A program made the translations under genes and the position numbers. Positions 1-64,000 of a DNA stretch of 64,000 bases are shown in pieces. Location of the stretch: positions 372,001 to 436,000 of the forward strand of contig JAHIXK010000011.1 of NCBI GenBank assembly GCA_018815245.1, written 5' to 3'. A model generated the notes under the pieces. It was given only the letters and a program-made list of their open reading frames with translations, was not told the origin of the DNA and ran no database searches. The DNA is from Gammaproteobacteria bacterium. Lineage in GTDB: Bacteria; Pseudomonadota; Gammaproteobacteria; Burkholderiales; Burkholderiaceae_B. The first letter of the stretch is position 1. Every line of letters starts with the position of its first letter.

Positions 1-137
1 GCATAAAGTGAGCTTGTGCTGTCCTGCATTTCATTTGATCCCGTTTTGATTGTTCAACTGTGATGCGAATTATTCATGGTTGAAAAAGTTTCGTAAAATG
101 AATTAAACTGAATTAATTATTCAGAAAAACTGATGAA

Positions 138-989
138 ATGAAAAAACTTGATCTGGATTCCTTGACCATGCTGGTGGCTGTTGCAGATTCCGGAAGTTTT
201 GCGGCAGGTGCCATGCAGGTACATCGTTCGCCCTCGGCGGTCAGCATGCAAATCAAGGGGCTGGAAACATTGCTGGGCAAGGCTTTGTTTGTGCGTGACA
301 CCCGCAACCTGGAACTGACCGCAGAGGGCCACACCTTGCTGGGTTACGCCCGGCAGATGCTGGCCCTGCGTGATGAAGCCTTCGCTGAAATAACCCGGCC
401 TGAAGTCAAGGGGCGTGTCAGCATTGGCGTGCCCGACGACTATGCATCTTCTTTGTTGCCACCCGTGCTGCGCAAGTTTTCTGCCACTTACCCGCGTGTT
501 GAAATTCAAGTAGTTGGCCGACCCAGTCATGAAATAGCGCGCATGGTTAAAGACAACACAGTGGATTTGGCCTGCATTACCCGTACAAAGGGTTGCCCCG
601 GTCAGTTGATCCGCATGGAACCATTGGTGTGGGCGGGCTCATCCAGCAACAAAATGATCTGGAAAGAACGCCCTTTGCCCATTGCCGTATTTGGGCAGGG
701 CAGCACCGCACGCGCGCACGCATTGAAGGCTTTGCAGCAGGCCAAAATTCCTTACCGCATGTCGTATGAAAGCCCCGCAGTGCAGGGCTTGGTCAGCATG
801 GTCGATGCCGACCTTGCAATTGCACCGCTGGCCAAATGCGGTATGCCATCGCATTTAATTCAGCTTGGGGCAGCAGAGGGGCTTCCTCCCCTTCAGCCTG
901 TTGAGGTGGTGTTGTCTCGAAGTGCCAAATCAAGACGCCCGCCTTGCGATTACCTGGCGGAGTTGCTGGTGAATGAGCTGGCCGCTTGA
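138..989 (+). CDS. LysR-family transcriptional regulator
   Basis: A 283-residue DNA-binding regulator. Residues about 3-62 form the winged helix-turn-helix typical of LysR proteins (FAAGAMQVHRSPSAVSMQIK is the recognition region), and residues from about 88 form the two-lobed effector-binding domain, beginning with KGRVSIGVPDD. Length is normal to slightly short for the family. The ATG at 138 is in frame with the HTH; the ATG five bases upstream is out of frame. A possible promoter, TTGAAA at 80-85 and TAAACT at 104-109 with an 18-base gap, lies just upstream in AT-rich sequence. The gene is convergent with the crotonase gene, so its target may be itself or a gene left of the window. The effector is unknown. 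Confidence 0.9.
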   Translation: MKKLDLDSLTMLVAVADSGSFAAGAMQVHRSPSAVSMQIKGLETLLGKALFVRDTRNLELTAEGHTLLGYARQMLALRDEAFAEITRPEVKGRVSIGVPDDYASSLLPPVLRKFSATYPRVEIQVVGRPSHEIARMVKDNTVDLACITRTKGCPGQLIRMEPLVWAGSSSNKMIWKERPLPIAVFGQGSTARAHALKALQQAKIPYRMSYESPAVQGLVSMVDADLAIAPLAKCGMPSHLIQLGAAEGLPPLQPVEVVLSRSAKSRRPPCDYLAELLVNELAA

Positions 990-1016
990 ATGCCTGCTTG
1001 AATCTGTAATTCGACC

Positions 1017-1796
1017 CTAGCTTTTCACTTTCCGCGCCGCTGCCAATTGTGCCTGCAGTGCATCAATGCGCTGGTGGTTGTCCTCTGAACCAATGTAGCT
1101 TCTGAACAGCCATTCCTGTGTGCGCATTGACATATCAAGGTCCTGATTCAGCACCACGTTGGAAAGGCGCTTGGTTTCCGCCAGGCAAGCCCGGTCGTAC
1201 TGGGCCATGTCGCGCGCAATTTGCGCAACCGATGACAGCAGTTCGCCTTCCGGAAACACTTTGCTGACATAACCCATGCGCTCGGCTTCCGCTGCATCGT
1301 AAATGCGCCCAGTCAATGCTACTTCCTTGGCGCGGCCCATGCCGATGATGCGCCACAGCGGGTCCATGATGGGGGTAAGCGACAGCACAATTTCACGTTG
1401 ACCAAACTTGGCGCGAGTGGAGGCATAGCGAATGTCGCACATCATGGTCAAGTCAAATCCACCTGCAATGGCAGCACCGCCCACAGCGCAAATCACGGGT
1501 TGCTCGCAAAACAGAATGGCGCGGTATGCGCGGTGAAACAGGGCGGTGTAGGCTTCGTTGTTTACTTTCTCAAGTTTGCGGATTTCATTCAAATCGAAAC
1601 CGGCCGAGAAGTAGCGTTCGCCACCTGTGAACACGATCACGTTCACGTCTTGCCGCGCACCCAGTGCATTGAACATGTGGCTTACTTCGTCCAGTACATC
1701 GGGTGCAAGGGCGTTGCCTTTGTCGGGGCGGTTAATGGTCACTGTGGCCACTTGGTGGGCCACTTCAAGATTCAGGTACTGAAAATTCATTCTCAT
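1017..1796 (-). CDS. Enoyl-CoA hydratase/isomerase (crotonase) family protein
   Basis: A crotonase-fold acyl-CoA enzyme of about 257-259 residues. Visible motifs are FSAGFDLNEI (first oxyanion-hole strand) and GGAAIAGGFDLTMMCDI (second oxyanion loop), then FGQREIVLSLTP. In classical enoyl-CoA hydratase the second loop reads GGGCEL, with a catalytic Glu; here GGFDL has Asp, while the other catalytic Glu (FGQxEI) is kept, so the reaction may not be simple hydration. Two starts are possible: ATG at 1796, overlapping the upstream stop in ATGA, or ATG at 1790, preceded by GGAAATGA. It is the last gene of a minus-strand run after the DUF305 and LVIVD genes, with which it is probably co-transcribed although no functional link is obvious. 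Confidence 0.85.
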   Translation of the reverse strand: MRMNFQYLNLEVAHQVATVTINRPDKGNALAPDVLDEVSHMFNALGARQDVNVIVFTGGERYFSAGFDLNEIRKLEKVNNEAYTALFHRAYRAILFCEQPVICAVGGAAIAGGFDLTMMCDIRYASTRAKFGQREIVLSLTPIMDPLWRIIGMGRAKEVALTGRIYDAAEAERMGYVSKVFPEGELLSSVAQIARDMAQYDRACLAETKRLSNVVLNQDLDMSMRTQEWLFRSYIGSEDNHQRIDALQAQLAAARKVKS

Positions 1797-3262
1797 TTCC
1801 ATGCGTTGTTGGTGACTTTGACAACGAAGAAACCCTGGTAACCATCGGTGTACCAAATTTCCTTGCGTTCGGGTACGAAAGCGGGGCTGGACATGGCCCA
1901 GTTGCTGGCTGGTGCGGGTTGCGTCAGCATGCGGTCTTTGACTGGGGCATTGAAGTAGGCCACTTCCACGGGGCGTTCGGGGTTGCGTATGTCGAAAATT
2001 CGCAAGCCCGACAAAATCATGCTGCAAGCCACAATGGTCGGGTCTACGCGTGTGGGCACGTTGCAATAATGCCCAGCGTAACCGCCGGTTGCATTTTGTG
2101 CGCCGGGGTCGTTGGCAATTTCTTCACGGTTGGCCAGGTTGTGCACTGCCAGGCGCAGGTTTGAAACAACAGCAGGTTTTGACTCATCCGAAATATCGAT
2201 AACGCGTGCAGCACCCACCAGCGGGCCGTTTGCAGACACAATCAACCCGCCGCCACCTGTGGCGTATTCGTCCACTTCGATCACATAGGGTTTGCCTTTG
2301 ATGGTCACCGGAATCGCGTTTTGCGGAATGCTGACCGTGTCCCAGGACACAGTAGAAATTTCGCGCACTTGCGGATCGGCTTTGCGGGCCTGAATTTCAG
2401 AAACATCCAGCACTATCATGCCCGAAGGGTCGCCCAGGCTGGCCACGTAGGCACGGTTGCCATCGGCGCTGATCGACAGGCCGTGCGATGAATACTGACC
2501 GCTCCACAAAGGGCGTGGAATGCTGGGGTTGGAAATGTCCAGCGCCACCAGGGTGGAGGTAGATGGCGATGCTGAATAGAACGTTTTTCCATCGGGCGAC
2601 AAGCCGCTTTCATGCCCAAATACACCCAGTGGTGTCGACGATTTCAACACCGGTGTACGGCAGTCCTCAGACACGTCGTAAATGTCTACAACACCCGGCC
2701 CGAAAGCCGGATTGCCCAACACGGCGGCCAGTACACCGCCTTCCTGGCTCAGCACCAGCGATTCATGCGGAGACAACATGGCGGGTGTCAGCAACCGGGC
2801 TGTGCGCACAGGCTGGGTGGGGTCGCTCATGTCGAACACATTCACGCCAGCTTCGCGGTCAAGAATGTTGGTGGGGTACAACAGGGTGCTGTCGTAGTAG
2901 GCACAATCGCGGCCTGCCTTGTCGCGGTAGCGTTCAACCTTGAAACCGCCCACCGTACCGATCACCGTTTCTGGCGAGAACGAACCCACAAGTTCGGTGT
3001 TGCAGGTAAAGCCCACAGCAGCCAGCCCAGCGTCATGGTCGGCCTGCGACACACGGCCTTGCATGCTGGTTTCCTGGCGGGAACCGGGGCCACATCGCCC
3101 CTGTGGCGTTGCTGAAATGTTCACGCCATCCACTGCCTGGCTTGATGTGGTTCGGGTGCTGGTGTTTGGGCCGCTGCCCGATTCAGATCCGCCAAGGCAG
3201 CCCGCGATCAAGGTGGGCAACAGCAAGGCCGACAGGGAAACGCAGATGGGTTTGTTCAACAT
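1793..3262 (-). CDS. LVIVD-repeat beta-propeller lipoprotein
   Basis: A 489-residue exported lipoprotein. The N-terminus has a signal peptide ending in the lipobox LIAGC (Cys22), followed by a Gly/Ser-rich linker. The remainder contains LVIVD-type propeller blades, recognisable as strand patterns such as VNVFDMSDPTQPVRTA, VDIYDVSEDC, LVALDISNPSIPRPLWSG, ARVIDISDESKPAVVSN and LRIFDIRNPERPVEVAYF. LVIVD proteins are surface or periplasmic propellers of largely unknown function. The gene lies 19 bases after the DUF305 gene and overlaps the crotonase start by ATGA, so the three are likely one transcript. No enzymatic residues are recognised. Confidence 0.85.
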   Translation of the reverse strand: MLNKPICVSLSALLLPTLIAGCLGGSESGSGPNTSTRTTSSQAVDGVNISATPQGRCGPGSRQETSMQGRVSQADHDAGLAAVGFTCNTELVGSFSPETVIGTVGGFKVERYRDKAGRDCAYYDSTLLYPTNILDREAGVNVFDMSDPTQPVRTARLLTPAMLSPHESLVLSQEGGVLAAVLGNPAFGPGVVDIYDVSEDCRTPVLKSSTPLGVFGHESGLSPDGKTFYSASPSTSTLVALDISNPSIPRPLWSGQYSSHGLSISADGNRAYVASLGDPSGMIVLDVSEIQARKADPQVREISTVSWDTVSIPQNAIPVTIKGKPYVIEVDEYATGGGGLIVSANGPLVGAARVIDISDESKPAVVSNLRLAVHNLANREEIANDPGAQNATGGYAGHYCNVPTRVDPTIVACSMILSGLRIFDIRNPERPVEVAYFNAPVKDRMLTQPAPASNWAMSSPAFVPERKEIWYTDGYQGFFVVKVTNNAWK

Positions 3263-3281
3263 GATTGGGAATGTCTCCGGT

Positions 3282-3923
3282 TCAGGAATTGTCGAATTGT
3301 TTTAATTTCATGTGCATCCAGCCAATTTCAGTGCCTTGCTCGCGGATCATGCTGACCGCCAAGCCTTTCACCAGGTTTGAATGGCCATTGCGTTGTGTAA
3401 ACCAGGCCATGGACAGGGCCGCCTGGTGGTGTGCAATCATCAATTCAAGAAATAGTTTTTCTTGTGCTCGACCACTTGATTGTCGAAGCTGTTCCAATTG
3501 TTGGGGTGTGGCTGCGCCAGCCATGGCACCGCCTTCGGCCTTGCAGCGGGCCTGAAACAATTGATCATCAAGGTGCTTTACGTGTGTTGCCTCTTCTACC
3601 CAACGCATGGGCGGGCCATCCACCATCACTGGTGAATCCCATGCGGTAAGCCAACCCTCCATCAAACCCATTTCATGGGTTTGTTTCATGACGATTGACT
3701 GGGCAAGGGCTTGAATTTCTGCTGATGTGTTGCTGCGCATGAGCATGGCCATTTGAATGGCCTGTGCGTGGTGCAGTAACATGCTGCGTGTAAAGCCCGC
3801 GTCAATTGGTTCCAAGGTGTTTCTGGATTCTTCAGCCGTATACGACAGGCCGATCGCAAGGCCAATGGCAAACAACACAGCCGCGAAAAAGCGGTGTGAC
3901 AAAGAATTTCCCGGGATTTGCAT
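3282..3923 (-). CDS. DUF305 family protein, membrane-anchored or exported
   Basis: A 213-residue protein of the DUF305 (ferritin-like, four-helix) family. An N-terminal hydrophobic segment, residues about 11-30 (FFAAVLFAIGLAIGLSY), acts as a signal anchor or signal peptide. The family signature is the paired-His motif MLLHHAQAIQMAMLM near residue 49; a second copy is ELMIAHHQAALSMAW near residue 160, as expected for a duplicated helical hairpin. The His and Met content suggests metal binding, and DUF305 genes are often found near metal-handling genes, but the function is not established. It heads the minus-strand group with the LVIVD lipoprotein 19 bases downstream. Confidence 0.85.
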   Translation of the reverse strand: MQIPGNSLSHRFFAAVLFAIGLAIGLSYTAEESRNTLEPIDAGFTRSMLLHHAQAIQMAMLMRSNTSAEIQALAQSIVMKQTHEMGLMEGWLTAWDSPVMVDGPPMRWVEEATHVKHLDDQLFQARCKAEGGAMAGAATPQQLEQLRQSSGRAQEKLFLELMIAHHQAALSMAWFTQRNGHSNLVKGLAVSMIREQGTEIGWMHMKLKQFDNS

Positions 3924-3994
3924 GTCTCGTGCAGTGTTATGTATATAACACTTCTACTTCCAGCAGGCTGTGCTGGATTCAGGGTGTGCTGCTT

Positions 3995-5020
3995 TTAGAA
4001 ACCCTGCGACAGGTTGCGGGTAATGTCAGCGGCAGGCGCCTCAACACAGGTGCTGGCGTTTTGGCCTGCCCACAAGGGCGAAAAATCGCCCGAACCTTGT
4101 GCCTCGGCCTTGGCACGCAAGGGCGTTATGCCCGGGGTGGCCAGGGGAAACTCGGGCGGGAATTCAGAGATCGCGCCCAGTTCCCGCATGATGCGGTTCA
4201 CAATGCCGCGCGCAGGCCTGCCACTGAACAGGTTGGTCAGCGCGGTGTGCCGTGCTGCCTCACTTTTCAACGCACGGCGATGAATGGCACTGGTGCTGCA
4301 TTCATTGGCCAGCATGTAGGCCGTGCCCACCTGTACTGCACTGGCACCCAATGCCATGGCAGCAGCTACGCCTTGTGCATCGGCAATGCCGCCTGCAGCA
4401 ATCACGGGTACGTTCACAGCCTTCACCACTTGGGGCAGCAGGGCGAATGTGCCCATTTGCAGGGCCAAATCATGGTTCAGAAAATGCCCGCGGTGGCCGC
4501 CAGCTTCCAGCCCTTGCGCAATAATGAAATCGCAGCCATGCGCCTCAAGCCATATCGCTTCATCTACCGTGGTGGCCGACGAAATAATTTTTGCACCCAT
4601 TGCTTTCACGCGCTGCAACAAGTCGGGTTTTGGCAAACCAAAATGAAAACTGACAAAAGGTGGTTTGAATTCTTCAAGCAGCTCGGCTGATTCCGCATTG
4701 AATGGAGTGCGCCCCTGGCCGCTTGGAAATTCATCAATATTCAAACCGAATTCGCGGTAATAGGGCGCCAGTGCGTTTTTCCAGGTCTGGTTGCGCGCAG
4801 AATCTATTTCCGGTGGTGTGTGTGCAAAGAAGTTAACGTTGTAGGGTTTGCTGGTGCCGGCTTCAATGGCTTGTAGTTCAAGCCGAAGTTGATCCCGGGT
4901 CAGCATGGCGCAGGGCAGGGAACCCAGCCCACCGGCATTGCTGACGGCAATGCACAGCGCGCTGGTTTGCACACCCGCCATGGGTGCCTGCACAAGCGGG
5001 TATTGTGTGTTCAAAATCAA
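3995..5020 (-). CDS. Nitronate monooxygenase (2-nitropropane dioxygenase family)
   Basis: A 341-residue flavin-dependent TIM-barrel enzyme predicted to oxidise alkyl nitronates with O2. Seen in the sequence: the N-terminal YPLVQAPMAGVQTS and NAGGLGSLP segments that hold FMN, the GLEAGGHRGHF loop containing the conserved His of the family, and a second FMN-phosphate segment VIAAGGIADAQG...ALGASAVQVGTAYM. Length fits. It starts at ATG 5020 and overlaps the stop of the upstream MFS gene by four bases (ATGA type), so the transporter and oxidase are probably translated from one message. The actual substrate is unknown; members of this family include detoxification enzymes for propionate-3-nitronate. 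Confidence 0.88.
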   Translation of the reverse strand: MILNTQYPLVQAPMAGVQTSALCIAVSNAGGLGSLPCAMLTRDQLRLELQAIEAGTSKPYNVNFFAHTPPEIDSARNQTWKNALAPYYREFGLNIDEFPSGQGRTPFNAESAELLEEFKPPFVSFHFGLPKPDLLQRVKAMGAKIISSATTVDEAIWLEAHGCDFIIAQGLEAGGHRGHFLNHDLALQMGTFALLPQVVKAVNVPVIAAGGIADAQGVAAAMALGASAVQVGTAYMLANECSTSAIHRRALKSEAARHTALTNLFSGRPARGIVNRIMRELGAISEFPPEFPLATPGITPLRAKAEAQGSGDFSPLWAGQNASTCVEAPAADITRNLSQGF

Positions 5021-6339
5021 TCTTTCAATTCCAGGGCACGGTTCAGGCTAAGCGCAGCCAGTGACCCCACTGCACCTGAAAGCAGGTACAGGCTGACATA
5101 TTCCAGACCAAAGTGGGCAGCAAGGCCCAGCGCCACCAGCGGCGCAAAACCAGCACCCACCAGCCAAGCCAAATCAGCTGTCAACGCAGCGCCCATATAA
5201 CGGTACTTCGCCTTGAAGTTTGCCGTAACCGCACCTGCCGCTTGGCCATACGACAAGCCCAGCAGCACAAAACCGATCAAAATGAAGGCGGTTTGACCGT
5301 CATCGCCGCCACCCATCATGTGGGGAACAAAGAAGCTGAACAGCGCGATCATGATGGCCAAAAAGCCCAGCGTGTTGCGGCGGCCCAAGCGGTCTGCAAT
5401 CACGCCGCTTAACACCACTGAACCTGCAGCCAATACCGCACCTGCCATTTGAATGATTAGAAACTCAGGAATTGAGCGCTCGGAATTCAATGCAATCCAC
5501 GACAGGGGGAACACAGTGACCACATGGAACAGGGCGTAGCTGGCCAAAGCAGCCAAGGCACCCACCAAAATGTTGTGCCCTTGTGAACCCATGATTTCAA
5601 CCACTTTTACCGGTTGCAGTTCACGCTCTTCCAGCAGGCGGGCATATTCATTGGTGGCCACCAAACGCAGGCGGGCAAACAAAGCCACCACGTTGATTGC
5701 AAAGGCCACATAGAAGGGATAACGCCAACCCCAGCTTAAAAAGTCGTCGCTCGACAAGGCATACAACAAGTAGGCAAAAAGACCGGCGGCAATGATGAAA
5801 CCTACGGGTGCACCCAGTTGGCCCAACATGGCGTACCAGCCACGTTTGTTTTCTGGTGCATTCAGGGCCAGCAATGATGGCAGTCCGTCCCATGAACCGC
5901 CCAAGGCCAAGCCCTGACCAATTCGCAGAATCGACAACAGCACAATGGCACCCACGCCCAAGGTTGCGTAACTGGGCAAGAACGCCATGCCGGCGGTTGA
6001 AATGCCCAGCATGAACAGGGCCACAGTCAGTTTTGTTTCGCGACCGAATTTTTGCTGCACTTTCATCAATGCGATCGTGCCGAATGGGCGGGCGATGAAG
6101 GCAAACGAGAAAACAATGAATGAATACAGTGTGGCGGTCAACGGGTCTTCGAACGGAAAAAATACCGCGGGAAATACCAGCACCGATGCAATCGCGTACA
6201 CGAAAAAATCGAAATATTCGGAAGCACGCCCAATCACCACCCCGATGGCGATTTCACCGGGGGATACATTGCTGTTGCTGCCATGGTGGCCCGGTGTGGT
6301 AACGCCCTGTTCTGCGTGGATGGTGCTAATGCCGGACAT
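5017..6339 (-). CDS. MFS transporter, metabolite:H+ symporter-like
   Basis: A membrane carrier of about 440 residues with roughly twelve hydrophobic helices. Early loops carry the MFS signature region, including FAFIARPFGTIALMKVQQKFGRE (loop 2-3 type, R/K-rich) and SVVLSGVIADRLGRRNTLG (equivalent loop 8-9). The order and the ASEYFDFFVYA opening resemble the metabolite:H+ symporter branch that includes citrate, alpha-ketoglutarate and proline/betaine carriers. The start is placed at ATG 6339 because AGGAGAA lies eight bases upstream; the longer frame to 6450 would run into the divergent promoter of cyoA. It overlaps the nitronate monooxygenase gene by four bases. Substrate not predictable. Confidence 0.87.
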   Translation of the reverse strand: MSGISTIHAEQGVTTPGHHGSNSNVSPGEIAIGVVIGRASEYFDFFVYAIASVLVFPAVFFPFEDPLTATLYSFIVFSFAFIARPFGTIALMKVQQKFGRETKLTVALFMLGISTAGMAFLPSYATLGVGAIVLLSILRIGQGLALGGSWDGLPSLLALNAPENKRGWYAMLGQLGAPVGFIIAAGLFAYLLYALSSDDFLSWGWRYPFYVAFAINVVALFARLRLVATNEYARLLEERELQPVKVVEIMGSQGHNILVGALAALASYALFHVVTVFPLSWIALNSERSIPEFLIIQMAGAVLAAGSVVLSGVIADRLGRRNTLGFLAIMIALFSFFVPHMMGGGDDGQTAFILIGFVLLGLSYGQAAGAVTANFKAKYRYMGAALTADLAWLVGAGFAPLVALGLAAHFGLEYVSLYLLSGAVGSLAALSLNRALELKD

Positions 6340-6394
6340 TTGTAGTTCTCCTCGAATCTTTGCGTGTTCCAATATTATTTTTGTTTTCAATGGC

Positions 6395-6424
6395 TTGAAA
6401 GTGTTATTTGCCAACTGGGACAAT
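6395..6424 (+). promoter_or_regulatory. Candidate cyo promoter with palindrome over the -10
   Basis: TTGAAA at 6395-6400 and GACAAT at 6419-6424 are separated by 18 bases, about 70 bases before cyoA. The -10 overlaps a perfect inverted repeat, GGACA-ATA-TGTCC, at 6418-6430. The hexamers are only moderate matches and the assignment is an inference; the palindrome itself is seen directly. Confidence 0.35.
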
Positions 6425-6495
6425 ATGTCCAATGCCCAGTAGCCGGCCACGTCAGTAAATTAGCATGGAATTCACTTGTAACCATGCTGGATATT

Positions 6496-7536
6496 ATGTT
6501 CAAGCCATTGAAACGCAGTCTTTTGTTGCTGGTGCCGCTGTTCCTGCTGGCGGGGTGCAACACCATTGTGATGAATCCGTCGGGCGACATCGCGTCGCAG
6601 CAGGCAGATTTGATCGTGTTGTCCACGGTATTGATGTTGATCATCATTGTGCCGGTCATTTTTCTAACCTGCTTTTTTGCGTGGAAATACCGCCAAGCCA
6701 ATACGCAGGCTGAATATGACCCTGAATGGGACCACTCCACCAAACTGGAACTGGTTATTTGGGGTGCACCGTTGTTGATCATTATTGTGCTTGGCCTGGT
6801 GACTTGGGTCAGCACGCACAAGCTTGACCCGTATCGCCCGCTCGATCGAATCAATGCAAGTACCTTGCTGTCGCCTGACCACAAACCACTGGTAGTGCAG
6901 GTGGTGGCGCTGGATTGGAAGTGGCTGTTCATTTATCCCGAACAGGGCATTGCCACAGTCAATGAACTGGTGACTCCGGTCAATGTGCCTGTTCGTTTCA
7001 AGATCACATCCAGCACAGTAATGAATTCTTTCTACATCCCTGCGCTGGCTGGACAAATTTACGCCATGCCCGGCATGGAAACCACGCTGAACGCGGTGAT
7101 CAACGAAGAAGGGCAGTGGGAAGGTTTCTCGGCCAACTACAGTGGTTCAGGTTTTTCCCACATGCGCTTCAAGTACGAAGGTGTAAGCGAGGACGAATTT
7201 GAAGGTTGGGTGCTCCGCAACAAATCGTATGGCAAGTCACTTGGCCGTGCTGAATATTTGCAGCTTGAACAGCCCACCACCAAACACCCTGTGATGAGAT
7301 TTAAAGACGTGACGCCCGACTTGTTCCACGCCATTGTGAATCGCTGTGTGGTGGAAGGTTCGGTGTGTATGGACACCCAAATGATGGCCGATTCAATGCG
7401 CAACCGCAGCGATTTGTCTGCCGATGAGTTGGCAATTTTGATCAACGACGCCATGTGCCGCATTGCTCCAAATGCCGATGCACTTCCAATCATGACTTCA
7501 GTAAAGAAGAATGGCTATGACTCAGTATCCAATTGA
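6496..7536 (+). CDS. cyoA: Cytochrome bo-type ubiquinol oxidase subunit II
   Basis: Subunit II of a haem-copper quinol oxidase, about 346 residues, in the inner membrane with a periplasmic cupredoxin-like domain. It begins with a lipoprotein signal (LFLLAGC, lipid Cys21), followed by two transmembrane helices and a C-terminal domain containing [20 protein letters not shown]. The domain lacks the Cys/His/Met ligands of CuA (the [15 protein letters not shown] region has no Cys pair), which marks a quinol rather than a cytochrome c oxidase. The start at 6496 gives a normal signal peptide; ATG 6484 is also possible. The end overlaps the start of cyoB by 26 bases. Confidence 0.93.
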
Positions 7537-9520
7537 AACAAGCCCGATTTTCGGGCGGCTTACCTTAAACGCGATTCCCTACCACGACCCCATCATTATG
7601 GGCACATTCGCCATGGTGGTGCTAGGTGGTCTGGGCGTGCTGGCGCTTGTTCACAAGCACCGCCTGTGGAGCACCTTGTGGAACGACTGGTTCACCAGCA
7701 TTGACCACAAGAAAATCGGCATCATGTACATGGTGCTGGGTTTGATCATGTTGCTGCGCGGCTTTGCCGACGCCATCATGATGCGTGCGCACCAGGCGCT
7801 GGCATTCAACGGCAACGAAGGTTTTTTGCCGCCGCATCACTACGATCAAATTTTCACTGCCCATGGCGTGATCATGATTTTCTTTGTGGCCATGCCCTTG
7901 GTCACGGGCTTGATGAACTACCTCGTGCCCCTGCAAATCGGTGCACGCGATGTGGCATTTCCTTTCCTGAACAACTTCAGTTTCTGGATGACCACGTTCG
8001 GAGCGGTGTTGATCATGGCTTCGCTGTTCATCGGCGAATTTGCAACCACAGGCTGGCTGGCCTATCCCCCGTTGTCGGGCATCCTGAGCAGCCCGTACGT
8101 GGGGGTTGATTACTACATCTGGGCGCTTCAAATTGCCGGGGTGGGTACGCTGCTTTCCGGTGTGAACCTGGTGGTGACCATTGTAAAAATGCGTGCCCCA
8201 GGCATGAGCCTGATGAAAATGCCCATATTTACCTGGACATCGCTGTGCACCAACGTGTTGATTGTGGCCGCATTCCCCGTGTTGACAGCCGTGTTGGGCA
8301 TGCTGACCATGGACCGTTACCTGGGCACGAACTTCTTCACGAACGACCTGGGTGGCAACTCCATGATGTACGTGAACCTGATCTGGATCTGGGGCCACCC
8401 CGAGGTTTATATCTTGATTCTGCCGTTGTTTGGTGTGTTCTCTGAAGTGGTGTCCACGTTCAGCCGCAAACGCCTATTCGGCTATAGCTCCATGGTGTAC
8501 GCCACCGTGGTAATTACAATCCTTTCCTATCTGGTGTGGTTGCACCACTTCTTCACCATGGGCAGTGGGGCCAGCGTGAACTCGTTCTTCGGGATCACCA
8601 CCATGATTATTTCCATCCCCACCGGGGCGAAAATTTTCAACTGGTTGTTCACCATGTACAAGGGCAAGATCCGGTTTGAATTGCCCATGATGTGGACCAT
8701 CGCGTTCATGATCACCTTCGTGATTGGCGGCATGACCGGTGTGCTGCTGGCAGTGCCACCCGCCGACTTTGTGTTGCACAACAGCCTGTTCCTGATTGCG
8801 CACTTCCACAACGTGATTATTGGTGGTGTGTTGTTCGGCCTGTTTGCCGGTATCAACTTCTGGTTCCCCAAAGCCGTTGGCTTTAAGCTGGATGAATTCT
8901 GGGGCAAAGTGTCGTTCTGGTTCTGGGTTATCGGTTTCTACTTTGCCTTTATGCCGCTGTATGTGTTGGGCTTGATGGGCGTAACCCGCCGGGTCAGCCA
9001 GTTTGAAGACCCAACTTTGCAAATCTGGTTCCAGATTGCTGCCTTGGGCGCCGCCATGATTGCCGTGGGCATTGCGGCGATGATCATGCAGTTCTATGTC
9101 AGCTTCCGTGATCGCGAAAAACTTCGCGACACCACAGGCGACCCCTGGGATGGCCGTACGCTGGAATGGGCCACCTCAAGCCCACCCGCAGACTACAACT
9201 TTGCGTTCACGCCCGTGGTGCATGACACAGATGCATGGGCTGACATGAAGAAGAATGGCTACAAGCGCCCCTTGAGCGGTTTTGTCGACATTCACATGCC
9301 CAAGAACACGGCCGCAGGCTTCATTATCTCGGCCATCAGCGCGGTGATCGGTTTTGCCTTGATCTGGCACATCTGGTGGTTGGCCGCTGGCGCAAGTGCT
9401 GCCTTGGTGGCTGCCGTGATCGCACACACATTCAATTACAAGCGCGACTTTTACATCAAGGCCGATGAAGTGGCCCACGCTGAAGCCGCACGTACTCAAT
9501 TGGAGCAAGCCCATGTCTGA
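7511..9520 (+). CDS. cyoB: Cytochrome bo-type ubiquinol oxidase subunit I
   Basis: The catalytic subunit, 669 residues, which oxidises quinol and reduces O2 to water while pumping protons. All metal ligands are visible: the low-spin haem His in [11 protein letters not shown], the CuB His with its cross-linked Tyr in [12 protein letters not shown], the CuB His pair in WLHHFFTMG, and the high-spin and low-spin haem ligands in [16 protein letters not shown] also marks a type A haem-copper oxidase. Length matches E. coli CyoB. The start overlaps the end of cyoA; ATG 7517 is an alternative six bases on. The stop overlaps the cyoC start. Confidence 0.96.
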
Positions 9521-10148
9521 CTTATTGATGAATACAGCCATGAATGCATCCACTGACACCAGTTCACGTTACTACGTGAAAGAACATCATCCGAAAAACG
9601 GATCGCTGCTGGGTTTCTGGATTTACCTGATGAGCGATTGTTTGATCTTCGCTTGCCTGTTTGCAACCTATGCGGTGATTGGTCGCAACTACGCTGGTGG
9701 CCCCACTGGTGCGGAAATTTTTGACCTGAACCTGGTGGCCTTGAACACCGCATTTTTGTTGCTCAGCTCAATCACCTATGGCGTGGCCATGGTGGGTGCG
9801 CAAAACCGGAATTTGAAAAGAACCCTGGTTTGGCTAGGCATCACCGGTGTATTGGGTGTGGCGTTTCTGGCTGTTGAACTGTATGAATTCTGGCACTTCA
9901 TCAGCATTGGTGCCACGCCCCAGCGCAGCGGCTTTTTGACAGCATTTTTCGCGTTGGTGGGCACGCACGGCCTGCACGTATTCTTCGGCACCATCTGGTT
10001 GGTGGTGTTGTTGTTCCAGTTGAAAAAGCACGGCCTGATTGTTGAAAACCGCCGCCGCGTTATGTGCCTGTCCATGTTCTGGCACTTCCTCGACGTAATC
10101 TGGATCGGCGTATTCACCTTTGTTTACCTGATGGGAGTTTTGCCATGA
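9513..10148 (+). CDS. cyoC: Cytochrome bo-type ubiquinol oxidase subunit III
   Basis: An inner-membrane subunit of about 211 residues with five predicted helices, homologous to CyoC and COX3. Characteristic stretches are [22 protein letters not shown] near the start and [14 protein letters not shown] and [19 protein letters not shown] near the end. ATG 9513 is preferred: TTGGAGCAAGCCC places a GGAG nine bases upstream, and the protein then begins like other CyoC proteins; the start lies inside the last codons of cyoB. The stop overlaps cyoD in ATGA, indicating translational coupling of the operon. Confidence 0.94.
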
Positions 10149-10537
10149 GCGCACATCAACATGATCACCACGACCACCATGACGACAGCGATGAAGTGCA
10201 TGTCAGCATGCGCGATTACGCAGTCGGTTTCGTGCTGTCCGTCATACTGACAGCCATTCCCTTTGCCCTGGTGATGGGCAATGTGTTCAACAATTCAGTG
10301 ACCACAGCCTTGGTAATTTTGGCTTTTGGTGCTGTTCAAATTGTGGTTCACATGGTTTACTTCCTGCACATGAACAGCAAATCGGAAGGTGGCTGGACCA
10401 TGTTGGCCCTGATGTTCACGCTGATTCTAGTGGTCATCACGCTGGTCGGTTCAATCTGGGTCATGTTCCACTTGAATTCCAACATGATGCCTGGCATGGA
10501 TCACGAGGCCATCGAGTCGATTCAACAACTGAAATAA
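10145..10537 (+). CDS. cyoD: Cytochrome bo-type ubiquinol oxidase subunit IV
   Basis: A small three-helix membrane protein of 130 residues. A His/Asp-rich cytoplasmic N-terminus (HQHDHHDHHDDSDE) precedes the conserved MRDYAVGFVLSVILTAIPF segment and FGAVQIVVHMVYFLHM. In E. coli CyoD aids CuB insertion and assembly of the complex. The start is set by the ATGA overlap with cyoC and the upstream GGGAG. The Cyo block here lacks cyoE (haem O synthase), which must be elsewhere in the genome; a SURF1 gene follows instead. Confidence 0.93.
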   Translation: MSAHQHDHHDHHDDSDEVHVSMRDYAVGFVLSVILTAIPFALVMGNVFNNSVTTALVILAFGAVQIVVHMVYFLHMNSKSEGGWTMLALMFTLILVVITLVGSIWVMFHLNSNMMPGMDHEAIESIQQLK

Positions 10538-10553
10538 GGGAACGCGGCGCACG

Positions 10554-11309
10554 ATGAATGAAGTTTCAAAGCCTCAGTCAGTACGTGCAAGCAGTTCGGT
10601 GAAAAGGCTGCTGGGCTTTGCCCTGGCGGCCTTTTTTTTCTCCGTGTTTTGTGCATTGGGCACCTGGCAGGTGTATCGGCTTGATTACAAGCTTGATTTG
10701 ATTGACCGTGTAGAAAGCCGCGTGCATGCGCAGCCTGTGAATGCACCGGCACAACTCGAATGGCCAGCAGTAAGCCGTGAAACCCATGAATACCTGAACG
10801 TGACAGTGCAGGGCGAGTTACTTCCCCGGTACACCACCCGCGTGCAAGCCACCACGGCGCTGGGGGCAGGGCACTGGTTGATGACCCCGCTGCGCAGAGT
10901 CGGCGGGGAAATTGTGTGGATTAATCGCGGCTACATTCCGCTTGATCAACCCGACCCCATGAGCGCTGAAAATACCCAGGGTCAATTTGAGGTGCGTGGG
11001 CTGTTGCGCATCAGCGAAGCCGACGGCGCTTTTCTTCGTGAAAACGACCCAGCCGGTAATCGCTGGTATTCCCGCGACATCACGGCCTTGTCGACCCACC
11101 ATGGCTTGCAACCCGCTGCACCGTACTTTATCGACGCAGGAACACCGCGCAACCTGGGCGAGGAAATCACCGGTTTTACCCCCAAAACCTACCCGGTGGA
11201 TGGATTAACTGTAATCAAGTTTCACAACAGCCACTTGGTGTACGCCATCACTTGGTATGCTTTGGCCTTGATGGTGGCGGGCATTACCGTGTGGCTGAAT
11301 AAAAAGTAA
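10554..11309 (+). CDS. SURF1-family haem-copper oxidase assembly protein
   Basis: A 251-residue inner-membrane protein with the SURF1 layout: a first helix at residues about 16-36 ending in CALGTWQVYRLDYKLDLI, a periplasmic domain containing HWLMTPLRR and the conserved IVWINRGYIPL, and a last helix at about 226-246 (NSHLVYAITWYALALMVAG). SURF1 proteins assist haem insertion into subunit I. The gene follows cyoD by 16 bases in the same operon, so it most likely serves the Cyo-type oxidase. Identification is firm by motif; which haem type it handles is an inference. Confidence 0.9.
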   Translation: MNEVSKPQSVRASSSVKRLLGFALAAFFFSVFCALGTWQVYRLDYKLDLIDRVESRVHAQPVNAPAQLEWPAVSRETHEYLNVTVQGELLPRYTTRVQATTALGAGHWLMTPLRRVGGEIVWINRGYIPLDQPDPMSAENTQGQFEVRGLLRISEADGAFLRENDPAGNRWYSRDITALSTHHGLQPAAPYFIDAGTPRNLGEEITGFTPKTYPVDGLTVIKFHNSHLVYAITWYALALMVAGITVWLNKK

Positions 11310-11364
11310 ACAGGCACGGTGAACCACCACGTTTTTTCAGAACCGCAGCAGGACCTCAATTTGC

Positions 11365-12714
11365 ATGGCCATTAATACCGACATTGTTACCATTCGACAG
11401 GGCGCGCGGGCCTTCGAAGAAACGAATGTGCTCAACGAAACCGGCCACAAAAACATGCTGCATTTAATCCACTTGCGCTGGTTGGCCGTGGGCGGGCAAA
11501 TCGCAACCATTGTGGTGGCCACATTGGGCTTGGGCGTTCAGTTGCCCTTGTTCAGTATGCTTGCCGTGATGGTGTGTTTGATCGCCTTCAATATTGGTAG
11601 CCATTTGCGCTGGCATGAAGAACGCGTGGTCAGCAACCGGGAATTGTTTCTCGCCATGCTGGTGGATATCGGCAGCCTGACCGCCCAGTTGTACTTCACC
11701 GGTGGCATCAACAACCCCTTTGTTTTCCTGTTTTTGTTGCAGGTGATCTTGAGTGCGGTGTTGTTGCGCTCGGAATCCACCTGGAGCGTCGTGTGGATCA
11801 CCACCCTGTGCCTGGCCTTTCTTTCCGTGTTCAATCGCCCCTTGGAATGGCCACTCAACAGCCCCTATCAACTTGCCGATTTGTATGCCACAGGTTTGCT
11901 GATCTGTTTTGTATTGAATGCGGCGCTGCTTGTCATCTTCATCACGCGGATAGGGCGCAACCTGCGTGCTGGCGATGCTACGCTTGCAAGCCTGCGACAG
12001 CGTGCGGCAGAGGAAGAACACATCGTTCGCATGGGCCTGCTGGCCAGTGGTGCTGCACATGAACTGGGCACGCCTTTGGCCACCATGTCCGTTGTGCTTG
12101 GCGACTGGAAACGCATGCCACAATTTGCCGGAAACCCTGCCATGCTGGAAGAAATTGAGGAAATCGAGGCTCAGTTGTTGCGTTGCAAAAGCATTGTCAG
12201 TGGCATTTTGTTGTCGGCTGGTGAAACACGCGGCGAATCGTCCTCGAAAACCACCTTGAATGACTTCTTTGAAGAACTGGTGGAGGAATGGGAAAGCACC
12301 CGCCCTGCCCAGCACTTTGAGTACAACAGCACCATCACAGAAGAATTCACGGTGGCCTTCGATTCCACGGTGAAGCAGATGGTATTCAATGTGCTGGACA
12401 ATGCCTTGGAAGTTTCACCGAACTGGTTGCGTTTTGATGTGTCTAGAAGTGAAGACAATTTGTTGCTCACGGTGACCGATCAGGGGCCAGGCTTTCAGCA
12501 ACATATTCTTGAACAGCTGGGCACGCCCTACAATTCGAGCAAAGGGCGCCCAGGCGGAGGTTTGGGCTTGTTCCTAGTCATGAACGTGGCCCGAACACTG
12601 GGTGGTACGTTGCATGCGCGCAATTGTGAGCGTGGTGGTGCGGAAGTGCGAATGACCCTGCCCCTGAATGCGTTGGTGCTTCAAGAATTCAACCGGAAAA
12701 AGGATTTGCAATGA
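11365..12714 (+). CDS. regB: RegB/PrrB-type redox sensor histidine kinase
   Basis: A 449-residue membrane kinase. About six hydrophobic helices cover residues 30-200 and include the RegB quinone-binding heptad GGINNPF (residues about 113-119). The phosphorylated His232 lies in GAAHELGTPLATMS, the H-box typical of RegB. Cys274 in LLRCKSIV corresponds to the redox-active Cys of Rhodobacter RegB. The ATPase domain shows VLDNALEVSP (N box), VTDQGPGF (G1) and GRPGGGLGLFL (G2). It overlaps regA by ATGA. In other bacteria RegB is inhibited by oxidised quinone and controls respiratory and carbon-fixation genes; here the position after a quinol oxidase and before sox supports a respiratory control role. 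Confidence 0.93.
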   Translation: MAINTDIVTIRQGARAFEETNVLNETGHKNMLHLIHLRWLAVGGQIATIVVATLGLGVQLPLFSMLAVMVCLIAFNIGSHLRWHEERVVSNRELFLAMLVDIGSLTAQLYFTGGINNPFVFLFLLQVILSAVLLRSESTWSVVWITTLCLAFLSVFNRPLEWPLNSPYQLADLYATGLLICFVLNAALLVIFITRIGRNLRAGDATLASLRQRAAEEEHIVRMGLLASGAAHELGTPLATMSVVLGDWKRMPQFAGNPAMLEEIEEIEAQLLRCKSIVSGILLSAGETRGESSSKTTLNDFFEELVEEWESTRPAQHFEYNSTITEEFTVAFDSTVKQMVFNVLDNALEVSPNWLRFDVSRSEDNLLLTVTDQGPGFQQHILEQLGTPYNSSKGRPGGGLGLFLVMNVARTLGGTLHARNCERGGAEVRMTLPLNALVLQEFNRKKDLQ

Positions 12715-13259
12715 GCCAGGTTTGCGGTACGGAAAGGCTTTTGTTGCTGGTCGAAGACGACGAGGCATTTGCACGCGTGCTAAGGCGCTCTTTTGAGCGT
12801 CGTGATTACAAAGTGCTTCATGCCAGCAATCAGGATGCAATGGAAACATTGCTCCTTAAACAAACACCCACACACGCCGTGGTTGATTTGAAGCTGAGTG
12901 GCCAGTCCTCGGGATTGAATTGCGTGCAGGCGTTGCACGCCCACAACCCAGCCATGCTGATTGTGGTGTTAACCGGCTTTGCAAGTATCAACACCGCTGT
13001 AGAGGCCATCAAGCTGGGTGCCTGCCAGTACCTGGCAAAACCCTCGAACACCGACGACATTGAGGCAGCCTTTGGCCACGTTGCAGGCAGTGAACCCGTC
13101 GAATTGACCAACCGCACCACCTCCATTAAAAACCTGGAGTGGGAACGCATTCACGAAGTGCTGGTAGAAACCGATTTCAATATTTCAGAAACTGCACGGC
13201 GGTTGGGCATGCACCGCCGAACGCTTGCCCGAAAACTTGAAAAACGTCGCGTTAAATAA
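12711..13259 (+). CDS. regA: RegA/PrrA/ActR-type response regulator
   Basis: A 182-residue partner of RegB. The receiver has LLLVEDDEAFARVL (acidic pair), the phospho-acceptor Asp59 in AVVDLKLSGQSSG, VVLTGFASI (Thr) and YLAKPSN (Lys). A linker leads to a Fis-type helix-turn-helix at the C-terminus, with the diagnostic NISETARRLGMHRRTLARKL that is nearly invariant among RegA/PrrA/ActR proteins. Length matches the family (about 180-185). The start overlaps the regB stop, so production of the two is coupled. Likely targets in this genome are the flanking cyo and sox operons, but no RegA site was identified with confidence. Confidence 0.93.
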   Translation: MSQVCGTERLLLLVEDDEAFARVLRRSFERRDYKVLHASNQDAMETLLLKQTPTHAVVDLKLSGQSSGLNCVQALHAHNPAMLIVVLTGFASINTAVEAIKLGACQYLAKPSNTDDIEAAFGHVAGSEPVELTNRTTSIKNLEWERIHEVLVETDFNISETARRLGMHRRTLARKLEKRRVK

Positions 13260-13262
13260 AAA

Positions 13263-13742
13263 CTAGTTCAATTCTTCTTCGCCGGGCAGACCGGGCAGGG
13301 CGATCACCTCGATGCCCTCATCGCGCAGTTCTTCAAATTCTTCAGGGCTGGCTTGCCCCCGAATGGCGCGAATGGGCGCCTCCTCATAGTGAATTTTCCG
13401 TGCTTCCTCCGCAAAGCGTTCACCCACATCTTCCGAGTGGTTGATCAAGGCCTGAATGGCTTGTCGGGCCATCACAAATGCGGTGGCCACATCGACGGAA
13501 TTTGGTTTGTGGGCTACAGTAGGTGCTGGCGCAGAAGTGGGTGCATCCGCTGGCTGAATTGCCACAGCGCTTTTGCTGCCAATATTGACCTTGGATGGCA
13601 CCTTGCGAATGGCTGAAGTGCCACATTCAGGGCAGGTCAGCAGTGTTTGTTCGCGCTGGGAATCGAAGTCCTCGCTGGATCGGAACCAGCCTTCAAAGCG
13701 GTGGGAGTATTCGCACTCCAGGTCGTAAATGATAATTGCCAC
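13263..13742 (-). CDS. DUF1178 family protein
   Basis: A 159-residue cytoplasmic protein of the DUF1178 family. The N-terminus MAIIIYDLECEYSHRFEGWF is the family signature, followed by LTCPECG, a CxxC that with the upstream Cys suggests a small zinc ribbon. A Pro/Ala-rich variable segment (residues about 82-95) precedes the conserved C-terminal part with GERFAEEARKIHYEEAP and ANGQ-type AIRGQASPEEFEELRDEGIEV. Function is unknown; in many Proteobacteria the gene lies beside housekeeping genes. It is convergent with regA, with only three bases between the stops. Confidence 0.88.
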   Translation of the reverse strand: MAIIIYDLECEYSHRFEGWFRSSEDFDSQREQTLLTCPECGTSAIRKVPSKVNIGSKSAVAIQPADAPTSAPAPTVAHKPNSVDVATAFVMARQAIQALINHSEDVGERFAEEARKIHYEEAPIRAIRGQASPEEFEELRDEGIEVIALPGLPGEEELN

Positions 13743-13858
13743 AATGTTTGTATCTGTTTCTGAATTTGGTTATTTTACAGTGGAATGGTTTGCCTACCGC
13801 AGAATTTGAATCTCTTCTAGAATTCGAATAACACCCATCAAGACCCAAAGAGGTTTGT

Positions 13859-14212
13859 ATGTCCCGTAAAAAGTCACTTGAACCGCATTTGCGAGGCATC
13901 GTTGACTTGGTTTCCGCAACGCTGGACGAAGGCACACGCCAGGTTGAAGGTGTGCACCGCCGCATTGCCGACATTCCATTTGCGGTGTTGAAAAAAATTC
14001 GCCCCATTGCACCCATCTCCTCGGTAGTGCACATGGTGGAGAAGAAAATTACCCATTCCGCTTACGACACTGTGCGCCTTGTCGCCAAGGTAGGCGCACA
14101 GGCTGTGCACAATGTGCTGCCCACCGATCCAGCCAGCCAGGGCATCTCCAGGCCGGAATACAAAATCGATCACGACACCCTTCGAGCGCAAAAGTCTAAG
14201 AAGAAACCCTAG
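13859..14212 (+). CDS. Small hypothetical protein (117 aa)
   Basis: A basic protein of 117 residues without signal peptide or membrane helix. It begins at ATG 13859 after an AGAGG. The pattern GIVDLVSATLDEGTRQVEGVHRRIADIPF followed by SVVHMVEKKITHSAYDTVRLVAKVGAQAV, two amphipathic helices, is reminiscent of the helical N-terminal segment that precedes the alpha/beta-hydrolase domain in some Burkholderiales lipase-like proteins, but no hydrolase follows here. It could therefore be a stand-alone version or an unrelated protein. It precedes the sox promoter by about 10 bases on the same strand. Function unknown. Confidence 0.7.
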   Translation: MSRKKSLEPHLRGIVDLVSATLDEGTRQVEGVHRRIADIPFAVLKKIRPIAPISSVVHMVEKKITHSAYDTVRLVAKVGAQAVHNVLPTDPASQGISRPEYKIDHDTLRAQKSKKKP

Positions 14213-14223
14213 GTTAAAACTAC

Positions 14224-14252
14224 TTGTTAAAGTTTTATTTAGAGCGTACATT
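14224..14252 (+). promoter_or_regulatory. Candidate sox operon promoter
   Basis: TTGTTA at 14224-14229 and TACATT at 14247-14252 are separated by exactly 17 bases, about 85 bases before soxC. The hexamers match the sigma-70 consensus at four or five positions each. Transcription would start near 14259, so the palindrome and triple repeat at 14265-14304 would lie just downstream of +1. This is an inference from sequence only. Confidence 0.4.
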
Positions 14253-14264
14253 CTAGGCATGAGC

Positions 14265-14304
14265 GTATGCGCATACAAAGTTCATATAAGGTTCATACAA
14301 AGCG
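14265..14304 (+). repeat. Palindrome plus three 11-bp direct repeats before soxC
   Basis: A perfect 12-base palindrome, GTATGCGCATAC, covers 14265-14276. It overlaps the first of three head-to-tail units of exactly 11 bases: CATACAAAGTT (14272-14282), CATATAAGGTT (14283-14293) and CATACAAAGCG (14294-14304). An 11-base period puts the same face of the helix toward a protein, so this looks like an operator array for control of the sox genes. The binding protein is unknown. Confidence 0.5.
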
Positions 14305-14336
14305 CATCGAAAAAATAAAGCAATCAGGAGACAGTT

Positions 14337-15701
14337 GTGTCATTTGACATTCCATCAGACACCCCCTTGGGGCAAGTGGTGCGGGCGCCGGAAAACTTTG
14401 TCAGTCGGTCTGACATTGCCTTGGTAAACCGTGTAAACGATACCGACCGCCGCAGTTTTTTCAAAAAAGCCTTTGCAGCAGCGGCTGTGGGCACAGTGGC
14501 CGCATCGCCAGCCCTGGCTGCCGCCGCCAAAAGTGATCCGGCTATTTTAAATTTGCCAGCGCACAGCAAGGGTTTGGGGCAACCCGTGGCCGCACGCCCC
14601 TATGGCCTTCCCTCCAAGTATGAGGAAAACCTGCAGCGCCGTGAATCGCCTGGTTTGACCCGCGTGAATGCCTCGTCGGTGTCCTTTTGCCCACTGCAGG
14701 GTTTGTTTGGTGTCGTTACGCCATCCGGCCTGCATTTCGAGCGCCACCACCAAGGCTGGTGGGACATTGACCCCACCCAGCATCGCTTGATGATCAATGG
14801 TTTGGTCAAAAAGCAAATGGTGTTCACGGTGGACGAGCTGATGCGCATGGAATCGGTTTCCCGCATTCATTTCATTGAATGTGGTGCAAATTCGGGCATG
14901 GAATGGGGCAATGTGGCCGTGCCCACCGTGCAGTACACCCATGGCATGTTGAGTTGCTCTGAATTCACGGGCGTGCCCCTGATCAAGGTGCTTGAGTACT
15001 GCGGCGTGGACCTGAAGAAAGGCCGTTTTATTCTGGCTGAGGGGGCCGATGGTTCCTCAATGACCCGCACCATCCCCATGGAAATGGTTGAAAGTGGAGA
15101 GGTGTTGCTTGCATACGGGCAAAACGGCGAAATGCTGCGCCCGGAAAATGGGTACCCGCTTCGCTTGGTGGTACCGGGTGTGCAGGGCGTGAGCTGGGTC
15201 AAATACCTTCGCAGAATTGAGGTGGGCGACAAGCCATATGGCACCAAAGACGAGGCAATTCACTACGTGGATTTGATGCCGGATGGCACGCATCGCCAAT
15301 ACACCTCCATTCAGGAATGCAAGTCCGTGATCACCACACCATCGGGCGGTCAAAAGCTGCTTGCCAAGGGTTTCTACAACATCACCGGGCTGGCCTGGAG
15401 CGGGCGGGGAAAAATAACCGGGGTGGATGTGTCCACGGATGGCGGAAAAAACTGGAAAACTGCCCGCTTGCAAGGGCCGATCAATGACAAATCGTTGACC
15501 CGTTTCAATTTGCCATGGGTTTGGGATGGCAAAAGTGACGTGTTGTTGCAAAGCCGCGCTGTTGACAGCACGGGTTATGTGCAGCCAGCCTATCGCGCGC
15601 TACGCGAAGTACGTGGCGAAAAAAGCGTTTATCACAACAATGCAATTCAAAGCTGGCGTGTTGACGCCGCGGGTGAAGTGCACAACGTGCATGTGGGGTG
15701 A
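14337..15701 (+). CDS. soxC: Sulfane dehydrogenase subunit SoxC (molybdopterin)
   Basis: The molybdenum-cofactor subunit of the periplasmic sulfane dehydrogenase SoxCD, 454 residues. A twin-arginine signal is present (TDRRSFFKKAFAAAAVG, Arg38-Arg39), as needed for export of a folded cofactor protein. The Mo-ligating Cys182 is in HFIECGANSGMEW, within the sulfite-oxidase fold; the C-terminal dimerisation domain has ITGLAWSGRGKITGVDVSTDGG. The start is GTG 14337, nine bases after AGGAG. SoxCD removes six electrons from the SoxY-bound sulfane sulfur, so its presence means thiosulfate can be oxidised fully to sulfate without sulfur globules. First gene of soxCDYZAXB. Confidence 0.96.
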   Translation: MSFDIPSDTPLGQVVRAPENFVSRSDIALVNRVNDTDRRSFFKKAFAAAAVGTVAASPALAAAAKSDPAILNLPAHSKGLGQPVAARPYGLPSKYEENLQRRESPGLTRVNASSVSFCPLQGLFGVVTPSGLHFERHHQGWWDIDPTQHRLMINGLVKKQMVFTVDELMRMESVSRIHFIECGANSGMEWGNVAVPTVQYTHGMLSCSEFTGVPLIKVLEYCGVDLKKGRFILAEGADGSSMTRTIPMEMVESGEVLLAYGQNGEMLRPENGYPLRLVVPGVQGVSWVKYLRRIEVGDKPYGTKDEAIHYVDLMPDGTHRQYTSIQECKSVITTPSGGQKLLAKGFYNITGLAWSGRGKITGVDVSTDGGKNWKTARLQGPINDKSLTRFNLPWVWDGKSDVLLQSRAVDSTGYVQPAYRALREVRGEKSVYHNNAIQSWRVDAAGEVHNVHVG

Positions 15702-15706
15702 CAACG

Positions 15707-16768
15707 ATGAATAAATTCAAGTTTGAACAACGGTTCAAAGATTTGCCCTGTCGTGCCTTGGTTGCGGCGTTCTTGTGCTCGTTTGTTTTTGGTGTGGGAA
15801 CGGCGCATTCGATGGATGGCTTGGGTAAAGTGGCCACGCCCGATGAACTGAAAGCATGGGACATTGATGTTCGCCCAGACTTCGTGGGCCTGCCCAAAGG
15901 CAGCGGCAGTGTTGAAAAGGGCATGGAAGTGTGGGAGGCTCAATGTGCGTCTTGCCACGGCGTGTTTGGAGAAAGCAATGAAGTGTTCACGCCCCTTGTG
16001 GGCGGCACCACGGAAGAAGACATCAAGGCCGGGCGCGTTGCAGCCTTGAAAAACGGTTCATCACCCCAGCGAACCACTTTGATGAAAGTGCCAACCCTGT
16101 CCACCTTGTGGGACTACATTAACCGAGCCATGCCCTGGACCGCACCGAAAACGCTGAGCACAGAAGAGGTGTATGCCGTAACGGCCTACATTTTGAACAT
16201 GGGAGGCCTGGTTGATGACGATTTCACTTTGAGCGACAAAAACATGGCTGAGGTGCAGAACAAACTGCCCAACCGCAATGGCATGCAAACCAACCACGGC
16301 ATGTGGCTGGTTTCGGGTAAACCCGATGTCAAAGAAAAGCGTTGCATGTCAAACTGCAAACCAGCTTCGAAAATTACGTCTTCACTGCCCGAATATGCCC
16401 GTGATTCCCATGGTAATTTGAAAGATCAAAATCGTCTGGTTGGTCCGGTTCGGGGTTCTGTCACTGTTGCAGACGCCGGGCAAAAAAAATCAGCTGAACC
16501 CAAGCTGAGCACCAATTCCGGGGAGTCCTTGTTCAAGGCCAACGGTTGTGTGGCCTGCCATGCAGTGGATCAGAAAAAGCTGGGTCCCTCCGTTGTGGCC
16601 GTGGCACAAAAGTATGCAGACAAACCGGATTCAAAAGATTATTTGGCCGGTAAAATAAAAGGTGGCAGCAGTGGCGTATGGGGTGACATGCCCATGCCCG
16701 CGCAAGGACATTTGTCAGATGAAGATTTAAGTGCACTTTCCGCTTGGTTTTTGTCCAAAAAGAAGTGA
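15707..16768 (+). CDS. soxD: Sulfane dehydrogenase subunit SoxD (dihaem cytochrome c)
   Basis: The cytochrome subunit of SoxCD, about 353 residues. A signal peptide (residues about 14-36) is followed by two c-type haem sites, CASCH starting at Cys80 and CVACH starting at Cys281, with a long linker that contains a further Cys pair in KRCMSNCKPASK. It accepts electrons from the Mo centre of SoxC and passes them to other periplasmic cytochromes. ATG 15707 is preferred (GGGGTG upstream); a GTG at 15698 overlapping the soxC stop is an alternative. Separated from soxY by about 30 bases. Confidence 0.95.
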   Translation: MNKFKFEQRFKDLPCRALVAAFLCSFVFGVGTAHSMDGLGKVATPDELKAWDIDVRPDFVGLPKGSGSVEKGMEVWEAQCASCHGVFGESNEVFTPLVGGTTEEDIKAGRVAALKNGSSPQRTTLMKVPTLSTLWDYINRAMPWTAPKTLSTEEVYAVTAYILNMGGLVDDDFTLSDKNMAEVQNKLPNRNGMQTNHGMWLVSGKPDVKEKRCMSNCKPASKITSSLPEYARDSHGNLKDQNRLVGPVRGSVTVADAGQKKSAEPKLSTNSGESLFKANGCVACHAVDQKKLGPSVVAVAQKYADKPDSKDYLAGKIKGGSSGVWGDMPMPAQGHLSDEDLSALSAWFLSKKK

Positions 16769-16797
16769 GTGAACGGAATTTTTAGGAGGAGTAGTCA

Positions 16798-17271
16798 ATG
16801 AACCAGAACAGACGCACCATGCTGAAGGCTTCATCGAGCCTTACAGTACTTGGTTTGGCAATTTCCGCAGGCTTGATCAAGCCCAATGAGGCATTCGCAA
16901 AGGCCGGTTACAACGAAAAGGCATTCGATGCCAAAACGATGGACGACTTGATGAAAGCTTTGGGCGGCAGCATGCCAACTGAAAGCAAAGACATCATCGT
17001 CGTGGCACCCGATATCGCCGAGAACGGCGCTGTGGTCCCCGTGGGTGCCGAAAGCAAACTGAAAAACACCACCGAGGTTTCCTTGCTGGTGGCCAACAAC
17101 CCCGCCATGATGTCCGCTCAATTCATGATTCCGGAGGGCACGGAAGCCAAGGTCAATACTCGCGTAAAAATGGGCAAGTCCAGCGATGTGTATGCACTGG
17201 TGAAAGCCGATGGCAAGTATTACTTTGCCAAGAAAGAGGTCAAAGTAACCCTCGGCGGTTGTGGCGGTTAA
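16798..17271 (+). CDS. soxY: Thiosulfate oxidation carrier protein SoxY
   Basis: The sulfur-carrying subunit of SoxYZ, 157 residues. The protein ends in the diagnostic swinging arm LGGCGG, with Cys155 as the covalent sulfur attachment site. A twin-arginine signal (NRRTMLKASSSLTVLGLAI) is present; SoxZ lacks one and is thought to be co-exported with SoxY. A strong AGGAGG lies eight bases before ATG 16798. Thiosulfate is bound to this Cys by SoxXA, hydrolysed by SoxB and oxidised by SoxCD. Second transcriptional segment of the sox operon, 23 bases before soxZ. Confidence 0.96.
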   Translation: MNQNRRTMLKASSSLTVLGLAISAGLIKPNEAFAKAGYNEKAFDAKTMDDLMKALGGSMPTESKDIIVVAPDIAENGAVVPVGAESKLKNTTEVSLLVANNPAMMSAQFMIPEGTEAKVNTRVKMGKSSDVYALVKADGKYYFAKKEVKVTLGGCGG

Positions 17272-17294
17272 TTACAATATTCAGGAGATGAGAA

Positions 17295-17606
17295 ATGGGT
17301 GATCCAATGAAAATTCGCGCCAAGGCAAATGGCGACGAAGTAGAAGTGAAAGTGTTGATGTCGCATGAAATGGAAACAGGTCAGCGCAAGGCCTCCGATG
17401 GCAGCCTGGTGCCGGCCTGGTTTATCCAGAACGTGACCGCCAAATGCAACGACAAAATTGTGCTGCAAGCCAACTGGGGTCCTGCTGTGTCGAAAAACCC
17501 TTTCATGTCGTTTGCTTTCAAGGGCGGCAAGGCTGGGGACACGCTCGAAATTACCTGGACCGACAACAAAGGCGATTCAAGAACCGACAAAACGAAAATA
17601 GCGTAA
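17295..17606 (+). CDS. soxZ: Thiosulfate oxidation carrier complex protein SoxZ
   Basis: The 103-residue partner of SoxY, an immunoglobulin-like beta-sandwich that stabilises the SoxY arm and docks the other Sox enzymes. Family features visible are KVLMSHEMETGQRK, the central PAWFIQNVTA strand and the C-terminal SFAFKGGKAGDTLEITWTDN. No signal peptide, as expected. AGGAG precedes ATG 17295; ATG 17307 (MKIRAK) is also plausible. Confidence 0.95.
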   Translation: MGDPMKIRAKANGDEVEVKVLMSHEMETGQRKASDGSLVPAWFIQNVTAKCNDKIVLQANWGPAVSKNPFMSFAFKGGKAGDTLEITWTDNKGDSRTDKTKIA

Positions 17607-17644
17607 TCTCAATTAGATGCATAACCATAAAAAAGGGGAGTGAG

Positions 17645-18481
17645 ATGAGGCATACAGTAAACGCAGCAACCCGCAGAGTGTTTGCCATCCTGTTAGGCAC
17701 CGCTGCAAGCGCATTGTTTACCATGAATGCGTTTGCACAGAAAACCACTGAGCAGGGCATTCAGGAATACCGCGACATGCTGGCCGATGGCAATCCGGCT
17801 GAATTGATCGAACTGCGTGGTGAAGACCTGTGGACAAAGCCACAAGGCCCCAAGAACGCTTCGCTTGAACAATGCGATGTGGGCATGGGACCTGGAAAGC
17901 TGGAAGGCGCTGTGGCCCAAATGCCGCGTTTTTTCAGTGACGCAGGCAAGGTCATGGACATCGAAACCCGCCTTGTTCACTGCATGGTGACCTTGCAGGG
18001 GCGCGATGTTGCTGAAATCACCAAGAAACCGTTTTCCAGCGATGGGGAAAAACCCTCTGAACTGGAATCACTGGTTGCTTACGTTTACGCTGCATCACGC
18101 GGTGCAACCATCAAGGTGCCGCAATCGCACCCAGAGGAACGCGCAGCACGGGCGCGAGGCGAGAAAATTTTCTTTTACCGTGCCGGCCCCTATGATTTTT
18201 CCTGTGCAAGCTGCCATGCAACAGATGACCAGCGTATTCGCCTGCAAGGTTTGCCCAATCTGACCAAGCCCGAGCCCGCACAGGCCGCCTTTGGCGCCTG
18301 GCCAGCCTATCGGGTTTCTCAAGGTGCGGTTCGTTCCATGCAATGGCGCATGTACGACTGTTTCCGTCAGCAACGTTTCCCCGAGTTGAAGTACGGCTCG
18401 CAAGCATCGATTGACCTGATTACCTACCTGGGTGTTAAAGCCGAGGGCGGTACCATGCAGGCCACATCGCTTAAGCGCTAA
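17645..18481 (+). CDS. soxA: Sulfur oxidation c-type cytochrome SoxA (monohaem type)
   Basis: The catalytic subunit of SoxXA, about 278 residues, which joins thiosulfate to the SoxY Cys. A signal peptide covers residues 1-31. Only one haem-binding motif is present, CASCH at Cys187-His191; the N-terminal half has lone cysteines (LEQCD and LVHCM) at the place of the first haem of dihaem SoxA proteins, so this is the monohaem type with a probable disulfide. Cys239 in MYDCFRQQRFPE is the expected Cys-persulfide haem ligand. GGGGAG lies just before ATG 17645; a longer frame upstream would overlap soxZ. Confidence 0.95.
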   Translation: MRHTVNAATRRVFAILLGTAASALFTMNAFAQKTTEQGIQEYRDMLADGNPAELIELRGEDLWTKPQGPKNASLEQCDVGMGPGKLEGAVAQMPRFFSDAGKVMDIETRLVHCMVTLQGRDVAEITKKPFSSDGEKPSELESLVAYVYAASRGATIKVPQSHPEERAARARGEKIFFYRAGPYDFSCASCHATDDQRIRLQGLPNLTKPEPAQAAFGAWPAYRVSQGAVRSMQWRMYDCFRQQRFPELKYGSQASIDLITYLGVKAEGGTMQATSLKR

Positions 18482-18498
18482 CAACAAGGAGAAAAATT

Positions 18499-19152
18499 AT
18501 GCTTAGCACAATCAAATACCCAGTCAGCCTGTTGTTGGTCACCATGTTGGGTGTCTCATTGGCTGGATGCGCCAACACGGAAAACCAGTCTGCGGCTGCA
18601 GAACCAAGCAATGAAGAAATTCATCAGCTTTTGCTGGCTTCTTTCAAAACGAAAGGCCAGGCCAAACTGGAGCGCGTGAACCAAACCGAACTGCAAAAAG
18701 CCTGTTCCGTGGCTGAAACCGCAGCGGGTGGTTTGCCCGATGCGAAACGTACCGAGCTTCAAAATGCTGCTTTGGCAGCCGTTAAATATCCAGCCGATGG
18801 CAAGTACCTGGGCGACTGGAAGGCAGGCGAAAAACTTGCACAAAGCGGCAAGGGTTTCCAGTTCAATGACAAGGAAGGCAGCACCGCAGGTGGTAACTGC
18901 TACGCCTGCCATCAACTGGCACCACAGGAACTGGCCTATGGAAACATTGGTCCCTCCCTGTACCAGTACGGCAAACTGCGGGGCAATTCCGAAGAAATCA
19001 TGAAGTACACCTGGGCCAAAATCTGGAACTCGCATGCGTACAACGCATGTTCCAACATGCCACGGTTCGGTGCAGAGGGTATTTTGACCGAGACCCAGTT
19101 GAAAGATGTAATGGCGTTGTTGATGTCGCCTGAATCGCCTGTCAACAAGTAA
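18499..19152 (+). CDS. soxX: Sulfur oxidation c-type cytochrome SoxX, lipoprotein form
   Basis: The small cytochrome partner of SoxA, 217 residues. The haem site is CYACH (Cys134-His138) and Met187 in SNMPRFG is the expected distal ligand; GNIGPSLYQYG is a family segment. The N-terminus is a lipoprotein signal with lipobox SLAGC (Cys24), so the SoxXA complex is probably tethered to a membrane, unlike the soluble SoxX of Paracoccus. About 60 extra residues separate the lipid anchor from the cytochrome domain. An AAGGAG precedes ATG 18499. Confidence 0.94.
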   Translation: MLSTIKYPVSLLLVTMLGVSLAGCANTENQSAAAEPSNEEIHQLLLASFKTKGQAKLERVNQTELQKACSVAETAAGGLPDAKRTELQNAALAAVKYPADGKYLGDWKAGEKLAQSGKGFQFNDKEGSTAGGNCYACHQLAPQELAYGNIGPSLYQYGKLRGNSEEIMKYTWAKIWNSHAYNACSNMPRFGAEGILTETQLKDVMALLMSPESPVNK

Positions 19153-19172
19153 TTTAATCCGTTCGTTCCATG

Positions 19173-19198
19173 TCCTGTGCGCAGCAAAGCGCACAGGA
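19173..19198 (+). promoter_or_regulatory. Perfect 10-bp hairpin between soxX and soxB
   Basis: TCCTGTGCGC (19173-19182) pairs fully with GCGCACAGGA (19189-19198) around the loop AGCAAA. No U-tract follows, so this is not a classical terminator; it may be an mRNA-stabilising or processing hairpin that sets soxB level apart from soxCDYZAX. Confidence 0.55.
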
Positions 19199-19227
19199 AC
19201 TAACTTTCAGAAAAGCGAAACAATCCA

Positions 19228-20955
19228 ATGCAGATGAATCGACGTGAATTCATGGGCATGCTGGCGGCCGCCTCTGCCGCGGGCATGGCAATCAACTCCC
19301 CACAGGTGCTGGCCGGTGGCAAACCTGAAAAGCTTTATGACCTAAAGCCTTTTGGCAATGCCAGCCTGCTGCACATGACCGATTGCCACGCGCAACTGGT
19401 GCCCATTTATTTTCGCGAACCGAATGTAAATCTGGGTGTGGCGTCGGCCTTGGGCAAAGCACCGCACCTGGTGGGCGAATCGCTGCTGAAAGCGTTCAAC
19501 ATCAAACCAGGCACTGCGCAGGCCCATGCTTTCACCTATTTGAATTTTGAAGAAGCTGCCAAGCGCTACGGCAAGGTGGGTGGCTTTGCACACCTGGCCA
19601 CTTTGGTGAAAATGATGAAAGCCGATCGACCCGGCGCGCTGTTGCTGGACGGTGGCGACACCTGGCAAGGTTCAGCCACCAGCCTGTGGACCAATGCGCA
19701 AGACATGGTAGATGCCGCAAAAATGCTGGGAGTGGATGTAATGACCCTGCACTGGGAATGCACCTACGGCATGGACCGTGTGCTGGAAATTGCCGAGAAA
19801 GACTTCAAAGGCAAAATTGATATTGTTGCCCAGAACATCAAGACCGCTGACTTTGGCGATGCTGTGTTTCCAAGCCATGTAATGAAAACCATCAACGGCG
19901 CGAAAGTGGCCATTATTGGCCAAGCCTTTCCGTATACACCCATTGCCAACCCGCGTTACCAGGTGGCCGATTGGTCCTTCGGCATACAGGAAGAAAGCAT
20001 GCAGGAAGTGGTGGACGAAGTTCGCGGCAAGGGTGCGCAGGTTGTGGTGGTGCTTTCCCACAATGGCATGGACGTGGATTTGAAAATGGCCAGCCGTGTC
20101 AGCGGTATCGATTTCATTTTGGGCGGGCACACGCACGATGGAATTCCAAAGGCCATACCCGTCAAAAATTCGGCAGGCACCACGCACGTAACCAATGCAG
20201 GCAGCAACAGCAAGTTTCTCGGAGTGCTCGACATGGACATTCAGGGCGGCAAACTGCGCGACTTCAAATACCGCCTGTTGCCCGTGTTTTCCAACATGTT
20301 GCCTGCCGACCCCGACATGGAAAATTTTGTTGCCAATGTCCGCAAACCTTATATTGAAAAGCTGAGCGAACCATTGGCGGTCAGTGAAGGTTTGCTGTAT
20401 CGCCGCGGCAACTTCAACGGCAGTTGGGACCAGTTGATCGTGGATGCCCTGATGGACGTGAAGGACGCCGAAATTGCATTCTCACCAGGCTTTCGCTGGG
20501 GAACGAGCTTGCTGCCTGGCCAAACCATCACGCGCGAACATTTGATGGATCAAACCGCCATCACGTATCCCAACACCACCCTGACCGACATGAGTGGCGA
20601 ATTTATCAAGACAGTGTTGGAGGACGTGTGCGACAACCTGTTCAATCCTGATCCGTACTACCAACAAGGTGGCGACATGGTGCGCGTGGGCGGCCTTACG
20701 TACACCTGCAACCCCAACGGCAGTGCCGGCAAGCGCATTTCTGACATGCGGTTAAATGGCAAGCCCCTCGAAGCTTCAAAAACCTACAAGGTTGCCGGCT
20801 GGGCACCTGTGGCGGAAGAGGCGCGCAACAACGGTGAGCCGCCTATTTGGGATGTGGTTGAAACCTACCTGAAAGACAAAAAAACCATTGCCACCAAAGT
20901 GCCTTACACACCGAAACTGGTTGGAATGAACAAGAACCCCGGTTACGTGGTCTAA
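19228..20955 (+). CDS. soxB: Thiosulfohydrolase SoxB
   Basis: The dinuclear-manganese hydrolase, 575 residues, which releases sulfate from SoxY-Cys-thiosulfonate. It belongs to the 5'-nucleotidase fold: metal-binding motifs are LHMTDCHAQL near the start, LLDGGDTWQGS, VVVLSHNGMDVDL and FILGGHTHDGIPKA. A twin-arginine signal is visible (MNRREFMGMLAAASAAGMA). Length is normal. Start ATG 19228, with ATG 19234 equally possible; no strong ribosome site is visible, in contrast to the other sox genes. It follows the hairpin at 19173-19198. Confidence 0.96.
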   Translation: MQMNRREFMGMLAAASAAGMAINSPQVLAGGKPEKLYDLKPFGNASLLHMTDCHAQLVPIYFREPNVNLGVASALGKAPHLVGESLLKAFNIKPGTAQAHAFTYLNFEEAAKRYGKVGGFAHLATLVKMMKADRPGALLLDGGDTWQGSATSLWTNAQDMVDAAKMLGVDVMTLHWECTYGMDRVLEIAEKDFKGKIDIVAQNIKTADFGDAVFPSHVMKTINGAKVAIIGQAFPYTPIANPRYQVADWSFGIQEESMQEVVDEVRGKGAQVVVVLSHNGMDVDLKMASRVSGIDFILGGHTHDGIPKAIPVKNSAGTTHVTNAGSNSKFLGVLDMDIQGGKLRDFKYRLLPVFSNMLPADPDMENFVANVRKPYIEKLSEPLAVSEGLLYRRGNFNGSWDQLIVDALMDVKDAEIAFSPGFRWGTSLLPGQTITREHLMDQTAITYPNTTLTDMSGEFIKTVLEDVCDNLFNPDPYYQQGGDMVRVGGLTYTCNPNGSAGKRISDMRLNGKPLEASKTYKVAGWAPVAEEARNNGEPPIWDVVETYLKDKKTIATKVPYTPKLVGMNKNPGYVV

Positions 20956-20960
20956 GTTCC

Positions 20961-21404
20961 ATGAAAGCAATCTGGCTACTGTTTTTGTTGACCTGGTTTT
21001 CGCCCGCATTCGCTGCGGGTGGGGAGGCGCTTGATTTCCCCGTCAACCTGCAACAACAAAAGTCAGCGGCGGTGGTTATTTTGTTCTCCCTTCCCGATTG
21101 TGCGTACTGTGAAAAAGTAAGGCAACAATCGCTGCGCCACATTCACAAAGACCCCAATTACAAAGGCAAGGTGCGTGTGTATGAAATCGAGTTTTCCGAC
21201 GACCAACGCAGCTTTGTCTGGTTTGATGGGCAAACTTACACGGGGCAATCACTGGCCAAACCCTTGAATGTCAGGTTTTCACCGACCGTGATGGTATTCA
21301 ACGCGCAAGGGGCAGTGGCAGGCAAGCCATTGCTGGGCGCAAGCCTGCCTGAATTTTATGGTGCTTATCTGGACGATTTGATACGCAGTGCCTGGGCTAT
21401 GTAG
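20961..21404 (+). CDS. Periplasmic thioredoxin-like protein, SoxW-like
   Basis: A 147-residue thioredoxin-fold protein with a cleavable signal (residues 1-18, ending AFA). The redox motif is CAYC in LPDCAYCEKVRQQSL, and the cis-Pro loop is RFSPTVMVFNAQG. It starts five bases after the soxB stop, so it is in the sox operon. In other sox clusters, SoxW thioredoxins with SoxV/CcdA keep the SoxY Cys reduced; no soxV is present here. It is assigned SoxW-like by context and domain, not by a specific signature. Confidence 0.82.
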   Translation: MKAIWLLFLLTWFSPAFAAGGEALDFPVNLQQQKSAAVVILFSLPDCAYCEKVRQQSLRHIHKDPNYKGKVRVYEIEFSDDQRSFVWFDGQTYTGQSLAKPLNVRFSPTVMVFNAQGAVAGKPLLGASLPEFYGAYLDDLIRSAWAM

Positions 21405-21423
21405 AAGCCTGACCAACAGGGGC

Positions 21424-22848
21424 TTAATCGTCGTTTTCGGGTTTGTCGTTTTGAGTACTCTTAAACGTTGCAATCGCGGAGCGAATTCGATCAAGCATGG
21501 CTTTGGAAGGCTTGTGTTTTGTAATCTGGCTGGCCAGTTCGTAGCCTTTGTTGTCCATGTCCACTGCAAAACACAATTCAAGAAGACTGGTTAACGTGTC
21601 TGGCCCCAGCGCAGGAAGTGTTTCGGTATTGCTTTTAAAAAAATCTGCCAGTTTGTCAGCGGCTTTTGCTCCGCGACCGTCTGCAATTTCTTTTTGAATC
21701 GCCATCATGGCGCGCGCCAGATCAAGCTCGCTTGAATTCACAGTGCTGCGCATTTTTGCAGTCAGTTTTTCTGCTTCTTCATGCTTGCCTTCCCGCACAT
21801 AAATTTTCGACAGTTGCAGATAATCGTGAATTTGTGAAAGCGACGTATTTCTCGACCGGTCAATAACCTTGGTCAGGTAATTCTTGGATCGTGTGTTGTC
21901 GCCAACCCGCACAGCGAGGTCTGCAAGCTTGCGCAAACGTGTGGTTGAAGCCAAGGCTTTCGCACCCATTTTTTCCAGAATTTCCAACGCTTCTTCGGGC
22001 TTGTTTTGTTCCCACAGCACATCGGCGAACAAATCACAGGCCGCCAGGTATTCCGGGTTGGTTTTCACCACATCGGCCAATAACTCATTCGCTTCCTCGA
22101 ACTTCTTTTTTTCCAAATTCACTTTGGCCAGCAAGAGCTGCATCCAGGGCTTGGGTGATCGATCCAGCTTATCAATCAATTCCTGTTCGGTTTTGTCGTA
22201 TTGCCCTGACCAGAAAAAAGACTCAATCCGCATTCGTTCCAGTTCATTGAGGTACTGGGGAAAATGGGCCTCAAGCTCTTCACATATCCCGGGCACATCG
22301 GAGTATTTTCCGTCGAACATTGCCTCGTAGACGGTGGCCAAACGCGCCTTGCGGTTAAACACCCGCACAACCCGATCTGACAAGGTCGAGGCGGTAAACG
22401 GCTTGATCAGGTAATCATCGGGTTCGAACTCGGCCACAGCCACCACATTGCCGTAACTTCGTTCGCCGGTCACCATCATGAATGCGGTGGACCAGGCCAG
22501 TTTCTTGTTAACCCGCAGATCTTCCAGCAATTGCTGCCCATTGCGGTCGCCCTCAAGCTGGTATTCGCACACAAGCAGTGCAAATTCCCGGGAAGCCAAG
22601 TGTTGTTCTACTTCGGACACCGAGCTGGCGAAAATCACGGTTTTCGCACCCAGTTGAGAAAGCTGGTCTTGCAAGGCACGGCGCGTTGCCAGTGCCGAAT
22701 CGACCACCAATGCGGTTTTACCTTTCAGCGGGGTCATGTCTTTGACTGCCTGCTTCATGCGGTCTGCTTGGGCTGGAAGGCCATTTGGCTCCGTTTCAAT
22801 GCGCGTGGCCTGTAATTCAATCGGGCTCATAAATTTATGCTGGGTCAT
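21424..22848 (-). CDS. Response-regulator-like protein with TPR repeats, degenerate receiver
   Basis: A 474-residue cytoplasmic protein. Residues about 44-165 form a CheY-like receiver: TALVVDSALATRRAL, LLVCEYQLEGDRNGQQLL, AFMMVTGERSYGN and DDYLIKPFTAS. The usual phospho-acceptor Asp is replaced by Glu (CEYQL where CDYQL is expected) and the second Asp of the acidic pair is Ser, while Thr and Lys are kept. It may thus be locked or phosphorylation-independent. Residues about 190-470 are tetratricopeptide-like helical hairpins (KKKFEEANELLADVV, NKPEEALEILEKMGA, EGKHEEAEKLTAKM). No DNA-binding or enzymatic domain. Convergent with the thioredoxin gene. Confidence 0.85.
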   Translation of the reverse strand: MTQHKFMSPIELQATRIETEPNGLPAQADRMKQAVKDMTPLKGKTALVVDSALATRRALQDQLSQLGAKTVIFASSVSEVEQHLASREFALLVCEYQLEGDRNGQQLLEDLRVNKKLAWSTAFMMVTGERSYGNVVAVAEFEPDDYLIKPFTASTLSDRVVRVFNRKARLATVYEAMFDGKYSDVPGICEELEAHFPQYLNELERMRIESFFWSGQYDKTEQELIDKLDRSPKPWMQLLLAKVNLEKKKFEEANELLADVVKTNPEYLAACDLFADVLWEQNKPEEALEILEKMGAKALASTTRLRKLADLAVRVGDNTRSKNYLTKVIDRSRNTSLSQIHDYLQLSKIYVREGKHEEAEKLTAKMRSTVNSSELDLARAMMAIQKEIADGRGAKAADKLADFFKSNTETLPALGPDTLTSLLELCFAVDMDNKGYELASQITKHKPSKAMLDRIRSAIATFKSTQNDKPENDD

Positions 22849-23090
22849 GGATGGTGATCATTTATTTTCCGCGGTTCCAGTTATTTTGTTGCCTCCATAT
22901 AAAGGGTGTTTTGGGCTCATTCCTCTGGTTTGGTCGCTTAAATAGAATACGGCTTCTATTAACAAGTGTTTACTTTTCTTGGACAGGCTAATTTTTCATG
23001 GTTTAATAAGAAGCATTAATCTTGTTGTTCAAAGGTCAAATCCAAATATTGACCAGACAAGGTATAAAAGAAAAATACACGGAGACATCA

Positions 23091-24128
23091 ATGATCAAAG
23101 CGGGCGTATGGCGCATGGCAGCCATCTCGGGAGTTATTGCGGCATCAACCTTCGCAGCAGGCTGCGCAAGTATCGAAAGAGGGGCCACTAACTTGGCCAT
23201 CAACCTGATTGAACGCCGCATTATTCCCCCCCAGCTTGAAATTGCAGACGTAGACATGGCCTGCCGGTTTGCCACAGGCAATTATCCCCTGATCTCTGGC
23301 GGAACCCGTGCTTTCGGCGGTGATCCCCAATTGCTTGAATCCCTTCTGCTTGTTTCATCTGCAGCCTGCTCCGAACAACGCGCGGTGGAAGAAGAATTGC
23401 GTTACCTGCGTGCCGCCAAGCAAAACAACATCGAAGAAGCCCAAGACGCGCGAATTGGCCAAAAGCGCTTGCTTGAAATTACCGCCCGCCGCCAATTGGG
23501 TGCCTTTGAAGCCATGCGCAACAAGTTGCAGGACAAATACGACTTTGAGTACGGCGAAGGCTGCCCGGAATTCACTCGTGATTTTGATGAACTGGTTTAC
23601 CTGCTAGGTACTGTGGCGGGTCTTCAGGCTGTGGTGAATGACATTGCGTCCCAGCAAATGGTGGGTGTTCCCACCGACATTGCTCCGAAATCCGAACGTG
23701 CGCTCACTTGCATTTCAAATGCCAAGTGGTGGGGTGCCCCAAATGCCGCGCGCGCCGTGGTGTGGAGCATTTTACCTGGCGCGTCTGAAGGAAAAGACGT
23801 GTGGGGCACCTTCAACTTGTCCATGCTGATCGGTGAGCGCCAGGGCGTCCGCCTTTCCCACGTGATGTATGGTTTGTCTGCGCTGGCTGTGGGCGATACA
23901 ACACGATTCCGCGATGCAACCAAGCGGTTCGCGAATGTAAAAGACTACAAGCCAAGCGAGCAATACGCCTTGGTTGAAGGAATTTCCGTTGCTGTGATGA
24001 CCAACCTTTCCGACCGTTACTGGACAGAAAATGTAGGCACTCGAACCCCTGTGGGCAGCATGGGAAAATATTGGGATGAAGAAGCCGCGATGCCTGAAGG
24101 CATGAACGTGGACGATCTGTTGAACTAA
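23091..24128 (+). CDS. Lipoprotein encoded with a TRAP transporter (possibly TatT-like)
   Basis: A secreted lipoprotein of about 345 residues: signal peptide with lipobox FAAGC, then an all-helical protein (EEELRYLRAAKQNNIEEAQDAR, RRQLGAFEAMRNKLQDKY). GGAGACATCA precedes ATG 23091; longer upstream starts are less likely. It is the first gene of an operon with a solute-binding protein and TRAP permease. Helical TatT lipoproteins are known partners of some TRAP systems and bind the substrate protein, and this protein is a good positional candidate, but I do not see a diagnostic motif. Conserved Cys residues (DMACRF, SSAACSEQ, EGCPEF, LTCISN) may form disulfides. Confidence 0.6.
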   Translation: MIKAGVWRMAAISGVIAASTFAAGCASIERGATNLAINLIERRIIPPQLEIADVDMACRFATGNYPLISGGTRAFGGDPQLLESLLLVSSAACSEQRAVEEELRYLRAAKQNNIEEAQDARIGQKRLLEITARRQLGAFEAMRNKLQDKYDFEYGEGCPEFTRDFDELVYLLGTVAGLQAVVNDIASQQMVGVPTDIAPKSERALTCISNAKWWGAPNAARAVVWSILPGASEGKDVWGTFNLSMLIGERQGVRLSHVMYGLSALAVGDTTRFRDATKRFANVKDYKPSEQYALVEGISVAVMTNLSDRYWTENVGTRTPVGSMGKYWDEEAAMPEGMNVDDLLN

Positions 24129-24210
24129 GTTTTTGCAAACAACAGGCCAGGTGCAACCTCTAGCAAACGCATTTGGGCAGCAAAAACACAATCGTGGGAG
24201 ACCAGAGACA

Positions 24211-25251
24211 ATGAAATTGAAAATCAGAGCAATTACCGCAGGCCTTGGCTTGGCCTTGATGGCATCTGCCTCACCGGCTTTGGCCAAACAGAAAGTGTGC
24301 GTATTCGACATCCTGGGTGCAGGTGGCGACGTGTTCAACCTGAGCAAGGATTACGTACTGGCCGCCAAGGGCTTTGGTGCTGACCTGGAGCTTGAAGCAT
24401 TCACGGACGAAAAAATTGCCTCCGAGAACTTCAAGACTGGTCAGTGCGACATACTGGTTGCAACCTCCTTTCGCACGCGTGCCTACAATTCCGTGGCGGG
24501 CTCAATAGACGCCCTTGGTGCTGCATCCGTTGTGAAAGACGGCAAGGTAGACATGCCGTTGAGCTACGAAGTGGTCAAGCGCACAATCCAGTTGTTCGCA
24601 GGCCCCAAGGCGGATGTCTTGATGACCCAAGGCAACTACCAGGTGGCAGGTATCTTCCCGTTCGGTGCTGCGTACCTGTACGTGAAAAGCCGCGACATCA
24701 ATTCAGTTGAAAAACTGGCCGGCAAAAAAATTGCCTCATTTGACTACGATTCCGCCCAGAAAGAAATGATCTCAAAAGTAGGGGCCTCCCCTGTGTCTGC
24801 TGACATTTCCAACTTTGGCGCCAAGTTCAACAACGGTTCTGTGGACATTATTGCCGCGCCTGCCGCAGCCTACAAACCTTTGGAGCTGTACAAGGGCTTG
24901 GGCACCGCGGGTGCCATTGTTCGTTTCCCCGTGGCCGTGTTGACTTATCAACTAATCGCCAACAAAAGCAAATTTCCCGAAGGTTTTGCACAAAAATCGC
25001 GCGATTACTGGTCCAGGAAATTTCCCGCCGGCATGCAGATCATCAACAATGCTGAAAAAGGCATTCCAAACGGCGCATGGATGGACATTCCAGCTGCCGA
25101 TTCTGTGAAATACACAATTTTGCTGCGTGAATCACGTGTAAGCCTTGCCAAGGGTGGATCTTACGATCCCAAAGCGCTTAACATCATGAAGCAAATCCGT
25201 TGTAGCGTGAACCGCGCAGACTCCGAGTGCTCAACAAAAACTGAACTGTAA
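24211..25251 (+). CDS. Periplasmic solute-binding protein of a TRAP-type system
   Basis: A 346-residue exported protein; signal peptide residues 1-25 ending in ALA. The mature part has alternating strands and helices of a type II binding protein, such as KVCVFDILGAGGDVFNLSKD, GQCDILVATSFRTRAYN, KKIASFDYDSAQKEMISKVG and VDIIAAPAAAYKPLEL. It resembles the family annotated as putative solute-binding proteins beside unusual TRAP permeases rather than classical DctP. GGGAG lies before ATG 24211. The gene is followed by an intrinsic terminator at 25301, so the abundant binding protein can be made in excess over the permease. Ligand unknown. Confidence 0.75.
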   Translation: MKLKIRAITAGLGLALMASASPALAKQKVCVFDILGAGGDVFNLSKDYVLAAKGFGADLELEAFTDEKIASENFKTGQCDILVATSFRTRAYNSVAGSIDALGAASVVKDGKVDMPLSYEVVKRTIQLFAGPKADVLMTQGNYQVAGIFPFGAAYLYVKSRDINSVEKLAGKKIASFDYDSAQKEMISKVGASPVSADISNFGAKFNNGSVDIIAAPAAAYKPLELYKGLGTAGAIVRFPVAVLTYQLIANKSKFPEGFAQKSRDYWSRKFPAGMQIINNAEKGIPNGAWMDIPAADSVKYTILLRESRVSLAKGGSYDPKALNIMKQIRCSVNRADSECSTKTEL

Positions 25252-25300
25252 ACCCAGCAAGGCGAATACTATTTAATTCGCCGTCCGCCATGGCAGTGAA

Positions 25301-25326
25301 GGGGGCTCGATGTTGCCCCCCTTTTT
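25301..25326 (+). terminator. Intrinsic terminator after the binding-protein gene
   Basis: GGGGGC (25301-25306) pairs with GCCCCC (25315-25320) around an eight-base loop and is followed by CTTTTT. It lies inside the TRAP operon, 50 bases after the binding-protein stop, and likely reduces but does not abolish readthrough to the permease. Confidence 0.75.
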
Positions 25327-25388
25327 ATTACCTTTAAACAGCTATTTAGAGCAGTCAACTGTCAAGTTGACGCTGACAAGGATCCGTT

Positions 25389-28067
25389 ATGCAGAGTTCC
25401 GCCGGTAAAAAGTGGTTTGGTCGTACATCCTCCGAGTGGCTTTCCAGCCTTCCCATCTTTTCCCTTTTGTTACTTACCCTGATTATCGGTACCGGTGAAA
25501 TGGTACATGGCCAATTGCTTCGCCTTGGCGAACGCATGTTTGGTGACCCTGCAAATCAGGTGCAGTACTTTTTGTTGCGTGCAGATCCATCTGCACCAAG
25601 CTGTGAAGCCAATCCCGATATTGATGCACTGGTGGCCAAACAAGCGGCCGATGCGGAAACCGCACCGCAATCCGATCTTGACCTGTTGTTTGGTGATGTC
25701 GCAATTGACCCCAATGAAATACGGATGTCGCTGGAGGCCGCGCGTGATCAGTGCCGCGAACGCTTCGCCGTCTACGAGCGAGTCAGCAAAGCCATCACGC
25801 CCGAAGTGGAAGTGTTTCGTGAAATCGAAACTGGCTTCTTCGGCATATTCAAGTTTGGTACTGAGAACCGCCCGCTGATACTGTTGATCATGGTCGCCAT
25901 TGCAGCCATTTCAACCACCAAGCAATTCCACCACATCAACTTGCGCCCGCCGCGTACCAAGAAAGACTTCCAAGTCTATTCACTGGCCATGCTGGGTGCA
26001 AACCTGTTGATGACAATTTCGGCTACTTATTACCTGAAGCTTCAATACGACTCAGGTGTTGCAGTTGAAAACCCGCTAATTAGCATCATTGCAATTGCCT
26101 TGTTTGCAGCGTTGTCTTTCATCAGTTTGAAAGATGTGCTGAAAATACCGGCACAGGCCGAAGAGGGCGGCAGCTACGGCATGGGCTTGCTGAGCATTCC
26201 ACTTTACGCCTTCATGGCGCTGAATGCGGGCATCAGCTTTTTCATGGACGACTACATTGCCGGTTTGGCCATCTATTTTGGCCAAATCACCGAGCTGTCC
26301 AGCATTTTCCTGAACCTGGCCCTGTATTTGTGGGCGGGTATGTTGCTCAAGCAAACCCGCGTGGTGTCCTTGTTCATGGACATTTTGCGCCCTTGGAAAC
26401 TGCCACCTGAAGTATTCACCTACATTGTGCTGTTGGCCGCTGCCGTGCCTACAGCCTACACCGGTGCTTCCGGTGTGTTCGTGATTGCAGCCGGCGCCAT
26501 CGTGTACCGCGAGGTACTGGCCGTGGGTGCACGCCGCCACTTTGCCCTGGCCGCAACCGCAATGTCTGGCTCCTTGGGCGTGGTACTTCGTCCTTGTTTG
26601 CTCATCGTTGTTATTGCTGCATTGAACAAAGAAGTCACCACCAGCGAACTGTATGGTTGGGGTTTGTTCGTGTTTATTCTCACGTCCACCATTTTTATGA
26701 TCATTGCGCTGCTCAAAGCAGAGGGGCGGGTCACGGAACGTGCCAAAGCCAAGGAAGCATTGCCGCAATCGCTGCGAGCCCTGGTGCCGGTCTCGCCATA
26801 TATCTTGATCGTGATGCTGGTCGTGTATGGCTATGAGTATCTGCTGGATACCAAGCTAGACGAATTCACCGCGCCAGTCATGCTGCCCGTGATCATGTTG
26901 TTCGTCATTATTTTCGACAAGCTGCGTGGCGGCCCAACGAAAATAGGTGGGGACACCCCTGCCGAGAAGAAAAAGAACAAGCAGGGGCTGGAAGTTGCCG
27001 TTCGCAGTGCCACCAATGAAACCATTGGCCACATAGGTGCGCTGATCATGTTGATGGCCTTGTCCATCAGTGTGGGTGGCATGATCGAACGTTCAGGCTT
27101 GATGAGCGTGGTGCCCGCTGAAATGGGCAGCATCTGGATGGCGCTGACCATCTTCATGTTCATGATGGTGTTCATCGGCATGGTCATGGACCCGTTTGGT
27201 GCGGTTATTCTTGTTTCCGCCACGGTGGCGCCAATTGCTTACAGCAATGGCATTCACCCGGTTCACTTCTGGATGATCGTGATCACCGCCTTCGAATTGG
27301 GTTACCTCTCGCCGCCTGTGGCGCTGAATCAATTGCTTGCAAGGCAGGTGGTGGGTGAAGCGGAAATGGACAAAGCCGCTGAGGAAACCAAACACAAACC
27401 GTTCTACTACAGGTACGAGCGTTGGTTGTTGCCGGTTTACACCCTGTTCATTGGTTTGCTCATCGTAACTTATGGTGGCCAGGCCTTGATCAACAACGCC
27501 GACAACCTAAAGCCCGCAAGTCACTTCCTGGGGCTTGATCAATTGCGCCCATCTGTGTTGGATCAGGCACCGGTACTGACCGTAGACCCCAAGCCAGCCG
27601 TCGAGGAATCAGCCATTAAGGCGCCGCAGCCTCAGCCTGACCTGACTGTCGAAGACACACCACCCGCTGCCGTCCAAGCTGAACCGGAAGCGCCAGCCGT
27701 TCCAGTGGCCCCGGCAATGCCCGCCATCCTGGTGCAAGCCGAGGTAACAGAGGCGGTTAGCAACTGGGCCGCGGCATGGAGTGCGCGCGATGTGGAAGGC
27801 TACCTCAGCTTTTATTCTGCTGACTTCGAGTTGCCTGGCGAGCTTGGTCGTTCCCAGTGGGAAAGCCAGCGCCGCGAACGGGTTGCCAGCAAGTCCAATA
27901 TTGAAGTGGACATCAGCAACTTGAATGTACAGCTGAATGGCGATGAAGCAACGGCTGAATTTGACCAAAACTACAAGGCTGACAAATATTCAGACAATGT
28001 GCGCAAAACACTGCGTTTGAAGAAAGAGGACGGTCGCTGGAAGATTTTGACGGAACAAGTACGCTGA
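25389..28067 (+). CDS. TRAP transporter permease with C-terminal NTF2-like domain
   Basis: An 892-residue inner-membrane protein. Residues 21-38 are a first helix, residues about 40-158 an extracytoplasmic segment, residues 160-270 four helices that take the place of a small DctQ-type subunit, and residues about 280-690 a DctM-type large permease (PTAYTGASGVFVIAAGAIVYREV, GMVMDPFGAVILVSATVAPIAY, FELGYLSPPVALNQLL). After the last helix a Pro/Ala/Glu-rich linker (about 705-783) leads to a soluble domain of about 108 residues containing SNWAAAWSARDVEGYLSFYS, an NTF2/SnoaL-like fold seen in Cds6-type proteins. Small and large subunits fused plus an NTF2-like tail is unusual. Third gene of the TRAP operon. 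Confidence 0.85.
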   Translation: MQSSAGKKWFGRTSSEWLSSLPIFSLLLLTLIIGTGEMVHGQLLRLGERMFGDPANQVQYFLLRADPSAPSCEANPDIDALVAKQAADAETAPQSDLDLLFGDVAIDPNEIRMSLEAARDQCRERFAVYERVSKAITPEVEVFREIETGFFGIFKFGTENRPLILLIMVAIAAISTTKQFHHINLRPPRTKKDFQVYSLAMLGANLLMTISATYYLKLQYDSGVAVENPLISIIAIALFAALSFISLKDVLKIPAQAEEGGSYGMGLLSIPLYAFMALNAGISFFMDDYIAGLAIYFGQITELSSIFLNLALYLWAGMLLKQTRVVSLFMDILRPWKLPPEVFTYIVLLAAAVPTAYTGASGVFVIAAGAIVYREVLAVGARRHFALAATAMSGSLGVVLRPCLLIVVIAALNKEVTTSELYGWGLFVFILTSTIFMIIALLKAEGRVTERAKAKEALPQSLRALVPVSPYILIVMLVVYGYEYLLDTKLDEFTAPVMLPVIMLFVIIFDKLRGGPTKIGGDTPAEKKKNKQGLEVAVRSATNETIGHIGALIMLMALSISVGGMIERSGLMSVVPAEMGSIWMALTIFMFMMVFIGMVMDPFGAVILVSATVAPIAYSNGIHPVHFWMIVITAFELGYLSPPVALNQLLARQVVGEAEMDKAAEETKHKPFYYRYERWLLPVYTLFIGLLIVTYGGQALINNADNLKPASHFLGLDQLRPSVLDQAPVLTVDPKPAVEESAIKAPQPQPDLTVEDTPPAAVQAEPEAPAVPVAPAMPAILVQAEVTEAVSNWAAAWSARDVEGYLSFYSADFELPGELGRSQWESQRRERVASKSNIEVDISNLNVQLNGDEATAEFDQNYKADKYSDNVRKTLRLKKEDGRWKILTEQVR

Positions 28068-28077
28068 ACTGAATTGA

Positions 28078-28148
28078 TGTAATCCTGAGGCATTGGAACC
28101 GAGTGTTGGATATCTACACTCAATGACCAATTAAACCCCAGGATTACA
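28078..28148. repeat. Nested 71-base inverted repeat
   Basis: Outer arms TGTAATCCTG (28078-28087) and CAGGATTACA (28139-28148) are perfect complements; inside them ATTGG (28092-28096) pairs with CCAAT (28127-28131), and GAGTGT (28101-28106) pairs with ACACTC (28116-28121). The nesting is collinear, so a single long interrupted hairpin or cruciform can form. No U-tract follows. It may be a short mobile or REP-like element or a 3' mRNA structure for the TRAP operon. Confidence 0.6.
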
Positions 28149-28346
28149 CCTTGCGTAGCGAGTTAACGAATCAGCGAATATCACGGTCTTCGCAACAAGT
28201 TGGCGATGCATTGCCACTTCGTCGGAAATCGAACAACGACTCCTCTCGCGTCAGCCACATCAATCGACAATTGAATTTGATCATGCAGCGCGTCACGATC
28301 ACAACCGATCAATCGCCAACAGACCTCGGAAATCAAAAAGTAAACG

Positions 28347-28767
28347 TTGTCCAGTTTGAACAAGATTGCCGCAGACGCAGAATTATGCGGTCCGGGTGTT
28401 GTTCAGAAAGTGGAGGATGAATTCGCCAGCCTGAAGTTAAGACTTTTTCCCCCATCAATTGAACTTGCAATAAGGCAGACTCAAGATTATCTTGCCAAAC
28501 TGCTGGGTAGTTATTCAGCCTACCTTGCCTTGAAAGCTTCGGAAAGCAATCCGATGGTGCATGGTATTCAGTCCCCCGTTTGGTGTGCGTGTTTCCGCGC
28601 TTCACGCCTGTATCGAATGCAACGATCTCGAAATGGCCAGATCACTTTTAAGCAAGGGATCAACACAAGACATCGCCTTCTCTTTCAACGGACGAGATTA
28701 CGATGCTGTCAATTATGCGCTGGAGCTTGGCCGTACTGAAATAGTCGCATTGCTATTGAATTTTTGA
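28347..28767 (+). pseudogene. Frameshifted ankyrin-like gene remnant
   Basis: Two reading frames join into one protein if a small duplication is removed. The first frame, from TTG 28347, reads IAADAELCGPGVVQKVEDEF to KASESNPMV; the second, from 28561, reads FSPPFGVRVSALHACIECN and then ankyrin-repeat-like helices (LEMARSLLSKG, YDAVNYALELGRTEIVALLL). At the junction ATGGTGC (28554-28560) is followed by ATGGTAT, an imperfect 7-base tandem copy; deleting seven bases restores a 137-residue frame. The gene is thus most likely inactivated by a 7-bp duplication. Some upstream coding in a third frame (28151-28350) may be older decay. Function unknown. Confidence 0.6.
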
Positions 28768-28788
28768 TGAGGGAGGCAGCCAATCAAA

Positions 28789-28863
28789 TGGTCTCTCGGG
28801 CAGGAATCGAACCTGCGTTTACCCCTTAGGAGGGGGTTGTATTATCCACTATACGACCGAGAG
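28789..28863 (-). tRNA. tRNA-Arg (anticodon CCT)
   Basis: A complete cloverleaf can be drawn on the minus strand: acceptor CTCTCGG with CCGAGAG, D-stem GTAT/ATAC, anticodon stem ACCCC/GGGGT around the loop CTCCTAA (anticodon CCT), T-arm GCAGG-TTCGATT-CCTGC, discriminator A and an encoded CCA (28789-28791). It decodes AGG codons. It lies between a decayed gene and the regulatory island, a common setting for integration, though no duplicated attachment site was found. Confidence 0.95.
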
Positions 28864-29045
28864 TCATCGCCGAGATGCAGCAAGGCGCATTTTACACCCC
28901 AACTTGAGTCTGCCTTGGGCAAATCAAGTTCCAATTTATAGATTTTGATGTGCATTAAAGTCTAAATTTACAAAAAATCAAATATTCACCAAGAGCTAAT
29001 CAAAAAATATATCGACAAATCAATCGGTTAAAAATTACGCGCTGC

Positions 29046-29061
29046 TGGCATGCAGACTGCA
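29046..29061 (+). promoter_or_regulatory. Sigma-54 (-24/-12) promoter upstream of first ECF sigma gene
   Basis: TGGCATGCAGACTGCA matches the consensus TGGCACG-N4-TTGCA at all but two positions, with GG (29047-29048) and GC (29059-29060) at the obligatory 12-base spacing. It lies 40 bases before the ECF sigma gene at 29102. The gene two positions on encodes a sigma-54 activator, which strengthens the call. Confidence 0.65.
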
Positions 29062-29101
29062 CAACGTTTGGTGTCACACACAAACAAAAAAGAGGCAGAA
29101 C

Positions 29102-29704
29102 ATGGAACAGCAGAACCTGACACAGCAACATGAAATCAGCATTCAATTCACTGATGAGGCTTCGGCACCACTGACCCCGGCCCAGCTACAAACGCTGGAA
29201 ACTTTGTTAAAGACCCAGCAATCCCGATTGACCCACTTTGTGCGCAAGCATCTGCGTCGTGAGGATTACGTCGATGATCTGATTCAGCAAACCCACATGG
29301 CGGCATTCAGAAACTGGGCCGGTTTTCGCGGAGAGTCCAAGCCCGAAACCTGGTTATTCGGCATCGCATTGAATCTTGTCAAAAACTTTCGCTACCGCGA
29401 CACCAGTTATCGTTTTCAGGACGATGATTTTGATGAGCAGATCAGCATGATCCCGGCAGATTCCTTTTGTGAACCCGAGGAATCGCTCATGCGTCAGGAA
29501 CGCATGGAGTCCTTGAAGCAAGCAATTGATCATTTGCCCTCCAAAATGCAAAACGTTGTCCAGTTGGTACTGTTGGACGGCTTTACGTACCAGGACGCCG
29601 CCATGGAGCTGGATTTGCCGATTGGCACCGTTCGTTCACGTTTGTCCAGGGCCAGAGACATGCTCCGTGTTGAGGTCATGGGACACTCTGCGTCTACGCA
29701 TTAA
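29102..29704 (+). CDS. ECF-family RNA polymerase sigma factor (copy 1)
   Basis: A 200-residue extracytoplasmic-function sigma factor. Region 2 is visible at residues about 40-100 (HFVRKHLRREDYVDDLIQQT for 2.1-2.2, and FRGESKPETWLFGIALNLVKN for 2.3-2.4), and region 4 at about 140-190 (IDHLPSKMQNVVQLVLLDGF, YQDAAMELDLPIGTVRSRLS). A 35-residue N-terminal extension precedes it. It lacks an adjacent membrane anti-sigma gene. The sigma-54 promoter at 29046 and the sigma-54 activator downstream suggest a two-step cascade like HrpS to HrpL. It is clearly paralogous to the sigma gene at 32204-32779. AGAGG precedes ATG 29102. Confidence 0.9.
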   Translation: MEQQNLTQQHEISIQFTDEASAPLTPAQLQTLETLLKTQQSRLTHFVRKHLRREDYVDDLIQQTHMAAFRNWAGFRGESKPETWLFGIALNLVKNFRYRDTSYRFQDDDFDEQISMIPADSFCEPEESLMRQERMESLKQAIDHLPSKMQNVVQLVLLDGFTYQDAAMELDLPIGTVRSRLSRARDMLRVEVMGHSASTH

Positions 29705-29816
29705 TGTTGATTCGGGATCACCTCCTGCGGTGTAACTAACCCTGAGGGGTGATTCGATCCAGGGATTCACGCTGCACAATAGTGGTTGGTTTTCAATCCT
29801 GTGCGCGGCACCCTGT

Positions 29817-31145
29817 ATGACTGAATTGACCTTGTGCATTGAATCTCAAGAATTGAGAAGTCGACTTCGAGCCGCTGCATTGCTTATGCGGGCAACCGTG
29901 TACGAGCTGTCTCTTGATGATTTGTTGGCAAAGCGGAATCTGCCAGCCCATTGGGTTTTGGTTGATCACGGACTGGATGAACTTGGCGGATTAATTCAAA
30001 GGTTCAAGGAGCAAGGACGCAAACCCGAAGCCCAGATCATTCGATTTATTGACAAACCCTGGCAAAGCTACGTTTATCATGACATCCCAATTTTTGCCTC
30101 CATCGTTCGGCCTGTAGATCCCTTGGCTGCAGTTCACATTCTTGAAAAGTTGATTGCAACCAAACCCCTCCAGTTTGGCTTGAAAGTGCCTGTAATCGAT
30201 GATTTAGGTCCTTATTCAGCAGACTTTATTCGCTCCTTACCCATGCAAAACGCGGTGTCGCAGCTTCAGTTGCTCAAGCGATTGCCTGTAGACACCGTGC
30301 TGATAGGCCCCACGGGTGCTGGCAAAGACACGGCGGCACGCTGGTTACATGCGCAGTCCGGGGTGAAGGGTGAGTTCATCCATGTAAACTGCGCTGCCCT
30401 GCCTGAGCAATTGTTTGAAGCGGAGCTGTTCGGGGTCATGGCGGGGGCCTTCACGGGGGCTCAAAAGGATCGCCCCGGTAAACTTGAGTCGGCCAACAAC
30501 GGTACGTTGTATTTGGACGAAATGGACAGCCTTCCCTTGTCTTGCCAGGCCAAACTGTTAAACGCCTTGCAATACAGGGGGGCGATCAGATTGGGGGGCA
30601 ACGTTTTTTACGAATCCAGTTTCAGGGTTATTGCCTCAACCAAGGCCAGTTTGCCTGATCTGGTTCGGCAAAATAAATTTCGTGAAGACCTGCACTTCAG
30701 GTTGAGCGTGTCTCAAGTTAGAATTCCCGCTTTGGCCGAGCGTCTTGAAGATATCATTCCACTGTATCGCCGTTTTTTGGATCAAGTCTCTGTTCAATTT
30801 GGGTTGGAAGTGCCCTCCTTAAGTGTTGAGGAATGTGATGAGCTTTTAAGCAAGCCTTGGCCTGGTAACGTACGAGAACTTCATGCATTTGCCCAACGGC
30901 ATGTGATCGGATTGGGGTCACCTTGTGACGATGCAGTTGATCTTGAGAAAGATGCGGCTGGGTTGAAGCAGAGGCTCCTTGCATTTGAAAGAGCGGTGCT
31001 TATTCAGGCACTCCAAACGCATGGTGGCTGTGCCCGTTTGGCCAGCGAAAGCCTGGGAATTCCATTGCATTCCATGTATTACAGAATGAAACGTTTCGAT
31101 CTGTTGGAGAAAGTTGTGAACTATTCTGAAAATAGAGCCACATAA
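29817..31145 (+). CDS. Sigma-54-dependent transcriptional activator
   Basis: A 442-residue AAA+ enhancer-binding protein. The central domain has Walker A GPTGAGKDTAA, the sigma-54 contact loop GAFTGAQ, Walker B GTLYLDEMD, and the arginine-finger region FREDLHFRLSVSQV. The C-terminus is a Fis-type HTH (CARLASESLGIPLHSMYYRMKRF). The first 120 residues look like a degenerate receiver: LVDHGLDELGG near residue 50 resembles the phosphorylation strand, but the later KP motif is replaced by VRPVDP, so control by phosphorylation is doubtful. It follows ECF copy 1 by 112 bases and is the likely activator of its -24/-12 promoter. Confidence 0.92.
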   Translation: MTELTLCIESQELRSRLRAAALLMRATVYELSLDDLLAKRNLPAHWVLVDHGLDELGGLIQRFKEQGRKPEAQIIRFIDKPWQSYVYHDIPIFASIVRPVDPLAAVHILEKLIATKPLQFGLKVPVIDDLGPYSADFIRSLPMQNAVSQLQLLKRLPVDTVLIGPTGAGKDTAARWLHAQSGVKGEFIHVNCAALPEQLFEAELFGVMAGAFTGAQKDRPGKLESANNGTLYLDEMDSLPLSCQAKLLNALQYRGAIRLGGNVFYESSFRVIASTKASLPDLVRQNKFREDLHFRLSVSQVRIPALAERLEDIIPLYRRFLDQVSVQFGLEVPSLSVEECDELLSKPWPGNVRELHAFAQRHVIGLGSPCDDAVDLEKDAAGLKQRLLAFERAVLIQALQTHGGCARLASESLGIPLHSMYYRMKRFDLLEKVVNYSENRAT

Positions 31146-31169
31146 AAAAAACCAATAGGCATTTTATTT

Positions 31170-31382
31170 ATGATCAATCCGAATTTCAACTCCATTCAGG
31201 CATCGGGTCTTGGCCTTGGGCAGGCAAGCGAGGCAGTTTCTCCCGTACGAAACACCTTCCAGAATATCTTGGCTCAGGTTGCCGAACGGCCGCTAAAACC
31301 TGTCGGGGTTCAACAATTTGCCGGGGTTGAGAAAAGAAGTTTGGCTTATCAGGTTCACAGCGACACCGCTGAAATGCGTTAA
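31170..31382 (+). CDS. Small hypothetical protein (70 aa)
   Basis: A 70-residue protein starting at ATG 31170, 24 bases after the activator stop and therefore probably in its transcript. It has no signal peptide or membrane segment; the N-terminus is rich in Asn, Ser, Gly and Gln (MINPNFNSIQASGLGLGQAS) and a short helix NTFQNILAQVAERP follows. Such a disordered, Ser/Asn/Gln-rich start is like that of type III secreted proteins, but the resemblance is compositional only. I do not recognise a family. Confidence 0.5.
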   Translation: MINPNFNSIQASGLGLGQASEAVSPVRNTFQNILAQVAERPLKPVGVQQFAGVEKRSLAYQVHSDTAEMR

Positions 31383-31410
31383 TTTTTCACCACTCTGATC
31401 AAGGCTTAAA

Positions 31411-31749
31411 GTGCCACTTGCCGTCCCTCAAAATTGGATTCTTGTTGATGGTTGCCCGGTTGAGGGCTTGGGTCAAGGTGAGTTGTTGCAGTCTGCCAAT
31501 GCTCCGTTTGATTTTATCGCTAAAATCGTATTAAACAGCTACGAACGTAACTGTCTTAGGGATTGGTTGGCGCATCGATGGAAATCGGCTTCTCTGAAGC
31601 AGGCTTCACTGTCTCTGCATGGAGACCTTGGCTTGGTGGTTACTTTGCATTTTAACGAGAAGAGTTTGTGTGATGCCAAAGACAGGTTTGGGGCATGGTT
31701 GTCTGCGGTGTTGCTTGATCGGGAAAGTGCGATTAATTCTCGCAAATAA
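31411..31749 (+). CDS. Hypothetical protein (112 aa)
   Basis: A cytoplasmic-looking protein of 112 residues from GTG 31411, preceded by AAGG ten bases upstream and 28 bases after the previous gene. The C-terminal half (ASLSLHGDLGLVVTLHF, then RFGAWLSAVLLDRE) has a beta-alpha pattern with LGLxVxL reminiscent of the C-terminal domain of FliK/HpaP-type length-control proteins, but this is weak and the protein is much shorter. It is the last gene of the plus-strand run and converges on the chaperone-like gene. Function unknown. Confidence 0.5.
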   Translation: MPLAVPQNWILVDGCPVEGLGQGELLQSANAPFDFIAKIVLNSYERNCLRDWLAHRWKSASLKQASLSLHGDLGLVVTLHFNEKSLCDAKDRFGAWLSAVLLDRESAINSRK

Positions 31750-31769
31750 TGTCAAAAAGTCAGGTGACA

Positions 31770-32204
31770 TTAACTGCGATCATTTTTGTGTTTGAAGTAA
31801 GTTTGTTTGTAAGCAAATGCTATTTGAACAAATGTGTTGAATTGAGACACGATTAGATTGGCGTTGTTGGTAGTAATTTCGATGCATATTCTCAGGCAAT
31901 TGTCATGATCTGAAACCGCAAGTGACACACCTTCAGGTAAGTCACTTGATACCTCGGAGAATATCGACATCGCCTTTCTTAGTTGGTCATCTTGTACCTG
32001 AAGCGACTTTCCCAAGCTGAATATTCGAGCACTAACTCTGCAGCCTGATTCAGGAATTTGTTGCAGTTCAACGGTAAAGTTTTGTTCAAAATCAATTCGA
32101 TAGCCATCTGTTTCGGCGCATTGCTCTATATCGTGAGTGCGCATTCCCAGCGACTCAAGGATTTTGTTCAATACATCATGGTGACTCTTCGACAGATCAG
32201 TCAT
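31770..32204 (-). CDS. CesT-like (type III secretion chaperone fold) protein
   Basis: A 144-residue acidic protein that fits the alpha-beta-beta-beta-alpha-beta-beta-alpha pattern of the CesT/SycE chaperone family: helix VLNKILESLGM, strands YRIDFEQNFTVELQQIPES and CRVSARIFSLGK, helix LRKAMSIFSEVSSDLP, strands VSLAVSDHD and CLRICIEI, and terminal helix NLIVSQFNTFVQIAFAYKQ. Its ATG overlaps the stop of the second ECF sigma gene by one base (TAATG), so the two are translationally coupled. In ECF operons this place is usually taken by an anti-sigma factor, which this protein might replace. The fold assignment is by pattern and needs profile confirmation. Confidence 0.6.
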   Translation of the reverse strand: MTDLSKSHHDVLNKILESLGMRTHDIEQCAETDGYRIDFEQNFTVELQQIPESGCRVSARIFSLGKSLQVQDDQLRKAMSIFSEVSSDLPEGVSLAVSDHDNCLRICIEITTNNANLIVSQFNTFVQIAFAYKQTYFKHKNDRS

Positions 32205-32779
32205 TAGTCCATGTACAAATCGTAAATTGATTTAAGTTGCGCACGCGATCTCGAAATTCTGGAGCGCACTGTGCCAATTGGAATGCCCAGAATGTCGGCG
32301 GTTTCTTGGTAAGAGTTACCGTGTTGTACAACCAGAATCAGGGTTTCACGCAGATCATTGGGTAAATTGCCAATTGCTGACTCCAGTTTGATGCTGAACT
32401 CGTTTTTCATGCAATGTTGCATGGGGTCTGAACCCTCTGCTTGCTCAAGTTCCAGGTCTTCATCGGAGGTAAAATGAAACTTGTATTGAGGGGAACGCCG
32501 AGCTGTGTTGCGAATGATGTTCAGTGCGATGCCGAACAACCAGGTGGCCCTTTTTGCATCGCCTCGAAAGCTGTCCCAGCAGCAGTAGGCCTCGATCAAG
32601 GTTTGTTGAAAAATGTCTTCCGCCGCATTTTCGTCCCGAAAGTGCTTAACGATGAAATTGCGCAGGCGTTTTTCCTGCTTCGCAACCAGTAGCTCGAATT
32701 CAGAGCGTGTGGTCTCCAGCTTTGCCCTAGAGCACCTATGTATCGCAGTAATCTTTAATTTAGGTGCAATTGTTTTCAT
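32204..32779 (-). CDS. ECF-family RNA polymerase sigma factor (copy 2)
   Basis: About 191 residues (203 if started at ATG 32815). Region 2 has RLRNFIVKHFRDENAAEDIF and FRGDAKRATWLFGIALNIIRN; region 4 has IGNLPNDLRETLILVVQHGNS and YQETADILGIPIGTVRSRIS. These match copy 1 (29102-29704) closely in FRG-K-TWLFGIALN and LPIGTVRSR, so the two are paralogues. ATG 32779 is preferred because GAAAGGCTCGAC lies just upstream. The upstream region contains the palindrome AGGTGTCACCT (32879-32889). It is coupled to the chaperone-like gene through TAATG. Confidence 0.9.
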   Translation of the reverse strand: MKTIAPKLKITAIHRCSRAKLETTRSEFELLVAKQEKRLRNFIVKHFRDENAAEDIFQQTLIEAYCCWDSFRGDAKRATWLFGIALNIIRNTARRSPQYKFHFTSDEDLELEQAEGSDPMQHCMKNEFSIKLESAIGNLPNDLRETLILVVQHGNSYQETADILGIPIGTVRSRISRSRAQLKSIYDLYMD

Positions 32780-33068
32780 GTCGAGCCTTTCTGCTTGAAA
32801 CTGCAATGGATTCATGGTTGGTCTCGGCGAATTTTAAAATAACAGCACAGGGTATCAATCTCGTCAAAAATCTGAATTAGGTGTCACCTGATAGAGGGTT
32901 TGGCCGAGTCGATTCTTTTGTTTTTTTTGGAAGTGTGCTAAACGCCAAATTAATAAAATTTGTTTTCCTGACCTTGAGTGCGGGCGCGGTAGCAGATGGT
33001 TCCAGTGTTATCCGAAATGAATTCAAATTATTGGTATCATCAAGCGGTCATTGAATTATCAGGTTGTC

Positions 33069-35030
33069 ATGAGCCAGTACCAAGAATCGTCCATCCGCGT
33101 CCTTAAAGGGCTAGAGCCAGTCAAGCAGCGCCCCGGCATGTACACCCGCACCGATTGCCCCTTGCACATTATTCAAGAGGTGATTGACAACGCAGCCGAT
33201 GAGGCCCTGGGTGGCTTTGGTTCAAGAATTACGGTGACCATTCACACCGATGGCAGTGTGTCGGTACAAGACGAAGGGCGGGGTATTCCGATCGGCCTGC
33301 ACCCCGAAGAAAAGGTTGCGGTGATTGAGTTGGTGTTCACTCGCTTGCACGCCGGTGGCAAGTTCAACAAGGCCGATGGTGGTGCGTATCGCTTCTCGGG
33401 TGGTCTGCACGGCGTAGGTGTATCTGTCACCAATGCCTTGTCGACCCGGCTTGAGGTAAGTGCCGTTCGCGACAAACAAGTGGGTACGCTGGTATTCAGT
33501 GGTGGCGATGTGATCGAACCCCTGAAAGTGCGCCCCCAAACCAGCGGTGACCCCAAAAAGGGCACCACCGTGCGCGTGTGGCCCGACCCGCAATATTTTG
33601 ATTCAGCAATACTGCCCCTGAATGAAGTGGATCGCCTGCTGCGCAGCAAAGCTGTGTTGCTCAAGGGCGTTGAAGTGGTGTTGGTGACCGAGAAAACCGG
33701 TGAGGCCAAACGCTGGAAATTCGACGATGGACTACGTGGTTTTTTGAAAGAAGAGCTATTGGACCGCGAACTGGTGGCCCCGATGTTTAGTGGAGACCTA
33801 AGCGTGGATGTGCTGCGCGATGAGGGTTTTGCCGAAGGCGAGGGAGCAGCCTGGGCCTTGGCGTTTGTGGCAGAAGGCGCCCCTGTGCGCGAAAGCTATG
33901 TGAACCTGATTCCTACTTCCGCAGGCGGCACGCATGAGTCGGGTCTGCGCGAAGCAGTTTTTCAAGCCATCAAGGCGTTTTGTGAAATGCATTCACTGAT
34001 GCCCAAAGGCATCAAGCTGATGCCCGATGACATATTTTCCAAAGCGAATTTTGTGTTGTCGGCCAAGGTGCTTGATCCGCAGTTTCAGGGGCAGATCAAG
34101 GAACGCCTGAACAGCCGCGATGCAGTGCGGCTGGTGTCGTCGCTGGTGAAGCCCGCGTTCGAGTTGTGGTTGAACCAGCACGTGGAAGACGGCAAAAAAA
34201 TTGCCGAGCTGGCCATCAAGCAGGCGCAGGCCCGTTCACGCGCAGCGCAAAAAGTTGAGAAACGCAAAAGTTCTTCCGTGGCTATTTTGCCCGGCAAATT
34301 AACCGACTGTGAAAGCACCGACATTACTTTGAACGAAGTATTTTTGGTTGAGGGTGATTCAGCGGGCGGCTCGGCCAAGATGGGCCGTGACAAAGAATTT
34401 CAGGCGGTGTTGCCCTTGCGTGGCAAGGTGCTCAATGCTTGGGAAACCGACAAAGACCGCCTGTTTGCCAACCAGGAAATTCACGACATTGCAGTGGCCA
34501 TTGGTGTAGACCCACATGGCGTGAACGACAGCCCCGATTTAAGCGGTTTGCGCTACGGCAAAATTTGCATTCTTTCAGATGCCGACGTAGATGGTTCGCA
34601 CATTCAAGTGTTGTTGCTCACCCTGTTTTACAAACATTTCCCGGCGTTGATTCGTAGCCAGAACTTGTACGTGGCCCGCCCGCCACTTTTCCGAGTGGAT
34701 GTGCCCGCACAGGGCAAGAAGCCTGCACGCAAACTGTATTGCCTGGACGAAGCCGAGCTTTACGCGGTGCAGGATAAACTCGGCAAGGAAGGCGTGAAAG
34801 AGGCGAATATCAAGATTTCACGCTTCAAGGGTTTGGGTGAAATGAACGCCGAGCAGTTGTGGGAAACCACCTTGAACCCCGACACGCGCCGCTTGTTGCC
34901 AGTTACTTTGGGCAGCATGGACGTAGACCAAACCAATGCCATGATGCACATGCTGATGGGCCGCACAGAAAGTGGTGCTCGCCGCACCTGGCTGGAAGAC
35001 AAAGGCAATTTGGTGGAAGTGGATATCTGA
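33069..35030 (+). CDS. parE: DNA topoisomerase IV subunit B
   Basis: The ATPase subunit of the decatenating type II topoisomerase, about 653 residues. GHKL motifs EVIDNAADEALGG and GLHGVGVSVTNALS bind ATP; the TOPRIM domain shows VEGDSAGGSAKMGRD, PLRGKVLN and ILSDADVDGSHI. The C-terminus ends in HMLMGRTESGARRTWLE. Length and the absence of a GyrB-type insertion identify ParE rather than GyrB. ATG 33069 is preferred over TTG 33051. parC is not adjacent; the gene converges with dnaE2. Confidence 0.94.
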   Translation: MSQYQESSIRVLKGLEPVKQRPGMYTRTDCPLHIIQEVIDNAADEALGGFGSRITVTIHTDGSVSVQDEGRGIPIGLHPEEKVAVIELVFTRLHAGGKFNKADGGAYRFSGGLHGVGVSVTNALSTRLEVSAVRDKQVGTLVFSGGDVIEPLKVRPQTSGDPKKGTTVRVWPDPQYFDSAILPLNEVDRLLRSKAVLLKGVEVVLVTEKTGEAKRWKFDDGLRGFLKEELLDRELVAPMFSGDLSVDVLRDEGFAEGEGAAWALAFVAEGAPVRESYVNLIPTSAGGTHESGLREAVFQAIKAFCEMHSLMPKGIKLMPDDIFSKANFVLSAKVLDPQFQGQIKERLNSRDAVRLVSSLVKPAFELWLNQHVEDGKKIAELAIKQAQARSRAAQKVEKRKSSSVAILPGKLTDCESTDITLNEVFLVEGDSAGGSAKMGRDKEFQAVLPLRGKVLNAWETDKDRLFANQEIHDIAVAIGVDPHGVNDSPDLSGLRYGKICILSDADVDGSHIQVLLLTLFYKHFPALIRSQNLYVARPPLFRVDVPAQGKKPARKLYCLDEAELYAVQDKLGKEGVKEANIKISRFKGLGEMNAEQLWETTLNPDTRRLLPVTLGSMDVDQTNAMMHMLMGRTESGARRTWLEDKGNLVEVDI

Positions 35031-35042
35031 TTTTTTTCAGGG

Positions 35043-38000
35043 CTACTTGAAATCACGCGAAGGCGTTTGCAGTTGCGCAAGCAGGTCGGTGTAGTCCACC
35101 AGCCTGCGGGCCACCAAATTGCACACTTCACCTTCGCGCTGCCAAATACCAAACACCCCCATGATTTGCGCGTTGCGCAGCACCTGCCGCTGTTCTTCGG
35201 CCAGGCTGTTCCACACAATCACATTCACATTGCCGGTTTCATCTTCAAGGTTTAAAAACACAGTGCCGTGTGCAGTGGCTGGGCGCTGCCGGTGGGTCAC
35301 AATGCCGCAGGCCCGCGCCAGCCTGCCGTTGGGGTAGGTGCGCAATTCTTCAACCTGCCTTATTTTGTAAGGTGCCAGTTGTTTGCGCAAAAATGAAATG
35401 GGGTGGCGCTCAAGGCTTGCACCTGTGGCACGGTAATCGGCCAGCATGTTTTCCAGTTCGCTGGCTTTGGGCAATTCAAGCGGTGTTTCATTGCTGCGAG
35501 TGTTGGCCAACAAATTTGTTTGATAAAGTCGGCCTGTTTCTGTGGCGGCTGTTTGCCACACGGCTTGGCGGCGGTGCCCCGCCAGTTGTTCCAGCGCATT
35601 GGCATCGGCCAGCACAAGCAAATCAGCACGGTCAAGCTGCGCGCGTTTGCCCAAGTCTTCCACGCTTTCAAACAGGCCTTGTTCGCGGGCTTGAACAATG
35701 CGCAAGGCTGCTTCGTTTTTCAGGCCATTCACCCGGTTTAAACCCAGGCGTACAGGAAGCAGGGTGTGGTGGTATGTGGCAATATTGTTTGTGTCAGTTT
35801 CCAGCTTGCTTTCCATTGCACTGCATTGCACATCCACGGGCTGTACTTTCACACCATGCCGTTGCGCATCTTGAATCAATTGCGAAGGCGCATAAAACCC
35901 CATGGGCTGGGCGTTCAGCAATCCACACAAAAATGCATCAGGGTGGTGGCATTTCAACCAGGCCGACGCATACACCAGCATGGCGAAACTGGCCGCATGG
36001 CTTTCCGGAAAACCATATTCACCAAAGCCTTCCATTTGCTTGAAAATGCTTTCAGCAAACTCGCGGGTGTAGCCGCGTTCTATCATGCCACCCACCACGC
36101 GTTCATAAAAATGGTGAAGGCCGCCCTTGCGCTTCCAGGCGGCCATGCCGCGGCGCAATGCATCGGCTTCACCCGGCGTAAAGCCTGCGGCCAGAATGGC
36201 CACTTGCATCACCTGTTCCTGAAAAATCGGAATTCCCTTTGTGCGGCCCAATGCCTGTTTCAATGCATCGGAAGGGTAGTCCACTGCCTCCAAACCCTGT
36301 CTGCGTTTCAAAAAAGGGTGCACCATACCACCTTGAATGGGGCCGGGCCTCACAATGGCAACCTGAATCACCAGGTCGTAATACTCTCGGGGCTGAAGGC
36401 GGGGAAGCATGCCCATTTGCGCACGGCTTTCAATTTGAAATACACCCACGGTGTCGGCCTTGCACATCATGTTGTAAGCTGCGCTGTCTTCAGCCGGTAT
36501 GGTTTGCAAGGTTCGGGGTGCGCCTGGTTTTTTCTGCAGTTCGTCCAGTGTCATGCGAATGGCGCTAAGCATGCCAAGCGCCAGTACATCTACCTTCATC
36601 AGGCCCATGGCATCCAGGTCGTCTTTGTCCCACTGAATCACGCTGCGGTTTGGCATGGATGCGTTTTCAACAGGTACCAGTTCAGTCAGGCTGTCGCGCG
36701 CAATCACAAAGCCGCCTGTGTGTTGCGACAAATGTCGCGGAAAGCCCAGCAATTCATCGGCCAAATGTATGCAATGTTGTAGTGCAGGTTGGCGCACATC
36801 AACGCCCGCTTGCACCATGTGGTCTACACTCATGTTGCGGCTGTAGCCGCCGTCCTGTGATTTGGCCAGTCGCTCAATTAACCCGGCATCAAGCCCCAAT
36901 GTTTTGCCCACATCCCGCAGCGCCGAACGTGGCCTGTACACCACCACGCTGGCGGCCAATGCTGCCCGGTCACGGCTGTATTTCTGGTAAATGTATTGAA
37001 TCACTTCTTCGCGACGTGTGTGTTCAAAGTCCACATCGATGTCGGGTGGCTCGTTGCGTTCGCGACTAATAAAACGCTCGAACAGTACGGCCATTTTGTC
37101 GGGGTTTACTTCAGTAATGTGCAGGCAATAACACACCACGGAATTGGCAGCAGATCCACGCCCTTGGCACAGAATATTGCGCGAGCGTGCAAAACGAACA
37201 ATGTCGTAAACCGTTAAAAAGTAGGCTTCAAATTTCAGCTCTTCAATCAATTGCAATTCATGTTCAATCTGCTTTTGAACTTTGGCCGGCACGGTACTGC
37301 TATAGCGTTGGGTGGCCCCTTGTTCTACAAGCTGGCGCAAGTATTGTGTGGGCTCCAGGCCTTCAGGGCTGATTTCACGGGGGTACTGGTAGCGCAACTC
37401 ATCCAGCGAAAACACACACTGCGCTGCCAGTGTTGTGGTTTGTTCAAGCAAGGTTTGCGGGTAAATTTGGGCAAGCATCTGCAAGGGTTGCAGGCAACGT
37501 TGCGCATTCGTTTCCAGAAATGGTTTGGCCTCGTTCAGGCTGCAGTTCAATCGAATGGCGGTGACTACATCGTGCAGGTTTTTTCGTTCGCTTGAATGCA
37601 TCACGGGCAGGTTGCTGGCCATTAATTCAACATGGTGCAAATGGGCCAAAGCCTGCAAGTGCAGCAACCATGCTTTGTCGAAACCACGGCGCTGCAAATT
37701 GCACACCAGGTGCATGCGGCCAGTGAAACGCTTGGCACACCAGCTTAACAGGGCCGGAAAATTTTCTTTGTTGCGTTCATCTGGCACCAGCAGCAATTGT
37801 AAGCCGGGTGGAATGTCGGCCAAGTCTTCGCGGGTAAACAGGTAATCGCCTTTGCATGCGCGGCTGCGTGCCTGCGTAATAAGCCTGCACAAGTGGGTGT
37901 AGCCGGTTTTGTTTTTCACAATCAAGGCAATGCGTTGTCCCGCGAACGAGCTGCTGTGCGCGAATACAAATTGAGCCCCCACCAGCAGTTGAATGCGGCA

Positions 38001-38192
38001 TTCCCTGGCGGCCTGGTGTGCGCGAACAATGCCTGCAAGCGAACATTCATCGGCAATACCAATGGCGGTGTAACCCAAAGCCTTGGCCTGTTGCACCAGT
38101 TCTTCCGGGTGCGACGCACTTTTCAAAAAACTGAAGTTGCTCAAGGCCAGCGCCTCGGCAAAGCGCGTTGGGCTATTGGGGGCTTGGTTCAT
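35043..38192 (-). CDS. dnaE2: Error-prone DNA polymerase DnaE2 (ImuC)
   Basis: A C-family polymerase of about 1049 residues. An N-terminal PHP domain (ALGYTAIGIADECSLAGIVR) is followed by the polymerase core with the catalytic acid cluster PDIDVDFEHTRREEVI and the GRGSAANSVVCYCL segment; the C-terminal OB-fold is seen in GTVFLNLEDETGNVNVIVW. The protein is shorter than replicative DnaE and lacks the beta-clamp region pattern of the main polymerase, as expected for DnaE2. It carries out translesion synthesis with ImuB. ATG 38192 overlaps the imuB stop in ATGA; the longer start at 38216 is less likely. Confidence 0.94.
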   Translation of the reverse strand: MNQAPNSPTRFAEALALSNFSFLKSASHPEELVQQAKALGYTAIGIADECSLAGIVRAHQAARECRIQLLVGAQFVFAHSSSFAGQRIALIVKNKTGYTHLCRLITQARSRACKGDYLFTREDLADIPPGLQLLLVPDERNKENFPALLSWCAKRFTGRMHLVCNLQRRGFDKAWLLHLQALAHLHHVELMASNLPVMHSSERKNLHDVVTAIRLNCSLNEAKPFLETNAQRCLQPLQMLAQIYPQTLLEQTTTLAAQCVFSLDELRYQYPREISPEGLEPTQYLRQLVEQGATQRYSSTVPAKVQKQIEHELQLIEELKFEAYFLTVYDIVRFARSRNILCQGRGSAANSVVCYCLHITEVNPDKMAVLFERFISRERNEPPDIDVDFEHTRREEVIQYIYQKYSRDRAALAASVVVYRPRSALRDVGKTLGLDAGLIERLAKSQDGGYSRNMSVDHMVQAGVDVRQPALQHCIHLADELLGFPRHLSQHTGGFVIARDSLTELVPVENASMPNRSVIQWDKDDLDAMGLMKVDVLALGMLSAIRMTLDELQKKPGAPRTLQTIPAEDSAAYNMMCKADTVGVFQIESRAQMGMLPRLQPREYYDLVIQVAIVRPGPIQGGMVHPFLKRRQGLEAVDYPSDALKQALGRTKGIPIFQEQVMQVAILAAGFTPGEADALRRGMAAWKRKGGLHHFYERVVGGMIERGYTREFAESIFKQMEGFGEYGFPESHAASFAMLVYASAWLKCHHPDAFLCGLLNAQPMGFYAPSQLIQDAQRHGVKVQPVDVQCSAMESKLETDTNNIATYHHTLLPVRLGLNRVNGLKNEAALRIVQAREQGLFESVEDLGKRAQLDRADLLVLADANALEQLAGHRRQAVWQTAATETGRLYQTNLLANTRSNETPLELPKASELENMLADYRATGASLERHPISFLRKQLAPYKIRQVEELRTYPNGRLARACGIVTHRQRPATAHGTVFLNLEDETGNVNVIVWNSLAEEQRQVLRNAQIMGVFGIWQREGEVCNLVARRLVDYTDLLAQLQTPSRDFK

Positions 38193-39562
38193 GCAAAGTA
38201 ACCGTGTAAAAACCACCGCGAATTGTCTTCAAGCAGGTCTTGGTACAGCCACACCACACTGGAATTGCTGTCGCGTGCGCAGTAGTAATCTCGTTTGCAG
38301 GGTTGGGCATCCCACCAGCCAAACTCAACACGTTCGGGGCCGCTGAGCAATTGCCATGGGCCACCCGCTTGCCACCCTGGGGCTCTGCCGTGCAGGGGTT
38401 TAGGCTGCGGTAACAGCCACAAAGGCCTTGGCGCGCTGCAGGGTAGGGTGGTGGTGTTCAGTTCAGGGGCGTGTGTTTTTTCTCCTTTTTTCAAAGCAAT
38501 GTTTGTATTTTTAAGCAATGGGGTGTGTTGCAGCACAATGCTGCATTCTGGCCTGGGGTCACTTTCTGTTGCTGCAAATAACACGGTTTGTTCACCCAAG
38601 CGGGCACGCAGCACGTCGCAGGTGTTGTCCCAATTGCGGGTGCCTTCTGCAGGGTCAGGCAAAAAACTGTTGTTCACATTGGGTAGCAATTCACTGTATG
38701 CGCAGTGCACCCGAAGGTTGCGTATGTCGTCGTGAAACTGCATTTGCCCCAGTTGGTGGTGCAGCAGGCGTTTCCATGTTTGAAGGCAATCGGTTGCTTG
38801 TGCACTTCGAAGGGGCAAAACTTCTTCGCCGTGTGCATGAATGAAGGCCCAGTGTAATTCACGCGTGCCGCGTTTTTGTTGGTGAAGCCATTGGCACACC
38901 GCTTCAAGCAGGGTTTGAGCATGGTGTTCAATCAGCTCAAGCCTGTCACTGTGAAACGGCAATTCTTTTTCTTTCTCGAACGTGTTGGCAGGTTTGTGTG
39001 CAACGGCGGTTGGTGCCAATTTGTTTTGCAAATCAAAACCTGAGTCAAGTTCAGCCAATGCCTGTGCGCCAAAGCGTTTTAAAAAACCATCGCGTGGCAA
39101 GCGCCACAAATCGCCAAGGCGCGCAAAACCGCATTGTCGCCAGGTGGTTTGCAATTTTGTGTCGCAATCAAGTACTGAAATTGGCAAGGCCTGCAAGCTG
39201 TTTTCATTGAAATTCAGCATGGCCAGAAAATCATCTTTGGTACGCGCGGAGGCGCACTTGCTGAGCCACCATGCGCCAGTGGCAGTGTGGTGGTTGGCCA
39301 GCTGCAATTCATCAAGAAATTCTTCTGTGCCTTGCCACAACTGCGAAAGCAAAGCCTGTGCACCACCAAATAACCTGAAGCTGCTGTGTACTTCAACCAG
39401 CCAACCCGCGTATTCACGGTGTTGGTCTTGCCGCCAACACACCACCGGGCTGTAATGTGCGGCCAACTCAAACAGTGAATTGGCATCAAATTGCGATTTG
39501 ACTTCCTGTGGGTTGCGGGGTTGCTTGAAAGTTTGTTTGTAACTCAGGGCGATCCAGCGCAC
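38189..39562 (-). CDS. imuB: Y-family polymerase-like mutagenesis protein ImuB
   Basis: About 457 residues, related to DinB/UmuC but acting as a hub that brings DnaE2 and ImuA to the clamp; the catalytic acidic residues of true Y-family polymerases are not seen. The start is placed at GTG 39562 because CAGGAG lies seven bases upstream and the protein then begins VRWIALSYKQ, as in other ImuB proteins. Visible segments include GWLVEVHSSFRLFGGAQALL and LPRDGFLKRFGAQALAELD, a helix-hairpin-helix region. It overlaps the end of imuA by 77 bases and the start of dnaE2 by four. Confidence 0.9.
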   Translation of the reverse strand: MRWIALSYKQTFKQPRNPQEVKSQFDANSLFELAAHYSPVVCWRQDQHREYAGWLVEVHSSFRLFGGAQALLSQLWQGTEEFLDELQLANHHTATGAWWLSKCASARTKDDFLAMLNFNENSLQALPISVLDCDTKLQTTWRQCGFARLGDLWRLPRDGFLKRFGAQALAELDSGFDLQNKLAPTAVAHKPANTFEKEKELPFHSDRLELIEHHAQTLLEAVCQWLHQQKRGTRELHWAFIHAHGEEVLPLRSAQATDCLQTWKRLLHHQLGQMQFHDDIRNLRVHCAYSELLPNVNNSFLPDPAEGTRNWDNTCDVLRARLGEQTVLFAATESDPRPECSIVLQHTPLLKNTNIALKKGEKTHAPELNTTTLPCSAPRPLWLLPQPKPLHGRAPGWQAGGPWQLLSGPERVEFGWWDAQPCKRDYYCARDSNSSVVWLYQDLLEDNSRWFLHGYFA

Positions 39563-40235
39563 GAACAAGCTCCTGTGAGTGCGGGGTGTTTGGCAAAGCA
39601 CCTTGTGGTTTTGGTAAATCAATCAGGATCGATCGTTCGAGCACAGGGCCCCTGCGTTTGATCAAATGCACACGCAAGCTATTCGGGCTTTGTGCGGCAA
39701 GGCACAAGCGTAGGGAGGCCGGTGAGGGCTGCACTTGTGCCCGAATGGGCCGAAACACGAAACTTAAACCCTGTGAACGGGTGGCCTGGTACTGCAAGCG
39801 GCGCAGCACGGTAGGGCTGCACAATGTTTTTTCTTCAGGCAGCCACATAAAAAGGGCACCGAAGGAATCGCTTTGCAGCACTTGTTCAATCGCCCATAAC
39901 CTGTCTTGGGGTTTGTCGGTGTGGATTAAATGGACTTGATTTAAAGCCACGCCAAACTGTTCAAATACCGGTGTGAGTGGAAGCAATGGCGCACCAATCA
40001 ACACCAGCTTTTTTTGCTCCAGTGAAAGCTTGCGCAACACCGGCATCAGAAAGCGAAGTTCGCCAATGCCGTGGTGCTTCAGCAGCAGTTCAATCAGATT
40101 GCGGGTGGGCCAGCCACCCCCCGGCAGTTGCTGGTCAAGATGTACATACCCGCTGGGTATGCGGGTGCTGTTGTCGCTGCCGTGCTGGTGGGCCCGCCAC
40201 AGGCCAGGGTGAATGTTGGCAAGATCGAACGACAC
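39486..40235 (-). CDS. imuA: SOS translesion mutagenesis protein ImuA
   Basis: A RecA-like accessory protein of 249 residues. The conserved ImuA motif is seen near the start as YVHLDQQLPGGGWPTRNLIELLL, and later LVLIGAPLLPLTPVFEQFGV and the strand GALFMWLPEEKTL; a RecA Walker A is reduced, as usual for the family. The start is GTG 40235, after AGGGGG. It follows lexA on the same strand, separated by about 40 bases containing one copy of a 19-base tandem duplication, so the SOS operon is lexA-imuA-imuB-dnaE2. Confidence 0.9.
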   Translation of the reverse strand: MSFDLANIHPGLWRAHQHGSDNSTRIPSGYVHLDQQLPGGGWPTRNLIELLLKHHGIGELRFLMPVLRKLSLEQKKLVLIGAPLLPLTPVFEQFGVALNQVHLIHTDKPQDRLWAIEQVLQSDSFGALFMWLPEEKTLCSPTVLRRLQYQATRSQGLSFVFRPIRAQVQPSPASLRLCLAAQSPNSLRVHLIKRRGPVLERSILIDLPKPQGALPNTPHSQELVRALDRPELQTNFQATPQPTGSQIAI

Positions 40236-40249
40236 AACAACCCCCTGAC

Positions 40250-40287
40250 ACTGCTTTTTAGTGCAATTACTGCTTTTTAGTGCAACT
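40250..40287. repeat. 19-bp tandem duplication spanning the lexA stop
   Basis: Two adjacent copies of ACTGCTTTTTAGTGCAAYT, at 40250-40268 and 40269-40287, differ at one base. The second copy encodes the last three residues and stop of LexA; the first lies in the lexA-imuA spacer and so repeats the LexA ending. Confidence 0.85.
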
Positions 40288-40927
40288 GGCCCTGGCGAAT
40301 CAAACCAACAGCCAAGCCTTCAATGGCAAACGTTTCTGTGCGAAGGTCCACTTTGATGGGAGCAAAATCGCTGTTCTCGGCTTGCAGCTCAACCACATGG
40401 CCTTTCTGGAAAAAACGTTTCACGGTAACGTCGTCGTTCACGCGTGCCACCACCACTTGGCCAGCACGTGCAGTGCTCATTTTTTTCACAGCCAGTAAGT
40501 CGCCGTCCATGATGCCGATGTCTTTCATGGACATGCCGCGTACTTTCAGCAGGTAATCGGGTTTGTCGGGAAAAAGCGTTGGGTCAACAGGAATTTGTTT
40601 TTCCACATGTTCTTGCGCAAGAATGGGGCTGCCCGCTGCAACACGGCCAATCAGCGGCAGTTGTATGAACTGCTCCACTACCTTGCCAACCGTTTCTTCA
40701 AGGCCTTCAGCGTATTCGCCCAGCAGGCGAATGCCGCGCGATGTGCTTGCATCCAGTGCAATCACGTTTTTCTTGGCCAAGGCCTGTAAGTGATCTTCAG
40801 CGGCGTTGGCCGAGCGAAAGCCCAATTGCCGTGCAATTTCAGCGCGGGTGGGGGGCCTGCCAAATTGGGCAATTTGGTCGCGGATTAAATCAAGAATTTC
40901 TTGCTGGCGAGCAGTTAAACCTTTCAT
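40277..40927 (-). CDS. lexA: SOS-response transcriptional repressor LexA
   Basis: A repressor-protease of 216 residues. The N-terminal winged helix has [19 protein letters not shown] and [20 protein letters not shown]; the C-terminal S24 domain has the cleavage site Ala98-Gly99 in [10 protein letters not shown], nucleophile Ser133 in GMSMKDIG and the general base Lys170 in DDVTVKRFF. The start at 40927 is favoured over longer frames because the region upstream contains its own SOS box and promoter. It represses itself and, as first gene, the downstream imuA-imuB-dnaE2 mutagenesis genes. Confidence 0.96.
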
Positions 40928-40950
40928 GGCACCAATCTCGAGTTGACATG

Positions 40951-40983
40951 CTGTGATTATATACAGTAAATAAGAACTTGCAA
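40951..40983 (-). promoter_or_regulatory. LexA box and promoter of lexA
   Basis: On the minus strand CTGTATATAATCACAG (40966 down to 40951) is a perfect CTGT-N8-ACAG SOS box. It contains the -10 TATAAT (40961-40956), which is 16 bases from a -35 TTGCAA (40983-40978). LexA bound here would block its own promoter. Confidence 0.85.
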
Positions 40984-41221
40984 ACTTATTTGCCTGAATC
41001 CAATTTGGGGCGTGCCGAGTAATACATACATCTTCGGGAGAGACAGCCTGGGAGACACGGCCACAAGCGGGGCGACAAAGGTCGCATCCGCGGCCAACCT
41101 CACAAAACCAGCCGCTCACCTACCTTGCATTGGGTATTTTTTCCCGGCTTCACACCACCCTCTCCCTGATTCACCTGCCAGATCCTGCGATAATAAACGC
41201 GTAGTAACAACCCGGTGATTC

Positions 41222-41998
41222 ATGTCCATGCTTGTCGTTCTTTCCCCAGCCAAATCGCTCGATTACGAAACACCCTTGTCCGTTCAAACCAGCACCCAGC
41301 CTCAATTTGTTGAGCAGGCAGCGCAGTTGGTGGAGATTCTTCGCCCCATGAGCCCGGCTGATATTTCTGGACTCATGTCGGTTTCCGACAAGCTGGGTGT
41401 GCTTAACGCAACCCGTTACACCGAGTGGTCGACCAAGTTCACCAAGAAAAATTCGCGCCCTGCCTTGCTGGCTTTCAATGGCGATGTATATGATGGTTTT
41501 GATGCCAAAACCCTGAATGAAGAGGGCTTGGCTTTTGCACAAAAACATGTGCGCATTTTGTCGGGCCTGTACGGCATTTTGCGCCCGCTCGATTTAATGC
41601 AACCTTATCGTCTTGAAATGAGCACGAAGCTGCCCAACCCGGCCGGAAAAGACTTGTACGCCTACTGGAAACAAACCGTGGCGCCAGCCTTGAACAAAGA
41701 ACTGGGCCAGAAAGACCCGGCGTTGGTGAACCTGGCCTCGGATGAGTATTTCAAGTCGGTTGACACCAAGGTGCTGAATGCGCGCGTGGTCCAGCCCGTG
41801 TTTCAGGATTTCAAAAACGGTCAGTACAAAATCATCAGTTTTTTTGCCAAAAAAGCGCGTGGCTTGATGGCCCGCTACATCGTGGATCAACGCATCACTG
41901 AAGTAGAGCAACTGAAAAAATTCAAGGTGGCGGGTTATGCATTCGCTGCCGGGGAATCTTCTGAAAATACTTGGGTTTTTCGCCGCAAGGAAGCTTGA
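41222..41998 (+). CDS. yaaA: Peroxide stress protein YaaA
   Basis: A 258-residue member of the YaaA/DUF328 family, which in E. coli lowers free iron and DNA damage during hydrogen peroxide stress. Family motifs are [16 protein letters not shown] at the start, [41 protein letters not shown] in the middle and [18 protein letters not shown] near the end. Length is typical. It precedes surE by two bases, and the region upstream (40984-41221) holds no gene I can support. Confidence 0.95.
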
Positions 41999-42000
41999 TT

Positions 42001-42762
42001 TTGGCCATTACACGAATTTTGATCAGCAACGATGACGGTTACAGTGCCCCCGGTATTCTGGCTCTGCACGGTGCTTTGCTGGAACGCTTCGGCAACACGG
42101 TTCACCTGGAAGTGATGGCACCCGAACAAGACCGTTCAGGCGTTTCCAACGCACTTACCCTGGATCGGCCGCTGACCGTGCGTACCGCAGCCAACGGGTT
42201 CCGTTATGTGAACGGCACCCCGACCGATTGTGTGCATGTGGCCGTTACAGGTTTGCTGGAACAGCGGCCTGACCTGATCGTTTCGGGTATCAACAACGGC
42301 GCCAATATGGGTGACGACACCATTTACTCCGGCACAGTTGCCGCTGCCATGGAAGGCTTTCAGTGTGGTTTGCCAGCCATTGCCTTTTCTCTGGCGGGCA
42401 AAGGCTACGCCCACCTGGACAGTGCAGCCCGCGTTGCCGCTGAAATCGTAGACCGTTTTCTGAGCAACAAGCTGGGTCTGGAGCATTGCCTGTTGAACGT
42501 CAATATTCCGCCAATTGCTTACGATGACATGCAAGGTTACGAGTGCACCCGCTTGGGCAAGCGCCACCATGCCGAACCTGTTATTCCAACCCAGAATCCG
42601 AAAGATGAAACCGTTTACTGGATAGGCCCCCCGGGCGGGGCAAAAGATGCGGGCCCCGGCACCGACTTTTTTGCCGTCAAGCAGGGTAAAATTTCGATCA
42701 GCCCGTTGAAGGCTGATTTGACACACATTGAACAGATGAAAACCCTGGCCGACTGGTTATAA
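42001..42762 (+). CDS. surE: 5'/3'-nucleotidase SurE
   Basis: A survival-protein phosphatase of 253 residues that dephosphorylates nucleoside monophosphates. The metal-binding start [15 protein letters not shown] and the [20 protein letters not shown] segment are diagnostic. The start appears to be TTG 42001, giving [18 protein letters not shown] lies about ten bases upstream and no ATG is available at this point. It begins two bases after the yaaA stop and precedes pcm by seven bases, in the usual surE-pcm-nlpD order. Confidence 0.94.
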
Positions 42763-42769
42763 CGACAGC

Positions 42770-43510
42770 ATGGATCAAAAGCCCCGTTTCAAGCCGGCCC
42801 CCGCGCTGATTACCCAGTCAGCACGCAAGCTGGACCGGATCCCGGAACGCCTCGGTGGGTCAAGCCTGACCTCTGAGCGTGCACGCGGGCATCTGGTTCA
42901 AAAGCTAAAAACTTTGGGTATTGTGAATCCGCGTGTGCTGGATGTGATCGGCACAGTGCCCCGCCATCTTTTTGTGGACGAAGGCTTTGCTTCACGCGCT
43001 TATGACGATGCAGCCTTGCCCATTGGGCACCAGCAAACCATTTCGCGTCCCTTTACTGTGGCGCGTTTTGCAGAATATGCACTGGATGGCTGCAAAGAAC
43101 TCGACAATGTGCTGGAAGTAGGCGCAGGCTGTGGTTACCAGGCAGCCGTGTTTGCAAACCTTGCCAAGCGGGTAGTCAGTATCGAGCGCATTGAGGCGTT
43201 GTACGACAAGGCCCAGCGCAATTTGAAACTCGCCGGTTTTCACAAAGTCAAAGTAATTCATGGCGATGGTTTGCTTGGTTTGCCCGCACAAGCGCCGTTT
43301 GATGTCATCATTGTGGCCGCTGCTGGTCTGGAAATTCCCCAGGCCCTGCTCAAGCAGTTGAAAGTTGGCGGGCGTCTGATCGTGCCCGTAGCAGATCACA
43401 ATCAACAGAATTTGGTCATTGTGGACCGTCTTGCGGCTGACAAATGGCACCGTGAGAAAAAAGACTTGGTAAAATTCGTACCCCTGTTACAAGGAACTCG
43501 CATCGTATGA
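42770..43510 (+). CDS. pcm: Protein-L-isoaspartate O-methyltransferase
   Basis: A protein-repair methyltransferase of 246 residues, which methylates isoaspartyl residues with S-adenosylmethionine. Characteristic segments are PRHLFVDEGFASRAYDDAALPIG, TISRPFTVARF, VLEVGAGCGYQAAVF (SAM motif I) and IHGDGLLGLP. There is a 50-residue basic N-terminal extension compared with E. coli Pcm, common in Burkholderiales. The stop overlaps the nlpD start (ATGA). Confidence 0.95.
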   Translation: MDQKPRFKPAPALITQSARKLDRIPERLGGSSLTSERARGHLVQKLKTLGIVNPRVLDVIGTVPRHLFVDEGFASRAYDDAALPIGHQQTISRPFTVARFAEYALDGCKELDNVLEVGAGCGYQAAVFANLAKRVVSIERIEALYDKAQRNLKLAGFHKVKVIHGDGLLGLPAQAPFDVIIVAAAGLEIPQALLKQLKVGGRLIVPVADHNQQNLVIVDRLAADKWHREKKDLVKFVPLLQGTRIV

Positions 43511-44331
43511 AACGTGGCGTATTTGAAAACCTCCCTTTGTTGGGTCACACACGTGCATTGGCTGTCGGTTTTGCAACCCTGATTTTTCTTGGCGCCTGTA
43601 CTACAACTGGCAATCAAGCCCCGGTTGTAGACCGTTTGCCATCCAGGTCCTCTGATTCCGCAGTGGTCACTGATGGCATCTACACAGTCAAGGCGGGCGA
43701 CACTTTGTACAGCATTGCCTTAGACTTCGGTCTGGACTGGCGTGAACTGGCCCGAGCCAACAATTTGAGCGATCCGGGCAAGTTGAGCATTGGCCAGAAA
43801 TTGCGCGTGACCGGCGCGCCCGGCGCTGTGGCTGGCGGTTCAGCAAGCGGAACAATCACTGAAGACAGCGGCGTGGAAATTACGCCGATACCACCTGCAG
43901 GTGGAGCCAAGCCGATTGAGAACGCCCCGGCACCAGAAATCAAACCGCCTGCACCCACCGCGGTGACCCTGGGTTTTATCTGGCCTCATCCAGGTGAAAT
44001 TGTGCAGGGCTACAAGCCCGGTGTGAACAAGGGCATCGACCTGACCGCCAAAGTAGGGGATCCCGTGCTGGCCTCGCAGGCCGGGCGTGTGGTGTATTCA
44101 GGCAATGCGCTTCGCGGCTATGGCAATTTGATCATTCTGAAACACGACAACAACTTGTTAACAGCCTATGCGCACAACAAAACCCTGTTGGTCAAAGAGG
44201 GTGAGCCAGTGACCAAAGGCCAAAGAATTGCCGAGGCAGGGCAGTCCGACACCGATCGTCCCAAGCTGCACTTTGAAGTGCGCAAGCAGGGCAAACCTGT
44301 TGACCCGATGGACTACCTCCCGGCCCGTTAA
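43507..44331 (+). CDS. nlpD: NlpD-like LysM/M23 lipoprotein
   Basis: An outer-membrane lipoprotein of 274 residues. Signal and lipobox LGAC (Cys31), then one LysM domain (YTVKAGDTLYSIALDFGLDW, residues about 58-103), a Pro-rich linker and an M23/LytM domain from about 155. In LytM enzymes the first zinc ligand is His in HKGID-type motifs; here it is NKGIDL, so the domain is degenerate and the protein more likely activates an amidase, as NlpD does for AmiC. In most relatives rpoS follows; here rlmD follows. Confidence 0.92.
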   Translation: MKRGVFENLPLLGHTRALAVGFATLIFLGACTTTGNQAPVVDRLPSRSSDSAVVTDGIYTVKAGDTLYSIALDFGLDWRELARANNLSDPGKLSIGQKLRVTGAPGAVAGGSASGTITEDSGVEITPIPPAGGAKPIENAPAPEIKPPAPTAVTLGFIWPHPGEIVQGYKPGVNKGIDLTAKVGDPVLASQAGRVVYSGNALRGYGNLIILKHDNNLLTAYAHNKTLLVKEGEPVTKGQRIAEAGQSDTDRPKLHFEVRKQGKPVDPMDYLPAR

Positions 44332-44349
44332 TTTTTATCGAATGTAGCC

Positions 44350-45738
44350 ATGGGCCGAAAAAAGAAAAAAGACCGCACACCTGTGGTGTTCCCACAGGTG
44401 CAAGTCACCATTGAATCCATTGACCTTGATGCAAACGGCATTGGTCATGTGGATGGCAAGGTGCATTTTATTGATGGCGCCATCACGGGTGAAACCGTGA
44501 TCGCAGAAGTGGTGCGCATCAAGCCCAGTTATTCAAAGGGCAGAACGCTACAGGTACTCAATTCCGTATCTACACGTACTACGCCCAAGTGCCCGCACTA
44601 CGGTGTATGTGGCGGTTGCGCCATGCAGCACATTGAGCCGAATGCGCAGGTGGCCATTAAAAACCGTGCACTGGAAGACCTGTTACAGCGCATTGGTCGC
44701 CAACAACCCGAACAGATGATGCCGCCCATTTACGGCTCGTTCTGGGGGTACCGTCACCGTGCGCGTTTAAGCACCCGATTCGTGATCAAGAAAGACCGTT
44801 TTTTTGTGGGTTTCCATGAAAAATCCTCTTCCTATGTGGCGGATATGCAGGAATGCCACGTGTTGCCTAAGCATGTGTCCAACATGATTGTGCCGCTGGG
44901 TAATATGCTGGTCACACTTGGTAATTTCATGCGCTTGCCGCAAATTGAACTGGCCGTTGGCGATGGTGTAACAGCGATGGTGCTGCGACACCTGGACCCC
45001 TTGAGTGAATCTGACCTGGACACCTTGAAGGCATTTGGGGCCGAATGGGGTGTGGACTGGTGGTTGCAGCCTGCTGGCCCGGCCACAGTCCACCGTCTTG
45101 AAGCCGACAAGCCAGTGGACTTGACCTACCGGATACCCAGTTTTGGTATCCGTATGCGTTTCAAGCCGACCGACTTCACGCAGGTCAACCACATGATCAA
45201 TGATGCGATGGTTAGTCGTGCCGTGTCCCTGCTCGATTTAAAGCCCGAAGACCGGGTGCTTGACCTGTTTTGTGGCTTGGGCAACTTCTCCCTGCCTTTG
45301 GCCACCAAAAGCAGTTTTGTGAAAGGTTTTGAGGGGTCGCAGGATTTGGTGGGCCGCGCTGGCGAAAATGCAGAATTCAACGGCTTGGCCGACAAAACCG
45401 AATTCCATGTGCGCAACCTGTTCGAAGTGGAAACACCTGAATGGGAAAGCTGGGGCCAGTTTGACAAAGTGCTAGTGGATCCGCCGCGCGATGGTGCGCT
45501 TGAAATCTGCAGAGCCATTGTGGGGGCCCGGGCAGAATTTCAGCCCAAGCGCATTGTGTATGTAAGTTGCAACCCAGGCACTTTGGCGCGTGATACGGCA
45601 GTGCTGTGCAATTTGGGTTCCTACAAATTGATGAAAGCAGGGGTGGTCAACATGTTCCCGCACACATCGCATGTGGAATCAATTGCAGTGTTTGAACGGG
45701 TGGCTTACAGCGTTTGTGATGCGGCAAGGCGCTTATAA
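44350..45738 (+). CDS. rlmD: 23S rRNA (uracil-1939-C5)-methyltransferase RlmD
   Basis: A 462-residue TrmA/RumA-type RNA methyltransferase. An N-terminal TRAM domain (VTIESIDLDANGIGHVDGKV) is followed by the iron-sulfur cysteines CPHYGVCGGCAMQH, SAM motif LDLFCGLGNFSLPLA, VDPPRDGALE, and the catalytic Cys in VYVSCNPGTLARD. The N-terminus is basic (GRKKKKDR), as in RlmD of related bacteria. It starts 18 bases after nlpD and ends 16 bases before a strong terminator. Confidence 0.94.
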   Translation: MGRKKKKDRTPVVFPQVQVTIESIDLDANGIGHVDGKVHFIDGAITGETVIAEVVRIKPSYSKGRTLQVLNSVSTRTTPKCPHYGVCGGCAMQHIEPNAQVAIKNRALEDLLQRIGRQQPEQMMPPIYGSFWGYRHRARLSTRFVIKKDRFFVGFHEKSSSYVADMQECHVLPKHVSNMIVPLGNMLVTLGNFMRLPQIELAVGDGVTAMVLRHLDPLSESDLDTLKAFGAEWGVDWWLQPAGPATVHRLEADKPVDLTYRIPSFGIRMRFKPTDFTQVNHMINDAMVSRAVSLLDLKPEDRVLDLFCGLGNFSLPLATKSSFVKGFEGSQDLVGRAGENAEFNGLADKTEFHVRNLFEVETPEWESWGQFDKVLVDPPRDGALEICRAIVGARAEFQPKRIVYVSCNPGTLARDTAVLCNLGSYKLMKAGVVNMFPHTSHVESIAVFERVAYSVCDAARRL

Positions 45739-45753
45739 AGGGAACAAATAACA

Positions 45754-45778
45754 AACGGGGCCGTTGCGGCCCCGTTTT
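45754..45778 (+). terminator. Intrinsic terminator after rlmD
   Basis: AACGGGGCC pairs with GGCCCCGTT around GTTGC, a nine-base-pair GC-rich stem followed by TTTC. It ends the yaaA-surE-pcm-nlpD-rlmD run. Confidence 0.85.
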
Positions 45779-45959
45779 CGTTGGTGTTTTTGCCTCACCA
45801 ACTCGGCGGTCAGTATAGATACCGACCCACTGAAATTTTATATTGCGCTTCTAAAATTTACTTTGCAACAACTTTCGATGTTGCAAGGTGTCAAAAAAAC
45901 GCTTTCAAATCAGTTACTCTCAGGTTACTTCGAGTGGCTTTGTCTCAGTTTGCCCGTGT

Positions 45960-46664
45960 TTACTCGCGGCTGCCGCCAGCGAACACCATGAGCAGCTGCA
46001 GCAAATTCACGAACAAATTGTACAAACTCAAGTAAATGCTTAGCGACGCTGAAATGTAATTGGTTTCACCGCCGCGCATTACACGCTGCAGGTCATACAA
46101 AATGAACAGAGAGAACAGGCCTACACAAATTGTGGAAATGGTCAGCGACAGCGCGGGCATTTGCAAGAAGATGTTGGCCACGGAAGCCACAATCACCATC
46201 ACCAGACCAATTAACAGGCCTTTGCCCATGTTGGTGAAGTCGCGCTTGGTCACGGCTGCGTAGCTGGCCAAACCAAAGAAAATACCTGCTGTGCCCAGTG
46301 CTGCCATCATGATGATGGAACTGCCGTTGGACAGGCTGAGTGCGACCGACAGGATACCGGACAACATCAAGCCCATGAAGAATGTGAAGCCCAGCATGAG
46401 CACCACACCAAACGAGTTGTTGCGGTTGCGCTGGATGCCCCAGATAAACCCGAACATTGCGCCCAGCATGACGACGAACGACAGAATGGGGCTGCCAGCG
46501 AACAAAGTGAAAAAGCCAAACTGAATGCCTGCAAATGCGCCCAAAGCTGTCGGGATCATTGACAGGGCCAGCAAAAAGTATGTGTTTCGCAGAACACGGT
46601 TGGTTTCTACAGATGAAACACCGCCGGCTGTGCGGCCGAATTGTGCTGTTCTCAGGTCAGACAT
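45960..46664 (-). CDS. Bax inhibitor-1/YccA family membrane protein
   Basis: A 234-residue inner-membrane protein with seven predicted helices after a short N-terminus (GVSSVETNRVLRNTYFLLALSM, a family signature). The C-terminal helix ends with SASLSIYLSLYNLFVNLLQL, as in BI-1 proteins, and Asp residues in the last loops would form the calcium-leak channel gate. Bacterial members (YccA, YbhL) interact with FtsH or act as ion channels. It is divergent from ndk. Confidence 0.92.
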   Translation of the reverse strand: MSDLRTAQFGRTAGGVSSVETNRVLRNTYFLLALSMIPTALGAFAGIQFGFFTLFAGSPILSFVVMLGAMFGFIWGIQRNRNNSFGVVLMLGFTFFMGLMLSGILSVALSLSNGSSIIMMAALGTAGIFFGLASYAAVTKRDFTNMGKGLLIGLVMVIVASVANIFLQMPALSLTISTICVGLFSLFILYDLQRVMRGGETNYISASLSIYLSLYNLFVNLLQLLMVFAGGSRE

Positions 46665-46759
46665 ATGTTCTCGCTCCTTGTTAAAACGCGAATTGCTACA
46701 GATTTAGAGTAATGGTAAAGGCGAAAAGTTTCAATTCAAGATGTGGGTCAGACCAATGA

Positions 46760-46788
46760 TTGGGTTTTTTATATAAACAAGCTATAAT
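46760..46788 (+). promoter_or_regulatory. Candidate ndk promoter
   Basis: TTGGGT at 46760-46765 and a perfect TATAAT at 46783-46788, separated by 17 bases, lie about 50 bases before ndk. A good sigma-70 candidate. Confidence 0.6.
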
Positions 46789-46838
46789 AGCGGGCTAATT
46801 TTCATGCTTTTCTAATAATTTTTGGAGTGGTTATAACC

Positions 46839-47264
46839 ATGGCAATCGAGCGCACCCTGTCCATCATCAAGCCTGATGCTGTTGCAAAAAACGTAATTGG
46901 TCAAATTTACAGCCGTTTTGAAGCCGCTGGTCTGAAGGTGGTTGCTGCACGCATGGCCCACCTGTCACGCACTGAAGCAGAAGGTTTTTACGCCGTGCAC
47001 AAGGCACGTCCCTTCTTCAAAGATCTGGTCGACTTCATGATCTCCGGCCCAGTGATGATTCAAGCCCTGGAAGGCGAGAACGCCATTGCCAAGAACCGCG
47101 AATTGATGGGCGCCACAAACCCCAAGGAAGCTGCTGCCGGCACCATTCGTGCTGATTTTGCTGAAAGCATTGATGCAAACGCTGTTCATGGTTCGGATGC
47201 GGCAGAAACAGCGGCCAACGAAATCGCTTATTTCTTCCCGGCGTCACAAGTATTTTCACGTTAA
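46839..47264 (+). CDS. ndk: Nucleoside diphosphate kinase
   Basis: A 141-residue enzyme that transfers the gamma phosphate between nucleoside triphosphates and diphosphates. The active-site His is in [16 protein letters not shown], and the start [21 protein letters not shown] is nearly invariant. ATG 46839 follows GGAGTGG; a longer start at 46827 adds four residues and is less likely. It heads the conserved ndk-rlmN-rodZ-ispG-hisS-yfgM-bamB-der order. Confidence 0.97.
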
Positions 47265-47342
47265 TCTAAGCGATAAGCCAACCAGATTGCGTTGAATTCC
47301 GGGGGCGCACTTGCGTCCCCGTTTGTTTTGAAAGGGCACACC

Positions 47343-48482
47343 ATGAGTGAACAACTCGATAATTTGCTGGACTACTCGGTTCCCGAGCTGATTCAGTGGT
47401 GTGGCAATTTGGGTGAAAAACCATTTCGGGCCAAGCAACTGGCCAAGTGGATTCACCAGTCGGGCGTGGACAATTTCGAGTCCATGACAGACCTTGCGAA
47501 GTCATTTCGCCAGAATTTAAACAGCCGCGCCTGCATCCGGGCGCCTGGCATTATTTCCGACCATGTTTCCAAAGACGGCACCCGCAAGTGGCTGTTTGAT
47601 GTGGGGCACGGCGATGCCGTAGAAACCGTGTTTATTCCCGAAGAGCGTCGCGGTACCTTGTGCGTTAGCTCTCAGGCGGGTTGCGCCGTGAACTGCCGCT
47701 TTTGCTCAACTGGCAAGCAGGGCTTTTCCCGCAACTTGAGCACTGCTGAAATTGTGGCACAGTTGTGGAAGGCCAATGTTTTGTTGCGGGATGCGGGTAA
47801 CCGCGTGTACGCCCAGGAACGCCCGGTAACCAACGTAGTCATGATGGGCATGGGCGAACCTCTGTTGAACTATGATGCGCTGGTGCCCGCGCTGCAGCTG
47901 ATGCTGGACGACACTGCGTATGGTTTGTCGCGTCGCAGGGTCACAGTGTCCACCTCGGGTGTGGTGCCCTTTATGGACCGGCTTTCCCAAGACTGCCCCG
48001 TGGCCTTGGCGGTGTCGCTGCATGCGCCGAACGACGCATTGCGCGATCACCTTGTGCCTTTAAATAAAAAGTACCCGTTGCGTGAGTTGCTGGATGCCTG
48101 TTTGCGTTATTTGAAGTTTGCGCCCCGCGATTTCATTACTTTTGAATACGTGATGCTTGATGGTGTGAATGACAAACCTGAGCATGCACAGCAGTTGCTT
48201 GAAATTGCGAAAATTGTGCCGTGCAAGTTCAATTTGATCCCGTTCAATCCATTCCCGGAATCGGGTTTGATCAAGTCAACCACGCCAGCCATCAAAACGT
48301 TTGTAGACATACTCTGCGAGGGTGGTGTGGTCACCACGGTTCGAAAAACACGTGGTGACGATATTGATGCGGCTTGCGGTCAGTTGGCAGGCGAGGTCAA
48401 AGACAGAACCAAGGTGCGAGAACGCCAGCACGCCACAGTGTCTATCGATGAACTGAGGGGTTCCTCCAAACGAAGGGACTAG
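47343..48482 (+). CDS. rlmN: Dual-specificity 23S rRNA/tRNA adenine-C2 methyltransferase RlmN
   Basis: A radical-SAM enzyme of 379 residues that methylates A2503 of 23S rRNA and A37 of tRNAs. The iron-sulfur motif CxxxCxxC is CAVNCRFC; the active cysteine near the C-terminus is in [23 protein letters not shown] and [14 protein letters not shown] are further family segments. ATG 47343 follows AAGGGC. The gap of 269 bases to rodZ is AT-rich and contains no gene I can support; pilF, often found here in relatives, is absent. Confidence 0.95.
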
Positions 48483-48751
48483 GCTTTTATTGCGTATGCT
48501 TTGTCATACAATGATTTGATCGTTTAAAAGTGTTGTGGCAATCAAGATGTCTCGTTTTGTCTTGTGAAAAGTAAAATCTTGATCCAAAACTTGTAATTCT
48601 TTTTCAAAAGATTGCTCAACACATTGAATTTTCATAGAAAACACTTGAAACTACCTGTTTGTTTAGATTATTCTACAAAGGTAGTGGCGGTGAAGATATT
48701 ACAATTACCATTCGGCGCCTTTGTGGGTCAGCCGACGCTTGGAAAGACCAA

Positions 48752-49849
48752 ATGAATGAAAATCGTGCCATGAGCAACACTGAATCATCAGATGCCAGCG
48801 CAGGTCAAGATGTGAAAACGGAGCAAAACAATGGTTCCATCGTCGAAAAGCATCCGAATTTGACCTTGCTAGAGTCCGGTCAGAATCCCGGAGAGATTTT
48901 GCGCGCGGCCCGCGAGAAAGCCGGATATTCCCTTAGCGACATCAGCGCTCAGACAAAAATCAATGAAAAACAGCTCGAAGCCATTGAGAGTGGCGATGTG
49001 GGTCGTTTGCCACCTGAAACATTCGCCAAAGCTTTTATTAAAAGTTATTGCAAAGCGCTGAAGCTCGATGCCGCGCCGATCATCATGTCTTTCGGGTTTT
49101 CTGAAAGCAGTGCACAAGCCAAGGTTTTGCGCACAGGCCAAGGCGAGGCGATGCGCGCCGAACCCCTTGAGCCAAAAATGCCAAGCAGCTCCAAGCGATT
49201 GTCCACACTGAACTTTGATCAGAAAACAGGTAAAAAATCGCTGAGCTACGGCATTGTGCTTGCTGCAGTGGCGGTCATGGCTGTATTTTACATCCCGGTT
49301 TTTTTGTCCAATCAGGGCACTGAAACTGAAACTGAAACCACTGGCGATGCTATCGAGCCCAATGAAGCGCCCATGGCCGATGTTCAGTCTGAGTCGTTGC
49401 CCCTGCCTCCAGATGCGCCTGTGGCTGATGGTGACGTCTCTTCCGTGTTTCCGGCATTGCAACAGCCATCTGCTGTTGAGTCAGCACCAGGCTCAGCCTC
49501 GTCCGGCACCTCTGGATCGGCTTCTACACCACCTTCCGCTGCTACACCACCTGCCGAAGGCAATGTGGTGGTTCCTCCGACTGTTGTCGAGTCTCCTGCC
49601 GCTGATGGCGCCCCATCCGCATTGCGTTTCAAGTTTCAGGAACAATCCTGGGTGACAGTGCGAGATGCGAATGACAAGGTGTTGATTTCCCAGCTTAACG
49701 ATGCTGGAAGCAGTCTTGAAGTGCGTGGTCTGGCCCCATTCAAGTTGATTGTTGGCAATGCAAAATCTGTAGAGATTTCAAGCAACGGCAAGCCAGTTGA
49801 TCTTTCTTCGTCGATTCGCGGCGAAGTTGCACGTATTACCATTCAGTAA
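48752..49849 (+). CDS. rodZ: RodZ-like cytoskeletal membrane protein
   Basis: A bitopic protein of about 365 residues. A cytoplasmic Xre-type HTH (residues about 45-110: [34 protein letters not shown]) is followed by one helix ([21 protein letters not shown], about 163-183), a Pro/Ser/Ala/Glu-rich periplasmic linker and a C-terminal DUF4115 beta domain ([20 protein letters not shown]). RodZ links MreB to the elongation machinery. Start ATG 48752 is chosen for the GGAAAG before it; ATG 48770 is also possible. Confidence 0.88.
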
Positions 49850-49875
49850 AAAAGGGGCGTTTCAAGCGCCCTTGC

Positions 49876-51162
49876 ATGCCTTTCGAAATTCGTCCAACCA
49901 CCAGAAGTGCAATTGTGATTCCAAATACCCCGCTGAGTCGCCGCCAAACCCATCAAGTGGATGTTCGCTGGAAGGAGCACGTCGTTTCAATTGGTGGGGG
50001 TGCACCTGTGCTGGTGCAGTCCATGACCAACACCGACACGGCGGATGCACTAAACACTGCCTTGCAAATCAAGGCGCTGTATCTTGCAGGCAGCGAGATG
50101 GTTCGAATCACGGTCAACAACGATGCATCAGCCGAGGCGGTGCCCTACATTCGCGAGCAGCTGGACAAGATGCGTATTCCGGTACCGTTGGTGGGCGATT
50201 TCCATTACAACGGTCATTTGTTGCTGCAAAAATATCCAGATTGCGCCAAGGCTTTGTCGAAGTACCGCATCAACCCCGGCAATGTGGGCTCATCCCGTTC
50301 GCGCGATGACAACTTCGCCGCCATGATTTCGATCGCAGCCGAGCATGACAAACCTGTGCGAATTGGCGTGAACTGGGGTAGCCTGGACCAAAACCTGCTG
50401 GCCCGAATGATGGATGAAAATGGCAAAAAAGCCGATCCCTTGCCAGCTCAGCAGTTGATGTATCAAGCCTTGATTGAATCGGCCGTCAGCAGCGCTCACA
50501 AGGCAGTGGAGCTTGGTTTGCCGGCCAACAAAATCGTGTTGTCCTGCAAGGTGAGTCAAGTGCAGGACTTGATCGCTGTGTACCGCGAGTTGGCGGGTAG
50601 AAGCGAGTTTCCCCTTCACCTTGGTTTAACAGAGGCCGGCATGGGCACCAAAGGCATTGTGGCTTCCACCGCAGCCTTGTCTGTGTTGCTGCAAGAAGGT
50701 ATTGGTGACACCATTCGGGTGTCGCTAACCCCCGAACCCAATGGCGACCGCTGCAAGGAAGTGTTGGTGGGTCAGGAAATTTTGCAATCGCTGGGTTTGC
50801 GCGCCTTTACCCCGCAGGTAATCGCCTGCCCAGGTTGCGGCCGCACCACCAGCACCGTATTTCAGGAGCTGGCCGATCAAATTCAAACTTACCTGCGCGA
50901 CCAAATGCCCATCTGGAAAAACCAGTATGTGGGTGTTGAAGAGATGAAAGTGGCGGTGATGGGCTGCGTGGTCAATGGCCCAGGCGAAAGCAAGCATGCC
51001 GACATCGGTATTTCCTTGCCCGGTACAGGGGAAGCACCTTCTGCCCCCGTGTTTTTGGACGGCAAACGCACGGTGACCCTGAAAGGCGAGAACATTGCCC
51101 AGGAATTTCAGGCAATTGTGCAGCGTTATGTCGAGCAAAGGTACGCCGGCGGCAACAAGTAG
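49876..51162 (+). CDS. ispG: 4-hydroxy-3-methylbut-2-enyl diphosphate synthase IspG
   Basis: A 428-residue iron-sulfur enzyme of the non-mevalonate isoprenoid pathway, converting MEcPP to HMBPP. The TIM barrel begins [20 protein letters not shown]; cluster ligands are in ACPGCGRTT and [18 protein letters not shown], together the three Cys and one Glu expected. Length is as in other Betaproteobacteria, which carry the short bacterial form. It lies 26 bases after rodZ. Confidence 0.95.
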
Positions 51163-51212
51163 CCCAAGAATAGGCGACAATACCGGGTTGAGAAATTAAG
51201 TTGAATGCGTCA

Positions 51213-52538
51213 ATGAGTCATCCTGAGTCGCCGGAACTATCCAAAGCCAAAAAGCAACCCCGACTTCAATCCGTCAAGGGAATGAACGATGTATTGCCCG
51301 TAGAGGGCATTCATTGGGAAAACCTGGAAGTAATGCTGCGCGAGTGGCTGACATCCTATGGCTACCGCTTGATCAAAACCCCGGTTCTTGAACCCACTTC
51401 ACTGTTCCGACGCGGCATTGGTGAAGTCACTGACATTGTCGAGAAAGAGATGTTCAGTTTTGTGGATCGCTTAAACGGCGACGAACTGACATTGCGCCCT
51501 GAATTCACGGCGGGCATTGCGCGTGCCACCATTCAACACAACCTGACCTACGCAGCGCCCCAGCGCGTTTACTCCATGGGTCCGGTGTTTCGTCATGAGC
51601 GCCCCCAGCGTGGCCGCTACAGGCAGTTCCACCAACTGGATGTGGAAGCATTGGGTTTTGCTGGCCCCGATATTGATGCCGAGCTGATCGTGATGCTTTC
51701 ACGTTTGTGGCGTGAAATGGGTCTTGAGGAAGTGCGGCTTGAAATTAATTGCCTAGGTGAGGCGCCGGAACGTTTGGCCCACCGGCAGGCTTTGATTACT
51801 TATTTTGAATCGCACGCCGAGTTGCTGGATGAAGACGCCAAGCGCCGCCTGCACAGCAACCCCTTGCGCATTCTGGATACGAAAAATCCAACCATGCAAG
51901 ACATGGTCAACGGTGCGCCCCGTTTGTCAGAATTTCTGGGTTCGGAATCGCTGGCGCACTACCAGGGCGTAAAGCGCTTGCTCGACGATGCTGGTGTGCG
52001 TTACATCGAGAACCCGCGTCTGGTGCGTGGACTCGATTACTACAACCTCACCGTGTTTGAATGGATTACCGATGCCTTGGGTACCCAAGGCACCATTTGC
52101 GGCGGTGGCCGTTACGATGGTTTGATCGAGGTGCTGGGCGGCAAGCACACCCCCGCGATTGGTTTTGCAATTGGCCTGGAACGTTTGCTTGAGTTGTATC
52201 TCGAAATGAATCAGCCCGATGACACTGCTGATCTTGATGTGTACGTGGTTCACCAAGGAGAAGGCACGGCGCGGCGCGCGTTTACCCTGGCCGAAGAATT
52301 ACGTGACGCCGGGTTCGCTGTGGTGTTGCACGCAGGCGGTGGTGGTTTCAAAAGCCAGATGAAGCGCGCGGATATAAGCGGTGCTGCCGTGGCGGTTATT
52401 CTGGGCGAGAACGAATTGAATACGGGCACTGCCGCAGTGAAAGTATTGCGTGGCGAAAGCACGCAGCAGGAATTCAAACAAGAGGGATTGGCCGAAGCCA
52501 TATTCGGCCTGCTTTACGGAGAAGGAGAGGAGTCTTGA
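51213..52538 (+). CDS. hisS: Histidyl-tRNA synthetase
   Basis: A class II aminoacyl-tRNA synthetase of about 441 residues. Motif 1 and the opening [10 protein letters not shown], motif 2 [20 protein letters not shown], the histidine-A region [15 protein letters not shown] and motif 3 [12 protein letters not shown] are all present, followed by the anticodon-binding domain. ATG 51213 is chosen; an in-frame TTG at 51201 would add four residues. The stop overlaps the yfgM-like start. Confidence 0.96.
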
Positions 52539-53182
52539 GTCGATACAGCCTTGAAGAGCAGGAACAACTGGCCAGTTTGAAAGCATTCTGGTCCAAATAC
52601 GGTAGTTTCATTTTGACCGTGTTGATTCTTGTGTTTGGTGCTTTTGCACTGAACAACGGTTGGAAGTGGTGGCAAGCACGCCAGTCCTCTGATTCTGTTG
52701 TTGTGTATGAAAAGTTGCAGGCAGCGGTTGATCAAGGTGATCTGGAGCTGGCTGGTCAAATCCAGAAAACCCTTGCTGATGACCATGCACGCTCCCCGTA
52801 TGCGCAGCGCGGTGCCCTGTTGGCCGCCAAAGCTTATTTTGATCAAGGCAAGCTTGACGAAGCCAAGGCCCAGCTTCAGTGGGCCACGCAAGAGGCCAAG
52901 CTGGATGAATACGCAGCAACAGCGCGTTTGTTGTTGAGCGCAATCTTGATTGAACAATCTGACTTTGAGGGAGCCAAGGCAGCCTTGAGTGAAAGCCTTC
53001 CGGGTTTTGAAGGTTTGTTTCATGACCGTTTGGGCGATTTGGCCCTGGCGCAAAAAGATGTGGCAACAGCGCGCAAGGAATACGAGTTGGCGCTAAGCAC
53101 CATTCAAGCCGACAGCCCGTGGAAGCAAGTGATTGAGCGCAAAATTAGCGCCTTGCCCAAAACTGGAGATGTAGCCAAATGA
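52535..53182 (+). CDS. YfgM-like membrane-anchored TPR protein
   Basis: A 215-residue protein with one N-terminal helix (residues about 22-41, [16 protein letters not shown]) and a periplasmic tetratricopeptide region ([20 protein letters not shown] and [14 protein letters not shown]). In E. coli YfgM associates with the SecYEG translocon and PpiD. It starts at TTG 52535, inside the hisS stop, with GGAGAGGAG just upstream, and overlaps bamB by ATGA; context agrees with YfgM. Confidence 0.9.
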
Positions 53183-54357
53183 ATGAGCCAATGAAGCAAG
53201 CCATCAAAATGACATCCGCTGTTGCAGTTCTGGCTTTGCTGGGCGGCTGCGCGACAATCAGCTCGACCATGAGCAGCTTGAATCCCTTTGGCGGCGGCGC
53301 TGTAAAACCCGCCGTGCTGCAGGAATTCACGCCTCAACTCAAAGTGGCCAACGCTTGGTCCGTGGATGTAGGGGATTCAGAACAGGGCACATTTGCCCCT
53401 GTGTTGCTGGATTCCACGGTGTACGCCGCGTCTGAAGAGGGGCAGTTGATTGCAATCGACAAAGCCACCGGTAAAACCAAATGGAAAGTGAAAGTCGGTG
53501 CCAAATTGAAGGCTGGCGTGGCCGCAACCCTGGACACCGTGGCTGTAATTGATGTGAACAACAACCTGATCGCTTTTGATCTGGATGGCAAGCAAAAATG
53601 GCAAGCCAGCATTGGTAGCGATGTCAGCAGCGTGCCTGTTGGTGCCTCAGGGACCATTCTGGTTCGGGGCATTGATTTCTCGGTAATTGCTTATTCGGCA
53701 TCGAACGGCGGCCAGCGCTGGAAATACACGCGCCAGCTGCCACCTTTGACCTTGCGCGTGAACAGCCCTGTGGACGTGAACAATGCGCGGGTGTATGCAG
53801 GTTTCCCTGGCGGTCGTCTGGTTGCACTGGACTTGAATGCGGGTACGGTTTCCTGGGAAGGGGCTTTGACCTCGCCCACGGGTACCACTGAAATTGAGCG
53901 CATCGCTGACGTAACAGGCACGCCTGTTTATAATTTCCGTGAAGTGTGTGCTGCGGCGTTCCAGGGCAAGTTGGGTTGTCTGGATGCGGTAAGTGCACGC
54001 CCCATCTGGACTGTTGATTTTTCCGCACCCAGCGGTGCTTCGGTTGATGACCGTTACATGATTGCCCCGAATGAATTGGGCGACATGTTTGCCTTTTCCC
54101 GAAGTGGTGGCAAGCAAGTTTGGAAAATCGAAAACTTTCAGCGTCGCTTGCCGACCACACCAGCCGTGATTGGCCGCGCTGTGGCCGTGGGTGACTTTGA
54201 AGGATATGTTCATTTCATTGAACGAGACACAGGCAAAACCATTGCGCGAACGAAAGTGGGTTCCACCACGTTCACTAGCCAGCCTGTGCCTGTCGAAACC
54301 GATGCCCTCATTGTGCAATCGCGTGGCGGCAGTGTGGCCCTGATATCTGTCCAGTAA
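53179..54357 (+). CDS. bamB: Outer-membrane protein assembly factor BamB
   Basis: A 392-residue lipoprotein of the BAM complex. Signal with lipobox LLGGC (Cys24); the mature protein is an eight-bladed propeller with PQQ-type blade motifs such as GQLIAIDKATGKTKWKVKVG, LIAFDLDGKQKWQASIG, GRLVALDLNAGTVSWEG and LGCLDAVSARPIWTVDF. It aids insertion of beta-barrel proteins. Start ATG 53179 overlaps the preceding stop. Confidence 0.95.
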   Translation: MNEPMKQAIKMTSAVAVLALLGGCATISSTMSSLNPFGGGAVKPAVLQEFTPQLKVANAWSVDVGDSEQGTFAPVLLDSTVYAASEEGQLIAIDKATGKTKWKVKVGAKLKAGVAATLDTVAVIDVNNNLIAFDLDGKQKWQASIGSDVSSVPVGASGTILVRGIDFSVIAYSASNGGQRWKYTRQLPPLTLRVNSPVDVNNARVYAGFPGGRLVALDLNAGTVSWEGALTSPTGTTEIERIADVTGTPVYNFREVCAAAFQGKLGCLDAVSARPIWTVDFSAPSGASVDDRYMIAPNELGDMFAFSRSGGKQVWKIENFQRRLPTTPAVIGRAVAVGDFEGYVHFIERDTGKTIARTKVGSTTFTSQPVPVETDALIVQSRGGSVALISVQ

Positions 54358-54365
54358 AGTAAATC

Positions 54366-55691
54366 ATGAAACCTGTCATTGCCCTGGTTGGGCGCCCAAA
54401 CGTGGGCAAGTCCACATTGTTCAATCGCTTGACCCGAACAAGAGACGCCCTGGTGGCCAACCAGCCCGGCTTAACCCGTGATCGCCATTATGGTTTGGGG
54501 CGCCTGGGCCCGCGCGAATACCTGGTGGTCGATACGGGCGGCCTTGAGCCTGTGGCCAAGGAAGGCATTTACGCCGAGATGGCCAAACAAAGCCGCCAGG
54601 CCATTCTTGAATCGGACTTGGTTCTGTTCATTGTGGATGGCCGGCAGGGTGTAACCCCACACGACCACGTCATAGCAGCCGAACTGCGCAAGGCCAAGCG
54701 CGAAGTCATTTTGGTGGTGAACAAAACTGAGGGCTACACGCACTCGATGGCGGCTGCCGATTTCTTCGAATTGGGTTTGGGCGAACCTGAAACAATATCC
54801 GCAAGCCATGGTGATGGCGTGCGCCAGTTGATGGACATGGCCTGCGAAAAGCTGCCAGTGTTGCCTGAAGATGACGAAGGCGGGCGCAGAATTAAAGTGG
54901 CTATCGCAGGGCGGCCGAACGTGGGCAAGTCCAGCATGGTGAACACGTTGTTGGGCGAAGAACGTGTGATTGCGTTCGACTTGCCAGGCACCACCCGTGA
55001 CAGTATTTATATCGATTTCGAACGCAACGACAAACCCTACACCCTGATTGATACCGCTGGCTTGCGCAAGCGTGGCAAGGTGTTTGAGTCGGTTGAGAAG
55101 TTTTCAGTGATCAAAACCCTGCAAGCCATTGAAGACGCCAATGTGGTGATCTTGATGTTGGATGCGCAGCAGGACATTTCTGATCAAGATGCCTCAATCG
55201 CTGGCTTCATTGTAGAGGCAGGGCGCTCGCTGGTGTTGGCTGTGAACAAATGGGACAGCCTGGACGATTACCGAAAGGAGCGCATCAAGGCCGAAGTGGG
55301 GCGCAAGCTGACGTTCCTGAGTTACGCGAAGTTTCACTACGTGTCGGCCACCAAGCCTTTCGGCATTGCGGCCATGATGAAGTCAGTGGATGAAGCGCAC
55401 GCCGCTGCATTTGCAAAATTGTCCACGCCCAAGTTGACGCGCTTGATTCAAGAGTGCGTTGAGCACCAGCAACCCCCGCGCAAAGGTATTTTCCGGCCCA
55501 AGTTGCGCTATGCCCACCAAGGTGGCCAGAACCCGCCCATCGTGATTGTTCACGGCACTGCACTGGATGCAATTCCCGACAATTACAAGCGCTACCTGGA
55601 AACCCGGATTCGTGAACGATTCAAGCTGGACGGTACGCCGCTTCGGGTTGAATTCCGAAGCAACGTGAACCCGTTTGACAAGAAAGATTAA
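54366..55691 (+). CDS. der: Ribosome-associated GTPase Der (EngA)
   Basis: A 441-residue protein with two tandem GTPase domains, each beginning with GRPNVGKS (residues about 9 and 184), with DTGGLEP and DTAGLRKRG as the G3 motifs and NKTEG and NKWDS as the G4 motifs. The C-terminal KH-like domain is basic. Der acts in 50S subunit maturation. It ends four bases inside the convergent DUF962 gene. hfq, the usual next gene in Betaproteobacteria, is missing here. Confidence 0.96.
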
Positions 55692-56002
55692 AACGGAATT
55701 TTGCGGGTCAGGATGTCCTTGTACATCACCCAGTCACCCATGAAGCTGTAAAGCGGATACTTGAATGTGGCTGGGCGGTTCTTCTCGAAAAAGAAATGAC
55801 CCACCCATGCAAATGCATACCCCACCAGCAGGCCAGACAGCAGCCAGATGGGCTGACCTGTTGTAATCAGCTTGAACAGGCAAATCAATGCAAGCGTAGA
55901 ACCCACGAAGTGCAGCCGCCGGCAGGTCAAATTGTTGTGCTCGGCCAGATAAAATGGATAGAAATCTGCGAACGTTTGAAATCGGTTTCCGGTTTTTGGC
56001 AT
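55688..56002 (-). CDS. DUF962 (Mpo1-like) small membrane protein
   Basis: A 104-residue protein with two membrane helices ([20 protein letters not shown] and [19 protein letters not shown]) after the family start [25 protein letters not shown]. The conserved His residues (EHNN, RRLHF, GHFF) match Mpo1-type 2-hydroxy-fatty-acid dioxygenases, so a lipid alpha-oxidation role is possible; most bacterial members are uncharacterised. Convergent with der, with stops overlapping. Confidence 0.85.
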
Positions 56003-56152
56003 GTCGGTGTCTCCATTTGTTTGTTTTTGTACGTTCTAGTTTACAGCCTTGGCCGCTTCTGGCCTGCATCTGAGGAAAATTTAGACTTGAAAGCTTTGCC
56101 AGTTCGGGTAGGATGAATAAAAAGATCACAAGAATATTCTAGGAGGTTTGCG

Positions 56153-56626
56153 ATGCAAGTCAAAGAAGTGCTGCGAGTCAAGGGAAACACGCTGTTCACA
56201 GTGACACCTGATACTCATTTGTCCGATTGCGTGGTAACCATGGCCGATCATGATGTGGGTTCACTGGTGGTGATGGACAAGGGTGAATTGGCTGGCATCG
56301 TGACCTTCCGGGAAGTAATTCGAGTGCTGGCCAAGCGCCAGAAAGAACAGCGCACTGGCCCAACGCCACCTGTGGCGGAAATTGTGGTGCGGGAGGTGAT
56401 GAACCCGGAGCCAACGGTTGCCACGCTCGACATGGAGGTGGACAGCTTGCGCAAATTGATGCTGGAAAACCACCAGCGTTATTTGCCCGTGATGGATGGC
56501 AGCACTTTGTGCGGCGTGATTTCTTTTCACGATGTGGCCAAAGCGGTGCTGGAAGAACAAGGGTTTGAGAACAAGATGCTCAAGGGTTATATCCGCGACT
56601 GGCCCATGGAAGAAAACAGCAATTGA
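56153..56626 (+). CDS. Two-CBS-domain protein
   Basis: A 157-residue cytoplasmic protein formed of two CBS domains (residues about 8-65 and 82-140), seen in the segments TPDTHLSDCVVTMADHDVGS, ELAGIVTFREVIRVL, VATLDMEVDSLRKLMLENHQ and TLCGVISFHDVAKAVL. Such a Bateman pair binds adenosyl nucleotides. No fused effector domain. AGGAGG precedes ATG 56153. It is seven bases before the oxidoreductase gene. Confidence 0.9.
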   Translation: MQVKEVLRVKGNTLFTVTPDTHLSDCVVTMADHDVGSLVVMDKGELAGIVTFREVIRVLAKRQKEQRTGPTPPVAEIVVREVMNPEPTVATLDMEVDSLRKLMLENHQRYLPVMDGSTLCGVISFHDVAKAVLEEQGFENKMLKGYIRDWPMEENSN

Positions 56627-56633
56627 GTAGTCA

Positions 56634-57677
56634 ATGAGTGGTAGCAACGTGAAAAAGCGTATTGCAATTATTGGTGCAGGCATCGCCGGTTTGGCATGTG
56701 CCCGGGAATTGGTTCAGCATGGTCACGATGTGCATGTGTTTGAGAAAAGCCGTGGCCCGGGCGGGCGCATGCCCACGCGCTGGTTGAATCGAGAGGCTGA
56801 GCCGCCTGTTGGTTTTGATCATGGTACGCAGTATTTTCAGGCCACAGCCCCTGCATTTGCAGACCTGCTTGCGCAGGCTGAGGCGGCAGGTGCCGTTGCG
56901 CAATGGGGTGGCAAGGTTGTTGATCTGGGTTATGGCTTGACCAAGTTGCACACCAGTGACGCAGTGCGCTGGGTCGGCACACCTGGCATGGCAAGCTTGG
57001 CCCGTTTTATGTCGCAAGGCTTGAACATTCACCTTCAGGCCCGCGTGGCGGAGGTGTACCGCCCGGCCGATAAATATCAGCTGACCCTGCATTTGGGCGA
57101 TGGTACCGTGCAGGTTGAGTCCGGTTTTGATGCTGTGGTGTGCGCGGTTCCTGCTGAGCAGGTGGTGCCCTTGTTTGAAGGAGTTCATGAACCATTGGCT
57201 TGCATGGCTGCGGGTGTTCATTCCAATGTCACGTGGGCGTTGATGTTGACCCCGCGTGAAGCCTTGAAAGTTGATTTCGACGGGGCATTTGTGGTCGACA
57301 GCCCGTTGGGCTGGATTTGCCGTGATTCTTCCAAGCCCGGCAGGGCGGTGGGTGATCGCTGGCTGTTGCAAGCCACTGCAGATTGGTCGAGGCAGCACAA
57401 AGATTATTCCAGCGAAGAGGTGGGCAAAATGTTGCTGGACGTGTTTTGCAATGTCACAGGGCAACTGGTCGAAGAACCTTTGGCAATGGTGGCGCACCGC
57501 TGGTTGTATTCTTTGCCGATCAATCCTCTGGATATTCGGTGCTACTTCGATGAGGGCCACATGCTGGGCGCCTGTGGCGACTGGTTAAGCGGCGTCCGTG
57601 TTGAAGATGCGTTTTTGAGTGGCCACGCACTGGGAAATCAGATGTCGAACACCTTCAATTCCACAGTGATTCAGTAG
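56634..57677 (+). CDS. FAD-dependent oxidoreductase, renalase-like
   Basis: A 347-residue flavoprotein with an N-terminal Rossmann fold (IAIIGAGIAGLACARELVQ) and the sequence VFEKSRGPGGRMPTR, typical of the renalase/amine-oxidase-like NAD(P)-FAD family. The conserved GFDHGTQYF and the C-terminal ACGDWLSGVRVEDAFLSGHAL close the FAD site. Substrate unknown; bacterial renalases repair isomeric forms of NAD(P)H, which is a plausible role. Probably co-transcribed with the CBS gene. Confidence 0.86.
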   Translation: MSGSNVKKRIAIIGAGIAGLACARELVQHGHDVHVFEKSRGPGGRMPTRWLNREAEPPVGFDHGTQYFQATAPAFADLLAQAEAAGAVAQWGGKVVDLGYGLTKLHTSDAVRWVGTPGMASLARFMSQGLNIHLQARVAEVYRPADKYQLTLHLGDGTVQVESGFDAVVCAVPAEQVVPLFEGVHEPLACMAAGVHSNVTWALMLTPREALKVDFDGAFVVDSPLGWICRDSSKPGRAVGDRWLLQATADWSRQHKDYSSEEVGKMLLDVFCNVTGQLVEEPLAMVAHRWLYSLPINPLDIRCYFDEGHMLGACGDWLSGVRVEDAFLSGHALGNQMSNTFNSTVIQ

Positions 57678-57759
57678 CAATCGCATGTGCTCAGCGCCGG
57701 CGCCGCTCAGGCGCGGGATATTCCGATAAAATAACGTTTTGCCTAACGAGTGAATACGC

Positions 57760-58866
57760 ATGTCCGGAAGCAGCCTGGGTCGCCTTTTTGTGGTCAGTAA
57801 CTTTGGGGAAAGCCATGGGCCAGCCATTGGTTGTGTTGTCGATGGCTGCCCACCTGGATTACCATTGACTGCTGCCGATTTGCAGGCCGACCTGGATCGC
57901 CGCAAGCCGGGTACGTCGCGCCATGTCACCCAACGCCAAGAGGCAGACCAGGTTGAAATCCTGTCAGGTGTGTTTGAAGGCATAACCACCGGGGCCCCCA
58001 TTGGTTTGCTGATTCGCAATCAGGATCAACGCAGCAAAGACTACGGCAACATCGTGGATACGTTTCGCCCGGGCCATGCCGATTACACCTACTGGCACAA
58101 ATATGGCATTCGCGATTACCGTGGTGGTGGCCGATCTTCTGCACGAATGACCGCACCCATGGTGGCGGCAGGGGCCATTGCCAAGAAATGGCTGGCTGGC
58201 AATTTGGGTGTTCAAATTCGCGGTTGCATGACTCAGATTGGCGAAGTGGACATTCCGTTTGCCACTTGGGACGACGTGCATACAAACCCGTTTTTTGCGC
58301 CGAATAACAGCAAGGTTGCCGAGCTGGAAGCCTACATGGATGCCCTGAGAAAGTCGGGTGATTCTTGTGGTGCTGGCTTGCGTGTGCAAGCGACCGGCGT
58401 GCCTGTTGGTTTGGGTTCGCCTTTGTACGACAAGCTGGACGCTGACATTGCCCACGCCATGATGAGCATCAATGCCGTGAAAGGGGTTGAAATTGGTGCA
58501 GGTTTTGCCTGCATTGCCCAAAAGGGTTCTGAGCACGGCGACGAAATGACGCCTGAAGGTTTTGGTTCCAACCATGCTGGCGGCATTCTGGGTGGCATTT
58601 CCACCGGGCAAGACATTGAGGTGCGCATGGCGATCAAGCCCACGTCCAGCATTCGATTGCCCAGAAAGTCGATTGACAAGGCAGGCAATCCCATTGAAGT
58701 GGAAACGTTTGGCCGCCACGACCCCTGCGTGGGTATTCGGGCCACTCCAATTGCTGAAGCCATGCTGGCTTTGGTGATCATGGACCACATGCTGGCGCAC
58801 CGTGCGCAGTGTGGTGATGTGAAGGTAGATACCCCGCAAATTCCACCCGGTATGTCAAATTATTAA
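57760..58866 (+). CDS. aroC: Chorismate synthase
   Basis: A 368-residue enzyme making chorismate from EPSP, the last shared step of aromatic synthesis, with reduced FMN. Motifs: [57 protein letters not shown] and [20 protein letters not shown]. Length is typical of Proteobacteria. It precedes an MFS gene by nine bases. Confidence 0.97.
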
Positions 58867-58875
58867 TTTTCAACA

Positions 58876-60075
58876 TTGAAGCAGGTGGGGCAGTTGCAAC
58901 TGGGCTGGTTGGCACTTTTCTATGCGGCGTATTTCGCATTTGTCGGCCTGTATTCACCTTTTCTTGGTCCCTACCTGAAGTCGATCGGCCACAGCCTGGA
59001 TGTGATTGCGTTGGCCTTGGGCATGATGCAGCTGATGCGCATAATTGGCCCTTTTGCCTGGGGGTGGTTGGCTGATCACACGGGGAACCGCGTGCGCTGG
59101 ATTCGTGCGGGCACATTCGCGGGGTTTTTCTTCGCCGTGCTGGCATTCTTGAATCAGCAAACCCCTTCAAACCTGATCGTGTTGGTGTTGTTGCTGAACC
59201 TGAGCATCTCAGGGTTGGTGCCGATGTCCGATTCCTACGCCATGGAGCGCTGTTCTGGCTGCACTGGCCAGTACGGCAAGGTTCGTTTGTACGGTTCTCT
59301 CGGTTTTGTGGCGGCTGTGCTGGCGTTTGGTGCGGTGGCAGATCAATTCGGATTCTCTTCCTATCCGTTCTGGGCCTGCGCCATGTTGCTGCTGGGGTTT
59401 GTTGCAGCCTTGAAATTCACACCCGATTCACCACGCGTTTTCCATACCGGCGACACGCCTGGTTTGACTGGAAGCGGGTTCAAGCGTCTGCTGTTTCCTG
59501 GACCCATGCCCATGTTTTGGCTGGCCGCATTTTTCATGATTTTCGCGCACGGTGTGTTCTACGCCTACTTCTCGCTTTACTTGCTTGAATTTAATTATTC
59601 GGAACTCAGCATTGGTGGCTTGTGGGCTTTCGGCGTGATGTGCGAGGTGGTGTTTTTTGCCCTGCAAACCCGTTTTTTCAAGCGTTTGTCATTGAATGCG
59701 TGGTTGTGTATCAGTTTTGGAACCTGTGCATTTCGTTTCGCATTGACGGCCGCGTTTCCCGAATTCGGCTGGGTCATGGTGTTCACACAAGGTTTGCATG
59801 CGCTGACTTTTGCGGCCCACCACACAGCCACAATTTCATGGCTTCGAGAAAACCTGCCCGCCAATCTGGTGGTTCGTGGGCAGGCCATGTATGCCACCAT
59901 TGCGTATGGTTTGGGCGGTTCTACGGGAACATTGTTGGGCCGCTTTGCCTGGGAATGGGGTGGGCCAGCCAGTGCTTTTGGCATGGCTGCGGTCGGCGGC
60001 TTGCTGGCGCTGGCCTTGGGTTTGCGTTTTACAATTGCCCAGAACGGTGCGGGCGGGGCACTTTTGTCGCGATAA
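58876..60075 (+). CDS. MFS transporter (LacY/PPP-family type)
   Basis: A 399-residue carrier with about twelve helices. The opening LGWLALFYAAYFAFVGLYSPFLGPYLKSIG and the loop LADHTGNRVRWIRAG, with YGKVRLYGSLGFVAAVLAFG, fit the MFS_1-like group that includes nucleoside and phenylpropionate carriers. The start is uncertain: TTG 58876 lacks a clear ribosome site and other non-ATG starts lie just downstream. Substrate unknown. It is downstream of aroC in the same direction. Confidence 0.85.
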   Translation: MKQVGQLQLGWLALFYAAYFAFVGLYSPFLGPYLKSIGHSLDVIALALGMMQLMRIIGPFAWGWLADHTGNRVRWIRAGTFAGFFFAVLAFLNQQTPSNLIVLVLLLNLSISGLVPMSDSYAMERCSGCTGQYGKVRLYGSLGFVAAVLAFGAVADQFGFSSYPFWACAMLLLGFVAALKFTPDSPRVFHTGDTPGLTGSGFKRLLFPGPMPMFWLAAFFMIFAHGVFYAYFSLYLLEFNYSELSIGGLWAFGVMCEVVFFALQTRFFKRLSLNAWLCISFGTCAFRFALTAAFPEFGWVMVFTQGLHALTFAAHHTATISWLRENLPANLVVRGQAMYATIAYGLGGSTGTLLGRFAWEWGGPASAFGMAAVGGLLALALGLRFTIAQNGAGGALLSR

Positions 60076-60155
60076 GCTGTCGAAACTGTCAACTGGGCAG
60101 GATGTGTTTTCGTTTCTACCACGCAGGTTTTTACTGACAATCAAGGGTGAAAAAT

Positions 60156-60989
60156 ATGGTGTTTTCCGGCATTAAGCGTCGTGCCTCAATGGCTTTGGTT
60201 TTGGCTTGTTCAAGCACGGTGCTTGCTGCCTGTTTGACCACGCAAACCACCTCGGGTGGTGCTGTGGGTGTTGAGCGTTCGCAGTTCGTGCTGGTGTCAT
60301 CTGCTGAAGTGGATGCGGCCGCAACAAAAGCTTATGCAGACGTAATTACCAAGGCGCAGAAAGAAGGCAAGTTGAACAAGGATGCCAAACAAGTGGCCAG
60401 GGTGCGTGCAATTGCCAATCGCCTCATTCCACAAACCGTGGCGTTTCGCCAGGACGCACCCCAGTGGAAATGGGAAGTCAATGTGATTGAGTCTGATCAA
60501 TTGAACGCTTGGTGTATGGCCGGTGGCAAGATCGCCTTCTATTCGGCATTGATCGAGAAACTGCAGCTGACCGACGATGAAATTGCAGCCATCATGGGTC
60601 ACGAAATCGCGCATGCCCTGCGTGAGCACAGTCGGGAACGAATTTCCCAGCAATTGGCCACTTCGGTAGGCCTTGATTTGCTGTCTGCTGGTTTTGGTTT
60701 GTCGCGCGGTGCGTCTGATTTAGCTGGTATGGCTGCCAACGTGGCCATTTCCTTGCCCTATGGCCGTTCGCATGAAGTGGAGTCTGATCGCATTGGTGTT
60801 GAACTGGCGGCCCGTGCTGGCTATAACCCGCGTGCAGCAATCAGCGTTTGGCAGAAAATGGGCAAGGCAGGCGGAAGTTCGCCCCCCGAGTTGTTGTCAA
60901 CCCACCCATCGCCTGAAAACCGCATGCGTGATCTTGAAGATTACTCTGTTCGGGTGCAGCCGTTGTACGAACAGGCCAAGAAGCGGTAA
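60156..60989 (+). CDS. M48-family metalloprotease lipoprotein
   Basis: A 277-residue envelope protease. The lipobox is VLAAC (Cys26). The zinc-binding motif HEIAH (His149, Glu150, His153) occurs in IMGHEIAHALREHSRE, and the third ligand Glu in HEVESDRIGVELAARAGY. Its layout is like that of LoiP/YggG, outer-membrane lipoprotein M48 proteases. ATG 60156 is chosen because AAGGGTG lies just before it; GTG 60147 would add three residues. Confidence 0.9.
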   Translation: MVFSGIKRRASMALVLACSSTVLAACLTTQTTSGGAVGVERSQFVLVSSAEVDAAATKAYADVITKAQKEGKLNKDAKQVARVRAIANRLIPQTVAFRQDAPQWKWEVNVIESDQLNAWCMAGGKIAFYSALIEKLQLTDDEIAAIMGHEIAHALREHSRERISQQLATSVGLDLLSAGFGLSRGASDLAGMAANVAISLPYGRSHEVESDRIGVELAARAGYNPRAAISVWQKMGKAGGSSPPELLSTHPSPENRMRDLEDYSVRVQPLYEQAKKR

Positions 60990-61100
60990 AACCGATTATT
61001 TGCGGTACAGCCTTGCTGGCTGTGCTACAAGGCTGGTGGCGGCTATGGCATAATAAGGGGTTATTCCTTAGGCAATTTAGCTGCAAGCAGGGCTTTGACA

Positions 61101-62501
61101 ATGGCAAAAACTCTTTACGACAAACTCTGGGAAAGTCATGTGGTGCGTACCGAAGAGGACGGCACCTCACTGATTTACATCGACCGCCATTTGCTGCACG
61201 AGGTCACCAGCCCCCAAGCCTTCGAAGGCCTGGAGTTGGCAGGGCGCGACCTGTGGCGTAACAGCGCCAACCTGGCGGTGGTAGACCACAATGTGCCCAC
61301 CACGGATCGATCCAAGGGCATTGCAGACCCCACGTCACGCTTGCAAGTTGAAACCCTGGACAAAAATGCCAAAGCCTACGGTTTGACTTACTTTGACATC
61401 CAAGACCTGCGCCAAGGCATTGTTCACGTGATCGGTCCGGAACAAGGCGCAACTTTGCCCGGCATGACCGTGGTGTGCGGCGATTCCCACACCAGCACGC
61501 ACGGTGCCATTGGCGCACTGGCGTTTGGCATTGGTACATCGGAAGTTGAACACGTCATGGCCACCCAGTGTTTGCTGATGAAGAAAGCAAAAAACATGCT
61601 GGTGCGTGTCGAGGGTACCTTGGGCAAAGGTGTGTCTGCCAAAGACGTTATTCTGGCCATCATTGGCAAAATCGGCACCGCGGGTGGCACAGGTTATGCC
61701 ATTGAATTTGCAGGTTCGGCCATTCGCGGTTTGTCAGTTGAAGGCCGCATGACCATGTGCAACATGGCCATTGAAGGCGGGGCACGTTCTGGCGTGGTCG
61801 CCGTGGACGACAAAACGATTGAATATGTTAAAGGTCGCCCGTTCAGCCCGAAAGGCGATATGTGGGACACGGCAGTGGCTTACTGGAAAACCTTGCATTC
61901 CGACGATGGCGCGCAGTTTGACCATGTGGTTGAACTGAAGGCCGAAGACATCGAACCCCAAGTTAGTTGGGGAACATCGCCAGAAATGGTGACGGATGTT
62001 CATGGTGTGGTGCCTGACCCCGCCGGTGTGGCTGATCCTGTCAAGCGTCAAGGCTACGAACGCGCGCTGCAGTACATGGGGTTGAAGCCCTTGCAGAAAA
62101 TTGAGGACATCACGATTGACACGGTGTTCATCGGTTCTTGCACCAATTCACGCATTGAAGACCTGCGGGATGCCGCGGCTGTGGTGAAGGGCAAGAAAAA
62201 GTCCAATTCTGTGAAACTGGCCATGGTGGTTCCTGGTTCTGGCTTGGTAAAAGCCCAGGCCGAGCAGGAAGGTTTGGACAAAATATTTCTGGAAGCTGGC
62301 TTTGAATGGCGCGAGCCAGGCTGCTCCATGTGCTTGGCAATGAACGCCGACCGTTTGGGCAGTGGCGAACGGTGTGCATCCACCAGCAACCGGAATTTCG
62401 AAGGACGCCAGGGTGCTGGAGGCCGTACACACCTTGTCAGCCCAGCCATGGCGGCTGCGGCAGCAATTGCAGGCCATTTCACTGATTCCAGAAATTTCTA
62501 A
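61101..62501 (+). CDS. leuC: 3-isopropylmalate dehydratase large subunit
   Basis: A 466-residue aconitase-family subunit that, with LeuD, isomerises 2- to 3-isopropylmalate in leucine synthesis. Cluster-binding cysteines are in [15 protein letters not shown] and [30 protein letters not shown] is the other diagnostic motif. Start ATG 61101. It is separated from leuD by a small lipoprotein gene. Confidence 0.97.
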
Positions 62502-62519
62502 AACAAAGGAGTGTTTGAC

Positions 62520-62657
62520 ATGAAGATCGTTTCCATATTTTTGCTGGCTTTGTCTGCCCTGTCCCTGTCGGCTTGTAACACGATTGAAGGCATGGGCAAA
62601 GACATCAAAGCGGGTGGCCAAGCCATTGAGCGCTCTGCTGACGAAAACAAGAAGTAA
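62520..62657 (+). CDS. Entericidin A/B-family small lipoprotein
   Basis: A 45-residue lipoprotein encoded between leuC and leuD. The frame begins at ATG 62520, after AAGGAG, with a signal peptide and lipobox LSAC (Cys19), followed by [20 protein letters not shown], the entericidin signature with GKDI and G-AI. The end is TAA at 62655-62657. Entericidins are a toxin/antidote pair in E. coli; single copies in Burkholderiales leu operons have no proven role. Confidence 0.88.
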
Positions 62658-62674
62658 TCATTGACGGATCAATT

Positions 62675-63316
62675 ATGGACAAATTTTTAACCCACACCGG
62701 CATTGCTGTTGCGTTGAATCGCGCCAATGTGGACACCGACGCGATCATCCCGAAACAGTTCTTGAAAAGCATCAAGCGCACTGGTTTTGGCGAACATCTG
62801 TTTGATGGATGGCGTTATCTGGATGAAGGTGAGCCGGGTGTGGATTGCACCAAGCGTCCGTTGAATCCTGATTTCGAGTTGAACCGGACCGAGTTTCAGG
62901 GTGGCACCGTGCTGGTGGCTGGCCCTAACTTCGGTTGTGGTTCCTCGCGCGAGCACGCACCCTGGGCCCTTCAGCAGTACGGTTTCAAGGCCGTAATTTC
63001 CAGCAGTTTTGCTGATATTTTCTTTAACAACTGCTTTAAAAACGGATTCTTACCCATTGTTTTAAAAGAAGATGAAGTTAAGGAAATTTTTGCGGTAATT
63101 GATGCCAAGCCTGGTGTTGAAATTACAGTAAGCCTTGAAAACCAGACCGTGGGTATCGCCGGGAAAACTTACAGTTTCAATGTGGACGCATTTCGCAAGC
63201 ACTGCTTGATGAATGGTTTCGATGACATTGGTTTGACCCTACAGCACCGCGATGAAATTATCGCTTTTGAGAAGAATCGTTTGGCCCAACAGCCTTGGCT
63301 GGCCAACACCATCTAA
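62675..63316 (+). CDS. leuD: 3-isopropylmalate dehydratase small subunit
   Basis: A 213-residue partner of LeuC carrying the swivelling aconitase domain. Motifs: [22 protein letters not shown] and [17 protein letters not shown]. Length is typical. The gene lies 17 bases after the entericidin-like gene and 22 before leuB. Confidence 0.97.
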
Positions 63317-63338
63317 CAGCGACAATCAGAGAAAGAGA

Positions 63339-64000
63339 ATGACTTTAAAAATTGCCGTGATGCCCGGTGACGGCATTGGCCCCGAAATTACAGCGCAAGC
63401 CGTGAAGGTGCTTGAAGCCCTTCAAACCGATGGTCTGAATATCGAGTTCGAGCATGCGCTGATTGGCGGTGTGGCGTACCGTGAAAAAGGTGTGCCACTG
63501 CCCGATGAAACCGTGGCGTTGGCCAAGGCCTCTGATGCAGTGTTGTTTGGCGCTGTGGGCGATTTTTCTCTGGACACGCTGCCGCGCCACCTGCGCCCCG
63601 AACAAGCCATTCTTGGCATTCGCAAGGCCTTGAACCTGTTTGCCAATTTCCGCCCCGCCATGGTGTACGAAGAGTTGGCCGATGCGTCTACTTTGCGCCC
63701 GGAAGTTGTGGCGGGCCTGGACATTCTGATTGTTCGTGAACTGACCGGCGATATTTACTTCGGCACCCCACGCGGTAACCGGATTGCTGAAGATGGCCCT
63801 TTCAAGGGCGAACGCGAAGCCTTTGATACCATGCGCTACGCCGAAACCGAGATTCGCCGCATTGCGCATGTGGCCTTTCAGGCCGCGCAAAAACGCGGTG
63901 GAAAACTGTGTTCTGTGGACAAAGCCAACGTGCTGGAAACCACCCAGTTTTGGCGCGATATCGTGACTGAAGTTGGCAAGGAATACGCTGGTGTGGAACT
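63339..64000 (+). CDS. leuB: 3-isopropylmalate dehydrogenase (partial, runs off window)
   Basis: The first 220 or so codons of leuB, which oxidatively decarboxylates 3-isopropylmalate with NAD. Diagnostic stretches are [14 protein letters not shown] at the start, [22 protein letters not shown] and [20 protein letters not shown] 63339 follows AGAAAGAG. The frame is still open at the last base of the window. Confidence 0.96.

What the first reader, a model, noticed from the sequence alone, without database searches (positions are those of the whole stretch)
29046..32815. Compact sigma cascade: sigma-54 activator, two ECF sigmas and a secretion-chaperone-like protein
Seen: one sigma-54-type promoter, two paralogous ECF sigma genes, one enhancer-binding protein, two small unknown genes and a CesT-like gene within 3.8 kb, next to a tRNA. 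Established: in Pseudomonas syringae HrpS with sigma-54 drives the ECF sigma hrpL, which drives type III secretion. Inference: this island is a similar two-step switch, with a second ECF branch added. Which genes it controls is unknown; no secretion machinery is in the window.
Basis: partly seen in the sequence, partly recalled or inferred. Interest (0 to 1): 0.8.

Follow-up and report, generated by a model that had tools for sequence, protein, structure and literature searches.

The report
Unlinked switch for type III secretion
In Limnobacter bacteria, a small group of regulatory genes looks like the switch that some plant-associated bacteria use to turn on their protein-injection machine, but with an extra sigma factor and a chaperone-like protein, and kept far from the machine itself.

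Summary
In detail: within 3.8 kb beside a tRNA-Arg lie a sigma-54 promoter, ECF1, an enhancer-binding protein (EBP), two small genes, and a convergent ECF2/CesT-like operon. [quoted passage not shown] The EBP is HrpS-like: its two nearest non-Limnobacter matches in 399 order genomes sit in T3SS clusters. All 14 Limnobacter genomes with the island have the ECF1 sigma-54 promoter and HrpL-type "hrp boxes" (GGAACY-N15/16-NCAC, with mismatches) before the small-gene pair and before ECF2. A motif built only from the 14 small-gene boxes, run over 440 other upstream windows, gives its 20 best scores to T3SS-cluster genes (score >=10: 15/206 T3SS, 0/234 others). The CesT-like protein is predicted to have the class I T3S chaperone fold. 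Best reading: sigma-54/EBP to ECF1 to an hrp-box regulon (T3SS, effector-like genes, ECF2). Roles of ECF2, the chaperone and the small genes are inferred. Against: box numbers genome-wide do not exceed controls, and 4 of 14 island genomes have lost or broken the T3SS yet keep the island. New variant of the HrpS-HrpL kind.

The parts
28993..29008 (+). Conserved putative enhancer (UAS) GAGYTAATCAAWAAAT upstream of the ECF1 promoter
   Evidence: Conserved in the 6-genome alignment; close or looser forms in the others; role as EBP site is inferred
29018..29030 (+). IHF-like site WATCAANNNNTTR between UAS and -24 element
   Evidence: Own sequence, full or near matches in most genomes; IHF consensus is recalled, binding not tested
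29046..29061 (+). Sigma-54 -24/-12 promoter TGGCATGCAGACTGCA
   Evidence: 14 of 14 genomes keep GG-N10-GC, 48-70 nt before the ECF1 start; also before the ECF gene of L019
29102..29704 (+). ECF1, HrpL-like ECF sigma factor
   Evidence: Sigma70 r2/r4; tblastn hits on plasmids include the sigma gene beside sctW-sctV of P. antarctica, which I call HrpL by position
29817..31145 (+). EBP, HrpS-like sigma-54 activator with an extra N-terminal domain of about 135 aa
   Evidence: Sigma54_activat + Fis HTH; 43% over 304 aa to the P. antarctica HrpS-position protein; its two non-Limnobacter hits in the order lie in T3SS clusters
31117..31144 (+). hrp box TGAACT-N15-CCACATA before the 70-aa gene, inside the 3' end of EBP
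   Evidence: 14 of 14 genomes, 9-11 of 11 consensus positions; inside the EBP reading frame in all 14
31170..31382 (+). S70, small protein of unknown function; candidate secreted regulator
   Evidence: No family; fast evolving, always behind the box
31411..31749 (+). S112, small protein, predicted bbb-a-bb-a fold; possibly chaperone-like
   Evidence: AlphaFold pLDDT 78; Foldseek inconclusive
31770..32204 (-). CesT-like class I T3S chaperone-fold protein, overlapping ECF2 by one base
   Evidence: AlphaFold pLDDT 84; SicP, SycH, VecA, ExsC, CesT, InvB among the best PDB matches
32204..32815 (-). ECF2, second ECF sigma factor, most conserved protein of the island
   Evidence: Sigma70 r2/r4; 92-95% identity in 5 relatives versus 82-84% for ECF1
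32975..33003 (-). hrp-type box GGAACC-N16-GCACTCA, 188 nt before ECF2, in the gap to the ParE-like gene
   Evidence: 14 of 14 genomes at 10-11 of 11 positions, N16 in 13; between ECF2 and the ParE-like start
28095..28122 (+). Further hrp-box-like site GGAACC-N15-ACACTCA, no intact gene >=100 aa downstream (not clearly part)

Best explanation
The island is the master switch of the Limnobacter type III secretion system and works like the HrpS-HrpL cascade of group I hrp systems. The EBP (signal unknown, perhaps sensed by its N-terminal domain) with sigma-54 and probably IHF fires the ECF1 promoter. ECF1 directs RNA polymerase to hrp boxes (GGAACY-N15/16-NCAC) before the S70-S112 pair, ECF2-CesT, the sctV operon, other T3SS-cluster genes and scattered effector-like genes. 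ECF2 amplifies or extends the response. The chaperone-fold protein made with ECF2, and S70/S112, most likely give feedback from the secretion machine. Shown: the genes, conserved promoter sequences, T3SS presence and shared motif. Inferred: which ECF reads which box, direction of the cascade after ECF1, and every protein-protein step.
For: T3SS in own genome: sctJ and sctC over their NCBIfam cut-offs; sctV best with the HrcV model (668 bits, cut-off 692; FlhA model 520); operons. Sigma-54 promoter before ECF1 and hrp-type box before ECF2 in 14/14; hrp box before S70 in 14/14. Motif trained only on S70 boxes: score >=10 in 15/206 T3SS-cluster windows and 0/234 others, top 20 all T3SS-cluster; 60 column-permuted motifs average 1.2 and 1.7, at most 7 each. 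Box before sctV in 11 of 12 genomes looked at, from perfect (G001, G005, G009) to weak. EBP is the best match of the P. antarctica HrpS-position protein among 8 own EBPs compared (E 2e-77, next 3e-58); the 2 non-Limnobacter hits in 399 order genomes are both in T3SS clusters. CesT-like fold. Of 23 strict boxes in 6 genomes, 5 are S70 or sctV promoters (0.0006 expected) and about 11 head effector-like genes by my reading.
Against: The strict box is not enriched in number: 23 versus 33 for the reversed control in 6 genomes; own loose form 26 versus 48 reversed and 40 with a scrambled -35. The S70 box lies inside the EBP reading frame in all 14, in one phase in 13 (encoding GN...T) and another in G009, so coding may explain part of its conservation. 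G014 and G020 keep the island with no second FHIPEP and no sctJ; G010 has only a truncated sctV; G017 a cluster with genes missing. The G003 T3SS is another lineage with no box before sctV, though one before a gene at the sctI position. P. antarctica HrpL matches ECF1 and ECF2 equally well, the tree does not place it, and the top plasmid hit of ECF1, from Azospirillum, has no T3SS gene beside it that I could see. Mann-Whitney over all windows is only p 0.056 (N15) or 0.012 (N15/16); T3SS windows are partly orthologous and cluster bounds were drawn by hand after a first ranking, so the Fisher value overstates. No expression data.
Confidence: 0.8

Rival explanations
1. Three-tier cascade with two promoter classes: sigma-54/EBP makes ECF1, ECF1 reads only the N16 box before ECF2, and ECF2 is the true HrpL counterpart that reads N15 boxes (S70, sctV, effectors).
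For: ECF2 box is N16 in 13/14 while the S70 box is N15 in 14/14; ECF2 is the most conserved island protein, as expected if it reads many promoters.
Against: Some sctV boxes are N16 (G004, G013, G010); published P. syringae hrp boxes listed in PMC3136466 Table 2 have both spacings; region 4 of the two ECFs looks alike to the eye.
Confidence: 0.35
2. The island is a general regulator (envelope or surface stress) that secondarily adopted T3SS genes; T3SS is only one client.
For: Island intact in 4/14 genomes with lost or degraded T3SS; a GGDEF-type membrane protein gene (by eye) has a box in own genome and G002.
Against: G014 has the same ECF2 as G012, which has sctV and sctJ, so its loss is recent or an assembly gap; top-scoring windows are all T3SS-cluster, though only windows in 27 held loci were ranked.
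Confidence: 0.2
3. The CesT-like protein is simply an effector chaperone, not a regulator, and its place beside ECF2 is accidental.
For: Fold is that of ordinary effector chaperones; other genes of chaperone size stand behind hrp-box-like sites elsewhere in the genome (L076, L082; no Pfam family).
Against: No effector-like gene beside it except possibly S70; one-base overlap with ECF2 and the pair seen in all 14 island genomes.
Confidence: 0.4
4. The motif match reflects the generic ECF -35 element GGAAC read by RpoE, not an HrpL-type regulon.
For: GGAAC -35 is common to many ECFs (recalled); genome-wide counts are not above control.
Against: CCAC at fixed spacing is part of the signal; 15/206 versus 0/234 and permuted-motif control.
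Confidence: 0.08

Closest known systems
HrpR/HrpS-HrpL cascade of Pseudomonas syringae and relatives (ECF32; PMC5263251 and PMC8999054, passages seen)
   Same: Sigma-54 activator drives an ECF sigma gene; hrp boxes precede T3SS operons; IHF site in the hrpL promoter; antagonists HrpV and chaperone-like HrpG in the circuit
   Different: Two ECFs; EBP has an N-terminal domain (HrpR/S lack one, PMC4145663 passage); island unlinked from the T3SS; no detectable sequence likeness to the HrpV/HrpG-position proteins of P. antarctica
Herbaspirillum seropedicae hrp cluster (PMC3093359, passages seen)
   Same: Burkholderiales; HrpL-like ECF and hrp boxes; nearest relative of a Limnobacter-assigned T3SS (PMC4224133, section 13 read)
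   Different: There combined with HrpG, a group II regulator; no second ECF or ECF-chaperone operon in the passages seen
Bordetella BtrS (ECF) with secreted regulator BspR; Pseudomonas aeruginosa ExsA-ExsC-ExsD-ExsE (PMC3372540, passages seen)
   Same: Secreted regulator, and in the Exs case a chaperone-fold protein, couple secretion to transcription; ExsC is among the fold matches
   Different: BtrS is under BvgAS; ExsA is AraC-type (recalled); likeness of S70 to ExsE or BspR was not tested

Membership tests
HrpS-HrpL (group I hrp) regulatory cascade | Sigma-54 promoter directly upstream of the ECF gene | tested here: met
   14 of 14 genomes
HrpS-HrpL (group I hrp) regulatory cascade | HrpS-family AAA+ activator with GAFTGA loop and Fis-type HTH | tested here: met
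   Pfam, GAFTGA in sequence; 43% to the P. antarctica HrpS-position protein, best of 8 own EBPs compared; T3SS context of nearest homologues
HrpS-HrpL (group I hrp) regulatory cascade | Activator without N-terminal regulatory domain, as in P. syringae HrpR/HrpS | tested here: not met
   About 135 aa precede the AAA+ domain in 10 of 10 sequences aligned, L019 included, no Pfam family; hence HrpS-like, not filed as HrpS in the strict sense
HrpS-HrpL (group I hrp) regulatory cascade | hrp boxes before T3SS operons | tested here: met
   none at sctV in G003
HrpS-HrpL (group I hrp) regulatory cascade | ECF belongs to the HrpL group (ECF32) | tested here: inconclusive
   P. antarctica HrpL matches ECF1 (39%, E 4e-25) and ECF2 (33%, E 3e-25) alike; tree long-branched; no ECF32 model at hand
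HrpS-HrpL (group I hrp) regulatory cascade | HrpV/HrpG antagonist pair | tested here: inconclusive
   No profile match of CesT-like to HrpG-position or S112 to HrpV-position protein of P. antarctica; single-sequence targets have little power
HrpS-HrpL (group I hrp) regulatory cascade | ECF binds RNA polymerase and transcribes hrp-box promoters | not testable with these tools
   Needs biochemistry
Class I type III secretion chaperone (CesT/SicP fold) | alpha-beta3-alpha-beta2-alpha fold | tested here: met
   Model pLDDT 84; all 13 PDB matches with E<=1e-3 are T3S chaperone entries
Class I type III secretion chaperone (CesT/SicP fold) | Homodimer that binds a secreted partner | not testable with these tools
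Class I type III secretion chaperone (CesT/SicP fold) | Match to a chaperone sequence-family model (supporting, not defining) | tested here: not met
   No chaperone family match in Pfam or NCBIfam at E<=1; likeness rests on the fold only

The most novel reading that the evidence does not exclude
A secretion-gated three-tier sigma cascade: sigma-54/EBP makes ECF1, ECF1 makes ECF2 together with a T3S chaperone-fold protein that holds ECF2 (or its antagonist S112) until the chaperone is occupied or freed by the secreted small protein S70. This would be an ECF sigma factor directly controlled by a type III secretion chaperone, kept in the core genome while injection machines are gained and lost.
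Probability: 0.2. Interest if true: 0.8.

Novelty: new variant of a known kind. Interest (0 to 1): 0.6.

Why it matters
T3SS genes of Limnobacter have been noted in surveys (PMC2702493, PMC4557100, passages; PMC4224133, section 13), the second with doubt whether they were flagellar. How they are controlled was not found in print: a full-text search for Limnobacter with hrpL gave 0 papers, and of the 9 with Limnobacter and type III secretion I looked into three. The island names the likely switch, predicts its promoter motif and so lists candidate effector genes outside the T3SS cluster. It shows HrpS-HrpL logic in an unlinked, duplicated form in Burkholderiales, and makes testable how a chaperone-fold protein sits in a sigma-factor circuit.

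Tried and rejected
HrpG/HrpV identity of the CesT-like protein and S112: profile comparison gave no match. S112 fold search: kinase N-lobes and T3S chaperones mix at E about 0.02, so left open. CesT-like protein in plasmids: no relative, one hit at E 0.9. Genome-wide count of hrp boxes as evidence: rejected, not above controls. A single-genome placement test (hrp pattern 8/26 intergenic and 6/26 with a gene start 10-100 nt downstream; scrambled -35 pattern 2/30 and 1/30, 30 of its 40 sites read) was replaced by the motif test. ECF tree: sets ECF1 and ECF2 apart, does not place HrpL. The Azospirillum B510 ECF (H1) has no T3SS gene visible among the ORFs around it (by eye). Site 28095: no intact downstream gene; its two ORFs have no match at E<=0.01 in the loci held except copies of the same place.
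Full report
Observation. The window (G000:C2:372001-436000) holds what was described: tRNA-Arg(CCT) at 28789-28863, a sigma-54 element TGGCATGCAGACTGCA at 29046-29061, ECF1, EBP, a 70-aa ORF (S70), a 112-aa ORF (S112), and on the other strand ECF2 with a CesT-like gene that overlaps it by one base. Pfam and NCBIfam identify the ECFs and the EBP and none of the three small proteins.

Conservation. A scan of genome contigs with the EBP gave 8 loci. Five (L014-L018: three Limnobacter and two unnamed Burkholderiales genomes) have the full gene order between a TRAP-transporter-like gene and a ParE-like gene (named by eye). L019, a Burkholderiales contig, has only ECF-EBP-ParE, with a sigma-54 site TGGCACGCTTGCTGCA before the ECF gene. 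L020 is a Clostridia AAA+ match. L021 is a 3-kb Limnobacter contig with the end of an EBP, S112, CesT-like and part of ECF2. In 16 genus genomes the EBP occurs in 14 at E<=1e-90: 13 of 13 that are at least 90% complete and at most 5% contaminated, plus G019 (6% contaminated); the misses, G015 and G016, are 85% and 65% complete, and G016 appears from its coordinates to be the genome of L021. The full order was seen in all 14: the own genome, the five above (the same genomes under other handles, by their coordinates) and eight fetched afresh. S70 is too divergent for tblastn in L018, G022, G010 and G020, but an ORF starts at its place behind the box. In the five relatives ECF2 is 92-95% identical, ECF1 82-84%, EBP 76-80%, CesT-like 56-66%, S112 47-52%.

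The T3SS. No secretion genes are in the window, but the genome has them: sctV-D-N-O-Q-R-S-T-U on contig 1 (about 158,659-168,198, minus strand) and sctJ, a K-position gene, sctL, sctC and further genes on contig 3 (236-14,704). sctJ and sctC exceed their NCBIfam cut-offs; sctV (668 bits, cut-off 692; FlhA 520), sctN, sctD and sctL match T3SS models below cut-off; sctU matches Pfam PF01312. Labels of O, Q, R, S, T and K are by eye and order. T3SS genes of Limnobacter have been reported before: a Limnobacter-assigned system as a sister of Hrp1 with H. seropedicae nearest (PMC4224133, section 13), strain MED105 in a marine survey (PMC2702493, passages), and uncertain homologues in sea-anemone isolates (PMC4557100, passage).

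EBP is HrpS-like. The HrpS-position protein of an annotated P. antarctica T3SS plasmid matches the island EBP best among 8 own EBPs compared, of 13 Pfam matches. In 399 order genomes at E<=1e-75 (at most 4 candidates scored per genome) only the own genome, another Limnobacter and two others (47-48%, without the N-terminal part) match; both others lie next to sctU-type genes in T3SS clusters. Unlike HrpR/HrpS, which lack an N-terminal regulatory domain (PMC4145663, passage), this EBP carries about 135 extra residues with a conserved WxxYxYHD stretch and no Pfam family. I read it as a degenerate receiver-like domain; that is inference.

Promoters. The sigma-54 site precedes ECF1 in 14 of 14 genomes, with a UAS-like block and an IHF-like site upstream. 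The hrp box of P. syringae (GGAACY-N15/16-CCAC in most entries of a table of PMC3136466) stands before S70 in 14 of 14 (9-11 of 11 consensus positions, N15). It lies inside the end of the EBP reading frame in all 14, in one phase in 13 and in another in G009, so coding may explain part of its conservation; hrp boxes inside an upstream gene are known (PMC4544800, passage). A second one, N16 in 13 of 14, lies 185-197 nt before ECF2, in the gap to the ParE-like gene. Before sctV the box is perfect in G001, G005 and G009; weaker forms lie at similar distance in the own genome (-65), G002, G012, G017, G022 and, with N16, in G004, G013 and G010; G003 has none.

Motif test. A weight matrix from the 14 S70 boxes only was run over 440 upstream windows (120 nt, ORFs of at least 100 aa, 27 held loci, island windows left out, duplicates dropped). 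Score >=10: 15 of 206 T3SS-cluster windows, 0 of 234 others (Fisher 8.6e-6); with N16 also allowed 22 and 2; the 20 best N15 scores are all T3SS-cluster; 60 column-permuted matrices average 1.2 and 1.7, at most 7 each. Limits: orthologous windows are not independent, cluster bounds were drawn by hand after a first ranking, and the overall rank test is weak (p 0.056 for N15), as expected if few genes head operons. Whole-genome counts are not enriched. Placement is: of 23 strict boxes in six genomes, 5 are S70 or sctV promoters; by my reading about 11 stand before effector-like genes (own and G003 orthologues L080/L121; G002 L128, related to own L077 with a looser box; DUF4116 repeats in L132, over its cut-off, and a sub-threshold actin-fragmin-kinase match in L066); one stands before a GGDEF-type gene; about 6 lie in or near ordinary genes.

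Small proteins. The CesT-like protein models as a class I T3S chaperone (pLDDT 84; all 13 PDB matches at E<=1e-3 are T3S chaperone entries), though no chaperone family model hits it. S112 models as bbb-a-bb-a (pLDDT 78), consistent with a chaperone lacking its first helix, but Foldseek ranks kinase domains equally and nothing reaches 1e-3. Neither resembles the P. antarctica HrpG/HrpV-position proteins by profile.

Results against a dedicated T3SS switch. Of 14 island genomes, 10 have a full-length second FHIPEP gene and sctJ with no loss of core genes seen in what I read (the own cluster is split over two contigs with an IS beside it); G014 and G020 have neither, G010 has a truncated sctV beside motB/motA-like remnants and no sctJ, and G017 has a contig with sctD cut and later genes missing. 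The island genes are present and uninterrupted in all four. G014 has the same ECF2 as G012, which keeps sctV and sctJ, so its loss is recent or an assembly gap. G003 has another T3SS lineage and the same island. G015, without an EBP hit, has a second FHIPEP and sctJ.

Mechanism. I commit to: EBP/sigma-54 makes ECF1; ECF1 (with or through ECF2) fires hrp boxes of S70-S112, ECF2-CesT, T3SS and effector-like genes; CesT-like, S112 and S70 give feedback. The promoter sites rest on conserved sequence; which ECF reads which box, and the feedback, are inference. HrpS-HrpL logic is supported; strict membership fails on the activator's extra domain. Hence a new variant of a known kind.

Noticed in passing
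L011 10659-11438 and L032 236-562; L052 6014-7833, L054 6344-8170, L060 12103-13880: The Limnobacter T3SS cluster carries a MotA-like (by eye)/MotB-like pair (MotB_plug over its Pfam cut-off in L054) beside the sct genes; a proton-channel-like pair in an injectisome cluster seems unusual and is unexplained.
   Followed up: partly
L011 8839-10652 (G000:C1) and start of contig C3: An IS21-type element (by eye) lies at the cut end of the MotA-like gene in the own genome; the other half of the T3SS cluster starts at the edge of contig 3, so an IS-mediated rearrangement or assembly break splits the cluster.
   Followed up: no
L203 9745-12302 (G010) and L201 4494-10835 (G017): T3SS clusters in decay: truncated sctV beside motB/motA-like remnants, and a cluster with the middle genes missing.
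   Followed up: partly
L066, L077, L080, L082, L086, L076 (own genome); L121, L122, L124, L128, L132, L137, L138, L140 (relatives): Unlinked genes behind hrp-box-like sites with effector-like or chaperone-sized proteins; five were scanned and three had no Pfam family. Candidate T3SS substrates.
   Followed up: partly
L075 (own) and L136 (G002): Similar GGDEF-type membrane-protein genes, each with an hrp-box-like site 27-29 nt before the start: possible link of the regulon to cyclic di-GMP.
   Followed up: no
window 28095-28767: hrp-box-like site followed by an 89-aa ORF and a short ankyrin-repeat ORF, matched in no other locus held; perhaps remains of an effector gene.
   Followed up: partly
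L011 8436-8813: A short ECF-like ORF (region 4 only, by eye) with two small downstream genes beside the IS21-type element, perhaps truncated.
   Followed up: no
L056/L057 (G003, L. alexandrii): A different T3SS lineage (SctV 41% to own) occupies the same metH-adjacent place, suggesting replacement of the injectisome at one site.
   Followed up: partly
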